From NCBI RefSeq assembly GCF_034008635.1, contig NZ_CP125378.1, forward strand, positions 338,501 to 402,500: 64,000 nucleotides of DNA, in the 5' to 3' direction. This DNA is from Pseudomonas sp. P8_229 (lineage in GTDB: Bacteria > Pseudomonadota > Gammaproteobacteria > Pseudomonadales > Pseudomonadaceae). This document shows positions 1 through 64,000 of the stretch, piece after piece. The position numbers and the translations under genes were made by a program. Positions within the stretch are counted from its first letter, which is position 1, and the number at the start of each line of letters is the position of its first letter. Below the pieces are notes generated by a model. The model did not search any database, was not told the DNA's origin, and saw only the letters and a program-made list of their open reading frames with translations.

Positions 1-657
1 TAGAAAGCGAAGGTGCTCATGTATCTGGTTTTGCGGCTTACCTTCAATAACCGTCCACCATTTCAGGGCCAACCAAGCTAACGCCGCAGCGACCCTGCTG
101 TCATAGATGATGAAATCATCTATGAGGAGCGAGTATATCTTCGTCATCCCGGAGTTAAAGCGCAACGCGGCAACCCCGCTGACATCTTCTCCTAGGGCAT
201 GATCCTTCACTACATTTTGAAGGACGGAGAACAAATTCACGTAATTTTGAGCCAGCCAGTGCTTGTTACCACCATGTCTAGTTCTCGTATAAACGCCGCC
301 CCAGTGGAGCGTGGCTGCCACTGCCCCAGCAAGCGCGCTGCTCGACGCGGGTGCCTCAGCGTACGCAGTTCGTAATGCCTTCTGGATAATCTCAAGTACT
401 TCCGAATTGGCGGCCAACGTACTGTTTGCCACTAAGGTAGGCACCGTTGGGTGCATGTAGGGATAACTGCCATCAGGATTCGGTCGGCCAGACACCTCCC
501 TCGGTGGCCACCTGTATGCGTTCAATGCGTCATACAACGCTGGATATTGCCTGTGATATCCCGTGATCGAAAAATGAATAGGGCACCCCCTCAATCGCTG
601 GGATAGCCATTTGCAAAATCGCGCAACGTCACCTTGCAGATAATCGCTTCGTCTCAA
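1..657 (-). CDS. Hypothetical protein, C-terminus cut off by window edge
   Basis: An open frame of 219 codons runs from position 657 off the left edge without a stop. I place the start at a TTG (655-657) because GAGG lies five bases upstream and an in-frame stop precedes it; no ATG is available nearby. The visible protein has a Trp/Tyr-rich N-terminal part (RWPPREVSGRPN) and a stretch SGMTKIYSLL...IYDSRVAAALAWL. That second stretch faintly recalls helix-hairpin-helix, OGG-fold proteins of defence islands; this is only an impression. It is divergent from the large ATPase gene at 880. Because it is truncated and has no ATG it is easily overlooked. The open frame is solid; the function is unknown. 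Confidence 0.6.
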   Translation of the reverse strand, partial: MRRSDYLQGDVARFCKWLSQRLRGCPIHFSITGYHRQYPALYDALNAYRWPPREVSGRPNPDGSYPYMHPTVPTLVANSTLAANSEVLEIIQKALRTAYAEAPASSSALAGAVAATLHWGGVYTRTRHGGNKHWLAQNYVNLFSVLQNVVKDHALGEDVSGVAALRFNSGMTKIYSLLIDDFIIYDSRVAAALAWLALKWWTVIEGKPQNQIHEHLRFL

Positions 658-879
658 GTCAGCCTCGCTAGGGCATTGTGAGAATTTTTGGAAATTAATT
701 TAAGAGAATGGAGTATCCGAGAAGTCATCATCACTGAACAAGCTAGACTCACAACTTATGTGGATTAGGTTCGATCACAGCGCGAACTACTCACCATGCT
801 TTTGCTGGTCACCTACATAGAAACCAGAGCGAAACCAAAAGCTTAGAGCTGGACGGTATCGCATGGAAATGGAGGTTTC

Positions 880-3534
880 ATGTCAGTTCTGCAGGAAGTG
901 TTGATGTGGTCGAAAAGTTTGCCCGCTTGGCAAGGGGACTGTGTGAGACGCTTGCTGAGGCAGGACTCTTTGACCCCACAGGACTTTGAGGATGTGCTCG
1001 CCCTGCTCAAGGCAGCTCATGGAATCACCGACCCGCAGGGACGTATCGCCTCCCCACTGAATGAGGATCAGATTCCCGCTGCAATAAAACCAACAACTCA
1101 CATCGAACTGCTTGCAGTCAAAAATCTTGTGAACGTCAACGCGATTGCGCCAGAACACAGCCTGGCATTCGCGCCGCAGGGGCTGACTGTAATTTACGGA
1201 GGGAATGGCTCTGGCAAATCAGGGTACTCCCGAGTTTTGAAACGAGCATGTCGAGCGCGGGATCAGTCAGAAACAATCTACCCGAATGCCAATCATCCCC
1301 TACCAGTGGATGCCAATGCCCGGGCCAGCTTTAGCATTAGCGTGAATGGTGTCGGTATCGATGTGCTGTGGACGGATAACCAGCCTGCGCCGCCGGAACT
1401 CTCCAGCCTTTCAATTTTTGACTCCCGCTGTGCAAATGCATACCTGGTAAACGAAGCCGACTACTCTTATGTCCCTCACGGTCTGGATGTTTTTGAACGA
1501 CTCGCCGTGCTCCAGCAACAGTTAAAAACGGCGATTGAGCAGGAGCAGAAAGAGTACTCCGTTGACCTCACTGCCTTCTCCCCGATGCAAGGCAAGACTG
1601 AAGTTGGAAGGATGATTGCCGCTCTCTCCGCCAAGACCAATCCAGATACTGTTCAAACGCTCGGCACCCTTTCAGAAGACGAGCTCACCCAGCACACGAC
1701 CATTGGCAAGAGCCTCCAGGAAAATAATCCCAAAGAAAAGGCCAACCAGTTGAGGCGACTGGCACAACGTATATCTGTAGTTGCCGGCACCGCCTTGAAC
1801 AAATCGCCACAGGTTGACCAGGACGTTGAACAAGGCCTCAAGCAATCGGTTAAGGACTATCTACTAGCAAAATCGGCGGCGGAACTCGCCGCGAATAAAT
1901 TCAAAGAACAGCAAAACCTACTACCAGGCACTGGTGGTGATGCCTGGCGGGAGCTTTTCGACGCAGCCCGTAAATTCGCTCTCGAATCCCACCCAGGTCA
2001 GGACTTCATATCGCTCGACCCGAACAGCCCATGCCCACTCTGCCAGCAAACGCTCAATGATGGCGCCGCGCGACTGGCTCGCTTTGAGGAGTTCATCCAA
2101 CAAGAGGCTGAAAAAACGTCGCGCTCCCGCCGTAAAGCGATGGTTGAGAAATACACACCGCTTACAACACTGGATGTGACGATTGGACTCGATGAGGCCA
2201 CCCATGCGGAAATCCACGTACTGGCTCCAAAGATCGCGGCGGACTGTCGGGAGTATGAGCGTGCATTAGGGGAGCGTCGTGACCAATTGGTTGACGCTGT
2301 GAAGTCCAACAACTGGACAGGTATCACGCCTCCCCCGTCAAATCCCTCATCTGGATTACAGGCACTGGTAAACCAACTCAATCAACAAGCTCTCAACCTT
2401 GAGCAGGCGTCCGATGAGGTGGCAAGAATTCAACTTCAGCAGACGTATGCAGAACTGGAAGCACGCGTGCTGCTGAGCAAGGTAAAAGACGCAGTCATAA
2501 ACGCCATTTCCCGAATGACCCACGTGGCCCTTTTGGCCAAATGCATCACCTCGCTTCGGACAAATGCCATCTCAACCAAAGCCACTCAGATTGGTGAGAC
2601 CGTAATCTCCACGTCACTCCAGGACGCTCTTAATGCCGAGTTCAAAGCGCTAGGTGTGGGAGGTCTCCAGGTTGCCCTCCATAGTCGATCAGGGCGTGGA
2701 AAAATGCTGCACAAGCTCAAGTTGGATCTGCCGCAGAGTCGAAATCCGAAAGACCTTCTCAGTGAAGGTGAACAGCGAGCCATTGCATTAGCGTCGTTTT
2801 TGGCCGAGGTAGGGCTCGATGAAAGCACAGGAGGCATCATTTTGGATGACCCGGTTTCCTCCCTGGATCACCGGCGTCGCGAGCGTGTCGCGGCTAGGTT
2901 AGTCAAAGAAGCGGCGCGCAGACAGGTAGTCGTTTTCACCCACGACATCTACTTCCTTTGTGTTTTAGCGGAGCAAGCAGATTCGACTGGGGTCACCGCA
3001 ATGACCCAAAGCATCGCACAAAGTGCTGAAGGTTATGGTGTCGCAACGCCGGAGCTGCCATTTGAAGGCAAAAATACGACTGGTCGCATCGGATCATTGA
3101 TGGTGCGGCAACAGCACATAACAAAGCTTTTCAGATCGGGAGAAGAGGACGAGCACCGCAGACAAACCGTCGAGGCATACTTCCTACTTCGAATGGCATG
3201 GGAGCGTGCAGTCGAGGAGGTGCTTTTAAGGTGTGTCGTCTTACGATTCCGCAAGGGTGTAGAAACCCAGCGTTTATCTGGAGTCATCGTTGATGACAAT
3301 GACTACCTGCAAGTAACTGCTGGCATGAGCAAGTGCTCCAATTATGCCCATGACAAGGCAATGGCAGGTGACATAGCGGTACCTGATCCGGACGAATTGC
3401 TCACGGATATCCAGGCTTTGGAAGCATGGCGTCTTCAAATCGAAACTCGCAGCACTGCGACGAGCCGCGCCAGGAAATCGGGTACCTTTTCTGCTCCGTT
3501 GCCTATTACGGCGCCCAGTAAAGGCAGAAATTAA
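880..3534 (+). CDS. Large AAA/SMC-like ATPase with zinc-hook motif, RloC/PrrC-like
   Basis: 884 aa. Walker A GGNGSGKS lies at residues 107-114. A long, partly coiled-coil middle region carries a CPLC motif (C385, C388) like the zinc hook of Rad50 and RloC. Further on are an ABC-type signature LLSEGEQRAIAL near 626, Walker B IILDDPVSSLDH near 653 and a switch histidine in VVVFTHD near 685. This is the architecture of the AAA_13 group, which includes the anticodon nucleases PrrC and RloC. The C-terminal domain has R771-x3-E775 and H824, comparable in kind to the Arg-Glu-His triad of PrrC, although the spacing to His is longer. The start is ATG after GGAGG. Likely a phage-defence or nucleic-acid stress effector. 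The ATPase assignment is firm; the nuclease activity is inferred. Confidence 0.75.
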   Translation: MSVLQEVLMWSKSLPAWQGDCVRRLLRQDSLTPQDFEDVLALLKAAHGITDPQGRIASPLNEDQIPAAIKPTTHIELLAVKNLVNVNAIAPEHSLAFAPQGLTVIYGGNGSGKSGYSRVLKRACRARDQSETIYPNANHPLPVDANARASFSISVNGVGIDVLWTDNQPAPPELSSLSIFDSRCANAYLVNEADYSYVPHGLDVFERLAVLQQQLKTAIEQEQKEYSVDLTAFSPMQGKTEVGRMIAALSAKTNPDTVQTLGTLSEDELTQHTTIGKSLQENNPKEKANQLRRLAQRISVVAGTALNKSPQVDQDVEQGLKQSVKDYLLAKSAAELAANKFKEQQNLLPGTGGDAWRELFDAARKFALESHPGQDFISLDPNSPCPLCQQTLNDGAARLARFEEFIQQEAEKTSRSRRKAMVEKYTPLTTLDVTIGLDEATHAEIHVLAPKIAADCREYERALGERRDQLVDAVKSNNWTGITPPPSNPSSGLQALVNQLNQQALNLEQASDEVARIQLQQTYAELEARVLLSKVKDAVINAISRMTHVALLAKCITSLRTNAISTKATQIGETVISTSLQDALNAEFKALGVGGLQVALHSRSGRGKMLHKLKLDLPQSRNPKDLLSEGEQRAIALASFLAEVGLDESTGGIILDDPVSSLDHRRRERVAARLVKEAARRQVVVFTHDIYFLCVLAEQADSTGVTAMTQSIAQSAEGYGVATPELPFEGKNTTGRIGSLMVRQQHITKLFRSGEEDEHRRQTVEAYFLLRMAWERAVEEVLLRCVVLRFRKGVETQRLSGVIVDDNDYLQVTAGMSKCSNYAHDKAMAGDIAVPDPDELLTDIQALEAWRLQIETRSTATSRARKSGTFSAPLPITAPSKGRN

Positions 3535-3687
3535 AGGGGCAGTGAGCCTGCGATACCGGCGAGGTGCCCGACTTCTGGATATCCTTGCGTAAAGATCGAA
3601 GAAAGCACGCCGACAGAATAGAATATCTCCCCCATCCGAGCTTGATGGCGGCTGGGTGTAAAGAGTTGAAATCAACAAGGAAAACCT

Positions 3688-4467
3688 GTGAACGGTCAGA
3701 ATTCGCTGAACAATCAGCTGATCATTGTCTCAAAGGACGGCAAGGTCGAGCACAAAATCTCGGGGCATTTACGTACCGTTAGGGAAACGATTTTAAGTGA
3801 AAAGAACCCACTTGACTGGTTCTCCATCGCAACCTCCAAAACGTTGGAAAAAGTCCTCAATACGATTGCAGAAATCGATAATGTTTCAGTAATCAGTGCG
3901 CAGCGCGCCTGCGATCTGCAATTTCCTCCTGGCCACCCGCAAGAGCGATTGGTCTATGCAAAGCACCCTGCGAAGCAAACAACGTATTTCCCGCTAGCGG
4001 GATTTCATAGATTTGCCTTTGAACACAAATTTGCAGAGGCCATTCGCTTGCTGGCTGCGCTCGGCGCATCGAACATCCAGGCGGAACACGTCAAAGGATG
4101 GGGGCAAGAGTTCGCTGCAAATCTGGCAGGTGCATTTGCGGCTACAGGTGAGACAGCGTCCATTGACGCCGGGCATACACGAAGTGACAATTCGCGATTA
4201 CTCTTTACCTCGACCCTTGAAGGGCATGCGTTGCCGACCATTCCGGACGACCTGGTCTGGTATCCCTTTGAACCAATGTGGCAGGCGATTGCCAATAACC
4301 GGACAGAGCACGGCCTCAAAAAATTCTCGTTGACCCTGACATACACTGAAGACTTCGGCATCAATGCCGGCCTGAAAGCTCAGCTCAGTAAGGCGTCACT
4401 GGAGATCGGTGGCAATTTTGAAGAGCACCAGAGCACTGTGTGGACGCTCTCGGGAGATTTTGTTTAG
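3688..4467 (+). CDS. Hypothetical protein of the accessory cluster
   Basis: 259 aa, starting at a GTG preceded by AAGGAAAA at the right distance. No signal peptide, membrane segment or catalytic motif was recognised. The N-terminal half is mixed helical (FAFEHKFAEAIRLLAALGA). The C-terminal part (DLVWYPFEPMWQAIANNR, then LTLTYTEDFGINAGL and STVWTLSGDF) looks beta-rich. It lies 153 bases downstream of the ATPase gene in the same direction, so it may belong to the same functional unit. I do not recognise the family and assign no function. Coding is supported by the ribosome binding site and by length. Confidence 0.6.
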   Translation: MNGQNSLNNQLIIVSKDGKVEHKISGHLRTVRETILSEKNPLDWFSIATSKTLEKVLNTIAEIDNVSVISAQRACDLQFPPGHPQERLVYAKHPAKQTTYFPLAGFHRFAFEHKFAEAIRLLAALGASNIQAEHVKGWGQEFAANLAGAFAATGETASIDAGHTRSDNSRLLFTSTLEGHALPTIPDDLVWYPFEPMWQAIANNRTEHGLKKFSLTLTYTEDFGINAGLKAQLSKASLEIGGNFEEHQSTVWTLSGDFV

Positions 4468-4730
4468 GCGGGCACTTTTATCGGTTGTCTGTAGCTGAAA
4501 ATATGCATAATCCCACTCCTTCTGCGGCGATCAGACCGTCGAAGCTAAAGATTGCAAGAGTTGTGGGGGCACCGGGAAGGTCGATGACGGTGGCGATGAA
4601 CCATCTCAGCAACCGTCCATCAAGGAGCGATTTTCGACCTTAGTCCAACGTAGCGCCCCAAAGTGGAACAGCTGTGAACCACAGATAACCTGCCTAGTTA
4701 ACTAGTCCTAACAGGATAGGGATAGATGCA

Positions 4731-5378
4731 GTGACAGATAAGTTTGAGTATCGCCCCTTAGCGAGTCATATAAATTGGCTCGGATTCAAAATAGCTAAAT
4801 CGAATCAGAACTGGCACCAGCCAAACCTAGAGCTTGGTGCTTTTTTAGTTATCCAATCAGTACACGCGTTACACGAAACCATCGACCTTCCCGCACAAAG
4901 CTTGCGCTTTTCATGGGAACAAAATGATAAATATTTCCAGAAAAACGACCATGCGCTTCTAGCGCCCCTAGCCTGCCTTCCAATTTATTTGATCACTATA
5001 GGTGATGAAAGAGACGAGGAACTGGTTTATGTCGGAAAAACAACATCTAAGTCCTCACGCTTTGTAGCCGGTCATACTGCGATCACGAAACTGCATGCCC
5101 CCTGCTTTGAAGGCAAGACCAAGAGGCTGTATCGATGTTGCGTAGTTCTCATTTCTGATCAAAAACGAGAGATCCCTATCGAGTGGATTACTCCGTACGA
5201 CGAAGGCGTTGCATTGCTATCGGCTATCGAAAACTCTTTGATATACAACTTCCGACCACCTCTTAACGTTCAGCTTGTAAATCGTCGACCTTCAGTAGAA
5301 ATCGGCTCTATCCATATTCAGAACATTACAGATGAAACCGACTTTCTAAACGATTACTTTGTAGATCCACCCGCCTAA
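4731..5378 (+). CDS. GIY-YIG nuclease-like protein
   Basis: 215 aa, GTG start behind a purine-rich AGGATAGGGATAG. The centre carries the hallmarks of the GIY-YIG fold: IYLITIGD (85-92), then VYVGKT (99-104), R110, H115, and E167 followed by FRPPLN (N179), the usual order of Tyr/Gly core, Arg, Glu and Asn. The N-terminal 80 residues (WHQPNLELGAFLVIQSVHAL) have no domain I recognise. Such proteins cut DNA in repair, homing or restriction. Here it stands alone beside an RloC-like ATPase, so a role in the same defence-like cluster is plausible but unproven. The local AT content is higher than in the core genes. Confidence 0.65.
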   Translation: MTDKFEYRPLASHINWLGFKIAKSNQNWHQPNLELGAFLVIQSVHALHETIDLPAQSLRFSWEQNDKYFQKNDHALLAPLACLPIYLITIGDERDEELVYVGKTTSKSSRFVAGHTAITKLHAPCFEGKTKRLYRCCVVLISDQKREIPIEWITPYDEGVALLSAIENSLIYNFRPPLNVQLVNRRPSVEIGSIHIQNITDETDFLNDYFVDPPA

Positions 5379-5586
5379 CTCAGACTCCATCGTAGTTATC
5401 ATAAGCACTCTATTTTTAACTGGATGCACCAGAAGCACAGAGGGCCGCACCTGAATGGCTATGGCCTTTCTGATTCGATCACGTTTTGAAAATGCAATTG
5501 CTCCCCTGTTCTCGGTTCACGCGTCATCACTGAGGGCTCAAGGCTCAAGATGGCGGGATTCGGTAACCAAACCAAGAGTGTAAACA

Positions 5587-5613
5587 GAAGGGCCCAAACA
5601 GGGCCCTTTTTTA
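5587..5613 (+). terminator. Rho-independent terminator
   Basis: AAGGGCCC, loop AAACA, GGGCCCTT, then a run of T. Flanking GTGTAAA and TTACAC can extend the stem. It lies 209 bases past the GIY-YIG-like gene and closes the accessory cluster. Confidence 0.8.
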
Positions 5614-5832
5614 CACTTTTCACGAATTCAGAGGTTTTTTCAGGAGGAGCTGGGGCTCTGGGGGTCAGAGGATGCGGGGGTTTGGGGGCAAAAAAATATT
5701 TTTTACAGAGGCGTTGACAATCGAGAGGAGTACAACGGATCTGGTGGCCATCAGTGTTCAGTTCTCAACGGGGTCAATCGTGCAAAAGCGGCGATGTTAA
5801 CACGCGTGTTTCTGACTTAGCGCGTCATCGTT

Positions 5833-5902
5833 CATCGCGAGCAGGCTCACTCCTACAGGGGAATGCATTCCAATTGTAGGAGTGAGCCTGCTCGCGATTG
5901 GG
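5833..5902. repeat. Inverted REP pair (REPIN-like)
   Basis: CGCGAGCAGGCTCACTCCTA and its reverse complement face each other across about 25 bases. The right arm ends 24 bases before the rnhA stop codon, so it could form a hairpin at the 3' end of the rnhA transcript. Confidence 0.9.
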
Positions 5903-5926
5903 GGCACCAAGGTGCAACGGAGAAAA

Positions 5927-6397
5927 TCAGCTCTGCTTGTACCCGCGAACTTCGTCAACACCCCGGTTAGCCAACTGGTCAGCCCGCTCGTTGCCGTGAT
6001 GACCGATGTGCCCGCGCACCCACTTCCAGGTGACCTTGTGCCGATTGACCTGCTCGTCCAGCTCTTTCCACAGGTCTGCGTTTTTCACTGGCTCCTTGGC
6101 TGCGGTTTTCCAGCCGCGTTTTTTCCAGTTGGCCATCCACTCGTTGATGCCCTTCATCACGTATTGCGAGTCGGTCACCAGCAGCACTTCGCACGGACGC
6201 TTCAAGGCTTCGAGGCCACGGATGGCGCCGAGCAGTTCCATGCGGTTATTGGTGGTATTGGCTTCGCCGCCCCACAGTTCCTTTTCGACTCCCTTGCATA
6301 CCAGCAAGGCGCCCCAGCCGCCCGGGCCGGGGTTGCCCTTGCAGGCGCCGTCGGTGAACAGCTCTACGGTGTCGACGCTTTCAACGCTTTCGCTCAT
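5927..6397 (-). CDS. rnhA: Ribonuclease HI
   Basis: 156 aa, the usual length. It degrades the RNA strand of RNA-DNA hybrids (R-loops, primers) in the cytoplasm using Mg2+. The carboxylates sit in their expected contexts: D16 in [15 protein letters not shown]54 in [11 protein letters not shown]76 in LLVTDSQYV and D140 in NERADQLA. H130 in [10 protein letters not shown] is the usual helper histidine. The gene follows the methyltransferase gene (90-base gap) on the same strand, the arrangement known from other Pseudomonas. The usual next gene, dnaQ, is not in the window. Confidence 0.97.
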
Positions 6398-6488
6398 GCC
6401 ACTCTATCCAGAAAAATGCCTGGCCCCGTCAATCGCGGATCGACGATGGCCGCGGCCGGAGCAGGTCCGGCCACTATAAAAAGAAGGT

Positions 6489-7247
6489 TTACGGTTCGAT
6501 ACGACGGCGGTTGACCTTGGCCATCGGCAGCGGAATCAGCTTGCCCATCGGCTCGCGGCGTTCCTGGCGCACCGGACGCAGGCCGACCACAATCTTGCGC
6601 GCGACCAATAAATAGAAGCCACCGCCCGACAGTTGCCAGTCGCCGGCCTTGCGTTCCCAGCCGGCCAGTCGGGCCTGCCACTTGGGCGACGCGAGCGGCG
6701 GACGATAGCACCCGAAGCGGCGTTTCTCCAGCGCAAAGCCCAGCAGGTTGAGCCAGTCAGCCACTCGCGACGGCGAGATGCAGCGCGCCTGGCGCAAGGC
6801 ATCGTGGGCGAATACATGACGCAAACCCCAGGTGCTCCAGGGGTTGATGCCGATAATCAGCAAATGCCCGCCGGGGCGCACGCTGCTTGCCGCTTCGCGC
6901 AGCAAACCGTGGGGCGACAGGCAGAAATCCAGGCCATGCTGCAACACCACCACGTCGGCGGCGTGCTCGCTCAATGGCCAAGCCTGTTCCTCGCAGACGA
7001 TCTCCACCCCCGGCAACGGCGCACCGAGGCGTACGTTGCGCTGCACCTGCGGCGCCGACGGCGGGGTCTGGGCCGACGGGCCGTAATGCACCAGATAGCC
7101 GCCGAAGAAGCGGCCCAACTCGTCTTCGAGCATGCGCCGTTCTTCATCCAGCAGAAATTGCCCGAGCGGGCCGGCCAGCCATTCACGGGCCGCGCCGATC
7201 AACGCCAGCCAGTCGGGATCGGCCTGAGCGAACGCTTTATCGGTCAT
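6489..7247 (-). CDS. Class I SAM-dependent methyltransferase
   Basis: 252 aa from the ATG at 7247, which has GGAG six bases upstream; a TTG four codons earlier is less likely. The centre shows a degenerate class I methyltransferase pattern: LPGVEIVCEEQAWPLSEHAAD, then VVVLQHGLDF, then VRPGGHLLIIGINPWSTWG. The glycine-rich SAM loop is poorly conserved. The C-terminus is basic (LIPLPMAKVNRRRIEP). It sits between rnhA and gloB, a conserved Pseudomonas arrangement. The substrate is unknown. Confidence 0.85.
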   Translation of the reverse strand: MTDKAFAQADPDWLALIGAAREWLAGPLGQFLLDEERRMLEDELGRFFGGYLVHYGPSAQTPPSAPQVQRNVRLGAPLPGVEIVCEEQAWPLSEHAADVVVLQHGLDFCLSPHGLLREAASSVRPGGHLLIIGINPWSTWGLRHVFAHDALRQARCISPSRVADWLNLLGFALEKRRFGCYRPPLASPKWQARLAGWERKAGDWQLSGGGFYLLVARKIVVGLRPVRQERREPMGKLIPLPMAKVNRRRIEP

Positions 7248-7313
7248 GTCATTCTCCAACGCCGCTAGAAGCTCTAAGATGCGCCAATGTTTTCCGCTTG
7301 GCGAATTCCTCCG

Positions 7314-8081
7314 ATGATACAGATCAGTGCCCTGCCCGCGTTCACCGACAACTACATCTGGTTGTTACAGGATCACCGCAGCCATCGCTGCGCGGTGGTC
7401 GACCCGGGCGATGCCGCGCCGGTGCAGGCCTGGCTCGCCGCTCACCCGGACTGGGTATTGAGCGACATTCTGATCACCCACCATCACCACGATCACGTCG
7501 GCGGCGTCGAACGCCTGAAAGCCGCGACCGGCGCCACCGTCTATGGCTCGGCCAGCGAGAACATTCCGGGGCGCGACGTGGCGCTCAAGGATAACGACAC
7601 GGTCAGCGTCCTCGGCTGGGAATTCGATGTCTATGCGGTGCCAGGCCACACCCTGGGCCATATCGCCTACTACCACCATGGTCTGCTGTTTTGTGGTGAC
7701 ACACTGTTCGCCGCCGGTTGCGGGCGCCTGTTCGAAGGCACGCCGGAGCAGATGCACCACTCGCTCAGCCGCCTCGCCGCCCTGCCCGAGGATACGCTGG
7801 TGTATTGCACCCATGAATACACCCTGAGCAACCTGAAGTTTGCCGCGGCTGTCGAGCCGACCAACCTCGACATCGCCGCCCGTCTGAAAGACGTCAGCGA
7901 AAAGCGCGAGAAAGGCGTGATGACCCTGCCCTCGACCCTGGCCCTGGAAAAGCTCACAAATCCGTTTTTGCGTACCACTGAAACATTAGTTACACAAAAA
8001 GTGGACGAACGGGCAGGCGCTCAAAACCGGGCGCCGAGTGAGGTTTTTGCGGCTCTGCGGGCATGGAAAGATACGTTCTAA
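7314..8081 (+). CDS. gloB: Hydroxyacylglutathione hydrolase (glyoxalase II)
   Basis: 255 aa. It hydrolyses S-lactoylglutathione to lactate and glutathione, the second step of methylglyoxal detoxification. The metal site [10 protein letters not shown] is clear, and [20 protein letters not shown] and CTHEYTLSN supply the other ligands. The glyoxalase II C-terminal region ends RAWKDTF. I use the ATG at 7314 ([16 protein letters not shown]), where family members begin, not an in-frame ATG nine codons upstream. It is divergent from the methyltransferase gene with 66 bases between them. Confidence 0.96.
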
Positions 8082-8180
8082 GTGACCCACCCCTTGATAC
8101 AAAAATTCTGAATGGTTGACCGCAAGGGGTGCGCTTTCTAGAATCGCCCGACATTTTTGCCCGGAACTTACTTCCAGCCA

Positions 8181-9644
8181 ATGTCGTCATCCATACGTAA
8201 GTCCGTCAATTCAGACACGTTGACCCGCCTGGCCCAAGCCATCGCGGTGGCTGTGTCCGCCACGTTGGCGGGCTGCTCCAGCCATGCTCCGCAGTCCGAG
8301 GCGAGCCATACGCCGAACATTGCTGCGCGAGCCAAGCAGAAGCCGATCTGGCTGAGCGAAAAGCCGAGCCCGCAGGTGCCTCAGGACATCTGGGAGCGCA
8401 TGCGCGGCGGTTTCCAGCTGCAGGACGGCCTGGGCGTGAACCCGCGCATCGAGCAACAGCGCCTGTGGTTTGCCAGCAACCCGTCCTTTCTCGAGAGCGC
8501 CGGCGAACGCGGCAGCCTCTACATTCATTACATCGTCGAGCGTCTTGAAGAGCGCAACATGCCGCTGGAACTGGCCCTGCTGCCAGTGATCGAGAGCGCC
8601 TACAACCCGATGGCCTATTCCCGGGCCGACGCATCGGGCCTGTGGCAGTTCATCCCGTCCACCGGCCGCTACTACAACCTGCGCCAGACCCGTTTTTATG
8701 ATGGCCGTCGCGACATCACCGCCTCGACTACCGCGGCGATGGATTACCTGACCCGTCTGCACGACATGTTCAACGGTGACTGGCTGCTGGCTCTGGCCGC
8801 GTACAACGCCGGTGAAGGCACGGTCAGCCGCGCCATCGAGCGTAACGAGAAGCTCGGCCTGCCGACCGACTACTGGAACCTGTCGTTGCCGGCGGAAACC
8901 CAGGCGTACGTGCCAAAGCTGCTGGCCCTGTCGCAAGTGGTACTGGCGCCGGAAGCCTACGGGGTGAACCTCAACCCGATCGCCAACGAACCGTATTTCC
9001 AGGTCGTCGAAATCAACCAGCGCATGGACCTGTCCAAGGTCGCAGCGGTGGCCAACATCGACGAAGACGAGCTGTTCCAGCTCAACCCGGCGTTCAAGCA
9101 GCGCACCACCGTCGACGGCCCGCAGCATCTGCTGGTGCCGACGTCCAAGGCGCAACTGCTGACCGCCAGCCTGCAGACCATGCGCCCCGAAGAGCTGATC
9201 AGCCCGCGTTCGCTGAAACCGGTGTTCGACGGCGCCGACCCGAGCGAAGTGGCGAAGCTCAAGCGCGCCTACCGGGTCAAACGCGGCGACAACCTCGGCT
9301 CCATCGCCAAGGCCAACAAGGTCGACGTCAAGGATCTGCAACGCTGGAACAAGCTGACCGGCAAGAACCTCAAGGTCGGCCAGACTTTGGTCATGCAGGA
9401 CACCACCAAGCGCGCGCCGGCTCGCAAGTCTGGCCGGGTCAACACGGTGGTTGCGGCCAACAGCAAGACCAAAGGCAAGGACGACAGCGCGCAGCAGACT
9501 CAGTACAAGGTCAAGCGCGGCGACACGCTGTACGTGGTGGCCAAACGATTCAACGTTGAGATGCAGCATCTCAAGCGCTGGAATCCGGGTGCGGGTAAAG
9601 CATTGAAGCCTGGGCAGATGCTCACGGTTTATCAGCCGCACTGA
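8181..9644 (+). CDS. mltD: Membrane-bound lytic murein transglycosylase D
   Basis: 487 aa from the ATG at 8181. A lipoprotein signal ends in the lipobox LAGC (C32). The GH23 domain follows, with the catalytic Glu (about E138) in LLPVIESAYNP and then SGLWQFIPSTGR and ALAAYNAGEGTV. Two C-terminal LysM modules (YRVKRGDNLGSIAK near 364 and YKVKRGDTLYVVAK near 442) bind peptidoglycan. It cleaves glycan strands with formation of 1,6-anhydro-muramic ends during wall turnover at the outer membrane. It follows gloB and has its own terminator. Confidence 0.95.
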   Translation: MSSSIRKSVNSDTLTRLAQAIAVAVSATLAGCSSHAPQSEASHTPNIAARAKQKPIWLSEKPSPQVPQDIWERMRGGFQLQDGLGVNPRIEQQRLWFASNPSFLESAGERGSLYIHYIVERLEERNMPLELALLPVIESAYNPMAYSRADASGLWQFIPSTGRYYNLRQTRFYDGRRDITASTTAAMDYLTRLHDMFNGDWLLALAAYNAGEGTVSRAIERNEKLGLPTDYWNLSLPAETQAYVPKLLALSQVVLAPEAYGVNLNPIANEPYFQVVEINQRMDLSKVAAVANIDEDELFQLNPAFKQRTTVDGPQHLLVPTSKAQLLTASLQTMRPEELISPRSLKPVFDGADPSEVAKLKRAYRVKRGDNLGSIAKANKVDVKDLQRWNKLTGKNLKVGQTLVMQDTTKRAPARKSGRVNTVVAANSKTKGKDDSAQQTQYKVKRGDTLYVVAKRFNVEMQHLKRWNPGAGKALKPGQMLTVYQPH

Positions 9645-9649
9645 CTGAA

Positions 9650-9681
9650 GAGCCCCTGAGATTTCAGGGGTTTTTTTTGGT
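9650..9681 (+). terminator. Terminator of mltD
   Basis: AGCCCCTGA and TCAGGGGT form a stem followed by eight T residues, six bases after the mltD stop. Confidence 0.85.
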
Positions 9682-9712
9682 CCGGACTTTGTGGCGTGCT
9701 TTAGATCGATCC

Positions 9713-9963
9713 CCCTCACCCCAGCCCTCTCCCCCACGGGGGCGAGGGGAAAGGGAGCCGATCTCCGTGCTGTTCAAAATCCGAGTTCGACTCGGTATCG
9801 CACGTCGATGTAATTCGCCCAGACACCACAGTCAGTCCCCTATCCCCCCGGGAGAGGGGCTTTTGAGAACTTGAGTTCGACTCGGTGCAGCACGTCGGTG
9901 TAATTCGTCCAAACACCACGATCAGTCCCCTCTCCCTCCGGGAGAGGGTTAGGGTGAGGGGCT
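9713..9963. repeat. Composite CCCTCTCCC/GGGAGAGGG repeat element
   Basis: The element starts CCCTCACCCCAGCCCTCTCC and ends with the matching inverse GGGAGAGGG...GGGTGAGGGG. Inside, a segment beginning GAGTTCGACTCGG recurs with a 90-base period (9783 and 9873), each copy ending in CAGTCCCCT. An element of the same architecture lies at 39308-39672. The whole gap 9645-10068 otherwise holds only the mltD terminator and the upstream region of the next gene. Confidence 0.75.
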
Positions 9964-10068
9964 CTTCGCGCAAACGATTAACCCCGCATTAACCCGCATC
10001 TTTTTCCTGCCCAGACAAGCTGTTACTGTACGGCCCACAAAGCCCAAGCCGCCTGGATCGGATCTGAC

Positions 10069-11901
10069 TTGAAGCGTCCCCTCCTCCTGTTCCTGATCAG
10101 CCTGGCCTTGAGCTCACCCGCAAGCGCGACGATTACCGAAAGTCACGGTTATGCGCAGTTCGGCACGCTCAAGTACCCGGCCAGATTTACCCACTTCGAC
10201 TGGGTCAACCCGCAAGCGCCCAAGGGCGGTACGTTGCGGGTGATGGCGTTCGGCACCTTCGATACGGTCAATCCGTACACCTTCAAAGGCACCAGCCCGG
10301 TCACTACACCGAATTTCCTGCAGTACGGCATCAACGAACTGAACGAACCGCTGATGGTCGGCACCGGCCAGTATTCGCCGTCCGGCGACGAACCGGCGTC
10401 CAGCTATGGTCTGATCGCACAATCGGTGGAGTACAGCGAAGATCGCAGCTGGGTGGTATTCAATCTGCGCCCCGAGGCGCGCTTTCACGATGGCACGCCG
10501 ATCACCGCCTACGACGTGGCGTTCTCCTATCGGTTGCTGCTCAAGGAAGGCCATCCGCTGTACCGCACTGCCCTGCAGGAAGTCTCACGCGTCGACATCC
10601 TCAACCCGCAGCGCATTCGCTTCGTGATGAAGCGCTCGGGCAATCCGCTGCTGATCCTGCGTCTGGGCGAGCTGCCGGTGCTGTCACAGCATTACTGGAA
10701 AGGTCGCGACTTCAAGGCCACCACCTTCGAACCCCCGCTGGGCAGCGGCCCGTACCGCATCACCTCGGTGACACCGGGGCGGCAGTTGATCTTCGAGCGG
10801 GTCAAGGACTACTGGGGCAAGGACCTGGCGGTCAATCGCGGCAAGTACAACTTCGATCGCATGGAGGTCGAGTTCTACCGCGACAGCGACGTCGCCTTCG
10901 AAGCGTTCAAGGCCGGTGAATTCGACATTTACATCGAGCATCAGGCGAAAAACTGGGCCAACGGTTACAACTTCCCCGCGATACGCCGTGGCGAGGTGAT
11001 CAAGGCGCAGATCCCGCACCAGATCCCGACTCAGAGCCAGGGCCTGTTCATGAACACCCGGCGCGCGTCCTTCAGCGACGTCAAGGTGCGCGAAGCGCTG
11101 GGCCTGATGTTCGACTTCGAGTGGACCAACCGCGCGCTGTTCAGCGATGCCTACAAACGCACCACCAGTTATTACCCGAACAGCGAATTCAGTGCCAGCG
11201 GGCTGCCGATCGGGCATGAATGGCTGATGCTCAAGCCGTATAAAGATCAGTTACCCGCGAAGCTGTTCACCGAGCCGTTCACGCTGCCGCAAACCGACGG
11301 TCGCGGCATCCCCCGGGAAACCATGCGCAAGGCGCTGGCATTGCTCGCCGAAGCCGGCTGGAAGCTCAACGGCCAGCGTCTGCAAAACGCCGCAGGGCAG
11401 CCGCTGAGCTTTGAACTGCTGCTGGTCAACCCAAACCTCGAGCGGATCCTGCAGCCATACATCGAGAACCTCAACAGCATCGGCGTCGATGCGCGCCTGC
11501 GCACGGTGGATCGCGCCCAGTACAAACAGCGCCTGGATCAGTTCGATTTCGACATGATCCTGATGACGCTCAACCAGACCCTCAGCCCGGGCCTGGAGCA
11601 GTGGCAGTACTTCCACTCCAGTCAGGTCGGGGTCAAGGGCAGCAAGAATTACGCCGGCATCGCCAACCCGGTGGTCGATCACCTGCTCGAACAACTGCTC
11701 GCCGCGCAAACCCGCGATGAACAGGTCGCCGCCGGCAAGGCGCTCGACCGCGTGCTGCTGTGGCAGCACTACAGCATTCCCAACTGGTACCTCAATTATC
11801 ACCGACTGGCCTACCGCAACCGGTTGGCTTTCGTCACCACGCCGCCCTACACCCTGGGCCTGAGCGCGTGGTGGCTGAAATCTTCGGAGAACAATAAATG
11901 A
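10069..11901 (+). CDS. Periplasmic oligopeptide-binding protein, YejA-like (first copy)
   Basis: 610 aa. It is a family 5 extracellular solute-binding protein of an ABC importer. An N-terminal signal peptide (RPLLLFLISLALSSPASA) is followed by the typical opening GYAQFGTLKYP and YVNPQAPKGG-like text, here WVNPQAPKGGTLRVMAFGTF. The apparent start is TTG at 10069; no in-frame ATG is positioned before the signal peptide. Its stop overlaps the start of the next binding-protein gene (ATGA), so the two are translated in tandem. By family, YejA-type proteins bring peptides and microcin-C-like compounds to YejBEF. Confidence 0.9.
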   Translation: MKRPLLLFLISLALSSPASATITESHGYAQFGTLKYPARFTHFDWVNPQAPKGGTLRVMAFGTFDTVNPYTFKGTSPVTTPNFLQYGINELNEPLMVGTGQYSPSGDEPASSYGLIAQSVEYSEDRSWVVFNLRPEARFHDGTPITAYDVAFSYRLLLKEGHPLYRTALQEVSRVDILNPQRIRFVMKRSGNPLLILRLGELPVLSQHYWKGRDFKATTFEPPLGSGPYRITSVTPGRQLIFERVKDYWGKDLAVNRGKYNFDRMEVEFYRDSDVAFEAFKAGEFDIYIEHQAKNWANGYNFPAIRRGEVIKAQIPHQIPTQSQGLFMNTRRASFSDVKVREALGLMFDFEWTNRALFSDAYKRTTSYYPNSEFSASGLPIGHEWLMLKPYKDQLPAKLFTEPFTLPQTDGRGIPRETMRKALALLAEAGWKLNGQRLQNAAGQPLSFELLLVNPNLERILQPYIENLNSIGVDARLRTVDRAQYKQRLDQFDFDMILMTLNQTLSPGLEQWQYFHSSQVGVKGSKNYAGIANPVVDHLLEQLLAAQTRDEQVAAGKALDRVLLWQHYSIPNWYLNYHRLAYRNRLAFVTTPPYTLGLSAWWLKSSENNK

Positions 11902-13739
11902 CGCCCATCCGCGCCCTGCTCGTGCAGGCCAGCGGTCTGCTGTTCGCCGGGCTGGCGATTGCCGCCCCACAACACGCCGTGACGCTGTACAACGAGCCGC
12001 CGAAATACCCGGCCGATTTCAAACAGTTCGACTACGTGAACCCCGACGCGCCCAAGGGCGGGATCTTCCGCCAGGCCGGGTTCGGCGGCTTCGACAGCCT
12101 CAACCCGTTCATCAGCAAAGGCGTGCCGGCCGATGACGTCGGGCAGATCTACGACACCCTGACCAAGCACAGCCTCGACGAGCCGTTCACCGAATACGGC
12201 CTGATCGCCAGCAAAATCGAAAAAGCCCCGGACAACAGCTGGGTGCGTTTCTACCTGCGCCCGGAAGCGCGCTTTCATGACGGCCACCCGGTGCGCGCCG
12301 AAGACGTGGTGTTCAGCTTCCAGACCCTGACCAAGGACGGCTCGCCGCTGTTTCGCGGTTACTACAGCGACGTCGACGAGGTGATCGCCGAGGATCCGCT
12401 CAAGGTCCTGTTCAAGTTCAAGCACAACAACAATCGTGAGTTACCGCTGATCCTCGGCCAGTTGCCGGTGCTGCCGAAACACTGGTGGGCCACTCGCGAT
12501 TTCACCAAGGGCAACCTGGAAATTCCGCTGGGCAGCGGCCCGTACAAGGTCGCCGAAGTGAAGGCCGGACGCTCGGTGCGTTATGAGCGAGTCAGGGATT
12601 ACTGGGGCAAGGACCTGCCGGTCAATCGCGGGTTCTACAACTTCGACGTGATGACCACCGACTACTATCGCGACAACACCGTCGCCGTCGAAGCGCTGAA
12701 GGCCGGCCAGTTCGATTACTGGCTGGAAATGACCGCGAAGAACTGGGCCAACGCCTACAACATTCCGGCGGTCACCGAAGGTCGGCTGATCAAGGAACAG
12801 ATCGCCAACAGCAACCCGACCGGCATGCAGGGTTTCGTCTTCAACCTGCGCCGCCCGGTGTTCCAGGATGTGCGCGTGCGTCAGGCGCTCGGCCTGCTGT
12901 TCGATTTCGAATGGACCAACAAACAACTGTTCAACGGAGCCTACTTCCGCACCCGCAGCTATTTCGAGAACTCGGAAATGGCCGCGACGGGCCTGCCGGA
13001 CGCCGAACAACGGGCGATCCTCGAACCGTTCCGCAGCAAGCTCCCGGCTCAGGTGTTCAGCGAAGCGTTCGAGAACCCGAAGACCGACGCCAGCGGCATG
13101 ATCCGTGCCCAGCAGCGCGAGGCCTATCAACTGCTGCAAGAGGCCGGCTGGAAGATCGTCGACGACAAAATGGTCGACGCCACCGGCAAACCGGTGGTCA
13201 TCGAATTCCTGCTGGCGCAGACCGAATTCGAACGCGTGCTGTTGCCGTTCAAACGCAACCTGGCCGACCTCGGCATCGATCTGGTGATCCGCCGCGTCGA
13301 CGTTTCGCAGTACATCAACCGCGTGCGCTCGCGGGACTTCGACATGGTCGTCGGCAGCTTCCCGCAGTCCAACTCGCCGGGTAACGAGCAGCGTGAATTC
13401 TGGATGAGCGCCGCCGCCGACAAACCGAGCAGCCGCAACACCATGGGCCTGAAGGATCCGATCGTCGATCACCTGGTGGAAAACCTGATCAACGCCGACT
13501 CGCGCAACAGCCTGGTGGCCCACGCCCGGGCGCTGGATCGGGTGCTGCAATGGGGTTACTACGTGGTGCCCAACTGGCACATCAAGACCTGGCGCGTGGC
13601 CTACTGGAACCACATCGGTCACCCGAAAGTCTCGCCCAAATACGACATCGGGATTAACACCTGGTGGGTCAAGCCCGACGCGAAACCCGCCATGGAAGTC
13701 GAAACCAAACTGCAAGCCGACCCTGCGGGCACGGAGTAA
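11898..13739 (+). CDS. yejA: Periplasmic oligopeptide-binding protein, YejA-like (second copy)
   Basis: 613 aa with a signal peptide ([18 protein letters not shown]). It is a paralogue of the preceding protein with many shared blocks: [47 protein letters not shown] and [10 protein letters not shown]. The ATG overlaps the preceding stop by four bases and the permease gene yejB begins four bases later, so it is inside one operon. Two tandem binding proteins served by one permease pair suggest a widened ligand range. Which of the two corresponds to E. coli YejA cannot be told by eye. Confidence 0.9.
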
Positions 13740-13743
13740 TCAG

Positions 13744-14817
13744 ATGCTGGCGTATATTTTTCGGCGACTGCTGCTGATCATCCCGACCCTGTTCGGCATC
13801 TTGCTGATCAACTTCGTGATCATTCAGGCCGCGCCCGGCGGGCCGGTGGAACAGATGATCGCCAAGCTCGAAGGCTTCGAAGGTGCCACCAGCCGTATCG
13901 CCGGCGGCGGCGCCGAGGTGTCGGTGGCCGGCTCTGCCTATCGCGGTGCGCAAGGCCTGGATCCGGCGCTGATCAAGGAAATCGAGCACATGTACGGGTT
14001 CGACAAGTCGGCCCCGGAACGTCTGTGGATCATGGTCAAGAACTACGCGAAGCTGGACTTCGGCGACAGCTTCTTCCGCGACGCCAAGGTCATCGACCTG
14101 ATCAAGGAAAAGATGCCGGTGTCGATCTCGCTCGGGCTGTGGAGCACGCTGATCATGTACCTGGTGTCGATCCCGCTGGGGATCGCCAAGGCCACGCGAC
14201 ACGGCAGCCATTTCGACGTATGGACCAGTTCGGCGATCATCGTCGGCTACGCGATTCCGGCGTTCCTGTTTGCGATCCTGCTGATCGTGGTGTTTGCCGG
14301 CGGCAGTTATCTGGATTGGTTCCCGCTACGCGGCCTGACGTCGAACAACTTCGATCAGTTGAGCCTGGGCGGCAAGGTCCTCGACTACTTCTGGCACCTG
14401 GCGCTGCCGGTGACGGCGCTGGTGATCGGCAACTTCGCAACCATGACCCTGCTGACCAAAAACAGCTTCCTCGACGAGATCAACAAGCAATACGTGGTCA
14501 CCGCCAAGGCCAAGGGCCTGACGCGCAATCGCGTGCTCTACGGCCACGTATTCCGCAACGCCATGCTGCTGGTGATTGCCGGCTTCCCGTCGGCGTTCAT
14601 CGGCATCTTCTTCACCGGCTCGTTGCTGGTGGAAGTGATCTTCTCCCTCGACGGTCTGGGCCTGATGAGTTTCGAAGCAGCGATCAACCGCGATTACCCG
14701 GTGGTGTTCGGCACCCTGTTCATCTTCACCCTGCTGGGGCTGGTGGTGAAACTGATCGGCGACCTCACCTACACCCTGGTCGATCCGCGCATCGACTTCG
14801 CCAGCCGGGAGCATTGA
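13744..14817 (+). CDS. yejB: Peptide ABC transporter inner-membrane permease YejB
   Basis: 357 aa. It opens with the DppB/OppB-type membrane segment [20 protein letters not shown] and has several further hydrophobic helices. The cytoplasmic EAA loop that docks on the ATPase is visible around [21 protein letters not shown] periplasmic insertion ([19 protein letters not shown]) is typical of YejB. It pairs with YejE to form the channel. The gene starts four bases after the binding-protein gene. Confidence 0.94.
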
Positions 14818-14818
14818 G

Positions 14819-15838
14819 ATGAACCTGTCTCCTCTCAACCGCCGCCGGTTCGAACTGTTCAAGGCCAACAAGCGTGGCTGGTGGTCGCTGTGGCTGTTCC
14901 TGATCCTGTTCGGGCTGAGCCTGGGCGCCGAGCTGATCGCCAACGACAAGCCGCTGGTGGTGCATTACGACAACAACTGGTACTTCCCGGCGATCAAGCG
15001 TTACCCGGAAACCACCTTCGGCGGAGAATTCCCGCTGGAAGCCAACTACAAGAGCCCGTACATCCGCGAACTGCTCAAAGCCAAGGACGCGTGGGTGCTG
15101 TGGGCGCCGATCCCCTACAGCTACCAGAGCATCAACTACGACCTGAAAGTCCCGGCCCCGGCGCCACCGTCGGCGGACAACCTGCTCGGTACTGACGATC
15201 AGGGCCGTGACGTGCTCGCGCGGGTGATTTACGGCTTCCGGATTTCGGTACTGTTCGCGCTGACGTTGACCGTGCTGAGTTCGATCATCGGCGTGATCGC
15301 CGGCGCGCTGCAGGGTTTCTATGGCGGCTGGGTCGATCTGGCCGGGCAGCGTTTTCTGGAAATCTGGTCGGGGCTGCCGGTGCTGTATCTGCTGATCATT
15401 CTGGCCAGTTTCGTCCAGCCGAATTTCTGGTGGCTGTTGGGGATCATGCTGCTGTTTTCGTGGATGAGCCTGGTCGACGTGGTGCGCGCCGAGTTCCTGC
15501 GTGGCCGTAACCTTGAATACGTGCGTGCAGCCAGAGCGCTGGGCATGCAGAACGGCGCGATCATGTTCCGCCACATCCTGCCCAACGCCATGGTCTCGAC
15601 CATGACCTTCATGCCGTTCATCCTCACCGGCGCCATCGGCACCCTCACCGCGTTGGACTTCCTAGGCTTCGGCTTGCCGGCCGGCAGTCCGTCGCTGGGT
15701 GAACTGGTGGCCCAGGGCAAATCCAACCTGCAAGCGCCGTGGCTGGGCATGAGCGCGTTTGCCGTGCTGGCGTTGATGTTGAGTCTGCTGGTGTTTATCG
15801 GCGAGTCCGCTCGCGATGCCTTCGACCCGAGGAAGTGA
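14819..15838 (+). CDS. yejE: Peptide ABC transporter inner-membrane permease YejE
   Basis: 339 aa, a DppC/OppC-type permease. The N-terminal NRRRFELFKANKRGWWSLWL precedes the first membrane helix. A periplasmic stretch (YPETTFGGEFPLEANYKSPY) follows, then LLGTDDQGRDVLARVIYGFR at the start of the permease core and an EAA loop around ARALGMQNGAIMFRHILPNA. It begins one base after the yejB stop and ends one base before yejF. Together with YejB it forms the transmembrane pore. Confidence 0.94.
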   Translation: MNLSPLNRRRFELFKANKRGWWSLWLFLILFGLSLGAELIANDKPLVVHYDNNWYFPAIKRYPETTFGGEFPLEANYKSPYIRELLKAKDAWVLWAPIPYSYQSINYDLKVPAPAPPSADNLLGTDDQGRDVLARVIYGFRISVLFALTLTVLSSIIGVIAGALQGFYGGWVDLAGQRFLEIWSGLPVLYLLIILASFVQPNFWWLLGIMLLFSWMSLVDVVRAEFLRGRNLEYVRAARALGMQNGAIMFRHILPNAMVSTMTFMPFILTGAIGTLTALDFLGFGLPAGSPSLGELVAQGKSNLQAPWLGMSAFAVLALMLSLLVFIGESARDAFDPRK

Positions 15839-15839
15839 A

Positions 15840-17450
15840 ATGAATCAGGACAATCTGATCGAAGTGCGCGACCTGGCCGTCGAATTCGGTTTCGGCGAGC
15901 GCGTGCACCGAGTGGTCGAAGGCGTGAGTTTCGACATCAAACGCGGCGAAACCCTGGCGCTGGTCGGCGAATCCGGCTCGGGCAAATCGGTGACCGCGCA
16001 CTCGATCCTGCGTTTGCTGCCCTATCCGATGGCCCGGCATCCGGCCGGCAGCATCACCTACGCCGGGCAAAACCTGCTGGGCCTGAGTGAAAAAACCATC
16101 CGCCACATTCGCGGCAACCGTATCGCGATGATCTTTCAGGAGCCAATGACCTCGCTGAATCCGCTGCACTCGATCGAGAAGCAGATCAACGAGATCCTCG
16201 GCATCCACAAGGGCCTGAGCGGCAAAGTCGCGACCAGGCGCACCCTGGAGCTGCTGGAGATGGTCGGCATCCCCGAGCCGCACAAGCGCCTCAAGGCCCT
16301 GCCCCACGAATTGTCCGGCGGCCAGCGCCAGCGGGTGATGATCGCCATGGCCCTGGCCAACGAGCCGGAACTGCTGATTGCCGACGAACCGACCACTGCG
16401 CTGGACGTGACCGTTCAGCTGAAAATCCTCGATTTACTCAAGGAACTTCAGGCTCGATTGGGCATGTCGCTGTTACTGATCAGTCACGATTTGAACCTGG
16501 TGCGAAGAATTGCGCATCGTGTATGTGTCATGCAGCGCGGTTGCATCGTCGAACAGGCATCGTGCGAAGAGCTGTTCCGTTCGCCGCAGCATCCGTACAC
16601 TCGGGAATTGCTCGGCGCGGAGCCCAGCGGAGGCCCGGCGACCAATAAAATCGGCGCGCCGCTGCTCGAAGTCGAGAACCTGAAAGTCTGGTTCCCGATC
16701 AGGAAAGGCCTGCTCAAGCGCACGGTGGATCACGTCAAGGCAGTGGACGGCATCAATTTCAGCCTGCCTCAGGGTCAGACCCTGGGGATCGTGGGGGAAA
16801 GCGGATCCGGCAAATCCACGCTGGGTCTGGCGATTTTGCGGCTGATCGGCAGCAAAGGCGCGATCCGCTTTGAAGGCAAGCAGCTAGACTGCCTGACGCA
16901 GAATGAGGTTCGCCCGTTGCGGCGGGAGATGCAGGTGGTGTTTCAGGACCCGTTTGGCAGCCTGAGCCCGCGCATGTGCGTCAGTGACATCGTTGGTGAA
17001 GGCCTGCGGATTCACAAGATGGGCACCGCTGCCGAGCAGGAAGCGGCGATTATTGCGGCATTGAAGGAGGTAGGTCTGGATCCGGAAACCCGGCACCGCT
17101 ACCCCCACGAATTTTCCGGTGGGCAACGGCAACGAATCGCCATTGCCCGAGCCTTGGTGCTCAAACCGGCGCTGATCCTGCTGGACGAGCCGACGTCGGC
17201 GCTCGACCGGACGGTGCAGCGGCAAGTGGTGGAGCTGTTGCGTTCACTGCAAGCCAAGTACAACCTGACGTATTTGTTCATCAGCCATGACCTGGCTGTC
17301 GTCAAAGCGCTGAGCCACCAGTTGATGGTGGTCAAGCATGGCCAAGTGGTCGAACAGGGAGACGCGCAAGAAATCTTTGCCGCCCCTAAACATCCGTATA
17401 CACAGCAGTTGCTGGAAGCCGCTTTTTTGGCACCAGCCACTGCGCAATAA
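15840..17450 (+). CDS. yejF: Peptide ABC transporter ATP-binding protein YejF (two ATPase domains)
   Basis: 536 aa from the ATG at 15840. Two complete ABC ATPase domains are fused. The first has Walker A GESGSGKS (43-50), signature [12 protein letters not shown] and Walker [13 protein letters not shown]. The second has Walker A GESGSGKS (about 318-325), signature [12 protein letters not shown] and Walker [13 protein letters not shown]. Each is followed by the oligopeptide-type C-terminal piece ([12 protein letters not shown] and [12 protein letters not shown]). It energises YejBE. The gene lies one base behind yejE and 19 bases before fabI, so fabI may be partly co-transcribed with the transporter. 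Confidence 0.95.
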
Positions 17451-17469
17451 CCTGAAAGAGGAGCAACAC

Positions 17470-18264
17470 ATGGGTTTTCTCGCCGGTAAGCGCGTACTGA
17501 TCGTCGGTGTCGCCAGCAAGCTGTCCATCGCATCCGGCATCGCTGCCGCCATGCATCGCGAGGGCGCTGAGCTTGCCTTCACTTATCAGAACGACAAACT
17601 CAAAGGTCGTGTTGAAGAATTCGCGCAGGGCTGGGGTTCGAGCCCTGAGCTGTGCTTCCCGTGCGACGTGGCCAGCGATGAAGAAATCGCCAAGGTCTTC
17701 GAAGCACTGAGCAAGAAGTGGGACGGCCTGGACTGCATCGTGCACTCCGTTGGTTTCGCCCCGGGCGACCAACTGGACGGCGACTTCACCGAAGCCACCA
17801 CCCGTGAAGGTTTCCGCATCGCTCACGACATCAGCGCCTACAGCTTCGTGGCCCTGGCCAAGGCTGGCCGCGAAATGATGAAAGGCCGCAACGGCAGCCT
17901 GCTGACCCTGTCGTACCTGGGCGCCGAGCGCACCATGCCGAACTACAACGTCATGGGCATGGCCAAGGCTTCGCTGGAAGCTGGCGTGCGTTACCTGGCC
18001 GGCTCCCTGGGCCCGGACGGCACCCGCGTCAACTGCGTATCGGCTGGCCCGATCCGTACCCTGGCAGCGTCGGGCATCAAGAACTTCCGCAAAATGCTGG
18101 CCGCCAACGAAGCGCAAACCCCGCTGCGTCGCAACGTCACCATCGACGAAGTCGGCAACGCCGGCGCCTTCCTGTGCTCCGACCTGGCGTCGGGCATCAG
18201 CGGTGAAATCATGTACGTGGACGGCGGCTTCAACACCACCGCCATGGGCAACATCGAAGAGTAA
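17470..18264 (+). CDS. fabI: Enoyl-[acyl-carrier-protein] reductase (NADH) FabI
   Basis: 264 aa. It reduces trans-2-enoyl-ACP in the last step of each fatty acid elongation round. The Rossmann start [16 protein letters not shown] is the FabI form of the cofactor loop. The catalytic Y159 and K166 lie in [11 protein letters not shown] with Y149 before them, and the C-terminus [14 protein letters not shown] is typical. I start at the ATG at 17470 after AAAGAGGAG; a longer in-frame reading overlaps yejF and is not credible. The enzyme is the target of triclosan-type inhibitors. A strong terminator follows. Confidence 0.97.
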
Positions 18265-18282
18265 TCTTCGCTTAGCCAATAG

Positions 18283-18311
18283 AAAACCCGCCTCTTCAGG
18301 CGGGTTTTTTA
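18283..18311 (+). terminator. Terminator of fabI
   Basis: AAACCCGCCT, loop CTTC, AGGCGGGTTTTTT: a perfect stem with a T run 19 bases after the fabI stop. Confidence 0.92.
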
Positions 18312-18342
18312 TTGCTGCAATTTCTTGAACAACCCAAATCCT

Positions 18343-18437
18343 TTGTAGGAGTGAGCCTGCTCGCGATGGCATCGGGTCAGAAACATTGATGTCTCTGGAC
18401 CACCGCCATCGCGAGCAGGCTCACTCCTACAGGGGGT
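18343..18437. repeat. Inverted REP pair (REPIN)
   Basis: TAGGAGTGAGCCTGCTCGCG and its reverse complement at the two ends, with an imperfectly palindromic middle. It lies between the convergent fabI and LysR genes. Confidence 0.92.
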
Positions 18438-18443
18438 TGCTGG

Positions 18444-19298
18444 CTACTCCAGGCAATCGGCGAACAGTTTTTGAATCGGCTGACTGCGCTGGCTGTAGCG
18501 TTGCAGCAAAACCATCTCGCGGTAGAACGTCAGTTCGCCCAGTTCGATTACCCGAACCTTGAGCGGATGCTCCAGCCATAATCCGGCTTTGGGCAACAAC
18601 GAAACACCCAGGCCCGATTCGACCATTTTCACGATCGCTTCCAGCTCATCGAGCTCCAGCGCCACGCTGACTTCGATCCGCTGTTCACGCAGAAACCGCG
18701 TCACCAGCCGTCCGCCGAACGAGTTGCGGTCATAGCGCACCTGCGGTTGTTCGGCGAGCAATTGCAGTGGATCGTCACCCTCGACCTGCATCGGCACGAT
18801 CAGCACGAACGGCTCGCGCCTTATCACCTGCGCCGACAACTCCTTGGGCAGCTCGAACGGTGGCTTGATCATGATCGCCAGATCCACCTCGCCGGCATCG
18901 ACCTGGCTCAGCAGATTCAGTGACACCCCCGGCACCAGTTTCGGCTCCAGCCCCGGCGCCTGCTGACGCAAGCGCAACAGCGCCTGTGGCAACAACCCGG
19001 TTTGCGCGGTGGCCACCGCGCCGATTTTCAGCTCACCGCGAAACTCGCTGACCTCCTCGCTGATCGCCATGCGGCTGAAGATCGCGAGCATTTCCCGGGC
19101 CATCGGCAAGGCACGCAATCCGGCCGCGTTGAGCGTGGCCTGCCGGCCAGTACGGTCGAACAGACGAATGCCCAGCGCCTGTTCGAGGTTGCGGATCTGC
19201 GCGCTGACCGCCGACTGGGTCAGCCCGATGTGCAAACCGGCGGCGGCGAACGTACCGTGGCGCGCCACCGCGAGGAAGGTCTTGAGTTCACGCAGCAT
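18444..19298 (-). CDS. LysR-family transcriptional regulator
   Basis: 284 aa from the ATG at 19298 (MLRELKTFLAVARHGTFAAA); an upstream in-frame extension lacks family similarity. The N-terminal winged helix-turn-helix GLTQSAVSAQIRNLEQALG is clear and is followed by a substrate-binding domain (EFRGELKIGAVATAQTGLLP). It is divergent from the VOC gene at 19409 with 110 bases between them, the classic layout for a LysR protein controlling its neighbour. The ligand is unknown. Confidence 0.93.
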   Translation of the reverse strand: MLRELKTFLAVARHGTFAAAGLHIGLTQSAVSAQIRNLEQALGIRLFDRTGRQATLNAAGLRALPMAREMLAIFSRMAISEEVSEFRGELKIGAVATAQTGLLPQALLRLRQQAPGLEPKLVPGVSLNLLSQVDAGEVDLAIMIKPPFELPKELSAQVIRREPFVLIVPMQVEGDDPLQLLAEQPQVRYDRNSFGGRLVTRFLREQRIEVSVALELDELEAIVKMVESGLGVSLLPKAGLWLEHPLKVRVIELGELTFYREMVLLQRYSQRSQPIQKLFADCLE

Positions 19299-19408
19299 TT
19301 GCACCTCGATTGATCGAAATAATTTGAGCTCGGCGCAAAAACTATCGTCTTTCAATCACCTTTCACAGCACTAAACTCAATCGACTTTCCCTGATCGAGC
19401 ATTGCGCC

Positions 19409-19834
19409 ATGTCGTTAAGCCCTTTTCATCTGGCCATTCCCGTCTATGACCTGGCCGCCGCACGCCACTTTTACCGCGAAGTCTTCGGGCTCGAGGAAGG
19501 TCGCTCCAGCGAGCATTGGGTCGACTTCAATTTCTTCGGCCACCAACTGGTGATTCATCTGGCGCCGAAAAATGCCTCCCAGGAAGCTGCGCACACCAAC
19601 GCCGTGGACGGGCATGACGTGCCGGTGCCGCATTTCGGCGTGGTGCTGGGGATGGCGCAATGGCAGGCACTGGCCGAACGCCTGACGTCGCTGGGCACAC
19701 GGTTCGTGATTGAGCCAGGGATTCGTTTTCAGGGATTGGTGGGCGAACAGGCAACAATGTTTCTGTTTGACCCGTGCGGCAATGCGCTGGAATTCAAGGC
19801 GTTCAAGGACATCGGGCAGTTGTTTGCCAAGTAG
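19409..19834 (+). CDS. VOC (glyoxalase/dioxygenase superfamily) protein
   Basis: 141 aa. Two paired beta-alpha-beta units are visible, from [20 protein letters not shown] to [17 protein letters not shown]. The terminal Glu and the early His (HLAI) are the usual metal-ligand positions. [16 protein letters not shown] and [18 protein letters not shown] match VOC proteins of unknown substrate. It is divergently transcribed from the LysR gene, which probably regulates it. Confidence 0.88.
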
Positions 19835-19905
19835 AGCATCGCAGGCAGGCCAGCTTCCACAAGGTTCTGAGCAATACCCGGATTTCGTGAACACCCGATA
19901 AAACT

Positions 19906-21075
19906 GTGGGAGTGGGCTTGCTCACGAAGAGGTTGGCACATTCGACATCGGTATCGCCTGAGTGGACGCCTTCGCGAGCAGGCTCGCTCCCACACGGGAT
20001 TGGTGGTGGATGAAAGATTCGGGGCTGGCCGAGATCAAGGGTGGGAGTGGGCTTGCTCACGAAGAGGCCGGCACATTCGACATCGGTATCGCCTGAGTGG
20101 ACGCCTTCGCGAGCAGGCTCGCTCCCACACGGGATTGGTGGTGGATGAAAGATTCGGGGCTGGCCGAGATCAAGGGTGGGAGTGGGCTTGCTCACGAAGA
20201 GGCCGGCACATTCGACATCGGTATCGCCTGAACGGACGCCTTCGCGAGCAGGCTCGCTCCCACACGGGATTGGTGGTGGATGAAAGATTCGGGGCTGGCC
20301 GAGATCAAGGGTGGGAGTGGGCTTGCTCACGAAGAGGTTGGCAGATCCAGCATCGATGTCGACTGACTTGACGCCTTCGCGAGCAAGCCCGCTCCCACAC
20401 GGGATTTGTGGGGGATGAAAGATTCGGGGCTGGCCGAGATCAAGGGTGGGAGTGGGCTTGCTCACGAAGAGGTTGGCAGATCCAGCATCGATGTCGACTG
20501 ACTTGACGCCTTCGCGAGCAAGCCCGCTCCCACACGGGATTTGTGGGGGATGAAAGATTCGGGGCTGGCCGAGATCAAGGGTGGGAGTGGGCTTGCTCAC
20601 GAAGAGGTTGGCAGATCCAGCATCGATGTCGACTGACTTGACGCCTTCGCGAGCAAGCCCGCTCCCACACTGGATTTGTGGGGGATGAAAGATTCGGGGC
20701 TGGCCGAGATCAAGGGTGGGAGTGGGCTTGCTCACGAAGGGGTTGGCACATTCGACATCGGTATCGCCTGAGTGGACGCCTTCGCGAGCAGGCTCGCTCC
20801 CACACGGGATTTGTGGGGGATGAAAGATTCGGGGCTGGCCGAGATCAAGGGTGGGAGTGGGCTTGCTCACGAAGAGGTTGGCAGATCCAGCATCGATGTC
20901 GACTGACTTGACGCCTTCGCGAGCAAGCCCGCTCCCACACTGGATTTGTGGGGGATGAAAGATTCGGGGCTGGCCGAGATCAAGGGTGGGAGTGGGCTTG
21001 CTCACGAAGAGGCCGGCACATTCGACATCGGTATCGCCTGAGTGGACGCCTTCGCGAGCAGGCTCGCTCCCACAG
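19906..21075. repeat. Tandem REP array, nine units of exactly 135 bp
   Basis: Units start at 19906, 20041, 20176, 20311, 20446, 20581, 20716, 20851 and 20986, each with GTGGGAGTGGGCTTGCTCAC. The last unit is partial. Each unit carries two REP cores in opposite orientation plus a constant linker (GATGAAAGATTCGGGGCTGG). Two unit types exist, differing in the middle (GGCACATTCGACATCGG against GGCAGATCCAGCATCGA) and in the right REP (GCAGGCTCGCTCC against GCAAGCCCGCTCC). The order is 1-1-1-2-2-2-1-2-1. Because 135 is divisible by three, long repetitive frames stay open, but they are not genes. It lies between convergent genes. Confidence 0.95.
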
Positions 21076-21103
21076 GGGATTTGTGGGGGATGAAGGGCCT
21101 GAA

Positions 21104-22069
21104 TCAGTGCCGTTTCAACGCCTGCTTGTGTGCATACATCGCACCGTCGGCATCCGCCAGCAGGCGATCGACGCTGTCATGGCGCTGCGGGTCGTATTCG
21201 ATCTGGCCGACGCTGAAGCGAATGTCGTAGCCGCGCTGCAACATCGCATTGCGCTCGTCGAGGATGTCCTTGAGCCGCGTCATGATCGCCGTGGTTTCGA
21301 TGTGACTGGAGCCGGTGAGCAACACCACGAACTCGTCACCACCGAGCCGCCCGACCACGTCGCTCTCGCGAAAGGCAATGCGCAGCACGTCGGCAAAGGT
21401 CTTCAGCGCACTGTCGCCCTCGGCATGCCCGTAAAGATCGTTGATTTGCTTGAAGTCATTCAGGTCGAAAAACAGCAATGTCGCCGGTTTATCCAGCCGC
21501 GCGCAGGCGTCCAGACCGTGCTGGGCGAGGGCCTTGAAACCACGACGGTTGGACAGCAGCGTCAACTCGTCCATGCTCGCCATCTGTACCGCCATCAACT
21601 CTTGCTCGGCCATGCGCGCCAGATCGCGCAGCAGTTCGCGCTCTTCGTCGTCGAGTTGCCGGGGTTTGGTGTCGATCAGGCACAGCGTGCCCAGTTTGCT
21701 GCCATCGCTCACCCGCAGCGGGCAACCGGCATAGAAGCGGATGCCCGGCGCCCCGATCACCAGTGGATTGTCGTGGAAGCGTTCATCCAGCGCTGCATCG
21801 CTGACGTGCAGAATCTGATCACCGAGAATCGTATGCCCGCAAAACGACACATCGCGCCCGGTCTCACTGGCGTCCAGTCCCACGCACGACTTGAACCACT
21901 GCCGATTGGTGTCCACCAGACTGACCAGGGCAATCGGCACATCGAACACTCGCCGCGCCAGGCGCGTCAGCCGGTCGAAACGCTCTTCGGGGGCGCTATC
22001 GAGCACATTGAGCCCGCGCAAGGTCGCGACACGGGCCTGTTCGTTGACGGGTTTCTCCGGGGCCAGCAT
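21104..22069 (-). CDS. GAF-GGDEF diguanylate cyclase
   Basis: 321 aa. An N-terminal GAF domain (about 20-160; VPIALVSLVDTNRQWFKS, CGHTILGD and YAGCPLRVSDGSKLGTLCLI) is followed by a GGDEF domain with the intact signature RLGGDEFVVL, so it should make cyclic di-GMP from GTP. No membrane segment is present, so it is probably a cytoplasmic sensor. An RxxD inhibitory site five residues before GGDEF is not evident (the sequence there is FRESDVVGRL). GGAG sits six bases before the ATG. It faces the REP array at its 3' end. Confidence 0.93.
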   Translation of the reverse strand: MLAPEKPVNEQARVATLRGLNVLDSAPEERFDRLTRLARRVFDVPIALVSLVDTNRQWFKSCVGLDASETGRDVSFCGHTILGDQILHVSDAALDERFHDNPLVIGAPGIRFYAGCPLRVSDGSKLGTLCLIDTKPRQLDDEERELLRDLARMAEQELMAVQMASMDELTLLSNRRGFKALAQHGLDACARLDKPATLLFFDLNDFKQINDLYGHAEGDSALKTFADVLRIAFRESDVVGRLGGDEFVVLLTGSSHIETTAIMTRLKDILDERNAMLQRGYDIRFSVGQIEYDPQRHDSVDRLLADADGAMYAHKQALKRH

Positions 22070-22145
22070 GGGTTACTCCATCGAGAGGTCTAACACTTTA
22101 GAGTAGACCATGCGCGGTTTGACTCCTCGGCGCTGTTACCTTTGG

Positions 22146-22724
22146 TCAGCCGCCTGCCACCGGGCACGGGCCACCGGCGTCGGCCCAGAGCTTGAACTGG
22201 GCGACAAAAATGTCGTGCGGCACCGGCACCGGCGTGCGCCCTGCTCCGGGATTCCAGCCCCACAGCACCAGCTTGTCGTCGCTGACGTGCTTGATCAGCG
22301 CCGCGAAATCACGGTCACCGTTGCTGGAGCGATCCTTGATCATCGCGCACAACTTGTCGGGCGGCAGGCCGATCCAGGCCATTTTGTGTGCCGCCGGCGG
22401 CAGGCTCCAGTGCGGCGCCCCCGGTGGCGCATGCGGGCCGTAACTGCCCGGCGGGTTGCTCTCGGCGTGGCAGGTGGCGCAGGGCAAACCGGCGGCGCCC
22501 TTGCCGTCCATGCCGCGCACCACATTCATTGCGTGCGGGGTGCCGGCGTCGAACTGCAGCGGCGAATCACCGGGAATATGACAGTTCTGGCAGCGCGGGC
22601 TCTGGAACACCTTCTGCACCGTGCCGAACGCCTTGAGCGCTTCCTGATCGTCGGCGAACAGGTCCGAGGCGTAACCGCCCAGGCCCAGCAGGATCACCGT
22701 GCCCAACAGCAGATGTCGTTTCAT
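22146..22724 (-). CDS. Exported dihaem c-type cytochrome-like subunit
   Basis: 192 aa with an N-terminal signal peptide ([20 protein letters not shown]). Two haem-c motifs are visible, CQNCH (about 44-48) and CATCH (about 82-86). The ATG overlaps the region of the preceding molybdenum-enzyme stop (TGAGATGA), so translation is coupled. Genes of this type accompany iorA/iorB-like aldehyde or isoquinoline oxidoreductases and probably carry electrons from the hydroxylase to the respiratory chain. That role is inferred from context. Confidence 0.85.
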
Positions 22725-22725
22725 C

Positions 22726-24888
22726 TCACACCCCCGACAGTTGCAGCGGCAGTTCGCGCAGGCGTTGTCCGGTCAGGGCATACACCGCATTGGCCACCGC
22801 CGGCGCGGTTGGCGGGACGCCGGCCTCGCCGATGCCCCCGGGTTTGTCTCTGCTGGGCACAATATGCACCTCGACCAGCGGCATCTCGTTGAGCCGCAGT
22901 ACCTGATAATCGTGATAGTTGGACTGCACGACCATGCCGTCCTTCACCGTCAGTTTGCTGTGCAGCGCCATGCCCAGGCCAAAGGTGATGCACGATTCCA
23001 TCTGCGCCGCGATGCTCTGCGGGTTAACCGCAATCCCGCAATCCACCGCACACACCACGCGGTGCACGCGGATCGCCAGATTGTCCTGCGAGACCTCGGC
23101 GACCTGCGCCACATAACTGCCAAATGACTCGTGCACCGCCACGCCCAAGGCATGCCCACCCGGCAGCGGCGCTGTCCAGTTGGCCTTCTCCACCGCCAGA
23201 TTCAGCACGCCCAGATGCCGTGGATGGTCCTTGAGCAACGTGCGTCGGTATTCCACCGGGTCCTTGCCCGCCGCCGTGGCCATTTCATCGATCAGCGATT
23301 CCATGACAAACCCGGTGTGGCTATGGCCCACCGAACGCAGCCACAGCACATTGATCCCGGTCTGCGGTGAATGCAGCTCGACCTGCTGATGGGCCAGGCC
23401 CTTGAGATACGGGCTGTCGGCCACGCCCTCGACAGAGGTCGGGTCGATGCCATTCTTGACCATGGTCGCTTCCAGCAGCGTGCCGGTCATGATCGATTGG
23501 CCGACCAGCACATGCTGCCAGCTCAGCGGCATGCCCTGCCCGTCCAGGCCGATGCGCGCCTGATGCAGGAACATCGAACGGTAATAACCGCCACGAATGT
23601 CATCCTCACGTGACCACACGGTTTTCACCGGCATCCCGGCGGCTTTCGCCACTTGCACCGCTTCGGCGACGAAGTCCGACGTCGGATTGGCCCGACGCCC
23701 GAAGCCGCCGCCGAGAAACTCGGTGTGAATCTCCACCTGCTCGGGTTTGAGCCCGGTGATCTTGCCGGCGATCATCTGGTCGAGGGTCTGGAATTGCGTG
23801 CCAGTCCAGATCTCGCACTTCTCGGCGCTGATCTTCACCGTGCAGTTGAGCGGTTCCATGGGCGCGTGGGCCAGATACGGCACGCTGTACTCGACGTCGA
23901 TTTTCTTCGCCGCCTTGTCGAAATTACCCTTCGGGTCCCCGGCCTGAGCGGCCGATGTGCCCGGTGTCGCCGCCAGTTTGCGGAAACTGTCGAGCAGGCC
24001 CTGACTGCTGAGGTCCGTGTGTGGCCCCATGTCCCAATCGACGTTCAAGGCATCGCGGCCCAGCTTCGCCGCCCAATAATGCTCGGCGATCACCGCCACA
24101 CCGGTCGGCACCTGCACCACTTTGTGCACTCCGGGCACCGCCAGCGCCTCGGCACCTTCGAAGGATTTGACCGTGGCGCCGAACACCGGCGCCCGCGCGA
24201 CCATCGCGGTCATCAAGCCCTCGAACTGCACGTCCATGCCGAACTTGGCGCGGCCGGTGATTTTCTCCGGGGTGTCGAGACGCTTGGTCGGTTTGCCGAT
24301 GACTTTCCAGTCCTTGGCCTCCTTGAAGGTGATCGACTTCGGATCCGGCACCGGCAACTGCCCGGCAGCGTCCGCCAGTTCGCCGTAGGTCGCCCGTTTA
24401 TCGCCGGCGATCACCACGCCCGACTCGGTGCGAATCGTCGACGCAGCGACGTTGAAGCGCTTGGCCGCGGCCTCCACCAGCATCTGCCGCGCCGTGGCTC
24501 CCGCAAGCCGATAACGGTCAAACTCCATCCAGGTCGAAGTCGAGCCGCCGGTAATCTGCATCCCGCCAAACGCCGGCATACCGTAATTGGCCGCCGAGGC
24601 CGGCGAGTGCTCGACGCGGATTTTCGACCAGTCGGCGTCCAGCTCTTCGGCAATCAGCATGGTCAGGCCGGTCCAGATACCCTGGCCCATTTCCGAATGC
24701 CCGAGCAACACCGTCACGCTGTTGTCGGCGGCGATGCGCAAAAACGCATTCGGCGCGAAGACCTTGCCTTCATTCTCCGCCGCCAGGGCAAACCGATGGG
24801 CACCGGGCACGACAAACGCCACCACCAGACCGCCACCCAGCACGGCGCTGCCCTTGAGAAAACCACGACGCGATACAGGACTGTTCAT
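22726..24888 (-). CDS. iorB: Molybdopterin-binding subunit of isoquinoline 1-oxidoreductase-like enzyme
   Basis: 720 aa. It begins with a twin-arginine signal [15 protein letters not shown], so it is exported folded. Xanthine-dehydrogenase-family blocks are present: [30 protein letters not shown] and, near the C-terminus, [10 protein letters not shown], whose Glu is the expected catalytic base. The enzyme hydroxylates an aldehyde or N-heterocycle using a molybdenum cofactor and passes electrons to the 2Fe-2S subunit. It lies 20 bases after iorA and is directly joined to the cytochrome gene. The true substrate cannot be read from sequence. Confidence 0.9.
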
Positions 24889-24908
24889 CGTCTATCTCCC
24901 CACCGGGT

Positions 24909-25364
24909 TCAACCGATTTCGGCCGCACGTTTGACCGCTGCGCGGATTCTTGGATAAGTGCCGCAGCGGCAGATGTTGCCGGAGAGCGCCTGATCAATAT
25001 CGCTGTCGGTGGGTTTGGGGATTTTCGCCAGCAGCGCGGCGGCCGACATGATCTGCCCGGACTGGCAGTAACCGCACTGCACCACATCCAGTTCGGCCCA
25101 GGCCTGTTGCACAGGATGCGAACCGTCGGTGGACAGCCCTTCGATGGTGAGAATTTTCTGGCCGTTGGCCACGGCGGTGGCGGGCGTGATGCAGGCGCGC
25201 AGTGGCGCGCCGTCAACGTGCACCGTGCAGGCACCGCACTGGGCCATGCCGCAGCCGAATTTGGTACCGGTCAGGTGCGCCACATCACGCAGGACCCAGA
25301 GCAGCGGCATGTCGGCCGGCACATCGAGCTCCTGATCCTTGCCATTGATATTCAAGGTCAGCAT
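24909..25364 (-). CDS. iorA: 2Fe-2S subunit of isoquinoline 1-oxidoreductase-like enzyme
   Basis: 151 aa. An N-terminal plant-ferredoxin-type cluster site ([13 protein letters not shown]) is followed by the helical second cluster site ([10 protein letters not shown] and [10 protein letters not shown]). Both are complete. It is the electron-transfer partner of the molybdenum subunit encoded next. There is no signal peptide, so it should be carried out of the cell by the twin-arginine signal of its partner. First gene of the three-gene operon, divergent from the hydrolase gene at 25614. Confidence 0.92.
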
Positions 25365-25613
25365 CGGGGGATTTCCTCAGACTCACGGTGTTCTGAAGGG
25401 GCGTCGCTACGGCCGGCAAAGCCTGCGCGCGCCTCGGCTTATCCCTTTCAGCAAAGCCTAATTTGCGCCGCAAGCCAGACGTTGCGACCACCGGTCATGC
25501 CTCAACGAAAAAATGTCGACTTTAATCCTACGGCTGATAACGGCGCTCACCCAAGCCATCACGACCGGTCTGCGACGAGCGCTAACCCATCACATTGGTC
25601 TGGAGTCGCGAAC

Positions 25614-26444
25614 ATGGGATTTATCACCACCAAAGACGGCGTCGAAATCTTCTACAAGGACTGGGGCCCGAAGGACGCCCCGGTGATCCACTTCCACCAC
25701 GGCTGGCCGCTCAGCTCGGATGATTGGGACGCGCAGATGCTGTTCTTTCTCGGGCAAGGCTTTCGGGTGATCGCCCATGATCGCCGGGGTCACGGCCGAT
25801 CGAGCCAGGTCTGGGCCGGGCATGACATGGATCACTACGCAGACGATGTGCTGGCGGTGGTTAAACATTTGGGTGTGAAGAACGTTGTGCATGTCGGCCA
25901 CTCCACGGGCGGCGGTGAGGTTATCCATTACATCGCCCGCCACGGTCAGGACAACGTCGCCAAAGGCGTGCTGATCAGCGCCGTGCCGCCGCTGATGGTC
26001 AAGACCGATAGCAATCCCGGTGGTCTGCCGAAATCGGTGTTCGATGATTTTCAGACGCAACTGGCGGCTAATCGGGCGCAGTTTTATCGGGACATTCCGA
26101 CCGGCCCTTTTTATGGCTACAACCGGCCGGGCGCCAAACCTTCGGAAGGGATTATTGGCAACTGGTGGCGCCAGGGCATGATCGGTGGGGCCAAGGCGCA
26201 TTACGACGGCATCGTCGCGTTCTCGCAGACCGATTTCACCGAAGACCTGAAGCAAGTCACTGTGCCGGTACTGGTGATGCATGGCGAGGACGATCAGATA
26301 GTGCCGTACGCGAACTCGGGGCCTTTGTCGGCGAAACTGCTGCCAAATGGCACGTTGAAATCGTATCCGGGGTTTCCCCACGGGATGCCGACGACGGAGG
26401 CGGCGACGATCAATGCGGACCTGCTGGCCTTTATTCGCGGCTGA
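25614..26444 (+). CDS. Alpha/beta hydrolase, non-haem chloroperoxidase-like
   Basis: 276 aa from the ATG at 25614 (GFITTKDGVEIFYKDWGPKD). The nucleophile elbow GHSTGGGE, the oxyanion region HHGWPLSSDDWDAQ, the acid in MHGEDDQIVP and the His in FPHGMP form the catalytic triad of the cofactor-free haloperoxidase/esterase group. The much longer open frame upstream (from 25107) overlaps iorA and is not used. Probably an esterase or perhydrolase in the cytoplasm. Confidence 0.92.
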   Translation: MGFITTKDGVEIFYKDWGPKDAPVIHFHHGWPLSSDDWDAQMLFFLGQGFRVIAHDRRGHGRSSQVWAGHDMDHYADDVLAVVKHLGVKNVVHVGHSTGGGEVIHYIARHGQDNVAKGVLISAVPPLMVKTDSNPGGLPKSVFDDFQTQLAANRAQFYRDIPTGPFYGYNRPGAKPSEGIIGNWWRQGMIGGAKAHYDGIVAFSQTDFTEDLKQVTVPVLVMHGEDDQIVPYANSGPLSAKLLPNGTLKSYPGFPHGMPTTEAATINADLLAFIRG

Positions 26445-26469
26445 GATCACTGAGGTCAGCTGCCTCCCC

Positions 26470-27432
26470 CTGTGGGAGCGAGCTTGCTCCGGGCGGCGTT
26501 CCGACGAAGGCAATCTGTCAGGCAATATCGGGCTGACTGAACCACCGCTATCGCGAGCAGGCTCACTCCTACATTTGTCTGCGGCGTACATACAAATATC
26601 CATCCCACACAAAACCCTGTGGGAGCGGGCTTGCTCGCGAAGGCAATCTGTCAGGCAATATCGGGCTGACTGAACCACCGCTTTCGCGAGCAGGCTCACT
26701 CCTACAGTTGTCTGCGGCGTACATACAAATATCCATCCCACACAAAACCCTGTGGGAGCGGGCTTGCTCGCGAAGGCAATCTGTCAGGCAATATCGGGGC
26801 TGACTGAACCACCGCTATCGCGAGCAGGCTCACTCCTACATTTGTCTGCGGCGTACATACGAATATCCATCCCACACAAAACCCTGTGGGAGCGGGCTTG
26901 CTCACGAAGGCAATCTGTCAGTTGATACTGGGCCAACTGGCCCACCGCTTTCGCGAGCAAGCCCGCTCCCACATTTGCCTGCGGCGTACATACGAATATC
27001 CATCCCACACAAAACCCTGTGGGAGCGGGCTTGCTCGCGAAGGCAATCTGTCAGGCAATATCGGGCTGACTGAACCACCGCTTTCGCGAGCAGGCTCACT
27101 CCTACATTTGTCTGCGGCGTACATACAAATATCCATCCCACACAAAACCCTGTGGGAGCGGGCTTGCTCGCGAAGGCAATCTGTCAGTTGATACTGGGCC
27201 AACTGGCCCACCGCTTTCGCGAGCAAGCCCGCTCCCACACTTATCTGCGGCGTACATACGAATATCCATCCCACACAAAACCCTGTGGGAGCGGGCTTGC
27301 TCGCGAAGGCAATCTGTCAGGCAATATCGGGCCAACTGAATCACCGCTTTCGCGAGCAGGCTCACTCCTACATTTGTCTGCGGCGTACACATGAATATCT
27401 ACCCCACACAAAACCCTGTGGGAGCCAGCTCA
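26470..27432. repeat. Tandem REP array, period about 133 bp
   Basis: GTGGGAGCGGGCTTGCTCGC-type starts occur at 26472, 26619, 26752, 26886, 27019, 27152, 27285 and 27418, a spacing of 147 for the first unit and 133-134 afterwards; the last unit is truncated. Units share the linker TGCGGCGTACATACGAATAT and CATCCCACACAAAACCC. Two middle types alternate (CAGGCAATATCGGGCTGACT and CAGTTGATACTGGGCCAACT), each with its own right REP variant. The unit at 27285 looks like a hybrid. The array fills the gap between two convergent genes. Confidence 0.94.
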
Positions 27433-27460
27433 CTGTCACAAAGGCAGGCTGTGGGCCGCA

Positions 27461-27856
27461 TTACTCTTCTATTCGGCCCGTGCTCTCACGGTCACGTTCG
27501 TAGTGGTGAGCCAGCGGCAGCGCCGGCAACCACGCCTCACGACGGACAGTCCAGAGTTCATAAGTGGGCTTGAAGCGGTTCGGCTCATCAAGCGACCCCA
27601 CGTTGATTTCGACCTCGTCTCCCGACCGTGTGAAGACCGGAGAACCGCAGCGCAAACAGAAAAACCGGCCGTTATAGTCGCCGGTTTTGCCGGTGACCTT
27701 CAGCGCATGTTCCGGGAATATCGCCGAGGTGTGGAACAGCGCGCCGTGACGTTTGCGGCAGTCCAGGCAGTGGCAGATGCCGACGCGATAGGGCTGGCCA
27801 GATACTTCGAAACGCACATCGCCGCACAGGCAGCCGCCGGTGATTTGATCCATGTC
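27461..27856 (-). CDS. GFA-family (Mss4-like fold) zinc protein
   Basis: 131 aa from the ATG at 27856, chosen because AGGAG lies seven bases upstream; longer in-frame starts lack such a site. The cysteines of the glutathione-dependent formaldehyde-activating enzyme family are present: GGCLCGDVRF, GICHCLDCRKRHGA and FFCLRCGSPVF. These bind zinc. Most relatives have no proven reaction. A second, more distant GFA gene lies at 43467. Confidence 0.88.
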   Translation of the reverse strand, partial: DMDQITGGCLCGDVRFEVSGQPYRVGICHCLDCRKRHGALFHTSAIFPEHALKVTGKTGDYNGRFFCLRCGSPVFTRSGDEVEINVGSLDEPNRFKPTYELWTVRREAWLPALPLAHHYERDRESTGRIEE

Positions 27857-28041
27857 GTAGCTCCTCTGATCGCTCATGTCTTCAGTGTCTAAACGCAACG
27901 CCGCACACCCGTTTAAATTACACGAATCGTTACGTCATAAAGGCTACAACGCCTTGCGTCGTTGCCTACGCGTACACCAGAATCCGCCGGCTTACACGGC
28001 TATGGGGTGGGCTATATCGTTTGCCGGTCACTGAATAACAG

Positions 28042-28240
28042 TGATCGGGTTTGGTAGCCCGCTTCTAAGTATGATGGCGACGCCATAGGCAGTTCCCTTT
28101 TTCAGGGACTCGTTTTTATATGGCGGCCATGCGTGGGGCTCCTTCGGGAGCGCCGGGTTTCCTGCTTAGACCGGTCTACCAACCCGCGTATGGCCGCCAC
28201 CCTCGTTTGGTAGCGAGAGTGATGGCTCCTTACTTATGCT
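28042..28240 (+). ncRNA. Highly structured leader RNA upstream of the DUF6124 gene
   Basis: Several stems can be drawn. One is a 13-bp stem, 28121-28133 with 28187-28199 (one G-U pair), enclosing GCTCC-TTCG-GGAGC and AGACCGGTCT arms. Two hairpins have the identical eight-base loop TTTGGTAG: CGGG/CCCG at 28046-28061 and CTCG/CGAG at 28202-28217. CTACCAA at 28176-28182 is complementary to both loops. ATGGCG-A-CGCCAT lies at 28074-28086. The leader ends close to the ATG at 28258. The remainder of the 27857-28257 gap (to about 28040) shows nothing else. I do not recognise a named RNA family. Confidence 0.65.
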
Positions 28241-28257
28241 AAGCAGGAGCTTCATCC

Positions 28258-28623
28258 ATGTTCAAAGTCACACCAAACCCGCCAGACACCGATCCAATCC
28301 CCCACGACCCCAGCCTTGACCCGCAGAAGGTCAAAGAGGCCACCGATCGCGCCCTCGATTTCTACCTCAACCCCGAAACCTCGAAGGCTTCAATGTTTTC
28401 ACCCAAGGCCCGCCCCATCTACCTCGTCGACCCCACGCTGGATGACGAAACCCTGCTGGTCGAAGCCTGTGAATCGCTGTCGTCGGCCCATGCCATGGCC
28501 GGCAATATCGCCAACTCGGTGGGCGGCCCGGAGCGCAAGCCGCTGCTGGCGTTGCAACAGTTGATCATGTTGAACGAGCTGTTGGTCAATCGCTTGCTGG
28601 ATAAGCTGCGCGTCCCGCAGTAG
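28258..28623 (+). CDS. DUF6124-family small protein
   Basis: 121 aa, starting MFKVTPNPPDTDPIP, the conserved opening of a Pseudomonas-restricted family that I know as DUF6124. No signal peptide, membrane helix or catalytic motif is visible. The C-terminal half is helical (DDETLLVEACESLSSAHAM, then LLALQQLIMLNELLVNRLLD). Function unknown. AGCAGGAGC precedes the ATG and forms part of the structured leader described at 28042, so expression is likely controlled after transcription. Confidence 0.85.
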   Translation: MFKVTPNPPDTDPIPHDPSLDPQKVKEATDRALDFYLNPETSKASMFSPKARPIYLVDPTLDDETLLVEACESLSSAHAMAGNIANSVGGPERKPLLALQQLIMLNELLVNRLLDKLRVPQ

Positions 28624-28709
28624 TTGCCAGACGGTTCAGTGAGGGGTTGCCCCTCACTGCTTCACGCAGTCCATACTGCACCTATCAACCCATCGTTTCG
28701 GACGCCGAC

Positions 28710-29378
28710 ATGCCCTCCCCCGAATCCTCCCTTCTGCAGAGCTGGCACAGCAACGCTGACGCCTGGATCGAGGTGATCCGCAGCGGTGCCATTGAAAGCC
28801 GTCAGCAAGTCACCGATCAGGCGATCCTGCTGGCCATCATGGGCCGCCAGCCGGAACGTGTGCTCGACCTGGGTTGCGGCGAAGGCTGGTTGTTACGGGC
28901 GCTGGCCGATCGCGGCATCGAGGCGGCGGGCGTGGATGGCGATGCGACGCTGGTCGAGGCGGCACGCGCGGCGGGCTCGACCAGGGTGCACGTCGCCAGT
29001 TACGAGGCGCTGGTCGAGGCCAAGGTCGATATCGGCCGCGAATACGATTTGATCTGCGCGAATTTCTCGCTGTTGCATCAGGACATCATCCCGCTGCTGA
29101 CCGCCATGCATGCCCTGCTCACCCCGGGCGGTGCGCTGCTGATCCAGACCCTGCACCCGTGGGCGGTTGCAGCGGGGTATTATCAGGACGGCTGGCGCGA
29201 AGAGTCCTTCGCCGGGTTCAAGGGCCAGTGGCAGCCGATGCCGTGGTACTTCCGCACGCTGTCGAGTTGGCTGAATGCCCTGGACATGGCGGGGTTCCGG
29301 CTGGCCGGCCTGCAGGAACCGCAGCATCCGCAAAGCGCAGTGCCGCAGTCGTTGCTGATGCTCGCCGAACAGCGCTAA
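28710..29378 (+). CDS. Class I SAM-dependent methyltransferase
   Basis: 222 aa from the ATG at 28710 (PSPESSLLQSWHSNADAWIE). The SAM-binding glycine loop is clear (VLDLGCGEGWLLRALADRG), with the acidic ribose ligand in AAGVDGDATLVEAA and a later YDLICANFSLLHQD and LTPGGALLIQTLHPW. The family handles small molecules; the substrate is unknown. It stands alone between the DUF6124 gene and a REP pair. Confidence 0.9.
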   Translation: MPSPESSLLQSWHSNADAWIEVIRSGAIESRQQVTDQAILLAIMGRQPERVLDLGCGEGWLLRALADRGIEAAGVDGDATLVEAARAAGSTRVHVASYEALVEAKVDIGREYDLICANFSLLHQDIIPLLTAMHALLTPGGALLIQTLHPWAVAAGYYQDGWREESFAGFKGQWQPMPWYFRTLSSWLNALDMAGFRLAGLQEPQHPQSAVPQSLLMLAEQR

Positions 29379-29396
29379 CTCGGCAGCTCGAGCCCC

Positions 29397-29490
29397 TTGT
29401 GGGAGCGAGCCTGCTCGCGAAGACGGAGTGTCTGACAGGCTCGTTTCAGCTTGTGCCGACGCTTTCGCGAGCAAGCTCGCACCCACAATG
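29397..29490. repeat. Inverted REP pair (REPIN)
   Basis: GTGGGAGCGAGCCTGCTCGC at the left and TTTCGCGAGCAAGCTCGCAC at the right, with a palindromic middle, just after the methyltransferase gene. Confidence 0.9.
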
Positions 29491-29594
29491 TTTGGCTTTG
29501 CATGCTCCATTTTGTCGATCTACGGCACCGCCATTCGACCAAGGACTGACTACGCTGTTAATCCTGCGTGTCTAACCTGCCGAGGATGACTGCC

Positions 29595-30098
29595 ATGCAA
29601 CGCTTTCAAAAAATCACGCCGTGCCTGTGGTTCGACGATCAAGCCGAAGCGGCGGCGAAGTTCTACTGCTCAATCTTCGATCACTCGAAAATCACCGGCC
29701 TGACCCACTACAGCAAGGTCGGTCAGGAATTTCACGGTAAACCGGAAGGCGCGGTGATGACGGTCAGTTTCGAACTCGACGGCCAGAGCTTCACCGGGCT
29801 CAATGGCGGGCCGATGTTCAAGTTCAGTGAGGCAATTTCGTTTCAGGTCAACTGCCAGAATCAGGAAGAAGTCGACCATTTCTGGGGCAATCTGTCAGCC
29901 GGCGGCCCGGTCGAGGCCCAGCAATGCGGCTGGCTCAAGGACAAGTTCGGGGTGTCGTGGCAGATCGTGCCGGTGGCGTTCATGCACATGATGCTGGACG
30001 CCGACACCAGCAAGTCGCAGCGGGCGATGCAGGCCATGTTCAAGATGAAAAAACTCGACATCGCCGAACTGGAGCGGGCCTTTGCCGGCCAGAGCTAA
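29595..30098 (+). CDS. VOC-family protein, PhnB/YjdN-like
   Basis: 167 aa from the ATG at 29595; GAGG lies nine bases upstream, whereas the earlier ATG at 29586 would touch it. The opening QRFQKITPCLWFDDQAEAAA and the block YSKVGQEFHGKPEGAVMTVS, then DHFWGNLSAGG and LKDKFGVSWQIVP, match the 3-demethylubiquinone-methyltransferase-like VOC subfamily. Despite that name, such proteins are not methyltransferases and their substrates are unknown. It ends 35 bases before an AraC regulator on the same strand. Confidence 0.88.
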   Translation: MQRFQKITPCLWFDDQAEAAAKFYCSIFDHSKITGLTHYSKVGQEFHGKPEGAVMTVSFELDGQSFTGLNGGPMFKFSEAISFQVNCQNQEEVDHFWGNLSAGGPVEAQQCGWLKDKFGVSWQIVPVAFMHMMLDADTSKSQRAMQAMFKMKKLDIAELERAFAGQS

Positions 30099-30133
30099 TA
30101 CACTCCAGGTCTGGCCTGCCGGGAACAATAACG

Positions 30134-30967
30134 ATGAAACACGCTGCCGCCAAAAACCCTGAAAAGGCCCCGCGCTTCTGGCGCGACGACGCCCTGCCGT
30201 TTATTGAAGCGCGGGCCATCGCCGATGGTCGTGAGGTTTGCTACTCACGACATTCCCATGCGCATTTTTCCATCGGTGCGATCACCGCCGGGCGCAGCAT
30301 TTATGTGCATGAGCACGCGCAGTTCGAGGTCGCGGCCGGCACCGTGGTGCTGATGAATCCCGGCGACGTGCATGCCTGCAACCCGATCGATGACCAACCG
30401 TGGTCGTACCTGATGCTGTATGTGGAGACGCCGTGGCTGACGGATTTGCAGCATCAGCTCGGGTTCAGTGCCGAACTGGAGTTTCACCGATTTTCCACCA
30501 CCCACTTGAATGACCCGCGACTGTTCCGCGACCTGCAAGGACTTTACGACACGCTGGTCGATGAGCAGCAGGACGCGCTGCGCAAACACAGCGCGGCAGT
30601 CGAGTTTTTCAGCGATCTGCAAGGGCGCCTGAACCCGGCGGAACAAGCGTTGCGCGAGCCGAACTTCAAACTCGAACGCGCCGCCGAGTTCATCCGCGAG
30701 CACTGCACCGCCCTGCTGAGCCTGGACGACATCTGCACGGCGGCGCAGTTGTCGCCGTCGTACCTGATCCGCGCCTTCAAGCAGCATTACGGCATGACCC
30801 CGCACGCCTTTGTGGTCAATCAGCGCATCCAGTTCGCCCGCGAGCGCTTGCGCAGCGGCCAGTTGATTGCCGATGTGGCGCTTGAAGCGGGATTCGCCGA
30901 TCAGGCGCATTTTCAGCGAGCATTCAAACAGCACCTGGCTGCCACTCCGGGTCAATATCGCGGCTGA
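30134..30967 (+). CDS. AraC-family transcriptional regulator
   Basis: 277 aa from the ATG at 30134. An N-terminal cupin-type sensor (HSHAHFSIGAITAGRSIYVH, VVLMNPGDVHACNP) precedes two C-terminal helix-turn-helix motifs (SLDDICTAAQLSPSYLIRAF and IADVALEAGFADQAHFQRAF), ending HLAATPGQYRG. A longer open frame starting at 29924 overlaps the VOC gene and is rejected. It probably regulates the flanking VOC or PfpI genes; the inducer is unknown. Confidence 0.93.
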   Translation: MKHAAAKNPEKAPRFWRDDALPFIEARAIADGREVCYSRHSHAHFSIGAITAGRSIYVHEHAQFEVAAGTVVLMNPGDVHACNPIDDQPWSYLMLYVETPWLTDLQHQLGFSAELEFHRFSTTHLNDPRLFRDLQGLYDTLVDEQQDALRKHSAAVEFFSDLQGRLNPAEQALREPNFKLERAAEFIREHCTALLSLDDICTAAQLSPSYLIRAFKQHYGMTPHAFVVNQRIQFARERLRSGQLIADVALEAGFADQAHFQRAFKQHLAATPGQYRG

Positions 30968-31028
30968 CAGCAAAACCCGACTACGCTGCAGATCAACCAC
31001 CCCCCCCTGGCCCGGGAGTTTGCCCTGG

Positions 31029-31835
31029 ATGATCCTGATTCTTTTGCCGTGCGCCGATTACGACCCGACCGAAAGCAGCGTGCCGTGGCAGGCACTGCGC
31101 GATGCGGGCATCGAGGCACGGTTCGCTACGCCGCAAGGCCTGGCTGCCTACGCCGACCCACGGCTGGTGAGCACCGGGTTCGGACCACTGAACCCGATGC
31201 TGATGACGCGCAGAGCCGATCTGCACAGTTACGCGCAGATGATCGATAGCCCGGCGTTCCTTCAGCCGCTGGCGTATGCCGATGTCGATCCTGCTCAGTT
31301 CGACGGGTTATTGATCCCCGGTGGTCATGCCAAAGGCATGCGCAGCCTGCTGGAGTCCGCGCAGGCCCGAGACATCGCTCTGCACTTTTTCAACGCACAA
31401 AAACCCGTGGCGGCGGTGTGTCATGGCGTGCTGCTGCTGGCGCGCACCCTCGACCCCGACACCGGACGCTCGGTGTTGTTCGGGCGCAAGGTCACTGCAT
31501 TGCTGGCGGCCACCATGGAATTGCCGGCATGGCTGATGACGGCGGCCTGGCTGGGTCGCTACTACCGCACCTACAAGCAGACCGTGGAAGCGGAAGTAAC
31601 CGCCGCGCTGTCGAACACGTCCGATTTTGTCCGCGGCCCGCGCATTGCCAAACGCGACAGTGCGCAGGCGCCGCAAACCGGTTTTGTGGTGCGCGACGGA
31701 CAACTGCTCACGGCTCGATGGCCCGGTGATTGTCACCGCTTCGCCGCAGAATGGGTGACCATGCTGCAAGGTAGATACCCAAGGTTCAAGGCAGCAGCAG
31801 ATACCCTGCACTCACCGCCAGCAGCAATGCCATGA
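31029..31835 (+). CDS. DJ-1/PfpI-superfamily protein
   Basis: 268 aa from the ATG at 31029 (ILILLPCADYDPTESSVPWQ). The class I amidotransferase-like fold is indicated by FDGLLIPGGHAKGMRSLLES and the nucleophile Cys in PVAAVCHGVLLLART. A family member could be a glyoxalase III, chaperone or deglycase; this one is longer than DJ-1 by about 80 residues. The last 50 bases overlap the 3' end of the LysE gene on the other strand. Confidence 0.85.
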   Translation: MILILLPCADYDPTESSVPWQALRDAGIEARFATPQGLAAYADPRLVSTGFGPLNPMLMTRRADLHSYAQMIDSPAFLQPLAYADVDPAQFDGLLIPGGHAKGMRSLLESAQARDIALHFFNAQKPVAAVCHGVLLLARTLDPDTGRSVLFGRKVTALLAATMELPAWLMTAAWLGRYYRTYKQTVEAEVTAALSNTSDFVRGPRIAKRDSAQAPQTGFVVRDGQLLTARWPGDCHRFAAEWVTMLQGRYPRFKAAADTLHSPPAAMP

Positions 31836-32373
31836 GCCGATTGAACAGACGCATTCCCGCCGGATTGCCCAGGTAGCCACGTAAAAACGTCCCGGCATAC
31901 ACCCAGCAACCCACCGACAGATAGCAGATCACCAGATACACCGCGGCAAACTGCCAGACCAGCCGCGCCTCGCCATCGGCCACAAACGCGCCCATCCCCG
32001 CCACGCAGGCCAGCCAGGCTTTCGGGTTGAGCCATTGCATCACGGCGCCGTACAGCATCGACGGCGCACGCCTCGCCTCCCCGGCATTCAACTGGCCGTT
32101 ATCACTCGCCAGTTTCCAGGCCATGAACAACAGAAACGCCACGCCGGCCAACTGCACCACCCGGGTCAGGGACGGCCACAGTTTCAGGACTTCATGCAGC
32201 CCAAGCCCCATCAGCACCAACAACAGCACAAAACCCAGTGTGGCCCCCGCCACATGCCGCTGGCTGGCCCGGAAGCCAAACTGCGCCCCGGAGCTCAACG
32301 CCACGATATTCACCGGGCCCGGAGTTATTGAGGCCACCAACGCAAACGCCGCCATCGACACAATCAGACTCAT
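31786..32373 (-). CDS. LysE/RhtB-family amino-acid exporter
   Basis: 195 aa, starting at the ATG at 32373 with AGG six bases upstream (a GTG one codon earlier is possible). The signature near the N-terminus, ITPGPVNIVALSSGAQFG, and five to six hydrophobic helices (GATLGFVLLLVLMGLG and AGVAFLLFMAWKLA) define the family. NPKAWLACVAGMGAF is the typical mid-protein motif. It presumably exports an amino acid. It lies 130 bases downstream of bphP on the same strand. Confidence 0.9.
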   Translation of the reverse strand: MSLIVSMAAFALVASITPGPVNIVALSSGAQFGFRASQRHVAGATLGFVLLLVLMGLGLHEVLKLWPSLTRVVQLAGVAFLLFMAWKLASDNGQLNAGEARRAPSMLYGAVMQWLNPKAWLACVAGMGAFVADGEARLVWQFAAVYLVICYLSVGCWVYAGTFLRGYLGNPAGMRLFNRLMALLLAVSAGYLLLP

Positions 32374-32503
32374 CACGCACCTGCTTCAACTCGGGGAACA
32401 AGGTGCCAACGGTAGCCAGTACCTCGCTCCCGTGTATTGAACAAAATTGCCCACCCCGGCCGGCGTTCACCTGGCGGGCTGTCATGGTCATGATCCGCGC
32501 CTG

Positions 32504-34750
32504 TCAGTCGCTCCCGACCCTCACCGGCACGGTAAACCGAAACTCGGTGCCCTGCCCCGGCTCGCTGCTGGCCTCGATCCGCCCGCCATGGGCTTCAACA
32601 ATCCCCTGTGTGATGTACAAGCCCAGTCCGGTCCCGGTGGGATTGCCCTCCTTCACCGTCCAGTAACGATCGAACACACGCGCCAGGTTTTCCTGGGGAA
32701 TGCCTTCGCCGGTATCGCGCACGGTAAACACGATATCTTTGCCATCAGACTTCGCCCGCACGCCCACCGAGCCCATGCGCGGGGTGAACTTGATGGCGTT
32801 GCCGATCAGGTTCGACAGCACCTGAAACAGACGCTCCGGGTCGGCATGGATTTTCAGCTCGGGATCAGCTTCGAACGAGATACTGATGTCCTTGTCCAGC
32901 GCCAGTGGCCCGAGCAGCGCCTGGGTCTCCTCGAACATCTGCCCGACATCCAGAGTCTGCGGCGCGATGCTGTAGCGCCCGGCGTCGATTTTAGAGGTGT
33001 CGAGCAAGTCTTCCAGCAGCGTGTTCATCCGTCCGGCCGCCTGCTGCATGGTGTCGATCGCCGTGGAGATGCGCCGCGAGGTGTGCGGCCCATCGGAGCT
33101 GAAGGCCTTGTGCAGCATGCCGCAAAGCATCGAGATCACGGTCATCGGGTTGCGCAGGTCATGCGAGACCACCGCCACCAGCTCATCACGCGCGCGCACC
33201 GCTTCTTGCTCGCGACGCACCTGACGGGCCAGGTCATTTTCCAGTGCCGAGCGGCGCAGATCGTTGGCGGCGAACAGATCGCCGTGAGTCCACTTGGTGG
33301 AGATCCCGGCCATCTCGACTTTCCAGATTTCGAACGAGGTGCGCGGGCGCAGACGCAGGCCTGCCTCGCAGTTTTCCAGGGCCAGGGGCTTCTTCGGATC
33401 GCCGCTCCAGTTGATGTTTTCTTTCACCTCGGGGCGGAACCACAGCACGCCGTTGTCCACCGGTTTGGGCAGACTCATGGCGAGCAAGCCGCTGGCCACT
33501 GGCTGAAACTGCGCGGCTGGCGGGTAGACGCTCGCCAGATGATGGCTGGCGAACACCGGCTCGCCGCCGTCCTGCAACCACTTGTGCAGGGCGCGGATTT
33601 CGTCCGGCTCTGGGCAATTGCCGTAACGGTGCAATTGTTTGTCTTCGATGATCGCGATGCCCCCGGCCCCGGTCAGCGCCATCAGCACTTGCGGCTGCTG
33701 CGCCAAGCCATCGAAGACGTTTTGCGGCGAATCGATCATTGCCTGATTGAGCAGCGCCAGCGCTTCGACTTTTTCTTCGCGCTGACGGCTGATTTCCAGC
33801 GATTCCATGGCGCTGATCTGCAGCGACAGCACCTGGCCGATGGTCTGGCAAGCGCTACGCAGTTCATGCGGCACGTGCAGCGGCTGGCGGTTGCCGCAAC
33901 TGATCAGGCCCCACAGCTTGTCGCCCTTGAGCAAGGAAATGCTCATCGACGACAGCACGCCCATGTTCTTCATGTACTGGCAGTGAATCGGCGAGACGCT
34001 GCGCAGCGTCGCGAAGCTCAGGTCCAGCGCGGTCTGGGTATCGGGGCGCAGCTTGGGCACCAGCGGCACCGGCTGATAATCGGCGTTGGGGATGATCCGT
34101 AACCAGTTGGTGCGGTACAGCTCACGCGCCTGTTCGGGGATGTCCGAGGCCGGGAAAAACAAACCGTTGAACACTTCCATCGACGGATCGGACGCCTCGG
34201 CAATCACCTGGCCGTGGCCCTCCTCTTCGAATCGGTAGATCAACACCCGGTCGTAACCGGTCATCGCCTGGATTTCCTTGACGCTGATGTCGTACAGCGC
34301 CTGCAGCGTGGTGGCCGCTTGCAGACGCTGGAGCATGCGCCCCAGATGGGTCTGATTGCCGGCGACGTTGCGCGGCTGGAAGTGCTCGACGTGGATTTCC
34401 AGCTCCAGAATCAATACGCCCTGATGGCGATGCAACAGGCCTTCGAACGCGGTGTCGTTGAGGTGAAAATGCAGCGGCCCCGCGTCGGAAAACGACGGCT
34501 GCAGCAAGGCCTCGCGCACCGCATCGGCGTGCGGTTCGCCAAGCAGACTGTGCAGCGGCTGGCCGATCAGCTCTTGCGCCGGACGGGCCAGCAGGGTCTC
34601 GACGTTGGCGCTGATCTGCATGATCTCCAGCGCAGGCTCGCTGAGCGTCAGCAACAGGCCATGGGGCTGGATCGCCCCGGGAAAGCGGATCGGTTCGTCG
34701 GCGCAGTTGGCCAGCAGTTCTTCAAACGCGTCCTGGTCTTGCGGGGTCAT
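32504..34750 (-). CDS. bphP: Bacteriophytochrome histidine kinase
   Basis: 748 aa from the ATG at 34750. The N-terminal bilin-attachment Cys (C16) lies in LANCADEPIRFPGAIQPHG. PAS, GAF (with PASDIPEQAR and SPIHCQYMKNMGV) and PHY regions follow. The kinase part has the H-box VSHDLRNPMTVISM, N-box NLIGNAIKFTP, and G-boxes DTGEGIP and GTGLGLYI. It senses red and far-red light through biliverdin and autophosphorylates. No cognate response regulator gene is adjacent. The start overlaps the bphO stop by four bases, so chromophore synthesis and apoprotein are translationally coupled. Confidence 0.95.
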   Translation of the reverse strand: MTPQDQDAFEELLANCADEPIRFPGAIQPHGLLLTLSEPALEIMQISANVETLLARPAQELIGQPLHSLLGEPHADAVREALLQPSFSDAGPLHFHLNDTAFEGLLHRHQGVLILELEIHVEHFQPRNVAGNQTHLGRMLQRLQAATTLQALYDISVKEIQAMTGYDRVLIYRFEEEGHGQVIAEASDPSMEVFNGLFFPASDIPEQARELYRTNWLRIIPNADYQPVPLVPKLRPDTQTALDLSFATLRSVSPIHCQYMKNMGVLSSMSISLLKGDKLWGLISCGNRQPLHVPHELRSACQTIGQVLSLQISAMESLEISRQREEKVEALALLNQAMIDSPQNVFDGLAQQPQVLMALTGAGGIAIIEDKQLHRYGNCPEPDEIRALHKWLQDGGEPVFASHHLASVYPPAAQFQPVASGLLAMSLPKPVDNGVLWFRPEVKENINWSGDPKKPLALENCEAGLRLRPRTSFEIWKVEMAGISTKWTHGDLFAANDLRRSALENDLARQVRREQEAVRARDELVAVVSHDLRNPMTVISMLCGMLHKAFSSDGPHTSRRISTAIDTMQQAAGRMNTLLEDLLDTSKIDAGRYSIAPQTLDVGQMFEETQALLGPLALDKDISISFEADPELKIHADPERLFQVLSNLIGNAIKFTPRMGSVGVRAKSDGKDIVFTVRDTGEGIPQENLARVFDRYWTVKEGNPTGTGLGLYITQGIVEAHGGRIEASSEPGQGTEFRFTVPVRVGSD

Positions 34751-35361
34751 GCCAGTACCTCCCGGCGTTCGAGCCAACGCTCGAAACAGCTGAATGTGGT
34801 TTGGGCCGCCGCAACAACGGCTGCGCGCTCGTCGACGTCCATTGGGCGCGCGCCCAGGTATTCGATGAAGTCGCGCCAGCGACGGCCAGTCGTGGCGCCG
34901 TAGACATCGAGGAATGCCGCGCCGTTTTCCGCGTACAGGCTCAAGCGCGTGGCGATTTCGCGGCGCAGGATCTGCCCGCCCAGCGTCGCGCCTTCGAGCA
35001 CGTACAACACGCCCAGGCATGCAGCGCTTGTATCGATGACCGGCAATTGGCGACAGATCGGCAAGTGCTCCAGCCCCTCGGGCGATTCGCCCAGCGCGTG
35101 CAGATCACGCTGCAGGATTGGCGTCTTGAGGCGCGGGGCAATATCGAAATCGGCGGGAACGCAGGCGCTGGCGAGCAGTGCGGACTCCAGTGGCCGGTAA
35201 AACCCGTAATAGGCTTGCATCAGCCGCCGGAAGGCGTTGGTATCGAGTTGTTCGGAGAAAAAGGGAAGGCGTTTTTCCAGTGCGATGTGCAGTTCGGCAG
35301 TGCCGGCTCGCAGATCTTGCAGCACCGTTGGCACATAGATTTCACGGGCCTTTGCTTGCAT
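34747..35361 (-). CDS. bphO: Biliverdin-producing haem oxygenase
   Basis: 204 aa from the ATG at 35361 (QAKAREIYVPTVLQDLRAG). The proximal His is expected in ELHIALEKRLPFF, and the distal glycine helix is visible around LGVLYVLEGATLGGQILRRE. The enzyme opens haem to biliverdin, CO and iron, providing the chromophore for BphP, whose gene follows with a four-base overlap. It has the usual length for bacterial haem oxygenases. Confidence 0.93.
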   Translation of the reverse strand: MQAKAREIYVPTVLQDLRAGTAELHIALEKRLPFFSEQLDTNAFRRLMQAYYGFYRPLESALLASACVPADFDIAPRLKTPILQRDLHALGESPEGLEHLPICRQLPVIDTSAACLGVLYVLEGATLGGQILRREIATRLSLYAENGAAFLDVYGATTGRRWRDFIEYLGARPMDVDERAAVVAAAQTTFSCFERWLERREVLA

Positions 35362-35637
35362 GTAGATCGCTCTAGGTGGGGCCGCTTCGGGGCCGGCGGG
35401 GTGTTTGCAACGTCGACGAATAGTACACGGCGAACGCATTTTCTGACTGGGCGCACAGGTTTTTTTCTGAATAAACCATCGCCTTGTGACTTTTCAGAGT
35501 TCCGGCAAATCGGAAAAGTTCGACGCAATCAAAAGAGGGCTGTCGATGCTGTACCGCGAGAGCACCGCGTGACTGTACGGGTCGCGCCGCCCGGGGGCTG
35601 TGATAAAAATGCGCATCCACGTTTCTGGAGTGCCGCC

Positions 35638-36258
35638 ATGGACCTCGCTACGCTCACGTTGTTTCTCCCGGCCTGTTTCGCCCTGAACATGGCCCCCGGG
35701 CCGAACAACCTGCTGTCGGTGAGCAACGCCACCCGTTATGGCTATCGCCGTGCCTGTGCGGCCGGTATCGGGCGAATTCTGGCGTTCGCCGGGATGATCG
35801 CCCTCGCCGGCGCGGGGCTGTCGGTGGTACTGCAAACCTCGGAATGGCTGTTCCACGCGATCAAGATCATCGGCGCGGCGTACCTGCTGTACCTGGCGTG
35901 GCAACTGTGGCGGGCCAATCCCGACGCCGAGCAGCAGGTAACGGGCGCCTCGGTTGGCTTTTTCCGCCTGGCGCGCCAGGAGTTTCTGGTGGCGGCGGGC
36001 AACCCGAAAGCTATCCTGCTGTTCACCGCATTCCTGCCGCAGTTCGTCGACCCGAGCCGCCCGGTGCCGGCGCAATTCGCCGTGCTCGGCGCGCTGTTCC
36101 TGCTGCTGGAATGGATCGCCATCGGCGCCTACGCCTGGATGGGCCTGCACATGCGCCGCTGGTTCGCCGAGCCGCGCGGTAAACGCATCTTCAACCGTTG
36201 CTGCGCGGGGCTGCTGTCGGCGGCGGCTTCGGTGCTGTTGATAGCGAAACGGGCTTAA
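35638..36258 (+). CDS. LysE/RhtB-family amino-acid exporter
   Basis: 206 aa from the ATG at 35638 (DLATLTLFLPACFALNMAPG). The family motif MAPGPNNLLSVSNATRYG and the mid-protein NPKAILLFTAFLPQFVD are clear, with about six hydrophobic helices. A much longer open frame from 34801 is the antisense of bphO and is ignored. It is divergent from bphO (276-base gap) and overlaps the stop of the convergent VOC gene by four bases. The exported amino acid is unknown. Confidence 0.92.
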   Translation: MDLATLTLFLPACFALNMAPGPNNLLSVSNATRYGYRRACAAGIGRILAFAGMIALAGAGLSVVLQTSEWLFHAIKIIGAAYLLYLAWQLWRANPDAEQQVTGASVGFFRLARQEFLVAAGNPKAILLFTAFLPQFVDPSRPVPAQFAVLGALFLLLEWIAIGAYAWMGLHMRRWFAEPRGKRIFNRCCAGLLSAAASVLLIAKRA

Positions 36259-36668
36259 GCCTCGGACGGGCCTTTGAGTTCGACCTGATTGCCGTCCGGG
36301 TCGAAGCAGTACAGCGACAGGCCGTAGCCCTCGGCGCCGAAGCGTCTGGCGGCTTTTTCGACGGTCAGGCCGTGCGCCTGCAAGTGTTCGGTCAGCGCTG
36401 GCTCATCGAACGGCTCGATGCGCAGGCAGAAGTGATCGACGTTGCGCCGCTCGGCACCGGCCGCCCCGCCGCCCTTGCGCCCGAGTTCCCCCTGCAAGTC
36501 GACAAGGTCGATCATCGAACTGCCGGCGCGCAGGTGCACCAGTCCCATTTTCTCGTTGTGCCGGACCACTTCGGCACCGAAGACCTGGCCGTAAAAATCG
36601 ATACTGCGTTGCAGATCCGCAACGCGCAGCACGATATGGTCGATGCGTTGGATGATGAACGGTTGCAT
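36255..36668 (-). CDS. VOC-family protein, catechol dioxygenase-like fold
   Basis: 137 aa. The metal-site His in RIDHIVLRVADLQRSIDFYG, the second in NVDHFCLRIEPF and the final Glu in CFDPDGNQVELKG fit a complete VOC metal triad. The substrate is unknown. It lies between convergent rhtB-like and divergent ada genes; the 108-base gap to ada holds both start regions. Confidence 0.9.
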   Translation of the reverse strand: MQPFIIQRIDHIVLRVADLQRSIDFYGQVFGAEVVRHNEKMGLVHLRAGSSMIDLVDLQGELGRKGGGAAGAERRNVDHFCLRIEPFDEPALTEHLQAHGLTVEKAARRFGAEGYGLSLYCFDPDGNQVELKGPSEA

Positions 36669-36776
36669 GGGTTTGCTTCCTCAAATCAGCGACCCGCTGA
36701 TTGTGGTGCAGAATCGAAAAAATTCACTGTCGATTTTTCGGTGGAGCCATCGAAATCCTGGATTTAAGCTCTGACC

Positions 36777-37859
36777 ATGAACATACAAACCACACTGCTG
36801 CCGCCCCACGCCGAGATGGTTCGCGCCATGCTCGAACGCGACACCGCCTACGAGGGGGTGTTCTTCACGGCCGTGAAAACCACCGGAATCTTCTGCCGCC
36901 CCAGTTGCACGGCGCGCAAACCGAAACCGGAAAACGTCGAATTCTTCGCCCATGCCGATGAGTGCCTGTCAGCCGGTTATCGCGCTTGCCTGCGCTGCAA
37001 GCCGCTGGACGCTGCGGCCATCGCCCCCGATTGGGTTCAGCGCCTGCTCAGCGCCGTCGACGCCGACCCGGAGCTGCGCTGGAGCGACGCCCAGTTGCTG
37101 GCCGAAGGCATTGAGCCGCTGAAGCTGCGACGCTGGTTCAAACAGCATTTCGGCATGACTTTCCACGCCTGGCTGCGCACCCGTCGGCTCGGCATGGCAC
37201 TGGGCGGGATCCGCCAAGGCACTTCGATTGACCATGCGGCGTTTGATTCCGGCTACGAGTCGCTCAGTGGCTTTCGCGATGCGTTCCAGAAGTCGTTCCA
37301 CATCACCCCGGGCCGCGCGGCCAACAGTGAACCGCTGCTGTTCACCCGCCTGACCACGCCGTTGGGGCCGATGATCGCCATGGCCGAACGCCGTGGGCTG
37401 GTGTTGCTGGAGTTTCTCGATCGCCCGGCGCTGACCCGCGAGGTCGAAGAGTTGCAAACCCGCCACGGCTACGTGGTCGCGCCGGGGCACAACACGCATC
37501 TACAGCAGATCGAGCAGCAACTGAACGAATATTTTGCCGGCGCGCGCAACGTGTTCAGTGTGCCGCTGCACCTGCCCGGCAGCGAGTTCGCCCGACAAGT
37601 CTGGCGCGAACTGCTGAACATTCCCTATGGCCACACCAGCACCTACGGCACCATCGCCGCACGTTTGGGCAAACCCGGCGCCAGTCGTGCGGTGGGCCTG
37701 GCCAACGGGCACAATCGGCTGGCGATCGTGGTGCCATGCCATCGGGTGATCGGTGCGGATGGTTCGCTGACCGGCTATGGTGGTGGGCAGCCGCGCAAGG
37801 CGTTTCTGCTGAGGCTGGAAAACGCCGCCGTGCAACTCACGCAACCACTGGCTTTCTGA
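36777..37859 (+). CDS. ada: Bifunctional methyl-DNA repair protein and activator Ada
   Basis: 360 aa. N-Ada zinc cysteines are C40, C44, C71 and C74 (GIFCRPSCTARKP and RACLRCKP). C40 would take the methyl from phosphotriesters and turn the protein into an activator. An AraC-type helix-turn-helix follows (IDHAAFDSGYESLSGFRDAF). The C-terminal methylguanine methyltransferase has the active-site Cys (C321) in IVVPCHRVIGADG. It leads an alkylation-repair operon with genes at 37890 and 38690. Confidence 0.95.
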   Translation: MNIQTTLLPPHAEMVRAMLERDTAYEGVFFTAVKTTGIFCRPSCTARKPKPENVEFFAHADECLSAGYRACLRCKPLDAAAIAPDWVQRLLSAVDADPELRWSDAQLLAEGIEPLKLRRWFKQHFGMTFHAWLRTRRLGMALGGIRQGTSIDHAAFDSGYESLSGFRDAFQKSFHITPGRAANSEPLLFTRLTTPLGPMIAMAERRGLVLLEFLDRPALTREVEELQTRHGYVVAPGHNTHLQQIEQQLNEYFAGARNVFSVPLHLPGSEFARQVWRELLNIPYGHTSTYGTIAARLGKPGASRAVGLANGHNRLAIVVPCHRVIGADGSLTGYGGGQPRKAFLLRLENAAVQLTQPLAF

Positions 37860-37889
37860 CGACGGCACAACCTACGAGAAGGGATTTCG

Positions 37890-38687
37890 ATGAGCACGCT
37901 CGACACACAGTTTCACCAGTTACACCAGGATGGCCTGCTGATCCTGACCAACGTCGCCGATGCCACGGGTGCGCGACTGGTCGAACAGGCCGGCGGCAAA
38001 GCCGTTGCCACCAGCAGCGCGGCGGTGGCCTGGGCGCACGGTTATCCGGATGGCAACACCCTGCCCCTCGAACGCCTGATTGCCACCGTGGAATCCATCG
38101 CGCGAGTGATCAAGGTGCCGCTGAGCGTGGACATCGAAGCCGGTTACTCCGATGACCTCGGGCGTGTGGCCGAGGTCATCGACGCGGTGCTGGCCGCCGG
38201 TGCGGTCGGGATCAATATCGAGGACGGCAGCGGCGCCCCGGAGCTGTTGGCGCGCAAGATCGAAGTGGCACGGCAGGTCGCCCACAAGCGTGATGTGAAG
38301 CTGTTCATCAACGCCCGCACCGACGTTTACCTCAAGAGCCTGGTGCCGGCGGAGGACCGCGTCGCCGAAACCCTGCGCCGCTCAGCGCTGTACCAGGCCG
38401 CCGGGGCCGATGGTTTGTTCGCGGCCGGCGTCACGGCGGCCTATGAAATCGAGGCGATCTGCAAAGGCACATCGCTGCCGGTCAACGTCCTCGGGTTCGC
38501 CTGCCTGCCCTCGCCGACCGAGCTGCAAGCCCTGGGCGTGCGCCGCCTGAGCGCCGGGTCCGGCATCGCCGAATTCCTCTATGGTGCGATGGGCGCGCTG
38601 GTGAAAAGCTTCCTCGCCAGCGGCAAGCTCGACACCCCTGACCTCAAAGCGCTCAGCTACAGCGAAATCAACGGTCTGCTGAAATAA
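37890..38687 (+). CDS. Isocitrate lyase/PEP mutase-family protein
   Basis: 265 aa. The (beta-alpha)8 family motifs are visible: LTNVADATGARLVEQAGGKA, the acidic metal site in PLSVDIEAGYSDD, GINIEDGS, and KLFINARTDVYLK. The Lys-Cys-Gly active-site motif of true isocitrate lyase is missing, so it is more like the carboxyphosphonoenolpyruvate mutase or methylisocitrate-lyase-like branch. It starts 30 bases after ada and ends two bases before the glycosylase gene, so it is certainly co-transcribed with DNA repair genes, a connection I cannot explain. Confidence 0.88.
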   Translation: MSTLDTQFHQLHQDGLLILTNVADATGARLVEQAGGKAVATSSAAVAWAHGYPDGNTLPLERLIATVESIARVIKVPLSVDIEAGYSDDLGRVAEVIDAVLAAGAVGINIEDGSGAPELLARKIEVARQVAHKRDVKLFINARTDVYLKSLVPAEDRVAETLRRSALYQAAGADGLFAAGVTAAYEIEAICKGTSLPVNVLGFACLPSPTELQALGVRRLSAGSGIAEFLYGAMGALVKSFLASGKLDTPDLKALSYSEINGLLK

Positions 38688-38689
38688 GC

Positions 38690-39319
38690 ATGGCCGAGTC
38701 TTATCAAGCGGCCAGCGAACATCTGGCCGCACTCGACGAAGACTGGCAGCGACACATCAGCGCCATCGGCCCCTGCCTGCATCAACCGCACCCGGCGCGT
38801 GATCCTTACGAATCACTGGTGCGGGCGATTGCCTATCAGCAATTGCACGCCAAGGCCGGGGACGCGATTGTCGGGCGCCTGATCGCGTTGTTTCCGGGGC
38901 AGACCTTTCCCCGGCCTGAACAGATTCTCGCGACGAGCTTCGAACAATTGCGCGGCTGCGGGTTTTCTGCGGGCAAGATTGCGACGATTCAGGGCATCGC
39001 CCAGGCGACCCTGGACGGCGTGGTGCCGGATTACCCCACGGCGCTGGCGATGGACGACGAGGCGTTGATCGAACGTCTGGTCAGCCTGCGCGGAGTTGGC
39101 CGCTGGACTGTGGAAATGCTGCTGATTTACAGCCTGGAGCGCATGGATATCCTGCCGGCGGACGACTTCGGCGTGCGCGAGGGTTATCGGCGATTGAAGG
39201 AGCTGGACGTGCAGCCAACGCGCAAGCAGATGATCGACATCGGCTTGGCGTGGAGTCCTTATCGGACGGTGGCGGCGTGGTATTTGTGGCGTGTGGCAAA
39301 ACCGTTGCCCTCACCCTAG
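38690..39319 (+). CDS. DNA-3-methyladenine glycosylase II-like (AlkA family)
   Basis: 209 aa. The HhH-GPD core is complete: the hairpin and Gly/Pro loop in LVSLRGVGRWTVEMLLIYS and the catalytic Asp in DILPADDFGVREGYRRL. It excises alkylated bases. It is shorter than E. coli AlkA, lacking the N-terminal domain, as in many pseudomonads. The ATG is two bases after the preceding stop. As third gene of the ada operon it completes an adaptive alkylation response. Confidence 0.92.
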   Translation: MAESYQAASEHLAALDEDWQRHISAIGPCLHQPHPARDPYESLVRAIAYQQLHAKAGDAIVGRLIALFPGQTFPRPEQILATSFEQLRGCGFSAGKIATIQGIAQATLDGVVPDYPTALAMDDEALIERLVSLRGVGRWTVEMLLIYSLERMDILPADDFGVREGYRRLKELDVQPTRKQMIDIGLAWSPYRTVAAWYLWRVAKPLPSP

Positions 39320-39672
39320 CCCTCTCCCGGAGGGAGAGGGAACTGATTGGGGAAGATTGGAGATTGCCGCCGACTTGAAATAGCGCCAGTGAATCCATAG
39401 TCGCCAAGACTTTGGTCAATCCATGGCCGACCCGGTTTTGCAGGTCGACGCATAACCCAAGACAACTCGGTCGGCCCCCTCTCCCTCCGGAGGGAGAGGG
39501 AACTGATTGGGGAAGATTGGAGATTGCCGCCGACTTGAAATAGCGCCGGTGAATCCATAGTCGCCAAGACTTTGGTCAATCCATGGCCGACCCGGTTTTG
39601 CAGGTCGACGCATAACCCAAGACAACTCGGTCGGCCCCCTCTCCCTCCGGGAGAGGGCTGGGGTGAGGGTTG
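39308..39672. repeat. Composite CCCTCTCCC/GGGAGAGGG element with 160-bp tandem duplication
   Basis: The ends are inverse to each other: CCCTCACCCTAGCCCTCTCC at the left and GGGAGAGGGCTGGGGTGAGG at the right. Between them a unit beginning AGGGAGAGGGAACTGATTGG is duplicated with period 160 (39331 and 39491), almost without differences. The first bases overlap the end of the glycosylase gene. The element resembles the one at 9713-9963 and occupies the whole gap to the binding-protein gene. Confidence 0.8.
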
Positions 39673-39677
39673 GCTTT

Positions 39678-40778
39678 TCACAGACCTGACTTCAACTTGC
39701 TGAACGCCCGAATCAAAGCCCGATTGAACGCCTTGCCATTGTCATTCTTGCTGTACAGCGAAGCCCGCACCGCCTCTGACGGGTACGTCCCCGGATCATT
39801 GCGGATCGACGCATCCACCAAGCCGTCAGCCGCCGTGATCGCGTTGGCGTAGTGGATGGTGTCGGTGATCGGCGCGATCACCTCCGGGGTCATCAGGTAA
39901 TCCATCAACGCCAGCCCGGCCTGCGGATGCGGTGCATCCTTGGGAATGACCATGGCATCAAACCAGATCAGCGTGCCCTCTTTCGGGATGCGATAACTGA
40001 GCTTGAACGGCTTGTTCGCCGCCTGCGCCTGCCCTGCCGCAATCGCCACGTTGCCGTTCCACGACATCGCCACACAGGTGTTGCCATTGGCCAGGTCGCT
40101 GATGTTCAGGTCATTGTCGAAGTAGCGAATGTACGGGCGGATCTTCGCCAGTTGCTGCTCGGCGAGTTTCAGGTCGTCGAGGTTCTGCCGGTTGATGTCC
40201 AGGCCCATGTATTTCATGACCGCCGCGAATACTTCGTTCGGATCGTTGAGCAGACTCACCCCGCAATCAGCGAATTTCGACACCACCGCCGGATCGAACA
40301 GCATCGCCCAGCTGTCGGTCGGCGCATTCGGCAGACGCTGCTTGATCGCCTCCTCCTGATAGCCGACACCGGTGGTGCCCCAGGCATAGATCCCGGCGTA
40401 ACGGTTGCCCGGATCGAACACCGCCATGTGCTGACGAAACTCCTCGCCAACCCCGGCAAAGTGCGGCACCCGTGCCTTGTCCAGTGGCTGGATCGCACCG
40501 CTTTCAATGGCCCGCGACAGATGCTGGCCGGCGGTCAGCACCAGGTCATAACCACTGCGCCCGGTGAGCAGTTTGGTCTCCACGGTTTCCAGCGAATCGA
40601 AGTGATCGGAAACCACGTGAATGCCGGTTTTCGCTTCGAAATTCTTCAGCGTATCCGGGGCCAGGTACTCGCCCCAGATGTACAGGTTGACCACCGGTTT
40701 GGCAGTGTCGGCGGCCTGCACACACAGGGGTGCAAGCACCAGCAATAACGCTTGAGTCAGTTTGTGCAGGCCCATCAT
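39678..40778 (-). CDS. Polyamine-type ABC transporter periplasmic binding protein
   Basis: 366 aa, starting at the first of two consecutive ATG codons (40778). The signal peptide LTQALLLVLAPLCVQAAD is followed by VVNLYIWGEYLAPDTLKNFE, the hallmark opening of PotD/SpuD-like proteins. It overlaps the agmatine deiminase stop by one base. No permease or ATPase gene is adjacent, so it must share a transporter encoded elsewhere or act as a sensor. Ligand putrescine, agmatine or spermidine is inferred from family and neighbour. Confidence 0.9.
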   Translation of the reverse strand: MMGLHKLTQALLLVLAPLCVQAADTAKPVVNLYIWGEYLAPDTLKNFEAKTGIHVVSDHFDSLETVETKLLTGRSGYDLVLTAGQHLSRAIESGAIQPLDKARVPHFAGVGEEFRQHMAVFDPGNRYAGIYAWGTTGVGYQEEAIKQRLPNAPTDSWAMLFDPAVVSKFADCGVSLLNDPNEVFAAVMKYMGLDINRQNLDDLKLAEQQLAKIRPYIRYFDNDLNISDLANGNTCVAMSWNGNVAIAAGQAQAANKPFKLSYRIPKEGTLIWFDAMVIPKDAPHPQAGLALMDYLMTPEVIAPITDTIHYANAITAADGLVDASIRNDPGTYPSEAVRASLYSKNDNGKAFNRALIRAFSKLKSGL

Positions 40779-41899
40779 CACACCCCCTTCTTGTATGGCG
40801 TGCCGGCGTACTGCGGCATGGTGATACACGCGACGTTGCCGCCACCAAGGAGGATTTCCCGGGAGTTATCAATGCCGACGATCTTGTGCTGCGGGAACAG
40901 CTCGGCGAGGGTCGCCAGTGCCACCTGATCGTTGCGATCACCGAACAGCGGCACCACGATCGAGCTGTTGCCGGCGTAGTAGTTGATGTACGACGCGCAG
41001 ATTTTGGTGCCGGCCTGACGGGTGTGGGTGCTGTCCTGCTGATCGAGGCCTTCGGCTTCTTCGGCGGTCCACTCCAGCACGTCCGGTTGCGGCAGCTTGT
41101 GCACGATCAACTCGCGGCCGCGACTGTCACGGGTGCTGCGCAGAATGTCGTAGGCCTCCTGATAGATTTCCCACTGCGGGTCGTCGCGGTTGTCGGTCCA
41201 TTGCAGCACCACTTCGCCGGGGCGCACGAAGCACGCGAGGTCATCGACGTGGCCGTCGGTTTCATCGAACTTGCAGCCCCGTGGCAGCCAGATCACCTGC
41301 TCGGCGCCGAGGTAATCGGTCAGGCGTCGGGTGACTTCGTCCTTGCCCAGATGCTGATTGCGATTGCGGTTGAGCAGGCATTGTTCGGTGGTGAGAATGC
41401 TGCCCTGGCCGTCGCTCTGGATGCCGCCCAGTTCGGCAATCAGCGGTGCGCGGTAACGGTCGAAACGTTCGATTTCGAGGATCTTGCTGGCGATCTGATC
41501 GTCCTTGTCCCACGGGTAATACAAGCCACCGTCGAGACCACCGTAAGCGTTGAACTCGAAATCGACGCCGCGCACTTCGCCGCGTTCATCGTTGACCACG
41601 AAGCACGGGCCGCTGTCGCGGAACCAGGTGTCGTTGCAGGTCATCTCGACCACGCGCACTTGCGGCGGCAACTGGCGGCGGGCGGTGGCGAATTGCGCGG
41701 CGGAGGCGCAGACGGTGACCGGTTCGCTGTGGGAAATGGCGGTGACGATCTGCACCCAGACTTTCTGTGCCGGTTTCGCGCCGTTGCGCCACACGTCGGT
41801 GCGCTCCGGCCAGCCGAGCCAGCAGCCGGACTTGCGTTCGAATTCGCCGGGCAGACGGAAACCGTCGTGTTTGGGGGTGGAGTCGAGCAAACGTGCCAT
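40778..41899 (-). CDS. aguA: Agmatine deiminase
   Basis: 373 aa. It converts agmatine to N-carbamoylputrescine and ammonia in arginine-to-putrescine catabolism. Motifs include WPERTDVWRNGAKPAQKVW, CNDTWFRDSGPCF, FDETDGHVDDLACF and the catalytic Cys in LLGGGNVACITMPQ. I start at the ATG at 41899, which has GAGG seven bases upstream. It is joined to a polyamine-binding-protein gene, forming a catabolic pair. aguB is not in the window. Confidence 0.95.
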   Translation of the reverse strand: MARLLDSTPKHDGFRLPGEFERKSGCWLGWPERTDVWRNGAKPAQKVWVQIVTAISHSEPVTVCASAAQFATARRQLPPQVRVVEMTCNDTWFRDSGPCFVVNDERGEVRGVDFEFNAYGGLDGGLYYPWDKDDQIASKILEIERFDRYRAPLIAELGGIQSDGQGSILTTEQCLLNRNRNQHLGKDEVTRRLTDYLGAEQVIWLPRGCKFDETDGHVDDLACFVRPGEVVLQWTDNRDDPQWEIYQEAYDILRSTRDSRGRELIVHKLPQPDVLEWTAEEAEGLDQQDSTHTRQAGTKICASYINYYAGNSSIVVPLFGDRNDQVALATLAELFPQHKIVGIDNSREILLGGGNVACITMPQYAGTPYKKGV

Positions 41900-41998
41900 G
41901 GTCAAACCTCGTCTTGGGGTTGGGAATGACCACAGGCTACGGTCGCGGACGGCTAGCCCGCCAACGATGATTATTGCGGAACCGTTGAATTCAATTCA

Positions 41999-42883
41999 TC
42001 AATCGGTCAGCTGATCGTTGAACCATTCGAGCATCTGCGCCACCGCCGGACGCTCCAGGCGCAGCCGTTCGCAAACCAGCGCGTACTGGCCGAGCGCGGT
42101 CATGCTGGAGGTGAACGGTCGCACCAGTCGCCCGCTCTGCAAGTCCTCCTGCGCGGTCAGGTTGTCGCCCATCGCCACACCCTGCCCTTGCGCCGCCGCC
42201 TCCAGCGCCAGCCCGGCGTGGGCGAAATACAACTGGCGCTGCGGGCGCAGATCGCCGGCGTGGCTGGTGAGCCATGCGGTCCAGGTCTTGCCGTCCTGGT
42301 CATCGTGCAGCAGGCAGTGGCGCGCGAGGTCCTTGGGGGCTTTCAGGTTGCCCTGGTTGAACAGCCCGGGGCTGCACACCGGGAAGAACTGCAGCGCCGG
42401 CAACGGCCGCACGAAGTAGGCGCTGCTGTCCACCGGGCCGGTGCCGTAGGTGATCGCCAGGTCGATGTCTTCACCGGGCGCGCTGGCGTCGATCGGCTGT
42501 TCGTAGAGATGCAGGGTGATGTGCGGATAACGCGCATAGAAATCGGTGAGGCGGTTCATCAGCCACTTTTGCGCCAGCTCTGCGGTGACCGCGAGGCGCA
42601 ACAGCGCCAGCGAGGATGGATCGCGCAGTTCATCGCAGGCCTCGCCGATCAGTTCGAAGGCCTGCTGCAGGCTCTGCATCAGCCGTCCGGCGGCGATGGT
42701 CGGACGGATCTGCCGGCCTTCGCGGATGAACAGCGAGACACCCAGTTGTTCTTCGAGCTGACGGATCTGGTGGCTGACCGCGCTGTCGGTGACGCACAGC
42801 TCGGCGGCGGCCCGGCCGAAATGCGCGTGGCGGGCGGCGCATTCGAAAGTTCGCAGGGCGGCCAGTGAGGGGAGTTTTCGCAT
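41999..42883 (-). CDS. LysR-family transcriptional regulator
   Basis: 294 aa from the ATG at 42883 (RKLPSLAALRTFECAARHAH). The helix-turn-helix ELCVTDSAVSHQIRQLEEQL is of the GcvA-like subgroup and the substrate-binding domain follows. It lies upstream of and in the same direction as aguA with a 99-base gap, so it probably controls the agmatine genes. Its own upstream region is occupied by a REP array. Confidence 0.93.
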   Translation of the reverse strand: MRKLPSLAALRTFECAARHAHFGRAAAELCVTDSAVSHQIRQLEEQLGVSLFIREGRQIRPTIAAGRLMQSLQQAFELIGEACDELRDPSSLALLRLAVTAELAQKWLMNRLTDFYARYPHITLHLYEQPIDASAPGEDIDLAITYGTGPVDSSAYFVRPLPALQFFPVCSPGLFNQGNLKAPKDLARHCLLHDDQDGKTWTAWLTSHAGDLRPQRQLYFAHAGLALEAAAQGQGVAMGDNLTAQEDLQSGRLVRPFTSSMTALGQYALVCERLRLERPAVAQMLEWFNDQLTD

Positions 42884-42930
42884 GGGGTGGGTGCCTTTTT
42901 TGTGGGACATGCTGACCGGGCTGGCGGTGG

Positions 42931-43405
42931 GCGTCCAGTGGCTGCGCGTTATCGTTCTTCGCGAGCAAGCCCGCTCCCACATTTTGAAATACGCTCTCCC
43001 GTGGGAGCGAGCCAGTTCGCGAAGGCGTCCAGTGGCACCGCGTTATCGTTCTTCGCGAGCAAGCCCGCTCCCACATTTTGAAATACGCTCCCCCGTGGGA
43101 GCGAGCCAGTTCGCGAAGGCGTCCAGTGGCACCGCGTTATCGTTCTTCGCGAGCAAGCCCGCTCCCACATTTTGAAATACGCTCTCCCGTGGGAGCGAGC
43201 CAGCTCGCGAAGGCGTCCCGTGGCACCGCGTTATCGTTCTTCGCGAGCAAGCCCGCTCCCACATTTTGAAATACGTTCCCCCTGTGGGAGCGAGCCAGTT
43301 CGCGAAGGCGTCCAGTGCGACCGCGTTATCGTTCATCGCGAGCAGGCTCACTCCTACAGGGGCATGCGTTCCCTTGTAGGAGCGAGCCTGCTCGCGAAGG
43401 CGTCA
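42931..43405. repeat. Tandem REP array, period about 94 bp
   Basis: The word GCGTCC (GCGTCA in the last) recurs at 42931, 43025, 43119, 43213, 43308 and 43400. Each unit contains TTCGCGAGCAAGCCCGCTCC and the opposite GTGGGAGCGAGCCAGTTCGC separated by TTTTGAAATACGC. The last unit switches to the TAGGAGTGAGCC-type REP. The array occupies most of the gap between the divergent LysR (start 42883) and GFA (start 43467) genes, with only 40-60 bases left for each promoter. Confidence 0.93.
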
Positions 43406-43466
43406 GCATGATCGCCACAAACCTTCTAGGCTGAACCGCACCACTTCAGCCCACCGGAGGCCCCTC

Positions 43467-43955
43467 ATGCACCTCGAAGGCTCCTGCCACTGCGGCGCCG
43501 TCACCTTCAGCCTGACCAGCGCCCACCCCTACCCTTATCAACGCTGCTACTGCTCGATCTGCCGCAAGACCCAGGGCGGTGGTGGCTATGCGATCAACCT
43601 CGGCGGCGACTCGGCCAGCCTCAAGGTTCAGGGGCGCAAACACATCTCGATCTACCACGCGAAGATGAAGGACGAAGGCGACAAACGTGCACACCGCAGC
43701 ACCGCCGAACGGCATTTCTGCTCACTGTGCGGCAGCGGTTTATGGCTGTTCAGCCCGCAATGGCCGGAGCTGATCCACCCCTTCGCCTCGGCCATCGACA
43801 CGCCGTTGCCGGTGCCGCCGGAGCACACGCACTTGATGCTCGGTTCGAAGGCGCCGTGGGTTGAGGTGAACGCAAAGCCCGGAGACAAGCAGTTTGAGGT
43901 TTATCCCCAAGAGTCAATTGCGCAGTGGCATGAGCGGTTGGGGTTGGTTAAATGA
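43467..43955 (+). CDS. GFA-family (Mss4-like fold) zinc protein
   Basis: 162 aa. The family cysteines are intact: EGSCHCGAVTFSL, QRCYCSICRKTQGG and RHFCSLCGSGLWLF. It differs from the other GFA protein in the window by a longer middle (PQWPELIHPFASAIDTPLPV). The reaction is unknown. The promoter side faces the REP array. Confidence 0.9.
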   Translation: MHLEGSCHCGAVTFSLTSAHPYPYQRCYCSICRKTQGGGGYAINLGGDSASLKVQGRKHISIYHAKMKDEGDKRAHRSTAERHFCSLCGSGLWLFSPQWPELIHPFASAIDTPLPVPPEHTHLMLGSKAPWVEVNAKPGDKQFEVYPQESIAQWHERLGLVK

Positions 43956-43977
43956 GCAGGGGTTTGTGGTGTGATTG

Positions 43978-44057
43978 ATGGCCTCTTCGCGAGCAGGCTC
44001 GCTCCCACATCTGGAATGCATTCAACCTGTGGGAACGAGCCTGCTCGCGAAGAAGCC
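43978..44057. repeat. Inverted REP pair
   Basis: TTCGCGAGCAGGCTCGCTCC and GTGGGAACGAGCCTGCTCGC face each other across about 25 bases in the 119-base gap between convergent genes. Confidence 0.9.
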
Positions 44058-44074
44058 GGGACTGGCAACGCAAA

Positions 44075-45361
44075 TCAATCCAGATGCGCCCAAGTCATCC
44101 GAAACGACGCCCCACCCCAAACCGATTCCCCGACCTCAACCTGCCCGCCATGGGATTGCGACACTCGCCGCACCAGCGCCAGCCCCAAGCCAAAACCGCC
44201 CGTGCGCCGATCACGGCTGGCATCCAGCCGCGAGAACGGCTCGAAGATCTTCTCCCGACCGTCCACCGGCACACCCGGGCCGTCGTCGTTGACCCGCACC
44301 TCGTAATAATCGCCGCTGCGCACCAGCGTCACTTCAACGCGCTGTTCGGCATAACGAATGGCATTGCGCAGCAGATTGATCACCGCTCGTGCCATGAAAC
44401 GCGGTTCGATGCGCACGGTGTCGATCCGACAATCACCGATCAGCAACTGCACCCCCGCCGCTTCCGCCTCCAGCGCGACGCTGCCGACCACGCTGTCGAG
44501 CCAGTTGGCAGCCTGGATGTTTTCGCGCTTGATCACCGTCGCGCCGCGTTCGAGGCTGGCGTAGGTCAGCAGTTCGGAGACCATTTCCTCCAGCTCGCCA
44601 AGGTCGGCGTACATGTCGGCGATCAGTTCGCGGTTCTGGCTGGCGTCCGGTTGCTGCTTGAGCTGATCGAGCTCGAACGACAGCCGCGCAATCGGCGTAC
44701 GCAGTTCATGGGACACCGCGTTGGTCAGCTCACGCTGATTGGCGATCAGGCTCTCGATGCGCGCCGCCATCAGATTGAAGTGCTCGGCCAGGTCGCGGAT
44801 GTTCGAGCGCTTGGACAGTTGAATGCGCACCGACAGGTCGTTATCGCCAAAACGCTCGGCGGCCAGGCGCAGTTTCTCCAGATCGCGCCAGTGTGGGCGC
44901 ACCCAGAAAAACAGCACGATGCCGATCAGCACCGCGAGCATCGCGTAAGCCACCGCGATGTAGAACGGCATCAGGCTCGGTTCCGGCGGCAGCTTGATGC
45001 TGAGCAACTGCGAACCACCGTCGATGTTGCTGATGAACTCGGTGTAGTTGTCGCGAATCACCAGCAGATTCTGCGCCAGTTCGGACTTTTCCTCAGGGCT
45101 GAGGGCCAGTTGATCGGCTTCCACCAGCTTCAGCGACAAGCCGTAGTGCGGGCGCAACGCCTCCAGTTGTTGCTCGCGCGCCGCACCTTGTTGATCGCGC
45201 ATGTGCTCGACCAGCGACCACGCCTGCCCGCGCACCGCTTCACGGTTGTAGGCCTGCATCTGATTGTCGAGCAACGCGTTGAAGGTGTGCTCGACGGTTT
45301 GCAGGGCCAATACCAGCCCCACCGTCATCACCAGAAACAGCCCGAGGAATAACCGCAGCAT
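44075..45361 (-). CDS. Two-component sensor histidine kinase, RstB-like
   Basis: 428 aa. Two membrane helices (LRLFLGLFLVMTVGLVLALQ at the start, YIAVAYAMLAVLIGIVLFFW near 140-160) flank a periplasmic sensor. A HAMP domain (WRDLEKLRLAAERFGDNDLS) leads to the H-box AVSHELRTPIARLSFEL, N-box LLRNAIRYAE, and DDGPGVP and GFGLGLALV. Its ATG directly follows the regulator's stop codon with no gap. The stimulus is unknown. Confidence 0.93.
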   Translation of the reverse strand: MLRLFLGLFLVMTVGLVLALQTVEHTFNALLDNQMQAYNREAVRGQAWSLVEHMRDQQGAAREQQLEALRPHYGLSLKLVEADQLALSPEEKSELAQNLLVIRDNYTEFISNIDGGSQLLSIKLPPEPSLMPFYIAVAYAMLAVLIGIVLFFWVRPHWRDLEKLRLAAERFGDNDLSVRIQLSKRSNIRDLAEHFNLMAARIESLIANQRELTNAVSHELRTPIARLSFELDQLKQQPDASQNRELIADMYADLGELEEMVSELLTYASLERGATVIKRENIQAANWLDSVVGSVALEAEAAGVQLLIGDCRIDTVRIEPRFMARAVINLLRNAIRYAEQRVEVTLVRSGDYYEVRVNDDGPGVPVDGREKIFEPFSRLDASRDRRTGGFGLGLALVRRVSQSHGGQVEVGESVWGGASFRMTWAHLD

Positions 45362-46069
45362 CTACAGCTCCCACGCGAACGGATTGAACAGATAGCCCTT
45401 GCCCCACACGGTCTTGATGCAGACTGGCTCACGGGGGTTGTCCTTGAGTTTGTTGCGCAACTTGCTGATATACACGTCGACGCTGCGATTGAGCCCGTCG
45501 AAGGCGATGCCGCGCATGCGGTTGAGGATGTCATCGCGCGACAGGGTCTTGCCGGCGGCGCTGGCCAGCAGCCACAGCAGTTCGAATTCCATGGTGGTCA
45601 TTTCGATGATTTCGCCGGCCAGGCGTACTTCGCGACAGCTGCGATCGATGCTCAACCGGCCGAACTCCAGCGAGCTGACCACCCCGCTTTCCGGTACCTG
45701 GCGCCGCTGCAACGCGCGCAGCCGCGCCAGCAGCACCGGCGGTTTGATCGGTTTGATCACGTAGTCATCGGCGCCGGATTCCAGGCCGAGAATGTGGTCG
45801 AGGTCGTCTTCCTTGGCGGTGAGGATGACAATCGGCGTGTCCGACACGCTGCGGATTTCCCGGCACACGTGCAGCCCGCTCTGCCCTGGCAGCATCAGGT
45901 CGAGCACCACCACTTTGGGCTGGAACTCGAGAAACGCGGCTATCGCCAGATCACCGCGATGCACCGCGCGCACCTCGTAGCCATGCTGTTCGAGAAAGTG
46001 CGCAATCAGCGTGGCCAGACGCTCATCGTCCTCGACCACCAGGACCTTGCCAAAACCCAGGTTATCCAT
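45362..46069 (-). CDS. OmpR-family response regulator, RstA-like
   Basis: 235 aa from the ATG at 46069 (DNLGFGKVLVVEDDERLATL); an upstream in-frame ATG at 46108 would add 13 residues and cannot be excluded, since neither has a strong ribosome binding site. The receiver domain has the acidic pair in VVEDDE, phospho-Asp in VVVLDLMLPGQSG and Lys in DDYVIKPIKPP. The winged-helix DNA-binding domain ends VCIKTVWGKGYLFNP. It is the partner of the adjacent kinase. Confidence 0.92.
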   Translation of the reverse strand: MDNLGFGKVLVVEDDERLATLIAHFLEQHGYEVRAVHRGDLAIAAFLEFQPKVVVLDLMLPGQSGLHVCREIRSVSDTPIVILTAKEDDLDHILGLESGADDYVIKPIKPPVLLARLRALQRRQVPESGVVSSLEFGRLSIDRSCREVRLAGEIIEMTTMEFELLWLLASAAGKTLSRDDILNRMRGIAFDGLNRSVDVYISKLRNKLKDNPREPVCIKTVWGKGYLFNPFAWEL

Positions 46070-46146
46070 AACGACCGTCTGCCAACCCATGTGTGAAGTG
46101 GTCGACATTATGGCGGCAATCGCCGGTGTGGCGTTGTTGCAGGCAG

Positions 46147-46173
46147 CAAAAACCGGCCACTGGGGCCGGTTTT
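46147..46173 (-). terminator. Terminator of miaE
   Basis: On the minus strand, AAAACCGGCC, CCAGT, GGCCGGTTTTT forms a stem and T run about 45 bases after the miaE stop, between miaE and the response regulator gene. Confidence 0.85.
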
Positions 46174-46216
46174 CGGTGATATTTCATACTCTTAAGAGTT
46201 TTTAACAGTTTGTGTG

Positions 46217-46825
46217 TCAGGCCGCGACCGGCACACCGCTGTGGAAGCGAAACTCTTCATCCGGCGATTCGATCAGTTCCTGCTCGGCAGCGCGGACCTT
46301 TTCGATCACCTGGGCGATGTCCTTCGCGTCGCCGTACTGGTAAGCCAGCTTCAGGTAACCCTGGAAATGCCGCGCTTCGCTTTTCAGCAGGCCGAAATAG
46401 AACTTGCCGAGTTCTTCGTCCAGATGCGGCACCAGCGCCTCGAATCGCTCGCAACTGCGTGCTTCGATGAACGCGCCGACCACCAGGGTATCGACCAGTT
46501 TTACCGGTTCGTGACTGCGCACCACTTTGCGCAGGCCCGAGGCATAGCGGCCGGCATGCAGTTGGCGCAACTCGATCTTGCGGCGCTTCATGATGCGCAT
46601 GACTTGCTCGTGGTGCACCAGCTCTTCCCGGGCCAGACGCGACATCATGTTGATCAGGTCGACGTGGGAATGGTACTTGGCAATCAGGCTCAGCGCGGTG
46701 CTGGCAGCCTTGAACTCGCAGTTCTTGTGATCGATCAGCAGGGTTTCCTGATCGGCCAGTGCAGCCTGGACCCAGGCGTCGGGCGTGCGGCAGCCAAGGA
46801 ATTCGTGGATTTCGGGCAGGATCAT
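46217..46825 (-). CDS. miaE: tRNA-(ms2io6A)-hydroxylase MiaE
   Basis: 202 aa from the ATG at 46825 (ILPEIHEFLGCRTPDAWVQA). A diiron oxygenase that hydroxylates the isopentenyl side chain of ms2i6A37 in tRNA. The carboxylate-histidine ligand motifs are visible in LAREELVHHEQVM, GAFIEARSCERFEAL and KSEARHFQGYLKLA. Single gene with its own terminator. A longer open frame upstream lacks family similarity. Confidence 0.92.
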   Translation of the reverse strand: MILPEIHEFLGCRTPDAWVQAALADQETLLIDHKNCEFKAASTALSLIAKYHSHVDLINMMSRLAREELVHHEQVMRIMKRRKIELRQLHAGRYASGLRKVVRSHEPVKLVDTLVVGAFIEARSCERFEALVPHLDEELGKFYFGLLKSEARHFQGYLKLAYQYGDAKDIAQVIEKVRAAEQELIESPDEEFRFHSGVPVAA

Positions 46826-46983
46826 GGGGCTCACGGTAAAGGTATTGGCGCGAAGGGCGCCGATTATACCGGCCTGCCCGCAGACCACCAGTCGCAGGCG
46901 TTGATATGCATCAAGTCGCAGGCCGATGAGCAGCAACTATAGTTGTGCAACGCCGTGCCTTTTCTTTGCTGGAGACTCCGCTC

Positions 46984-47847
46984 ATGCAAGCCATTCGCAG
47001 CATTCTGGTGGTCATCGAACCCGAACATTCGGAAAGCCTGGCGCTCAAGCGCGCCAAGTTGATCGCCGGCGTGACCCAGGCTCATCTGCACCTGCTGGTG
47101 TGTGACCGCAAGCACGACCACGCTGGCATGCTCGGCGTGCTCAAAGCCGCGCTGATCGCCGACGGCTACAGCGTGACCACCGAACAGGCGTGGAACGAGA
47201 GCCTGCACGAAACCATCATCGATGTGCAGCAGGCCGAAGGCTGCGGGCTGGTGATCAAACAGCACTTTCCTGACAGCGCGCTGAAAAAAGCCTTGCTGAC
47301 CCCGGCTGACTGGAAACTGCTGCGCCACTGCCCGACCCCGGTGCTGCTGGTGAAAACCGGCACGCCGTGGAAGGACCGGGTGATTCTGGCGGCGGTTGAC
47401 GTGGGCAACGCCGATGGCGAACACCGGCATTTGCACACCACCATCATTGATCATGGCTATGACATCGCCAGTCTGGCCAAGGGGCATCTGCATGTGATCA
47501 GTGCGCATCCGTCGCCGATGCTCTCGGCAGCCGACCCGACCTTACAGCTCAGCGAAACCATCGAGGCGCGTTATCGCGAGCAGTGCAAGGCGTTTCAGAC
47601 GGAATTCGATGTCGATGAAGCCCATCTGCACATCGAGGAAGGCCCGGCGGATGTGCTGATTCCGTTCATGGCGCACAAGCTGCAGGCGGCGGTGACCGTG
47701 ATCGGCACCGTGGCGCGGACCGGGTTGTCAGGGGCGCTGATCGGCAATACCGCCGAAGTGGTGCTGGATGCGCTGGAAAGCGACGTACTGGTGCTCAAGC
47801 CGCAGGAGGTTGAGGATCATCTGGTGGAGCTGGCGGTGAAGCATTAA
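46984..47847 (+). CDS. Tandem-domain universal stress protein (UspE-like)
   Basis: 287 aa from the ATG at 46984, with GGAG eight bases upstream. Two Usp domains: the first starts RSILVVIEPEHSESLALKRA, and the second starts DRVILAAVDVGNADGEHRHL and ends with the nucleotide-binding-like loop GTVARTGLSGALIGNTAEVV. The length and two-domain form match UspE. It is divergent from miaE. Confidence 0.9.
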   Translation: MQAIRSILVVIEPEHSESLALKRAKLIAGVTQAHLHLLVCDRKHDHAGMLGVLKAALIADGYSVTTEQAWNESLHETIIDVQQAEGCGLVIKQHFPDSALKKALLTPADWKLLRHCPTPVLLVKTGTPWKDRVILAAVDVGNADGEHRHLHTTIIDHGYDIASLAKGHLHVISAHPSPMLSAADPTLQLSETIEARYREQCKAFQTEFDVDEAHLHIEEGPADVLIPFMAHKLQAAVTVIGTVARTGLSGALIGNTAEVVLDALESDVLVLKPQEVEDHLVELAVKH

Positions 47848-47871
47848 GAACTGCGGCGTTTGAAAGTCTGT

Positions 47872-47977
47872 CTTCGCGAGCAAGCCCGCTCCCACATTTG
47901 GAATGCATTCTCCTGCAGGAACGCATTCGCCTGCAGGAGTGCATTCCCCTGTGGGAGCGGGCTTGCTCGCGAAGCTT
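47872..47977. repeat. Inverted REP pair with extra short repeats in the loop
   Basis: TTCGCGAGCAAGCCCGCTCC and GTGGGAGCGGGCTTGCTCGC are separated by about 60 bases that contain three near copies of TGCATTCNCCTGCAGGA. Confidence 0.88.
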
Positions 47978-47984
47978 TTGATCT

Positions 47985-48455
47985 TCAGGCGCCGAAGGCG
48001 TCTTTCAGGAAGCCCGGGGCGATGTAGCGCTGGTAATGCGCTTCCGACAGCAGGAAGAATTCCCGATCAATGGCATCGCGTAACTCCGGCAGGTTCCAGT
48101 CGCGGAACTCCGGCAGCAACACCATCCCGTAGGCTTCCAGATTAATGATCACCCGCGCCCCGCGCGCAATCAGCTGATAGGCCCAGCAATATTCCGACTG
48201 ATGCGGTACGAAGCGGATCTTGCGCTGTTCCAGTTGCTGGCGCAGACGCGCCGAATCGAAGATCTCGACCTTGCCCGCCATCACTTGTGACAGCAATTGT
48301 TCCAGCCGCAACCACACCGCGCGTTTCTCTTCCTCGCCGTAACCATTCCAGTTGATCACTTCATGGTGGAAACGCTTGCAGCCGCGGCACACCAGATCTC
48401 CGTAAACAGTGGAGCAGAGGCCGACGCAGGGGGTCTTGATGGTCTGATTGGGCAT
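47985..48455 (-). CDS. DUF1289-domain protein
   Basis: 156 aa from the ATG at 48455 (PNQTIKTPCVGLCSTVYGD). The N-terminal DUF1289 zinc-like motif, TPCVGLCS and LVCRGCKRFHHEV, is clear. Unlike short family members this one has a 100-residue C-terminal extension (IFDSARLRQQLEQRKIRFVP and REFFLLSEAHYQRYIAPGFL). Function unknown. The nearest plus-strand gene downstream of its promoter side is acnB, 467 bases away. Confidence 0.87.
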   Translation of the reverse strand: MPNQTIKTPCVGLCSTVYGDLVCRGCKRFHHEVINWNGYGEEEKRAVWLRLEQLLSQVMAGKVEIFDSARLRQQLEQRKIRFVPHQSEYCWAYQLIARGARVIINLEAYGMVLLPEFRDWNLPELRDAIDREFFLLSEAHYQRYIAPGFLKDAFGA

Positions 48456-48623
48456 AAATTGGCAAAACACTGAAACGCGGAACAGGCCGGCATGTTAGCC
48501 CTTTGTCGGGCATTGATCACCCCTCAAACGTCAGGGACAAGCGCTGGATCGCGGTTTGACCCGCCCGCGCACAACGCCACCAAAGTCCAATAGAGTCCGA
48601 CTTACCTTTAAATTTTTTTTGCC

Positions 48624-48922
48624 GTAGAATCAGCCAGCCTTTTAAGGCGCCAATGTCCGTTAGAAGCTGTTTTCAAAGCGTCACGAGCACAGTCGTTCCT
48701 TCAGAGCGGTGTTGGCGAAGGGTTTTTCCAGCGGGGAAAAGCCCAACGCCAACCCTCATCAGCTCCCCGTTCTGCAGGCGTAAAACTTTGAAAGCAGCTT
48801 CTGTAAGGAATTGCCGGTAATTCTGGCCAGACGACCCACAACGTCGTGAGGTGCATGAGTACGGCAATTTCGGGATGAGCGTCCCGGACACCCATTTGGG
48901 ACCACTGATGAGGGTAATAACT
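48624..48922 (+). promoter_or_regulatory. Folded 5' leader of acnB
   Basis: A 16-base arm at 48663-48678 (GAAGCTGTTTTCAAAG) is complementary to 48786-48801 with a single G-U pair. Inside are GTTGGCG (48711-48717) with CGCCAAC (48747-48753), and within that a 10-bp stem GGGTTTTTCC with GGAAAAGCCC. A -10-like TAGAAT lies at 48624-48629. AGGG lies before the GTG start. The rest of the gap from 48456 shows nothing notable. The promoter call is weak; the stems are read directly from sequence. Confidence 0.6.
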
Positions 48923-51532
48923 GTGCTTGAAGCCTACCGCAAACATATCGAAGAGCGTGCAGCCCTGGGTATCGTTCCCCAGCCGCTTAACGCCGAACAA
49001 ACTGCAGGCCTGGTCGAGCTGCTGAAGAATCCTCCGGCTGGCGAAGAAGCTTTCCTCGTTGACCTGATCACCAATCGCGTACCACCTGGAGTGGACGAAG
49101 CCGCTTACGTCAAAGCCGGTTTCCTGTCGGCTCTGGCCAAAGGCGAAGTCTCCTCCCCTCTGCTGGACAAGAAGCGCGCTGTAGAACTGCTCGGCACCAT
49201 GCAGGGCGGCTACAACATCGTGACCCTGGTTGAACTGCTGGACAACGCCGAGCTGGCGCCAGTGGCTGCCGAAGAACTCAAGCACACCCTGCTGATGTTC
49301 GATGCCTTCCACGACGTGGCTGAAAAAGCCAAGAACGGCAACGCTCACGCCAAGGCCGTGCTGCAATCCTGGGCTGACGGCGAGTGGTTCAAGAAGCGCC
49401 CGGTGCTGGCCGACAAGATCAGCCTGCGCGTGTTCAAGGTCACCGGCGAAACCAACACCGACGACCTGTCCCCGGCGCCAGACGCCTGGTCGCGTCCTGA
49501 CATCCCGCTGCACGCCCTGGCCATGCTGAAAATGGCCCGCGACGGCATCGTTCCGGACGAGCAAGGCAAGACCGGCCCGATGAAGCAGATCGAAGAAATG
49601 CGCGGTCAAGGCTTCCCGATCGCCTACGTCGGTGACGTGGTCGGTACCGGCTCCTCGCGTAAATCCGCTACCAACTCGGTACTGTGGTTCTTCGGCGACG
49701 ACATCCCTTACGTGCCGAACAAGCGCGCTGGCGGTTTCTGCTTCGGCAGCAAAATCGCTCCGATCTTCTACAACACCATGGAAGATGCCGGCGCACTGCC
49801 AATCGAGTTCGACGTTACCAACATGAACATGGGCGACGTGATCGACCTGTACCCACATGCTGGCAAAGTCTGCAAACACGGCACTGACGAAGTCCTGACC
49901 ACCTTCGAAATGAAGACCCCGGTGCTGCTGGACGAAGTTCGTGCTGGCGGTCGTATCCCGCTGATCATCGGCCGTGGCCTGACCGAGAAGGCTCGCGCCG
50001 AACTGGGTCTGCCTGCGTTCGACCTGTTCAAGAAGCCTGATGCACCGATCGAAAGCACCAAGGGTTACACCCTGGCGCAGAAAATGGTCGGCAAGGCTTG
50101 TGGTCTGGCAGAAGGCAAAGGCATTCGTCCTGGCACCTATTGCGAACCGAAGATGACCACCGTAGGTTCTCAGGACACCACCGGTCCAATGACCCGTGAC
50201 GAACTGAAAGACCTGGCGTGCCTGGGCTTCTCGGCTGACCTGGTGATGCAGTCCTTCTGCCACACCGCGGCGTATCCGAAGCCGATCGACGTAACCACCC
50301 ACCACACCCTGCCTGACTTCATCATGACCCGCGGCGGCGTTTCCCTGCGTCCGGGCGACGGCATCATCCACTCGTGGCTGAACCGCATGCTGCTGCCAGA
50401 CACCGTCGGTACCGGTGGTGACTCGCACACCCGTTTCCCGATGGGCATCTCGTTCCCGGCCGGTTCCGGTCTGGTCGCGTTCGCCGCTGCCACCGGCGTC
50501 ATGCCGCTGGACATGCCGGAATCGATCCTGGTGCGCTTCAAAGGCAAGATGAAACCTGGCATCACCCTGCGTGACCTGGTTCATGCCATTCCTTACTTCG
50601 CCATCCAGAACGGTCTGCTGACCGTGGAGAAGAAAGGCAAGAAAAACGCCTTCTCCGGCCGCATCCTGGAAATCGAAGGCCTGGAAGGTCTGACCCTGGA
50701 ACAGGCGTTCGAACTGTCCGACGCCTCCGCAGAACGTTCGGCTGCCGGTTGCACCATCAAGCTGTCGAAAGAGTCGATCACCGAGTACCTGAACTCCAAC
50801 ATCACCCTGCTGCGCTGGATGATCGGCGAAGGCTACGGCGATGCACGTACCCTGGAACGTCGTGCTCAAGCGATGGAAGCCTGGGTTGCCAACCCGGAAC
50901 TGATGGAAGCCGATGCCGACGCCGAATACGCCGAAGTCATCGAAATCGATCTGGCCGACATCAGCGAGCCTGTACTGTGCGCGCCGAACGACCCGGACGA
51001 CGCCCGTCTGCTGTCCAGCGTTGCTGGCGAGAAGATCGACGAAGTGTTCATCGGTTCGTGCATGACCAACATCGGTCACTTCCGCGCTGCCGGTAAACTG
51101 CTGGATCAGGTCAAGGGTCAGTTGCCAACCCGTCTGTGGCTGTCGCCACCGACCAAGATGGACGCTCACCAACTGACCGAAGAAGGCTACTACGGCATCT
51201 ACGGCAAGGCTGGCGCGCGCATGGAAATGCCAGGCTGCTCGCTGTGCATGGGTAACCAGGCACGCGTTGAGCCGAACAGCACTGTGGTCTCGACTTCCAC
51301 CCGTAACTTCCCGAACCGTCTGGGCGACGGCGCGAACGTCTACCTGGCTTCGGCTGAGCTGGCGTCCGTTGCTTCGATCCTGGGTCGCCTGCCGACCGTC
51401 GAGGAGTACATGGAATACGCTGGCAAGATCGACAGCATGGCGGCCGATGTCTACCGCTACCTGTCCTTCGACCAGATCGCCGAGTTCCGTGAAGCTGCTG
51501 CGAACGCCAAGATCCCGGTCGTTCAAGCCTAA
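48923..51532 (+). CDS. acnB: Aconitate hydratase B
   Basis: 869 aa, matching AcnB length. Citrate-isocitrate isomerase of the TCA cycle with a 4Fe-4S cluster. The start is the GTG at 48923 ([20 protein letters not shown]), eight bases after GAGGG and aligned with known AcnB N-termini; earlier in-frame ATGs at 48875 and 48908 are less likely. Cluster cysteines lie in [17 protein letters not shown] sequence, in [17 protein letters not shown] and in [13 protein letters not shown]. The substrate loop [15 protein letters not shown] is present. It is a single gene with a long structured leader and its own terminator. Confidence 0.97.
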
Positions 51533-51552
51533 CGTTGCAACGCAATGAAAAA

Positions 51553-51587
51553 TGCCGCCCATCGTGAGATGAGCGGCGTTTTTTTAT
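51553..51587 (+). terminator. Terminator of acnB
   Basis: GCCGC, inner CATC-GTGA-GATG, GCGGC, then seven T, 20 bases after the stop codon. Confidence 0.88.
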
Positions 51588-51605
51588 GCCTTGAATACCG
51601 ATCCC

Positions 51606-51697
51606 TTGTAGGAGTGAGCCTGCTCGCGATAGCGGTGTGTCAGCTACATTTTTATCGACTGACACAACGCTATCGCGAGCAGGCTCACTCCTACAGG
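51606..51697. repeat. Inverted REP pair (REPIN)
   Basis: GTAGGAGTGAGCCTGCTCGC and its reverse complement, with GCGGTGTGTCAG and CTGACACAACGC as a second inner palindrome, between convergent acnB and the SulP gene. Confidence 0.93.
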
Positions 51698-51700
51698 GGA

Positions 51701-53347
51701 TTATGGGTTGAGCTTGCGGGCCTGCTGCACCGCGCCATCCACGCTCAACCCACTGAGGATCACCCCGTTGGCCGTCACCTCCGGCAACGCCTCCAACACC
51801 GCCAGCGCTTCATGCTTGAGCCGCGCCAGAATCAGCCGCTTGCCTTCCTGATGCACCCGCAGAAAAAACTCCTGCATCGCCTCGATACTGGTGCCATCCA
51901 GATCCGGGGTTTCTTCAAGACTGAGGATCACCGTGTGCACCGGCGCGTCCGAATGCCGAATCAGACGCAATGCCGCGCCGAGAATCCGCTCCACATTGGC
52001 AAAGAACAACGCTTCACTGGGCCGCACAATCAACACCCCCGGCTCAGAGACAGCCGTCGGATGCCGCTGCAGATCGACAAAGTCATGCCCGCCGTCGATC
52101 CGCCCGAGTACCTGAATATCCGCCGCCGACATCTGCTTTAGCATCAGCAACACGCTGATGGCCACCGACACCAGCAACCCGTCGAGAATCCCCAGCACCA
52201 GCACCGCTCCCACCGCGCACAACACCAGCACCCGGTCCCGCCGCCAGACGAAGTAACGCCCCAGCGGTTGCAGACTCAAGCCACGGCCCAGCGCATGCAT
52301 GACGATGGCGGCCAGAATCGGTTCCGGTGTCAGGGCAATCCACGGCAATACAGTCAACACGATCACCAGCACCACCAGCGCCGCCACGCCCCCGGCCCAG
52401 CGTGAAGTTGCCCCGGCCGCCTCGTTCGCCGACGTCGCCGAATACCCTGCCCCCGCCGGCATGCCATGAAACAGCCCGGACAACAGGTTCGATGCACCCA
52501 ACGCCAGCAGGTCACGGTTGGAGGTCACACGATCACCGTGCTTGAGCGCGAACGAACTGATCGAGCCGTATGACTCGGCATACAGAATCATCACCAGCGC
52601 AAACCCTACTTCGCCCAGCCGTAGCCAATCGGCGAACGGCAGCACCGGCAGGTTCGGCACCTCCAGGCTCAGGTCGATCAAGCCGATCAGCGGCACACCA
52701 TGTGCCGGCAGATTCAGCCATTGCCCGGCAACGATGCCGATTACCACCACCAGCAAACCACCGGGCACCCGTGGAAAGCGGGCAAACAACCCCAACAGTA
52801 CCAACGCAACGGCTGCCACAGCGGCGGCCGGCCAGTTCCATTGCGGCAATTGTTCAAGCAGTTGCGGGGCGAAACGCACCAGATTGGCATCAGTCAGGTG
52901 CACGCCGACCACACTGGCGACCTGCTTGAGAATGATGGTCAGCGCCAGGCCGAAGGCGAATCCGCGCAACACCGGTTTGGCGATAAACGAGGTGACGCTG
53001 CCGAAACGAAAGATACCCGCCAGCAGGAACAGGCCGCCAGTGACCAGCACCAGCCCGACCGCCAGCGTCGCGCGCAACTGCGGGTCGCCATTGGCCATGG
53101 TCGCGGTGGCCGCCGCCAGCACCGCCGCCGATGAAGACGTGGCGGAAACAATGGCAAAGCGGCTGGTGCCAAATAGCCCGTAGCAGAGCAACCCGGCAAA
53201 CAGGGCAATCACCCCGGCCTGGGGCGCCAGCGCGGCGATGGTCGAATACGCGACCGCTTCGGGCAACAGCAGACCGGCAATCGACAGGCCGGCGAGGATG
53301 TCCTGCCAGCGATTGGGTGGTTCTACAGGTTGGGGCGCGCTCGACAA
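51701..53347 (-). CDS. SulP-family inorganic anion transporter with STAS domain
   Basis: 548 aa. About 10-12 membrane helices begin with QDILAGLSIAGLLLPEAVAY, the SulP signature. The C-terminal STAS domain is visible (TVILSLEETPDLDGTSIEAM and so on). It presumably moves sulfate, bicarbonate or another anion across the inner membrane. I choose TTG at 53347 as start because GGAG lies eight bases upstream. Longer readings, up to the GTG at 53401, run through the terminator hairpin of the preceding gene and are therefore implausible. Confidence 0.88.
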   Translation of the reverse strand: MSSAPQPVEPPNRWQDILAGLSIAGLLLPEAVAYSTIAALAPQAGVIALFAGLLCYGLFGTSRFAIVSATSSSAAVLAAATATMANGDPQLRATLAVGLVLVTGGLFLLAGIFRFGSVTSFIAKPVLRGFAFGLALTIILKQVASVVGVHLTDANLVRFAPQLLEQLPQWNWPAAAVAAVALVLLGLFARFPRVPGGLLVVVIGIVAGQWLNLPAHGVPLIGLIDLSLEVPNLPVLPFADWLRLGEVGFALVMILYAESYGSISSFALKHGDRVTSNRDLLALGASNLLSGLFHGMPAGAGYSATSANEAAGATSRWAGGVAALVVLVIVLTVLPWIALTPEPILAAIVMHALGRGLSLQPLGRYFVWRRDRVLVLCAVGAVLVLGILDGLLVSVAISVLLMLKQMSAADIQVLGRIDGGHDFVDLQRHPTAVSEPGVLIVRPSEALFFANVERILGAALRLIRHSDAPVHTVILSLEETPDLDGTSIEAMQEFFLRVHQEGKRLILARLKHEALAVLEALPEVTANGVILSGLSVDGAVQQARKLNP

Positions 53348-53362
53348 TCCACTGTCTCCAGA

Positions 53363-53400
53363 CGAAAAAAAGCCGCTGTGCGCATCACGCACAGCGGCCA
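53363..53400 (-). terminator. Terminator of the amino-acid permease gene
   Basis: Minus strand: GCCGCTGTGCG, short loop, CGCACAGCGGC followed by seven T. It lies about 30 bases after the permease stop and directly upstream of the SulP start. Confidence 0.9.
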
Positions 53401-53427
53401 CTGTAGCTGAGTCTCTAACGCTTTGGC

Positions 53428-54708
53428 TTACGCCGTCAGCGAATAAATCACCGCCGAAATAGCCACCAGACCTACTGCGGTGACAAACACGTTCGAGGCC
53501 TGACCGCGATAGCGCGCCATCGCTGGCACTTTACGAATCGCGTACATCGGCATCAGGAACAGGATCGCAGCGATCACTGGACCACCGACGGCCTCGATCA
53601 TCCCGAGAATGCTCGGGTTCAGGGTCGCAACGATCCAGCACACGACCAGCATGAACGCCGCCACGATACGGTCCAGCGCCTTGGCGCCCGGACGCTTGCC
53701 GGTCTTGACGATCAGGCCCTTGAGGCCTTCGCTGGCCCCGATATAGTGGCCGAGGAACGACTTGGAGATCGCCACGAATGCAATCAACGGCGCCGCAAAC
53801 GCGATGGCCGGGTTGCTGAAGTGGTTGGCCAGGTACGACAGGATCGACAGGTTCTGCGCCTTGGCTTCGGCCAGTTGTTCCGGCGACAGGGTCAGCACGC
53901 AGCTGAAGACGAAGAACAGCACCATCACCACCATCAACAGGTGGGCGCGGCAGAGGATCTGCGAACTGCGTTGTTCTGCGTTAGCACCGTAGCGACGCTT
54001 CTGATCCACCGCGAACGCCGAGATGATCGGCGAGTGGTTGAACGAGAACACCATCACCGGAATCGCCAGCCACATTGTGTGCAACAGCGCCGACGGCGCC
54101 GGTACTTGCGAAGCAGTAGTCAGGATGCCGCCGTTCCAGTGCGGAATCAGGTACACCGCCAGGAACAGTAGCGCGACGATGAACGGATACACCATCAGGC
54201 TCATCGCCTTGACGATCGCCTGTTCGCCACAACGCACCACCGCCAGCAGGCCGAGGATCAGCACGAACGACAGCAGCGCGCGCGGTGGCGGCGTGATGTG
54301 CAGTTGGTGCTCGAGGAAACTGGCGACCGTGTTGGTCAGGCCGACGCTGTAGATCAGCAGGATCGGGAAGATGGCGAAGAAGTACAGCAGAGTAATCAGT
54401 GCACCGGCCTTGATGCCGAAATGCTGCTCGACCACCTCGGTGATGTCGGCGCCTTCGCGACCGGAAAGCACGAAGCGGGTCAAACCGCGGTGAGCGAAGA
54501 ATGTCATCGGGAAGGCCAGCAGCGCGAGGATCACCAGCGGCCAGAAGCCCCCCAGACCCGCGTTGATCGGCAAAAACAGGGTACCGGCGCCAATGGCCGT
54601 CCCGAACAGTCCCAACATCCACGTGGTGTCATGGCGATTCCAGCTCGACAGTTCAGCTGGTGCTGCCGCTACATAGCGTTCGTCGACGCTATTGGCCTGA
54701 TCATTCAT
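53428..54708 (-). CDS. HAAAP-family serine/threonine-type permease
   Basis: 426 aa from the ATG at 54708 (NDQANSVDERYVAAAPAELS), ten bases after GGAG; upstream in-frame ATGs lack such a site. About 11 membrane helices. The family blocks WMLGLFGTAIGAGTLFLPIN and VFSFNHSPIISAFAVDQKRR are clear and resemble SdaC/TdcC proton symporters for serine or threonine. It ends in a strong terminator. The exact substrate is not provable by eye. Confidence 0.92.
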   Translation of the reverse strand: MNDQANSVDERYVAAAPAELSSWNRHDTTWMLGLFGTAIGAGTLFLPINAGLGGFWPLVILALLAFPMTFFAHRGLTRFVLSGREGADITEVVEQHFGIKAGALITLLYFFAIFPILLIYSVGLTNTVASFLEHQLHITPPPRALLSFVLILGLLAVVRCGEQAIVKAMSLMVYPFIVALLFLAVYLIPHWNGGILTTASQVPAPSALLHTMWLAIPVMVFSFNHSPIISAFAVDQKRRYGANAEQRSSQILCRAHLLMVVMVLFFVFSCVLTLSPEQLAEAKAQNLSILSYLANHFSNPAIAFAAPLIAFVAISKSFLGHYIGASEGLKGLIVKTGKRPGAKALDRIVAAFMLVVCWIVATLNPSILGMIEAVGGPVIAAILFLMPMYAIRKVPAMARYRGQASNVFVTAVGLVAISAVIYSLTA

Positions 54709-54962
54709 CCGGTCGGATCTCCGCATTCCGGTCACTTGCCACTCGGTCAGGACGCGTCGGAAAAAACCGACAGACATGCTCCGGCCGAAACAGGGGCGCG
54801 ATTCTCCGCGATAAATGAGCAGAAGCAAAGACTTAGCTGAGGAATGGTTGTACGGAGCAGATCAGCGGGTTGTCGCTTTCGGGAAAATGGTTGTCGGCAA
54901 CAGGTATGCGCCATGTCGCTTTCTGGCAAGCTTCAGTGCAATGTGCGATCGGGAAGACTTGG

Positions 54963-55133
54963 TCAGATCGATCGGGCCAGGAGGAATCCGAGTGACATGC
55001 AAAAAAGGCCGAAACCTAACAGTCCCAAGATTGGAACCATTTCGCCTTTGTGTTTGATGCGCATTTTTTCAACGCATTCATCGTACTCTCGATCCGCTCG
55101 CTCAATCATGGCCTGACGGTCAAATGTGTTCAT
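54963..55133 (-). CDS. Small membrane protein, 56 aa
   Basis: Start at the ATG at 55133, seven bases after AAGGAA. A charged N-terminal helix (DRQAMIERADREYDECVEKM) is followed by one membrane helix (PILGLLGFGLFCMSLGFLLA). No family was recognised. It lies 51 bases after another tiny membrane-protein gene on the same strand. The longer 73-aa reading lacks a ribosome binding site. Confidence 0.6.
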   Translation of the reverse strand: MNTFDRQAMIERADREYDECVEKMRIKHKGEMVPILGLLGFGLFCMSLGFLLARSI

Positions 55134-55184
55134 AGTGATTTCCTTATTGGGGACATGGCTCTGAATAGTGAGAAACGCGAACAC

Positions 55185-55379
55185 TCAAAACTTAAGTGAA
55201 AGGCCTACTACTGCCGCTGTCGCGGTTAACACCCCAGTGACTACCGCGAGTGGATAAAAATACGTCTCCCACCTCAGCTTTTTTTCTTCTGCCATGAGCT
55301 TTTTCCGTTCAGCCGCAAGCTTGCGTGTTTCGCTCAGTAGCCGTTCGAGTTCCAGATGTTCTCGATTGTTTTGAAGCAT
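55185..55379 (-). CDS. Small coiled-coil membrane protein, 64 aa
   Basis: Start at the ATG at 55379 with AAGGAAGG just upstream. The N-terminal 40 residues are a highly charged helix (LERLLSETRKLAAERKKLMA) likely to form a coiled coil. The C-terminus is one membrane helix (FYPLAVVTGVLTATAAVVGL). It is probably co-transcribed with the next tiny gene. Function unknown; a phage-holin-like or inner-membrane scaffold role is conceivable. The 362-codon open frame containing it is otherwise antisense to the tautomerase. Confidence 0.6.
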   Translation of the reverse strand: MLQNNREHLELERLLSETRKLAAERKKLMAEEKKLRWETYFYPLAVVTGVLTATAAVVGLSLKF

Positions 55380-55518
55380 TCGCCTTCCTTGGCTGTTGGC
55401 AGTGACTGCCCGGGCTGCTCTGTGCCCACATGATTTCGTGTTCATCGCCGTTCCGATAGCAGATGCATCCGCCAACTTCGTAGGCAGAATCCGCAAGTTT
55501 CGTAGGTAGCCTCCGACG

Positions 55519-55590
55519 CTTTCGCAAGCTGGCTCATACCCACAGGTGATCACCTTCCAAAGGTGGGAGCGAGCCTGCTCGCGAATGCAT
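55519..55590. repeat. Degenerate inverted REP pair
   Basis: TTTCGCAAGCTGGCTCATAC at the left is a decayed partner of GTGGGAGCGAGCCTGCTCGC at the right. It lies in the 291-base gap between the small genes and the tautomerase gene. Confidence 0.75.
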
Positions 55591-55670
55591 CGGTTCACCC
55601 ACCCGATACTTTCAATTTCGCCCAGATCATCTAGCGTGAATGAGTCCCCTGCCCCAAGGAGTCTCTGCCC

Positions 55671-56054
55671 ATGCCCCTCGTCCGCGTCGAAATCAAAAAA
55701 CACGCCGATCCCACGTTCGCCAAACGCATTGGCGAGCAGATCTACGCCGCCATGCGTCACACCATTAACGTGCCGGAACACGACAACTTCCAGATTCTCA
55801 ACGAACATGATGCCGAGCATTTCATCTTCGACCCGCAGTACCTGGGCATCCAGCGCAGCGATCAGTTGGTGATCATCCAGATCACCCTCAACGAAGGCCG
55901 GACGCTGGAGCAGAAAAAGGCCCTGTACCAGACCATTGCGCAAAGCCTGAACACACAACTGGGCATTCGCCTGGAAGACGTGTTCATCAATCTGGTGGAA
56001 GTCAAAAAGGAGAATTGGTCGTTCGGCAACGGCATCGCTCAATACGCCAGTTGA
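55671..56054 (+). CDS. Tautomerase-family protein
   Basis: 127 aa. Pro directly after the initiator Met (MPLVRVEIKKHADPTFAKRI) is the catalytic base of the 4-oxalocrotonate tautomerase superfamily, and the second repeat contains TLNEGRTLEQKKALYQTIAQ. It is longer than classical 62-aa forms, as in the fused tautomerases. The stop codon overlaps the -35 element of the attenuator promoter described next. Confidence 0.9.
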   Translation: MPLVRVEIKKHADPTFAKRIGEQIYAAMRHTINVPEHDNFQILNEHDAEHFIFDPQYLGIQRSDQLVIIQITLNEGRTLEQKKALYQTIAQSLNTQLGIRLEDVFINLVEVKKENWSFGNGIAQYAS

Positions 56055-56080
56055 CAGCCCTTCGTCGCCGCCAGCATGAT
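56051..56080 (+). promoter_or_regulatory. Promoter of the attenuator leader
   Basis: A perfect -35 TTGACA at 56051-56056, an 18-base spacer, and CATGAT at 56075-56080 as a fair -10. The expected start of transcription falls on or next to the A of the leader ATG at 56087, so the leader mRNA would be nearly leaderless. Confidence 0.65.
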
Positions 56081-56086
56081 CGGCGC

Positions 56087-56164
56087 ATGAACATTCGCCC
56101 GCTGCACCACACCCGTACCACCACGACCGCCACTGGCGGGTCGTGGTGTGGCTGCCTGAGGTGA
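56087..56164 (+). CDS. Leader peptide, 25 aa, Thr/His-rich
   Basis: ATG through TGA encodes MNIRPLHH, then TRTTTTAT, then GGSWCGCLR. Six Thr codons fall between 56111 and 56134 and two His codons precede them. No Shine-Dalgarno sequence is seen, fitting a transcript that begins at the ATG. The Thr cluster lies across the left arm of the first hairpin of the attenuator, exactly where a stalled ribosome would change the RNA fold. Confidence 0.7.
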   Translation: MNIRPLHHTRTTTTATGGSWCGCLR

Positions 56165-56219
56165 ATCCAGCGCAGTGAACCCAAGGCCCCGCCAGCAATG
56201 GACGGGGCCTTGTTGTTTC
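56120..56219 (+). promoter_or_regulatory. Transcription attenuator: pause hairpin, antiterminator and terminator
   Basis: Hairpin 1 pairs 56120-56128 (ACCACGACC) with 56139-56147 (GGTCGTGGT). The terminator pairs 56183-56191 (AAGGCCCCG) with 56203-56211 (CGGGGCCTT), followed by GTTGTTTCT. The alternative antiterminator pairs CTGGCGGG (56133-56140) with CCCGCCAG (56188-56195). It excludes both hairpin 1 and the terminator. This is a complete textbook attenuation switch in front of the gene at 56261. Confidence 0.75.
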
Positions 56220-56260
56220 TCCCGTCCGTGCGGCACTTGCAGCCCTCAAGGAGAAACACC

Positions 56261-56785
56261 ATGTCCGCAGCACTGTTGATCATCGATATGCAGGTCGGTC
56301 TGTTCCATGGTCCGGAAAAACCCCACGACGGCGAACGTGTGCTCGCCAACATCCAGCACCTGATCCACCAGGCACGCCAGCAACACGTGCCGATCTATGC
56401 CGTACGCCACACCGGCCCGGCGGGCTCGCCGATTGCTGCTGGCAGCGCCTTCTGGCAATTGCTGCCGGAACTCGAACTCAAGGCTGACGCCGACCACCTG
56501 TTTGATAAATCCCGGCCCAACGCTTTCCACGGCACGGATCTGGCGCCGCAGCTCAATGCTGCACAGATCGACGACCTGTACCTCGTCGGCATGAAGACTC
56601 AGTTCTGCATCGATGCCACCTGCCGCGCCGCTGCCGATCTGGGCTTCAAGGCGCTGCTGGTGACCGACGCGCACACCTGCATGGACACCCCGGCGCTGCC
56701 TGCCCAAGCCATCATCGAGCACCACAACGCCACCCTCGGTGGCGCGTTCGTGCGGCTGATCAACAGTGCCGACGTGACTTTCTGA
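56261..56785 (+). CDS. Isochorismatase-family cysteine hydrolase
   Basis: 174 aa from the ATG at 56261, preceded by AAGGAG. The catalytic Asp lies in LLIIDMQVGLFHGP, a Lys in LFDKSRPNAFHGTDL and the nucleophile Cys in LVGMKTQFCIDATCRAA. Family members hydrolyse amides, imides or vinyl ethers. No biosynthetic gene neighbours identify the substrate. Expression is apparently governed by the Thr-rich attenuator upstream, which is unusual for such a gene. Confidence 0.92.
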   Translation: MSAALLIIDMQVGLFHGPEKPHDGERVLANIQHLIHQARQQHVPIYAVRHTGPAGSPIAAGSAFWQLLPELELKADADHLFDKSRPNAFHGTDLAPQLNAAQIDDLYLVGMKTQFCIDATCRAAADLGFKALLVTDAHTCMDTPALPAQAIIEHHNATLGGAFVRLINSADVTF

Positions 56786-56795
56786 ATCGAATCTG

Positions 56796-56820
56796 AGCCG
56801 CCGCACCAAAGTGCGGCGGC
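56796..56820 (+). terminator. Strong hairpin after the hydrolase gene
   Basis: GCCGCCGCAC, loop CAAA, GTGCGGCGGC: perfect 10-bp stem 10 bases after the stop. No T run follows, so it may protect the 3' end or terminate weakly. Confidence 0.6.
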
Positions 56821-57157
56821 GTCAATGCGCAATCTGCAACTGCATTTGTTTTCCTACAAGCCTGTTTAAGCCCTTACTGTTACCAATGATGTTTATCAAC
56901 AGCAACAGCCGACTCATCGCGCAAAAAAACAACGCTTTAACACCCAAACAAGCCCGACACCTCAGATTAATCCTACAACTTAAAACAACTCAAAAAACAG
57001 CAACAAAACATTACCAAGATCCAAATACAACCATTATGTTACAAGCAACTACCTTGCCATTGTAAACCGCTGCCAGTCGGGCCTATATTTTTCACGGCTG
57101 GACGTTAGAACACTTGATCAGTCCATAAACTGAAAACTTTCATAAAGAGGATACCGT
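56821..57157. other. A/C-rich, G-poor intergenic region
   Basis: A 337-base non-coding stretch whose plus strand is strikingly poor in G and GC (for example AACAACTCAAAAAACAGCAA), unlike the rest of the window. An 84-codon open frame inside shows no coding features. The promoter of the DUF4822 gene should lie near its right end; AAAGAGGATACC is its ribosome binding site. Confidence 0.6.
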
Positions 57158-57658
57158 ATGCAAAAAAGTGCTCTGACCTGCCTGTTGCTTGCAGGATTGC
57201 TGTTTCCTTTCGCCAGCGTGGCCCAGCAGGCCCCGGCGAGTATCGACGTTCGCGAACTAGCCTCCTCACCTCGATGGCTGACCACCCGGGTCTATATCGA
57301 AGGCGCTGCCGAAACCGACGTAAAAGACAATTATCCCGGCGTCGTTGGCATATCGACCTGGGATCCCGAACGCAATCGTTATGAGTTCTTTTACACCGAC
57401 ACTGGAAATTCAAAATACAACAATGGCGGCGGTGGTTATTTCTTTGTCACCGGCGATCACAACGAACATGTTCTTGTCCCGGATATCGGCACCACCAAAA
57501 CGATTGACCGACGTTTGGAAGCACTGAATAAAAATGAGTTCACTTACTCCCGGGAAGTGCCACGCGAAATGGTGGAAAGCAACCCGCTTGTACGCATCTA
57601 CGTCGTTCACGCGCCTTACACCGGAACAGTAGAAACGACATCAGCCTTCATACAATAA
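57158..57658 (+). CDS. Exported DUF4822-family protein
   Basis: 166 aa with a clear signal peptide (KSALTCLLLAGLLFPFASVA, cleavage near AQQ). The block DNYPGVVGISTWDPERNRYE and GGGGYFFVTGDHNEHVL is what I associate with DUF4822, whose function is unknown. AGAGG precedes the ATG. It is followed after 15 bases by a second small exported protein, so the two form an operon. The family call is from memory. Confidence 0.75.
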   Translation: MQKSALTCLLLAGLLFPFASVAQQAPASIDVRELASSPRWLTTRVYIEGAAETDVKDNYPGVVGISTWDPERNRYEFFYTDTGNSKYNNGGGGYFFVTGDHNEHVLVPDIGTTKTIDRRLEALNKNEFTYSREVPREMVESNPLVRIYVVHAPYTGTVETTSAFIQ

Positions 57659-57673
57659 AAAAGGAAGTTCACC

Positions 57674-58102
57674 ATGCAAAAAACACTTAAAACATTTCTG
57701 GTTTCGTCACTGTTGATCTCTTCACTCCACTACACGGCTGCCAATGCGCAAGCCACTACTCCACTGGCAAAAAATGCCGTCGCCACTCCGGACAACGCGA
57801 TGATGCTCACCGTATTCCTGAAACACGACCAGTCGCGCCCCTTGAGTGAAATCAAAGCCCAGCTCACCCGGCAAGGTTTCTATAAAACCTTTCCGCCGGC
57901 CGGCGTTGAAGTGGTGAGCTGGAAAATCATGATGGGCATCGGCCAGGTGGTCACCGTGCGGTTTCCGGCTTCGCGTCTGGCGGAAGTCAACCTTGCCCTG
58001 GAAAATACCGCGTGGGGCAGTTACCGGACCGAGTTCTATCCGACCTATGATTTCAAACCGATTGCCCTGGCCGAGCAAACCAGAGCCCAGGCAGCCCCAT
58101 GA
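57674..58102 (+). CDS. Exported hypothetical protein
   Basis: 142 aa, starting MQKTLKTFLVSSLLISSLHY with a signal peptide cut near ANAQA. The mature part (MLTVFLKHDQSRPLSEIKAQ, then VVSWKIMMGIGQVVTVRFPA and WGSYRTEFYPTYDF) shows a ferredoxin-like alternation typical of small periplasmic proteins, but I recognise no named family. It lies 15 bases after the DUF4822 gene with AAGGAAG before its ATG. Confidence 0.75.
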   Translation: MQKTLKTFLVSSLLISSLHYTAANAQATTPLAKNAVATPDNAMMLTVFLKHDQSRPLSEIKAQLTRQGFYKTFPPAGVEVVSWKIMMGIGQVVTVRFPASRLAEVNLALENTAWGSYRTEFYPTYDFKPIALAEQTRAQAAP

Positions 58103-58274
58103 TCAGGTCGGCACACTGGATGGCCGGTGTGCCGGCGCCCTTGCTTCTTGAGCGAAGCCGTCCAGAATCAAATCAGCACCGCGCGAATGACAACGATTGC
58201 CAAGCCGCTCCGCAATCAGCACTCTGCAACAACTTTCGCGAAGCAACCCCGCCGACGATCACAGGAGCCGCGTA

Positions 58275-59243
58275 ATGCCCGCCACCGTTCTGGTACTGGT
58301 TGAAACCATCAATGACTATCTGCCGATTCTCGAGCATCAGGGTTTTCATCTGATCCTCGCGCCAACCCCTGCCGAACGGGCGCAAGCCATCGCCACCCAT
58401 GGCTCGCGAATCGACGCGGTGCTGACCCGAGGTCCGCTGGGCCTGACCGCCGATGAAATCGCCGCCCTGCCGATCCTGAAGATCATCACCGTGATCGGCG
58501 CCGGTTACGAGCATGTTGACCTGCAGGCCGCCAGCGATCGCGGGATCACCGTGACCAACGGCGCCGGAGTCAACGCCTCGTCGGTGGCCGACCATGCCAT
58601 GGCGATGCTGCTGGCGCTGGTGCGTGACATTCCGCGTTGCGACGCCGCCGTGCGCCGGGGTGAATGGCCGAAAATCATGCGTCCGTCGCTGGCCAACAAA
58701 CGCTTGGGGATTCTCGGGCTGGGCGCGGTGGGCATGGCGATTGCCAGGCGCGCCCACCTCGGTTTCGACATGCAGGTCAGTTACCACAACCGGCAGGTGC
58801 GCAGCGATGTGCCGTACGCGTTCTGCTCGACGCCGACCGAACTGGCGCGGGCCTCGGATTTTCTGATCGTTGCCACGCCGGGCGGAATCGGCACCCAGCA
58901 TCTGGTGACCCGTCCGGTGTTCGATGCACTGGGCCCGAAGGGCTTCATCGTCAATATCGCCCGAGCGAGTGTCATCGCCACCGCCGACTTGATCATCGCC
59001 CTGGAGCAACGGCGGATTGCCGGTGCCGCGCTGGACGTGTTCGATCACGAACCGCAGGTGCCGGATGCGCTGAAAAGCCTGAGCAACGTGATTCTAACGC
59101 CGCACGTCGCCGGCCTGTCACCGGAAGCCACCCAAGGCACGGTAGAACTGGTGGGGAAAAACCTGGTGGCGTTCTTTTCCGGAGAACCGGTGCTGACCCC
59201 GATTGCGCTACCGCCGCGCCTGGGTAATCAGCGGGTGCACTAA
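58275..59243 (+). CDS. D-isomer-specific 2-hydroxyacid dehydrogenase
   Basis: 322 aa from the ATG at 58275, behind AGGAG. The NAD(P)-binding motif LGILGLGAVGMAIARRA, the Arg region in FIVNIARASVIATADLI, the Glu region in GAALDVFDHEPQVPDAL and the catalytic His in VILTPHVAGLSPEA are in place. It resembles glyoxylate/hydroxypyruvate reductases. The usual Gly-x-Val in the VGRGSVVD-like block is replaced by NIARASVI. The stop overlaps the convergent tssA stop by four bases. Confidence 0.93.
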   Translation: MPATVLVLVETINDYLPILEHQGFHLILAPTPAERAQAIATHGSRIDAVLTRGPLGLTADEIAALPILKIITVIGAGYEHVDLQAASDRGITVTNGAGVNASSVADHAMAMLLALVRDIPRCDAAVRRGEWPKIMRPSLANKRLGILGLGAVGMAIARRAHLGFDMQVSYHNRQVRSDVPYAFCSTPTELARASDFLIVATPGGIGTQHLVTRPVFDALGPKGFIVNIARASVIATADLIIALEQRRIAGAALDVFDHEPQVPDALKSLSNVILTPHVAGLSPEATQGTVELVGKNLVAFFSGEPVLTPIALPPRLGNQRVH

Positions 59244-60322
59244 AGCACCCCGAGCAAGGTCCACAAACGACGCGATTCGGCGTCCGCCGAGATCAACTCG
59301 CCGAGCAATTCACTCAACGGCTTGTTGCCCCACTCCACCCCGCGTCGTATCAGATACGGTACGGGGCTATGAGGCTCGGTGCGGGCCAGGTATTCGGCAA
59401 TCAGCAGCAATTGTCGGTACGCCTCTTCACGACTGGCCGGCTCGCGGAACACCTGCGCGGCAGGCGCCTCTTCAACCGGTTGTGCCACGGCGACAGGGAC
59501 CTCAACCACCGCAGGTGGCGGTGCCGGCTGTTGTGGGTGCATGGCAATGAACTCCTGAACCAGCGTCAGCAACGCTTGAATGGTTTCCTGCAACGGGTGA
59601 AACCCCGGCCCCTGCTCACCCAGATACCTTTCGCTCCAGGCGTCCAATCGCTGTAGATGCTGCAAGCTCAACAGCAGATTGCCCTGCATGCGCAGCCAGA
59701 ACGCCATGGGCGTGACCCGGATCTGGTCGCCGAGTTTTTTTTGTTCGTTGCGCGCGGTGTCAGCCGAGGTCTTGGCGTTCTTGCTGTCGTTGGCCTTGAC
59801 CTGCTGCACCTGCAAGCGGCGCCAGACGTCCAGGGTGTAGAACTCGAAATCACTGTGGTGCGGGCCGAACAGCGGCACCCGGGTCAGCAGGACTTCACTG
59901 TAGCGGCGCACCAGCCATTCCAGCGGAATCACCCGCCACGACTGGTCGCCGTCCTCGGCCTGCGGGTGCAATTGCTCGGGGTAGCGTTCGCAGAGGCTGG
60001 CGATCAGCGCGAGACTGCCGGGCAAACCATCCAGCGCTTGCAGATGCAGCCACGCCTCGCCCAGCCACGCAGCGAGCATCAGGTCTTTGCTGCGCTCCAG
60101 CAGCAGGCTCGTGGTGAGCGCTTCCACGTCCGGCCAGTTCGCCCGTTTGACTGCCGACTGCCAGACCCCGGTCGGCAGGCTGGTGTCGTCCTCGCGGCGC
60201 AGGTCACGCAACTGGTCGTACTCGCGCTCGTAGCGCAAATCCACCCCGCAGGGTTGCTCGGCGCTGATGGGCGCCAGCAACTGATCGATCAGGTCCGGCA
60301 AAGTCGTCGATGGCAGGCTCAC
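59240..60322 (-). CDS. tssA: Type VI secretion protein TssA
   Basis: 360 aa. The N-terminal ImpA domain is recognised from LLAPISAEQPCGVDLRYERE and DWRR-like text (here RVIPLEWLVRRYSEVLLTRV), followed by a Pro/Val-rich linker (QQPAPPPAVVEVPVAVAQPV) and the VasJ-type C-terminal block PYLIRRGVEWGNKPLSELLG. TssA caps the growing sheath and coordinates its assembly on the baseplate. The ATG overlaps the tssM stop by four bases. It is the last gene of the T6SS operon in this direction. Confidence 0.92.
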   Translation of the reverse strand: MSLPSTTLPDLIDQLLAPISAEQPCGVDLRYEREYDQLRDLRREDDTSLPTGVWQSAVKRANWPDVEALTTSLLLERSKDLMLAAWLGEAWLHLQALDGLPGSLALIASLCERYPEQLHPQAEDGDQSWRVIPLEWLVRRYSEVLLTRVPLFGPHHSDFEFYTLDVWRRLQVQQVKANDSKNAKTSADTARNEQKKLGDQIRVTPMAFWLRMQGNLLLSLQHLQRLDAWSERYLGEQGPGFHPLQETIQALLTLVQEFIAMHPQQPAPPPAVVEVPVAVAQPVEEAPAAQVFREPASREEAYRQLLLIAEYLARTEPHSPVPYLIRRGVEWGNKPLSELLGELISADAESRRLWTLLGVL

Positions 60323-63300
60323 AACCCCTCCTCTTTACGGGCGTCCAGAGCGGCGGTGGCGCCACTCAGTTGATAGGGCGAACGCGGTGCGCGGGTCGGC
60401 AGCGGCGGAATCGCCAGCGGCAGTTTCGAGCCCTGACTCATCAGCGACAGGCGCACGAACATCCGGGTAGATTCGCTGGTGACACTGTCGGTCGCCGCCG
60501 TCACTGGCAGGCGCAACGCCAGCGGAAAATCGGTGTAATCGAGGTTCGGCTGACGCTGCACGGAAAAGTGCGCGCGCATCAGGCGCAGCAACGACCACGG
60601 CCCGCCGTACTCCCAACCGGCCTCCATGTCGCGCACCACCAGGTTCGGTTGCAACGGATCGTTAACCGGGCGCTCCTTGCCGTTACGCGCCCAGCGCAAG
60701 GTCAGGCGAATCGGCTGACCGACCATCCAGCGCAGGTTCGGCTGTTCGGCACCGGGGTAGCTGATCTGCTGATTTCCCGCCAGCAGGCCCCAGGCAATCA
60801 CCTGATCGGCACCCTTCTCTTCTTCGCGGTCGGTGCGCCAGCGCACGTCGAGCTCAACCCCGAGGATGCCACTCTTGTCGCGCACGAACAGCGGCGTCAG
60901 CCATACGCTGGCCTGCTTCAGGCGATTGAGAAAATCTTCGGCGGCCAGCCGCTCCGGGGTCTGACTCAGGACCAGTCCGGCCTGGGCCACCGCCAGACGC
61001 TTGTCGATGATTTCCAGAAAGTGCTGGACCCGCGCCGGGTCGGCATCTTGCGCCTGCACACCGTTGGCAAACGGAAAGCGATCGGCGAGGTATTGATTGA
61101 AATAGGTCGCCAGCTCGTTCCACGCCGCCGCAGCCTGCTGTTGTTGCAGGAACTGGCAGCGCTGCATGGCGCTCTGTTGCAACTCCACCGCGCGCATCGC
61201 CAGGGTGCCGCGACCGCCGGCGATGTTGGCCGTCTGCAACGTCTGCACGCAGGTGCCGGTGTCCATCTCGACAAAGTCGCGGCTGACCAGTTGTTCGATC
61301 TGCGCAGGAGAACTGGCCGGGTTGGCGTCCTTGTACTTGAGCAGTTCGTCGTTGAGTGCGCTGAACTGGGTCACCCGCTCGTAATCCAGCGCCGACAGAT
61401 TGCCCTGCTGAGTCGTCAGCCACTGCAACGCCGAGGTACGCCGTTCGGTAATGCCGAGCATGGTGTTGAACTGCTGCTTGAGACTCAGCTTCAGGTCCTG
61501 CACATCGCTGGCGCCGTACAGTTGCAGACCGAGGTTTTTCGAGCCGTCCCACTGGCTGATTTCGGTACGGCCGCCGAACAACGGCTGTGCGGTGATTTCC
61601 TCCAGGCCGCTGACGATCTGCGCCAGTGCCCGCCGGTTCAACGCCCCTTGCAGACGCGACGCCAGATCGCTGCGGTGCACTTCGACGAAGGCTTTCTGCA
61701 GGGCCATGGCCTGTTCGGCCTTCACATTGAACACGGCATAAGGCTGAGTCTGGTCGTTGTGATCCTTGAGGCTGAGCCACATCGCCTGAGCGGCGGCGCT
61801 TTCGGCGGCTTGCAGCAAGGCTTCGCGATACGCCGGCGGGATGCGCGGCAACTCTTCGGCGACATAACTCTTGTAGCTGGCGAAGTAGCTGAGCGAGGTA
61901 TTGAGGTCGTCGCCGTCGACGGTCTGGCCCTGCAGGTTGACGTTGTCCTGACTGGCGCGCATGGCAACCGACACGAAGTCACGCTTGAACAGCGCCTGCA
62001 CCGCGTTGTTGAGCTTGACCACCTGTTCCTGCAGCGCCAGTTGCCCGCTGCCCTGCTGTACCAGCAGGTTGCCGCGCGAACCGACCTGGGCGATCCACTG
62101 ATCGCGAAAGCTCTGTTGCAGCTTGCCCGCCTGCTGGTCCAGTTGCTGCTCGACAGCCGGCCCAAGCAATGAACTCTTGCGCACCTTGTCGAGGAAATCG
62201 CGATAGCCCGGCACCAGTTCCTGGCCCTTGCCGCGACTCCACGTCGAGTTGGTCAGAGCGATGGCCGCTTGTAGATCGTCGATCAGCGCACGCAGATCCT
62301 CCAGCTCGCTCAGGCTGTTGCCGCTGCCCGCCTCCAATTGCTCCAGATGCAGCTTGAGGTAACCGGCCTTGCTGACGAAGTTGTCGGCGAGGAAATACTG
62401 ATCGAGCCAGCGCTCCATCAGCCCGGTGAAGTTGCTGACGATCAGCGGCCGCTCCACGCTCAGGTCCAGCGCCTGCAAGTCGCCGCTGTCGCCCGCCGCC
62501 AGCAGCCGATTGTAGTAAGCGGCGTGGGGCAAGGTGGCGGCGTTGAGGTTCAGTGACAACGCGCTGTTGCTCAGTTGCACCAGATCATCCAGCGGCACCC
62601 GTTGGTTGTTCTGCACTTCACCGAACAGCTGATTCTGTTGTTCCAGACGCAATGCCCGATCCACCAGGTCCGTCGCCTTCTGATAGTTCTGCCACTGCGC
62701 CGGGTCTTCGCTTTCCACGCTGTTGCGCCGGTCGGTGCTGCGGATCGCCTTGATTTTCGCCAGTTCCGCGACCAGCAAATCGTGCAGCGGTACCAGCATG
62801 TGGCGCTGGGTGGAGCGAAACAGCTCCTGTTCGATCCGGGTATCGAAAGAAGAAAACCACGAGGTCGGAAATACCAGCGACACGTAATGCCAGTGTGGGG
62901 CTTTCTCCAGCACCCGCCAGAAGCTCTGCACATTGCGCCGGGTTGGCTCGATCCGGTGCGCCTCGTCGGTGACCGCGACATAACTCTTCTGTGCGCCCTG
63001 CATCAGCCGCGCCAGTTCGTGAGCATCGCGCACCGAGTCGCGCCAGATCCAGACCATCGCTACCGCCCACACCACCCCGACCACCAGCGCGACGCCGGCG
63101 GTGATCCGCTGCCAACGCTGGCGCAAACGCAGCAGACGTGGCACGCCCTGGGCCAGGCCGCGTTCACCCACCAGTCGTTCGCGCCACAACGGGCGCATGA
63201 ACGCACTGCGCTGCAAGCTGCTGTCGTCAGCGGAAAAGCCGTCCAGCGCATCGTCCGACGGCTGATTGGCAGTCAGATACACGCCGCGAAAACACGGTGC

Positions 63301-64000
63301 CTCACCCTGGGCGTTGCCCTGAAACACCGGTTCGAGCACGCTCTGCAAGCCGCGACGCAATGTCTCCAGACGCTCCGGCAAGGCATACAGATCAGCACTC
63401 AAGTGCCCGGACAAGGTGCCGATTTCGATCACCGCTTCCGACACCGCGCGGTGCAGGCGATCCAGCGCCTGATCGCTCCACTGTCCCTGCCACACCGCGT
63501 CGCGGGCGTAGGGTGTCGACCAACCCAGGGTGCGCTCGCGCGCCTCGTCGGGCAGCGCGCTGATCAGTTCCTGAAACCCGGGCAATTCCTCAAGACCGGT
63601 GATGATCACGTACACCGGCACACTCAAGCCGAAGCGTTGCAGCAGATCAATGAAACGTCGGCGCGCCGCCAGACCGAGCTGGGTGGACTGCTCCAGACTC
63701 CCCAGGCGACTGGCCGGCACTGTCCAGACCACTCCGTCCAGCGGGCGTTTGCTGCGCAGACGCAAAATCAGTCCGAGCAGACGCCACCAGCCGCCACGCT
63801 GCAGGTGCATGCCGTCATCGGGCAGGAACAACGCCTGCGGCACCACCAGCACCGCCCCTTCGGGATCGGACCACCAGCGACCGAACCACGCCGGTTTGTC
63901 GGTCGGCTGCAAACGCCACTCGCTGACCAGTTGCGTGCCCTGGGCTTCATCACCGAGCAACAGCAGCCATGGCATCTGGTAGCGATCGTGACTGCCCTGC
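60319..64000 (-). CDS. tssM: Type VI secretion membrane protein TssM (IcmF), N-terminus beyond window
   Basis: 1226 codons are visible and the frame remains open to the right edge; the first visible residues are QGSHDRYQMPWLLLLGDEAQ, so the Met at 63975 is not the start. Signs of TssM: the MPWLLLLG strand of the NTPase-like domain, a membrane helix (ITAGVALVVGVVWAVAMVWI), a long helical periplasmic region and the C-terminal beta domain. TssM bridges the inner membrane to TssJ. The phosphate-binding GxxGxGKT loop is replaced by GDEAQGTQL, so this copy lacks a Walker A. Confidence 0.9.
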   Translation of the reverse strand, partial: QGSHDRYQMPWLLLLGDEAQGTQLVSEWRLQPTDKPAWFGRWWSDPEGAVLVVPQALFLPDDGMHLQRGGWWRLLGLILRLRSKRPLDGVVWTVPASRLGSLEQSTQLGLAARRRFIDLLQRFGLSVPVYVIITGLEELPGFQELISALPDEARERTLGWSTPYARDAVWQGQWSDQALDRLHRAVSEAVIEIGTLSGHLSADLYALPERLETLRRGLQSVLEPVFQGNAQGEAPCFRGVYLTANQPSDDALDGFSADDSSLQRSAFMRPLWRERLVGERGLAQGVPRLLRLRQRWQRITAGVALVVGVVWAVAMVWIWRDSVRDAHELARLMQGAQKSYVAVTDEAHRIEPTRRNVQSFWRVLEKAPHWHYVSLVFPTSWFSSFDTRIEQELFRSTQRHMLVPLHDLLVAELAKIKAIRSTDRRNSVESEDPAQWQNYQKATDLVDRALRLEQQNQLFGEVQNNQRVPLDDLVQLSNSALSLNLNAATLPHAAYYNRLLAAGDSGDLQALDLSVERPLIVSNFTGLMERWLDQYFLADNFVSKAGYLKLHLEQLEAGSGNSLSELEDLRALIDDLQAAIALTNSTWSRGKGQELVPGYRDFLDKVRKSSLLGPAVEQQLDQQAGKLQQSFRDQWIAQVGSRGNLLVQQGSGQLALQEQVVKLNNAVQALFKRDFVSVAMRASQDNVNLQGQTVDGDDLNTSLSYFASYKSYVAEELPRIPPAYREALLQAAESAAAQAMWLSLKDHNDQTQPYAVFNVKAEQAMALQKAFVEVHRSDLASRLQGALNRRALAQIVSGLEEITAQPLFGGRTEISQWDGSKNLGLQLYGASDVQDLKLSLKQQFNTMLGITERRTSALQWLTTQQGNLSALDYERVTQFSALNDELLKYKDANPASSPAQIEQLVSRDFVEMDTGTCVQTLQTANIAGGRGTLAMRAVELQQSAMQRCQFLQQQQAAAAWNELATYFNQYLADRFPFANGVQAQDADPARVQHFLEIIDKRLAVAQAGLVLSQTPERLAAEDFLNRLKQASVWLTPLFVRDKSGILGVELDVRWRTDREEEKGADQVIAWGLLAGNQQISYPGAEQPNLRWMVGQPIRLTLRWARNGKERPVNDPLQPNLVVRDMEAGWEYGGPWSLLRLMRAHFSVQRQPNLDYTDFPLALRLPVTAATDSVTSESTRMFVRLSLMSQGSKLPLAIPPLPTRAPRSPYQLSGATAALDARKEEGL

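Follow-up and report, generated by a model that had tools for sequence, protein, structure and literature searches.

A threonine-rich leader peptide and conserved alternative RNA helices precede an isochorismatase-fold hydrolase gene in Pseudomonas and other proteobacteria: a probable attenuator outside amino-acid synthesis

Amino-acid attenuators are the textbook form of feedback on biosynthesis, and the locus studied here raises the question of what such a device does ahead of a lone hydrolase gene. The locus lies in a 64,000-nucleotide stretch of Pseudomonas sp. P8_229 (contig NZ_CP125378.1), called the window below. We read it, with a probability of about 0.8, as a ribosome-dependent leader-peptide attenuator of the hydrolase gene, which would sense a shortage of charged Thr-tRNA and drive a scavenging or detoxifying hydrolase. 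Comparison of related sequences brings out its predicted promoter geometry, its Thr run, its putative helices and its linkage to the hydrolase gene.

First, the window itself was read directly. The elements that the original prediction had named (promoter, ATG, ORF, hairpin, antiterminator and terminator) were all borne out, while the family-wide constancy of the promoter-to-ATG geometry, the coupling to the Shine-Dalgarno sequence and a sister family of Met leaders ahead of GNAT genes had been missed. The two promoter elements (Table 1) are separated by a spacer of 18 nt, and the tautomerase gene upstream of the leader ends at 56054. The leader ORF has 25 codons, including six Thr and two His codons. 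As in the attenuator class, a promoter stands close to a short ORF in which one regulatory codon is repeated. The stretch gave a better fold than all 200 dinucleotide shuffles (z -4.8). The attenuator is single in its own genome, where the covariance model found it with an E value of 6.9e-24 and the next match reached only 2.9e-4. The two His codons, proposed as a second signal, are not conserved, since relatives have LQLTR, LHLTR or LNLTR at this place, and His was therefore rejected as an additional stall signal. Elsewhere in the window, a gene for a permease of the Trp_Tyr_perm family lies at 53428-54828 (-); as a guess from its family, it may be a serine/threonine carrier. A C4 antisense RNA, which is a phage-type immunity RNA, was found at 28116-28204 (+; RF01695, 82.5 bits) and suggests prophage sequence in the window.

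Table 1. Features of the leader region and hydrolase gene in the window
Feature	Coordinates	Strand	Remarks
-35 element TTGACA	56051..56056	+	direct reading; shares bases with the tautomerase stop codon
-10 element CATGAT	56075..56080	+	direct reading; 6 nt ahead of the leader ATG
Leader ORF MNIRPLHHTRTTTTATGGSWCGCLR*	56087..56164	+	ATG at 56087-56089; probably leaderless
Segment 1 ACCACCACGACCGCC	56117..56131	+	four Thr codons and the next Ala codon; 5' arm of hairpin 1
Segment 2 GGCGGGTCGTGGTGT	56135..56149	+	3' arm of hairpin 1; its core GGCGGG serves as antiterminator strand
Segment 3 AAGGCCCCGCCA	56183..56194	+	terminator 5' arm; CCCGCC would pair with segment 2 on stalling
Segment 4 TGGACGGGGCCTT	56199..56211	+	terminator 3' arm; bulged A at 56202; T-rich tail to 56218
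Anti-Shine-Dalgarno TGTTTCTCC	56214..56222	+	overlaps segment 5; pairs with segment 6
Segment 5 TCCCGTCCG	56220..56228	+	complementary to TGGACGGGG (56199-56207) of segment 4
Segment 6 GGAGAAACA	56250..56258	+	contains the Shine-Dalgarno sequence of the hydrolase gene
Isochorismatase-fold cysteine hydrolase, 174 aa	56261..56785	+	PF00857, E 1.7e-36

The hydrolase scored 126.4 bits against the PF00857 profile, above the curated cut-off of 27. In an alignment of 21 sequences its D9, K83 and C116 fall in invariant D, K and C columns, and we take these residues to be the catalytic triad of the family. Its five matches to NCBIfam equivalogs (biuret amidohydrolase, PRK11440 hydrolase, nicotinamidase, RutB and YcaC) were all far below the cut-offs. 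A PADLOC scan of the hydrolase and the tautomerase was empty, and there was no thr gene among the five neighbouring proteins that were profile-scanned together with the hydrolase. The locus departs from the attenuator class in its target, which is a PF00857 hydrolase, where the class has a gene for making or loading the amino acid of the codon run.

Next, we examined how closely leader and hydrolase are linked. When 149 genomes of the genus were searched at the DNA level, 54 gave a match. At all 29 loci taken from among the matches listed (L003-L031, besides the window's own), the hydrolase gene adjoined and the leader ORF contained a Thr run; a tautomerase match was absent in 17 of these 29 (about 1.5 kb fetched on each side). 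In 40 Pseudomonas genomes, a hydrolase profile gave 14 orthologs at 267-295 bits vs 99 other family members at no more than 154 bits. The attenuator was directly upstream of 13 of the 14 orthologs, while none of the 99 paralogs adjoined any of the 19 attenuator matches, and no Thr-run ORF was found at the 16 paralogs that were read individually. The exceptional ortholog (in genome G015) has lost the leader, while the sequence reaching from the terminator loop as far as the Shine-Dalgarno sequence is preserved.

The best 80 of 334 hydrolase relatives in named genomes, from 15 genera, were also scanned. A strict criterion called for an ATG start, a tight run of five Thr and a position at most 300 bases upstream. 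By this criterion, a Thr-run leader was found at 77 of these 80 loci, with all 15 genera represented; the controls gave 1 in 800 dinucleotide-shuffled sequences and 1 in 2120 further windows taken from these loci. The failures were two Pseudomonas loci with a slightly shorter run (L292 and L301) and one listed with a GTG start only (L296). A looser criterion gave 79 of 80 loci, vs 25 of 800 shuffles and 46 of 2120 other windows, and a looser leader listing showed an upstream Thr-run ORF at all 80; the hydrolase gene start is misplaced in the leader listing for L263 and L279. Thr was kept in the 80 leaders while its codons varied (ACC 329, ACG 126, ACT 46 and ACA 38). Besides the hydrolase and two large clusters, which were taken for artefacts of shadow reading frames, no partner gene was common to more than four genera in the 80 loci. 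One Aeromonas record, whose hydrolase is 64% identical, had no such leader, and no match to the Enterobacter mori unit turned up when 20,395 E. coli records were searched at blastn sensitivity. In a 369-genome sample of the class, the covariance model gave the window's own genome and one further match (1.4e-8), a generic terminator; the Pseudomonas model therefore does not reach distant members.

These data support the prediction of a leader-peptide attenuator with Thr codons ahead of the hydrolase gene across genera. The suggestion that the leader had been captured from another operon was disfavoured and rejected, because leader and hydrolase occur together in the 15 genera and 17 of the 29 loci show no tautomerase match within the roughly 1.5 kb fetched on each side. 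Several loci carry additional features. Genome G220 carries no fewer than three hydrolase units and two GNAT units, and every unit has a leader to itself (L115, L131, L132, L134 and L141). On a Duffyella plasmid (L219, 796-1173), the Thr leader and hydrolase closely follow a RidA-family gene; the substrates of RidA are dehydration products of threonine and serine. The Aeromonas caviae record of L217 (NZ_AP026896.1) is a 4.9 Mb 'plasmid' with 18 annotated features and may be a mislabelled chromosome.

We then analyzed the RNA helices. The pairings 1:2, 2:3 and 3:4 are mutually exclusive and are accompanied by a terminator and a T-run in the window and its relatives, as in known attenuators. The 8-bp antiterminator pairing is exact in the window (CTGGCGGG at 56133-56140 with CCCGCCAG at 56188-56195), but only its GGCGGG/CCCGCC core is conserved. 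Two helices beyond those described before, 4:5 and 5:6, are both conserved. A partner-swap test was run on 39 leaders with mutual similarity below 80% (2000 permutations, kinship ignored), and pairing with the own partner beat every permutation for helices 1:2, 3:4, 4:5 and 5:6. Helix 2:3 was near-invariant and without covariation, with 1310 and 1280 of the 2000 permutations equally good in two runs. The wrong weak hairpin had been taken in 6 of the 39 leaders in the first run, and a stricter hairpin rule gave the same outcome. The stems and the reading frame are conserved among the relatives, contrary to the refuting condition named with the original prediction.

Pair counts were made over all 25 dissimilar sequences. 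The data showed 83.4% pairing for 3:4 (26-57% when slid), 73.9% for 4:5 with the terminator loop (33-53% when slid) and 65.1% for 5:6 (38-52% when slid). The covariation score was matched by 0, 3 and 0 of 500 shuffles, respectively, although for 5:6 a one-column slide scored nearly equal (0.167 vs 0.170). Preliminary counts on 13 of the 25 sequences, chosen by eye as alignable and omitting five enterobacterial, one Shewanella and six other sequences, gave stronger values for 3:4 and 4:5 and a weaker one for 5:6 (33 of 500 shuffles); we rely on the counts over all 25. Compensatory changes can be read in individual sequences: in Burkholderia, GCCGG..GGACGG complements CCGTCC..CCGGC; in Pandoraea, GCCAGTGA complements TCACTGGC; and L192 and L197 have CCTTACAT/ATGTAAGG and CCTTACGT/ACGTAAGG in place of CCTTGTGT/ACGCAAGG. 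Because two more conserved helices join the terminator to the Shine-Dalgarno sequence, transcription termination and hydrolase translation are probably both controlled. The enterobacterial members retain versions of TGGACGGGG, CTCCGTTCA and TGAATGGAG, and TTTT is missing from the nine bases that follow the last GGG of the hairpin in all 20 of them, which points to translation control in these members.

The distance from promoter to leader ATG was determined in a non-redundant set of 129 upstream regions, to which the GNAT leaders also belong. The promoter was better than 95% of mononucleotide shuffles in 114 of the 129, and in 93 of these 114 the -10 element ended 6-8 nt ahead of the leader ATG. 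Twelve regions with a 33-nt gap are GNAT leaders whose start was set too late (judged from 70 of the 129 regions), and the 6-8 nt geometry was absent in 6 of the 8 enterobacterial regions listed. Because the -10 element ends so close to the ATG, the leader of the window is probably translated leaderless, from the very 5' end of the RNA.

Two folding models of the switch were compared. At equilibrium, the full RNA of 39 leaders mostly favoured 3:4 and 5:6 whichever position the ribosome had, and the mean unpaired probability of the Shine-Dalgarno sequence was 0.29 with the ribosome stalled in the Thr run vs 0.24 at the stop codon. Equilibrium folding of the full RNA of these leaders thus did not show the switch or the release of the Shine-Dalgarno sequence. 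In a co-transcriptional model, the RNA ended ahead of segment 4 and the best Thr codon was taken as the stall, a choice that favours the stall state; its values for the GNAT leaders are uninterpretable, an internal ATG having been taken as their start. Here, the mean upstream pairing of segment 3 was 0.83 for the best Thr stall, 0.29 without a ribosome and 0.07 with a ribosome at the stop codon, and the stall value was the highest in 40 of 40 leaders. The corresponding values for the leader of the window were 0.91, 0.01 and 0.00. In 8 of the 40 leaders, segment 3 paired upstream above 0.7 even without a ribosome. Since 3:4 and 5:6 mostly prevail at equilibrium wherever the ribosome stands, switching must, on these models, be kinetic; classical attenuators likewise act kinetically.

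The proposed mechanism is as follows. The transcript would start at or next to the leader ATG, and the leader would be translated leaderless. With plentiful charged Thr-tRNA, the ribosome would reach the leader stop codon and cover segment 2, so that the 3:4 terminator forms; in RNA that is read through, 5:6 would hide the Shine-Dalgarno sequence of the hydrolase gene. A stall in the Thr run would cover segment 1, segment 2 would pair with 3, and transcription would continue. After the stall, segment 4 and the terminator loop would pair with 5 and free the Shine-Dalgarno sequence, and this exchange of 4:5 and 5:6 would set hydrolase translation. The stall signal would be a lack of charged Thr-tRNA, through starvation or inhibition of threonyl-tRNA synthetase (ThrRS), and the hydrolase would presumably relieve the shortage or destroy its cause.

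Related leaders were found ahead of other genes. A Met-rich leader with the same core precedes a GNAT acetyltransferase gene (for example, MTYTRQMNMMCSSMTASGGP at L101). Such loci include L033-L042, L098, L101, L102, L106, L107, L194 and, in B. cenocepacia, L308, where the GNAT relative has the Met-rich leader MNFNALQSMMCTMTAYGESWET; of the 106 records matched, six others were inspected, belonging to Photobacterium, Vibrio, Pantoea, Duffyella and Klebsiella, and showed no such leader. The covariance model gave 90 loci at E values up to 4e-10 (L098-L175 and L188-L199). L188 and L189 repeat L100 and L102, and the 88 distinct loci comprised 54 with a hydrolase, 28 with a GNAT and 6 with neither. 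In the own-partner test on eight GNAT leaders, 12, 3 and 0 of 2000 permutations were as good for 3:4, 4:5 and 5:6, while 1:2 (1206 of 2000) and 2:3 (877 of 2000) were no better than swapped partners; the start error affects 1:2.

A leader with nine Thr lies ahead of an MFS transporter gene in two copies in genome G079 (L052/L053, C104 and C62; also L303). The divergent gene beside this unit resembles a methyltransferase, as guessed from its start. The transporter had no close relative in 98 other genomes of the genus. A homology search with a 118-aa piece as query gave three hits, which carry little weight. Matches of the covariance model weaker than about 1e-7 had a hydrolase or GNAT gene at none of 29 loci checked (L176-L187 and L200-L216) and look generic, although L201 resembles the relic of a Thr leader. 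A hydrolase gene is missing behind the Thr-type attenuators of L045 (G015), L047 (G089), L166 (G285) and L201 (G518). By eye, L045, L047 and L166 still have the promoter, the Thr codons and the terminator, while their usual ATG is gone or no longer in frame. The hydrolase-less Thr attenuators are possibly stand-alone RNAs.

These leaders bear on how the Thr run is to be read. It might serve the hairpin only, the signal being any block of translation, as in ArmZ/PA5471 of P. aeruginosa, a general translation-stress switch. Codon and structure are indeed confounded, because the Thr codons make up the 5' arm of hairpin 1, and in the model any ribosome over segment 1 yields 2:3. However, Thr is retained despite varied Thr codons and differing surroundings, down to Enterobacterales, and the Met-rich run on the same core in the sister family suggests that the amino acid is chosen. 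We therefore consider a general-stress signal unlikely.

The short RNA or leader peptide might instead act in trans, like rnTrpL/peTrpL of S. meliloti, with control of the hydrolase being secondary. The S. meliloti trpL transcript is reported to start at the leader ATG (PMC7298713), much as the promoter-to-ATG geometry predicts here, and hydrolase-less Thr attenuators persist in several genomes (L045, L047 and L166, with L201 as a relic). Action in trans nevertheless appears very improbable, given that a Thr-run ORF stands upstream of all 80 hydrolase relatives scanned (the best 80 of 334, looser listing) and that the helices extend into the hydrolase Shine-Dalgarno sequence. A plain intrinsic terminator of the tautomerase gene with a chance ORF, to which the terminator and the nearby tautomerase end at 56054 would give room, was rejected as scarcely credible, since leader and hydrolase are conserved, a conserved promoter stands ahead of the leader, the 17 leader-keeping relatives noted above lack a tautomerase match within about 1.5 kb on each side, and the strict-criterion controls were almost empty.

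Typical means of removing a toxic compound include a hydrolase, an acetyltransferase and an exporter. A tentative extension of the attenuator reading, which we hold to be possible but doubtful, is a resistance switch: the Thr leader would read a ThrRS inhibitor or threonine antimetabolite and the hydrolase would destroy the inhibitor, the Met leader would do likewise with the GNAT enzyme, and the Thr leader would once have been recruited by the MFS exporter, so that a swap of the codon run retargets the RNA frame. Alternatively, the hydrolase may salvage a Thr-containing compound, or it may defend against a block in the aspartate-family pathway, which makes both Thr and Met. In the resistance reading, natural inhibitors such as obafluorin and borrelidin would be candidates; ThrRS is reported as the target of obafluorin, which is made by P. 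fluorescens, and of borrelidin (PMC10619133).

The locus was also compared with known systems. No Rfam family matched the attenuator at the gathering threshold, and a permissive search gave only sub-threshold matches, including RF00506 (Thr_leader) at 18.1 bits and E 0.48, vs a gathering score of 55. With thrL (RF00506) it shares a short Thr-rich leader ORF, competing hairpins, a terminator and an end-to-end alignment to the model, but here a lone hydrolase gene stands in place of thrABC, the leader is probably leaderless, and extra helices reach the Shine-Dalgarno sequence. The hydrolase shares the PF00857 fold and conserved catalytic positions with 2a67, CrcA/PA1677, biuret hydrolase and YecD (PDB chain 8cib is, as we guess, CrcA); unlike these relatives, it belongs to a separate ortholog group by the bit scores given above for 40 genomes, CrcA not being part of the sequence comparison. 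The words 'leader' and 'threonine' are absent from the available text of the CrcA paper (PMC10213629). S. meliloti trpL (rnTrpL), whose transcript likewise begins with the leader ATG, differs in its Trp codons and its trpE(G) target, and no Shine-Dalgarno coupling was found in the available text (PMC7298713). In erm/cat and ermK, stalling in a leader frees a ribosome-binding site or prevents termination ahead of a resistance gene (PMC5418344). Those leaders respond to ribosome-bound drugs, whereas the run of a single amino acid here points to tRNA charging, and termination and hiding of the Shine-Dalgarno sequence appear here in one RNA. The attenuator class is known; among the open-licence PMC papers listed in literature searches, judged by titles and the beginnings of abstracts, none described a threonine leader before an isochorismatase-family gene, or a Thr attenuator on a lone hydrolase that is conserved over such a range, with Shine-Dalgarno coupling and a Met-coded sister.

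Because leader and hydrolase are kept together in at least 15 genera, the sequences suggest that a shortage of charged Thr-tRNA, perhaps caused by an antibiotic, induces an enzyme that lies outside amino-acid synthesis. The same attenuator logic, kept across beta- and gamma-proteobacteria, would then drive an enzyme with no known part in making amino acids. Should a synthetase inhibitor be the trigger, the codon run of the leader would name the drug target, and such leaders would guide the way to natural antibiotics not yet known and to enzymes that overcome them. With its short length and its occurrence in tractable soil pseudomonads, the unit is open to direct testing.
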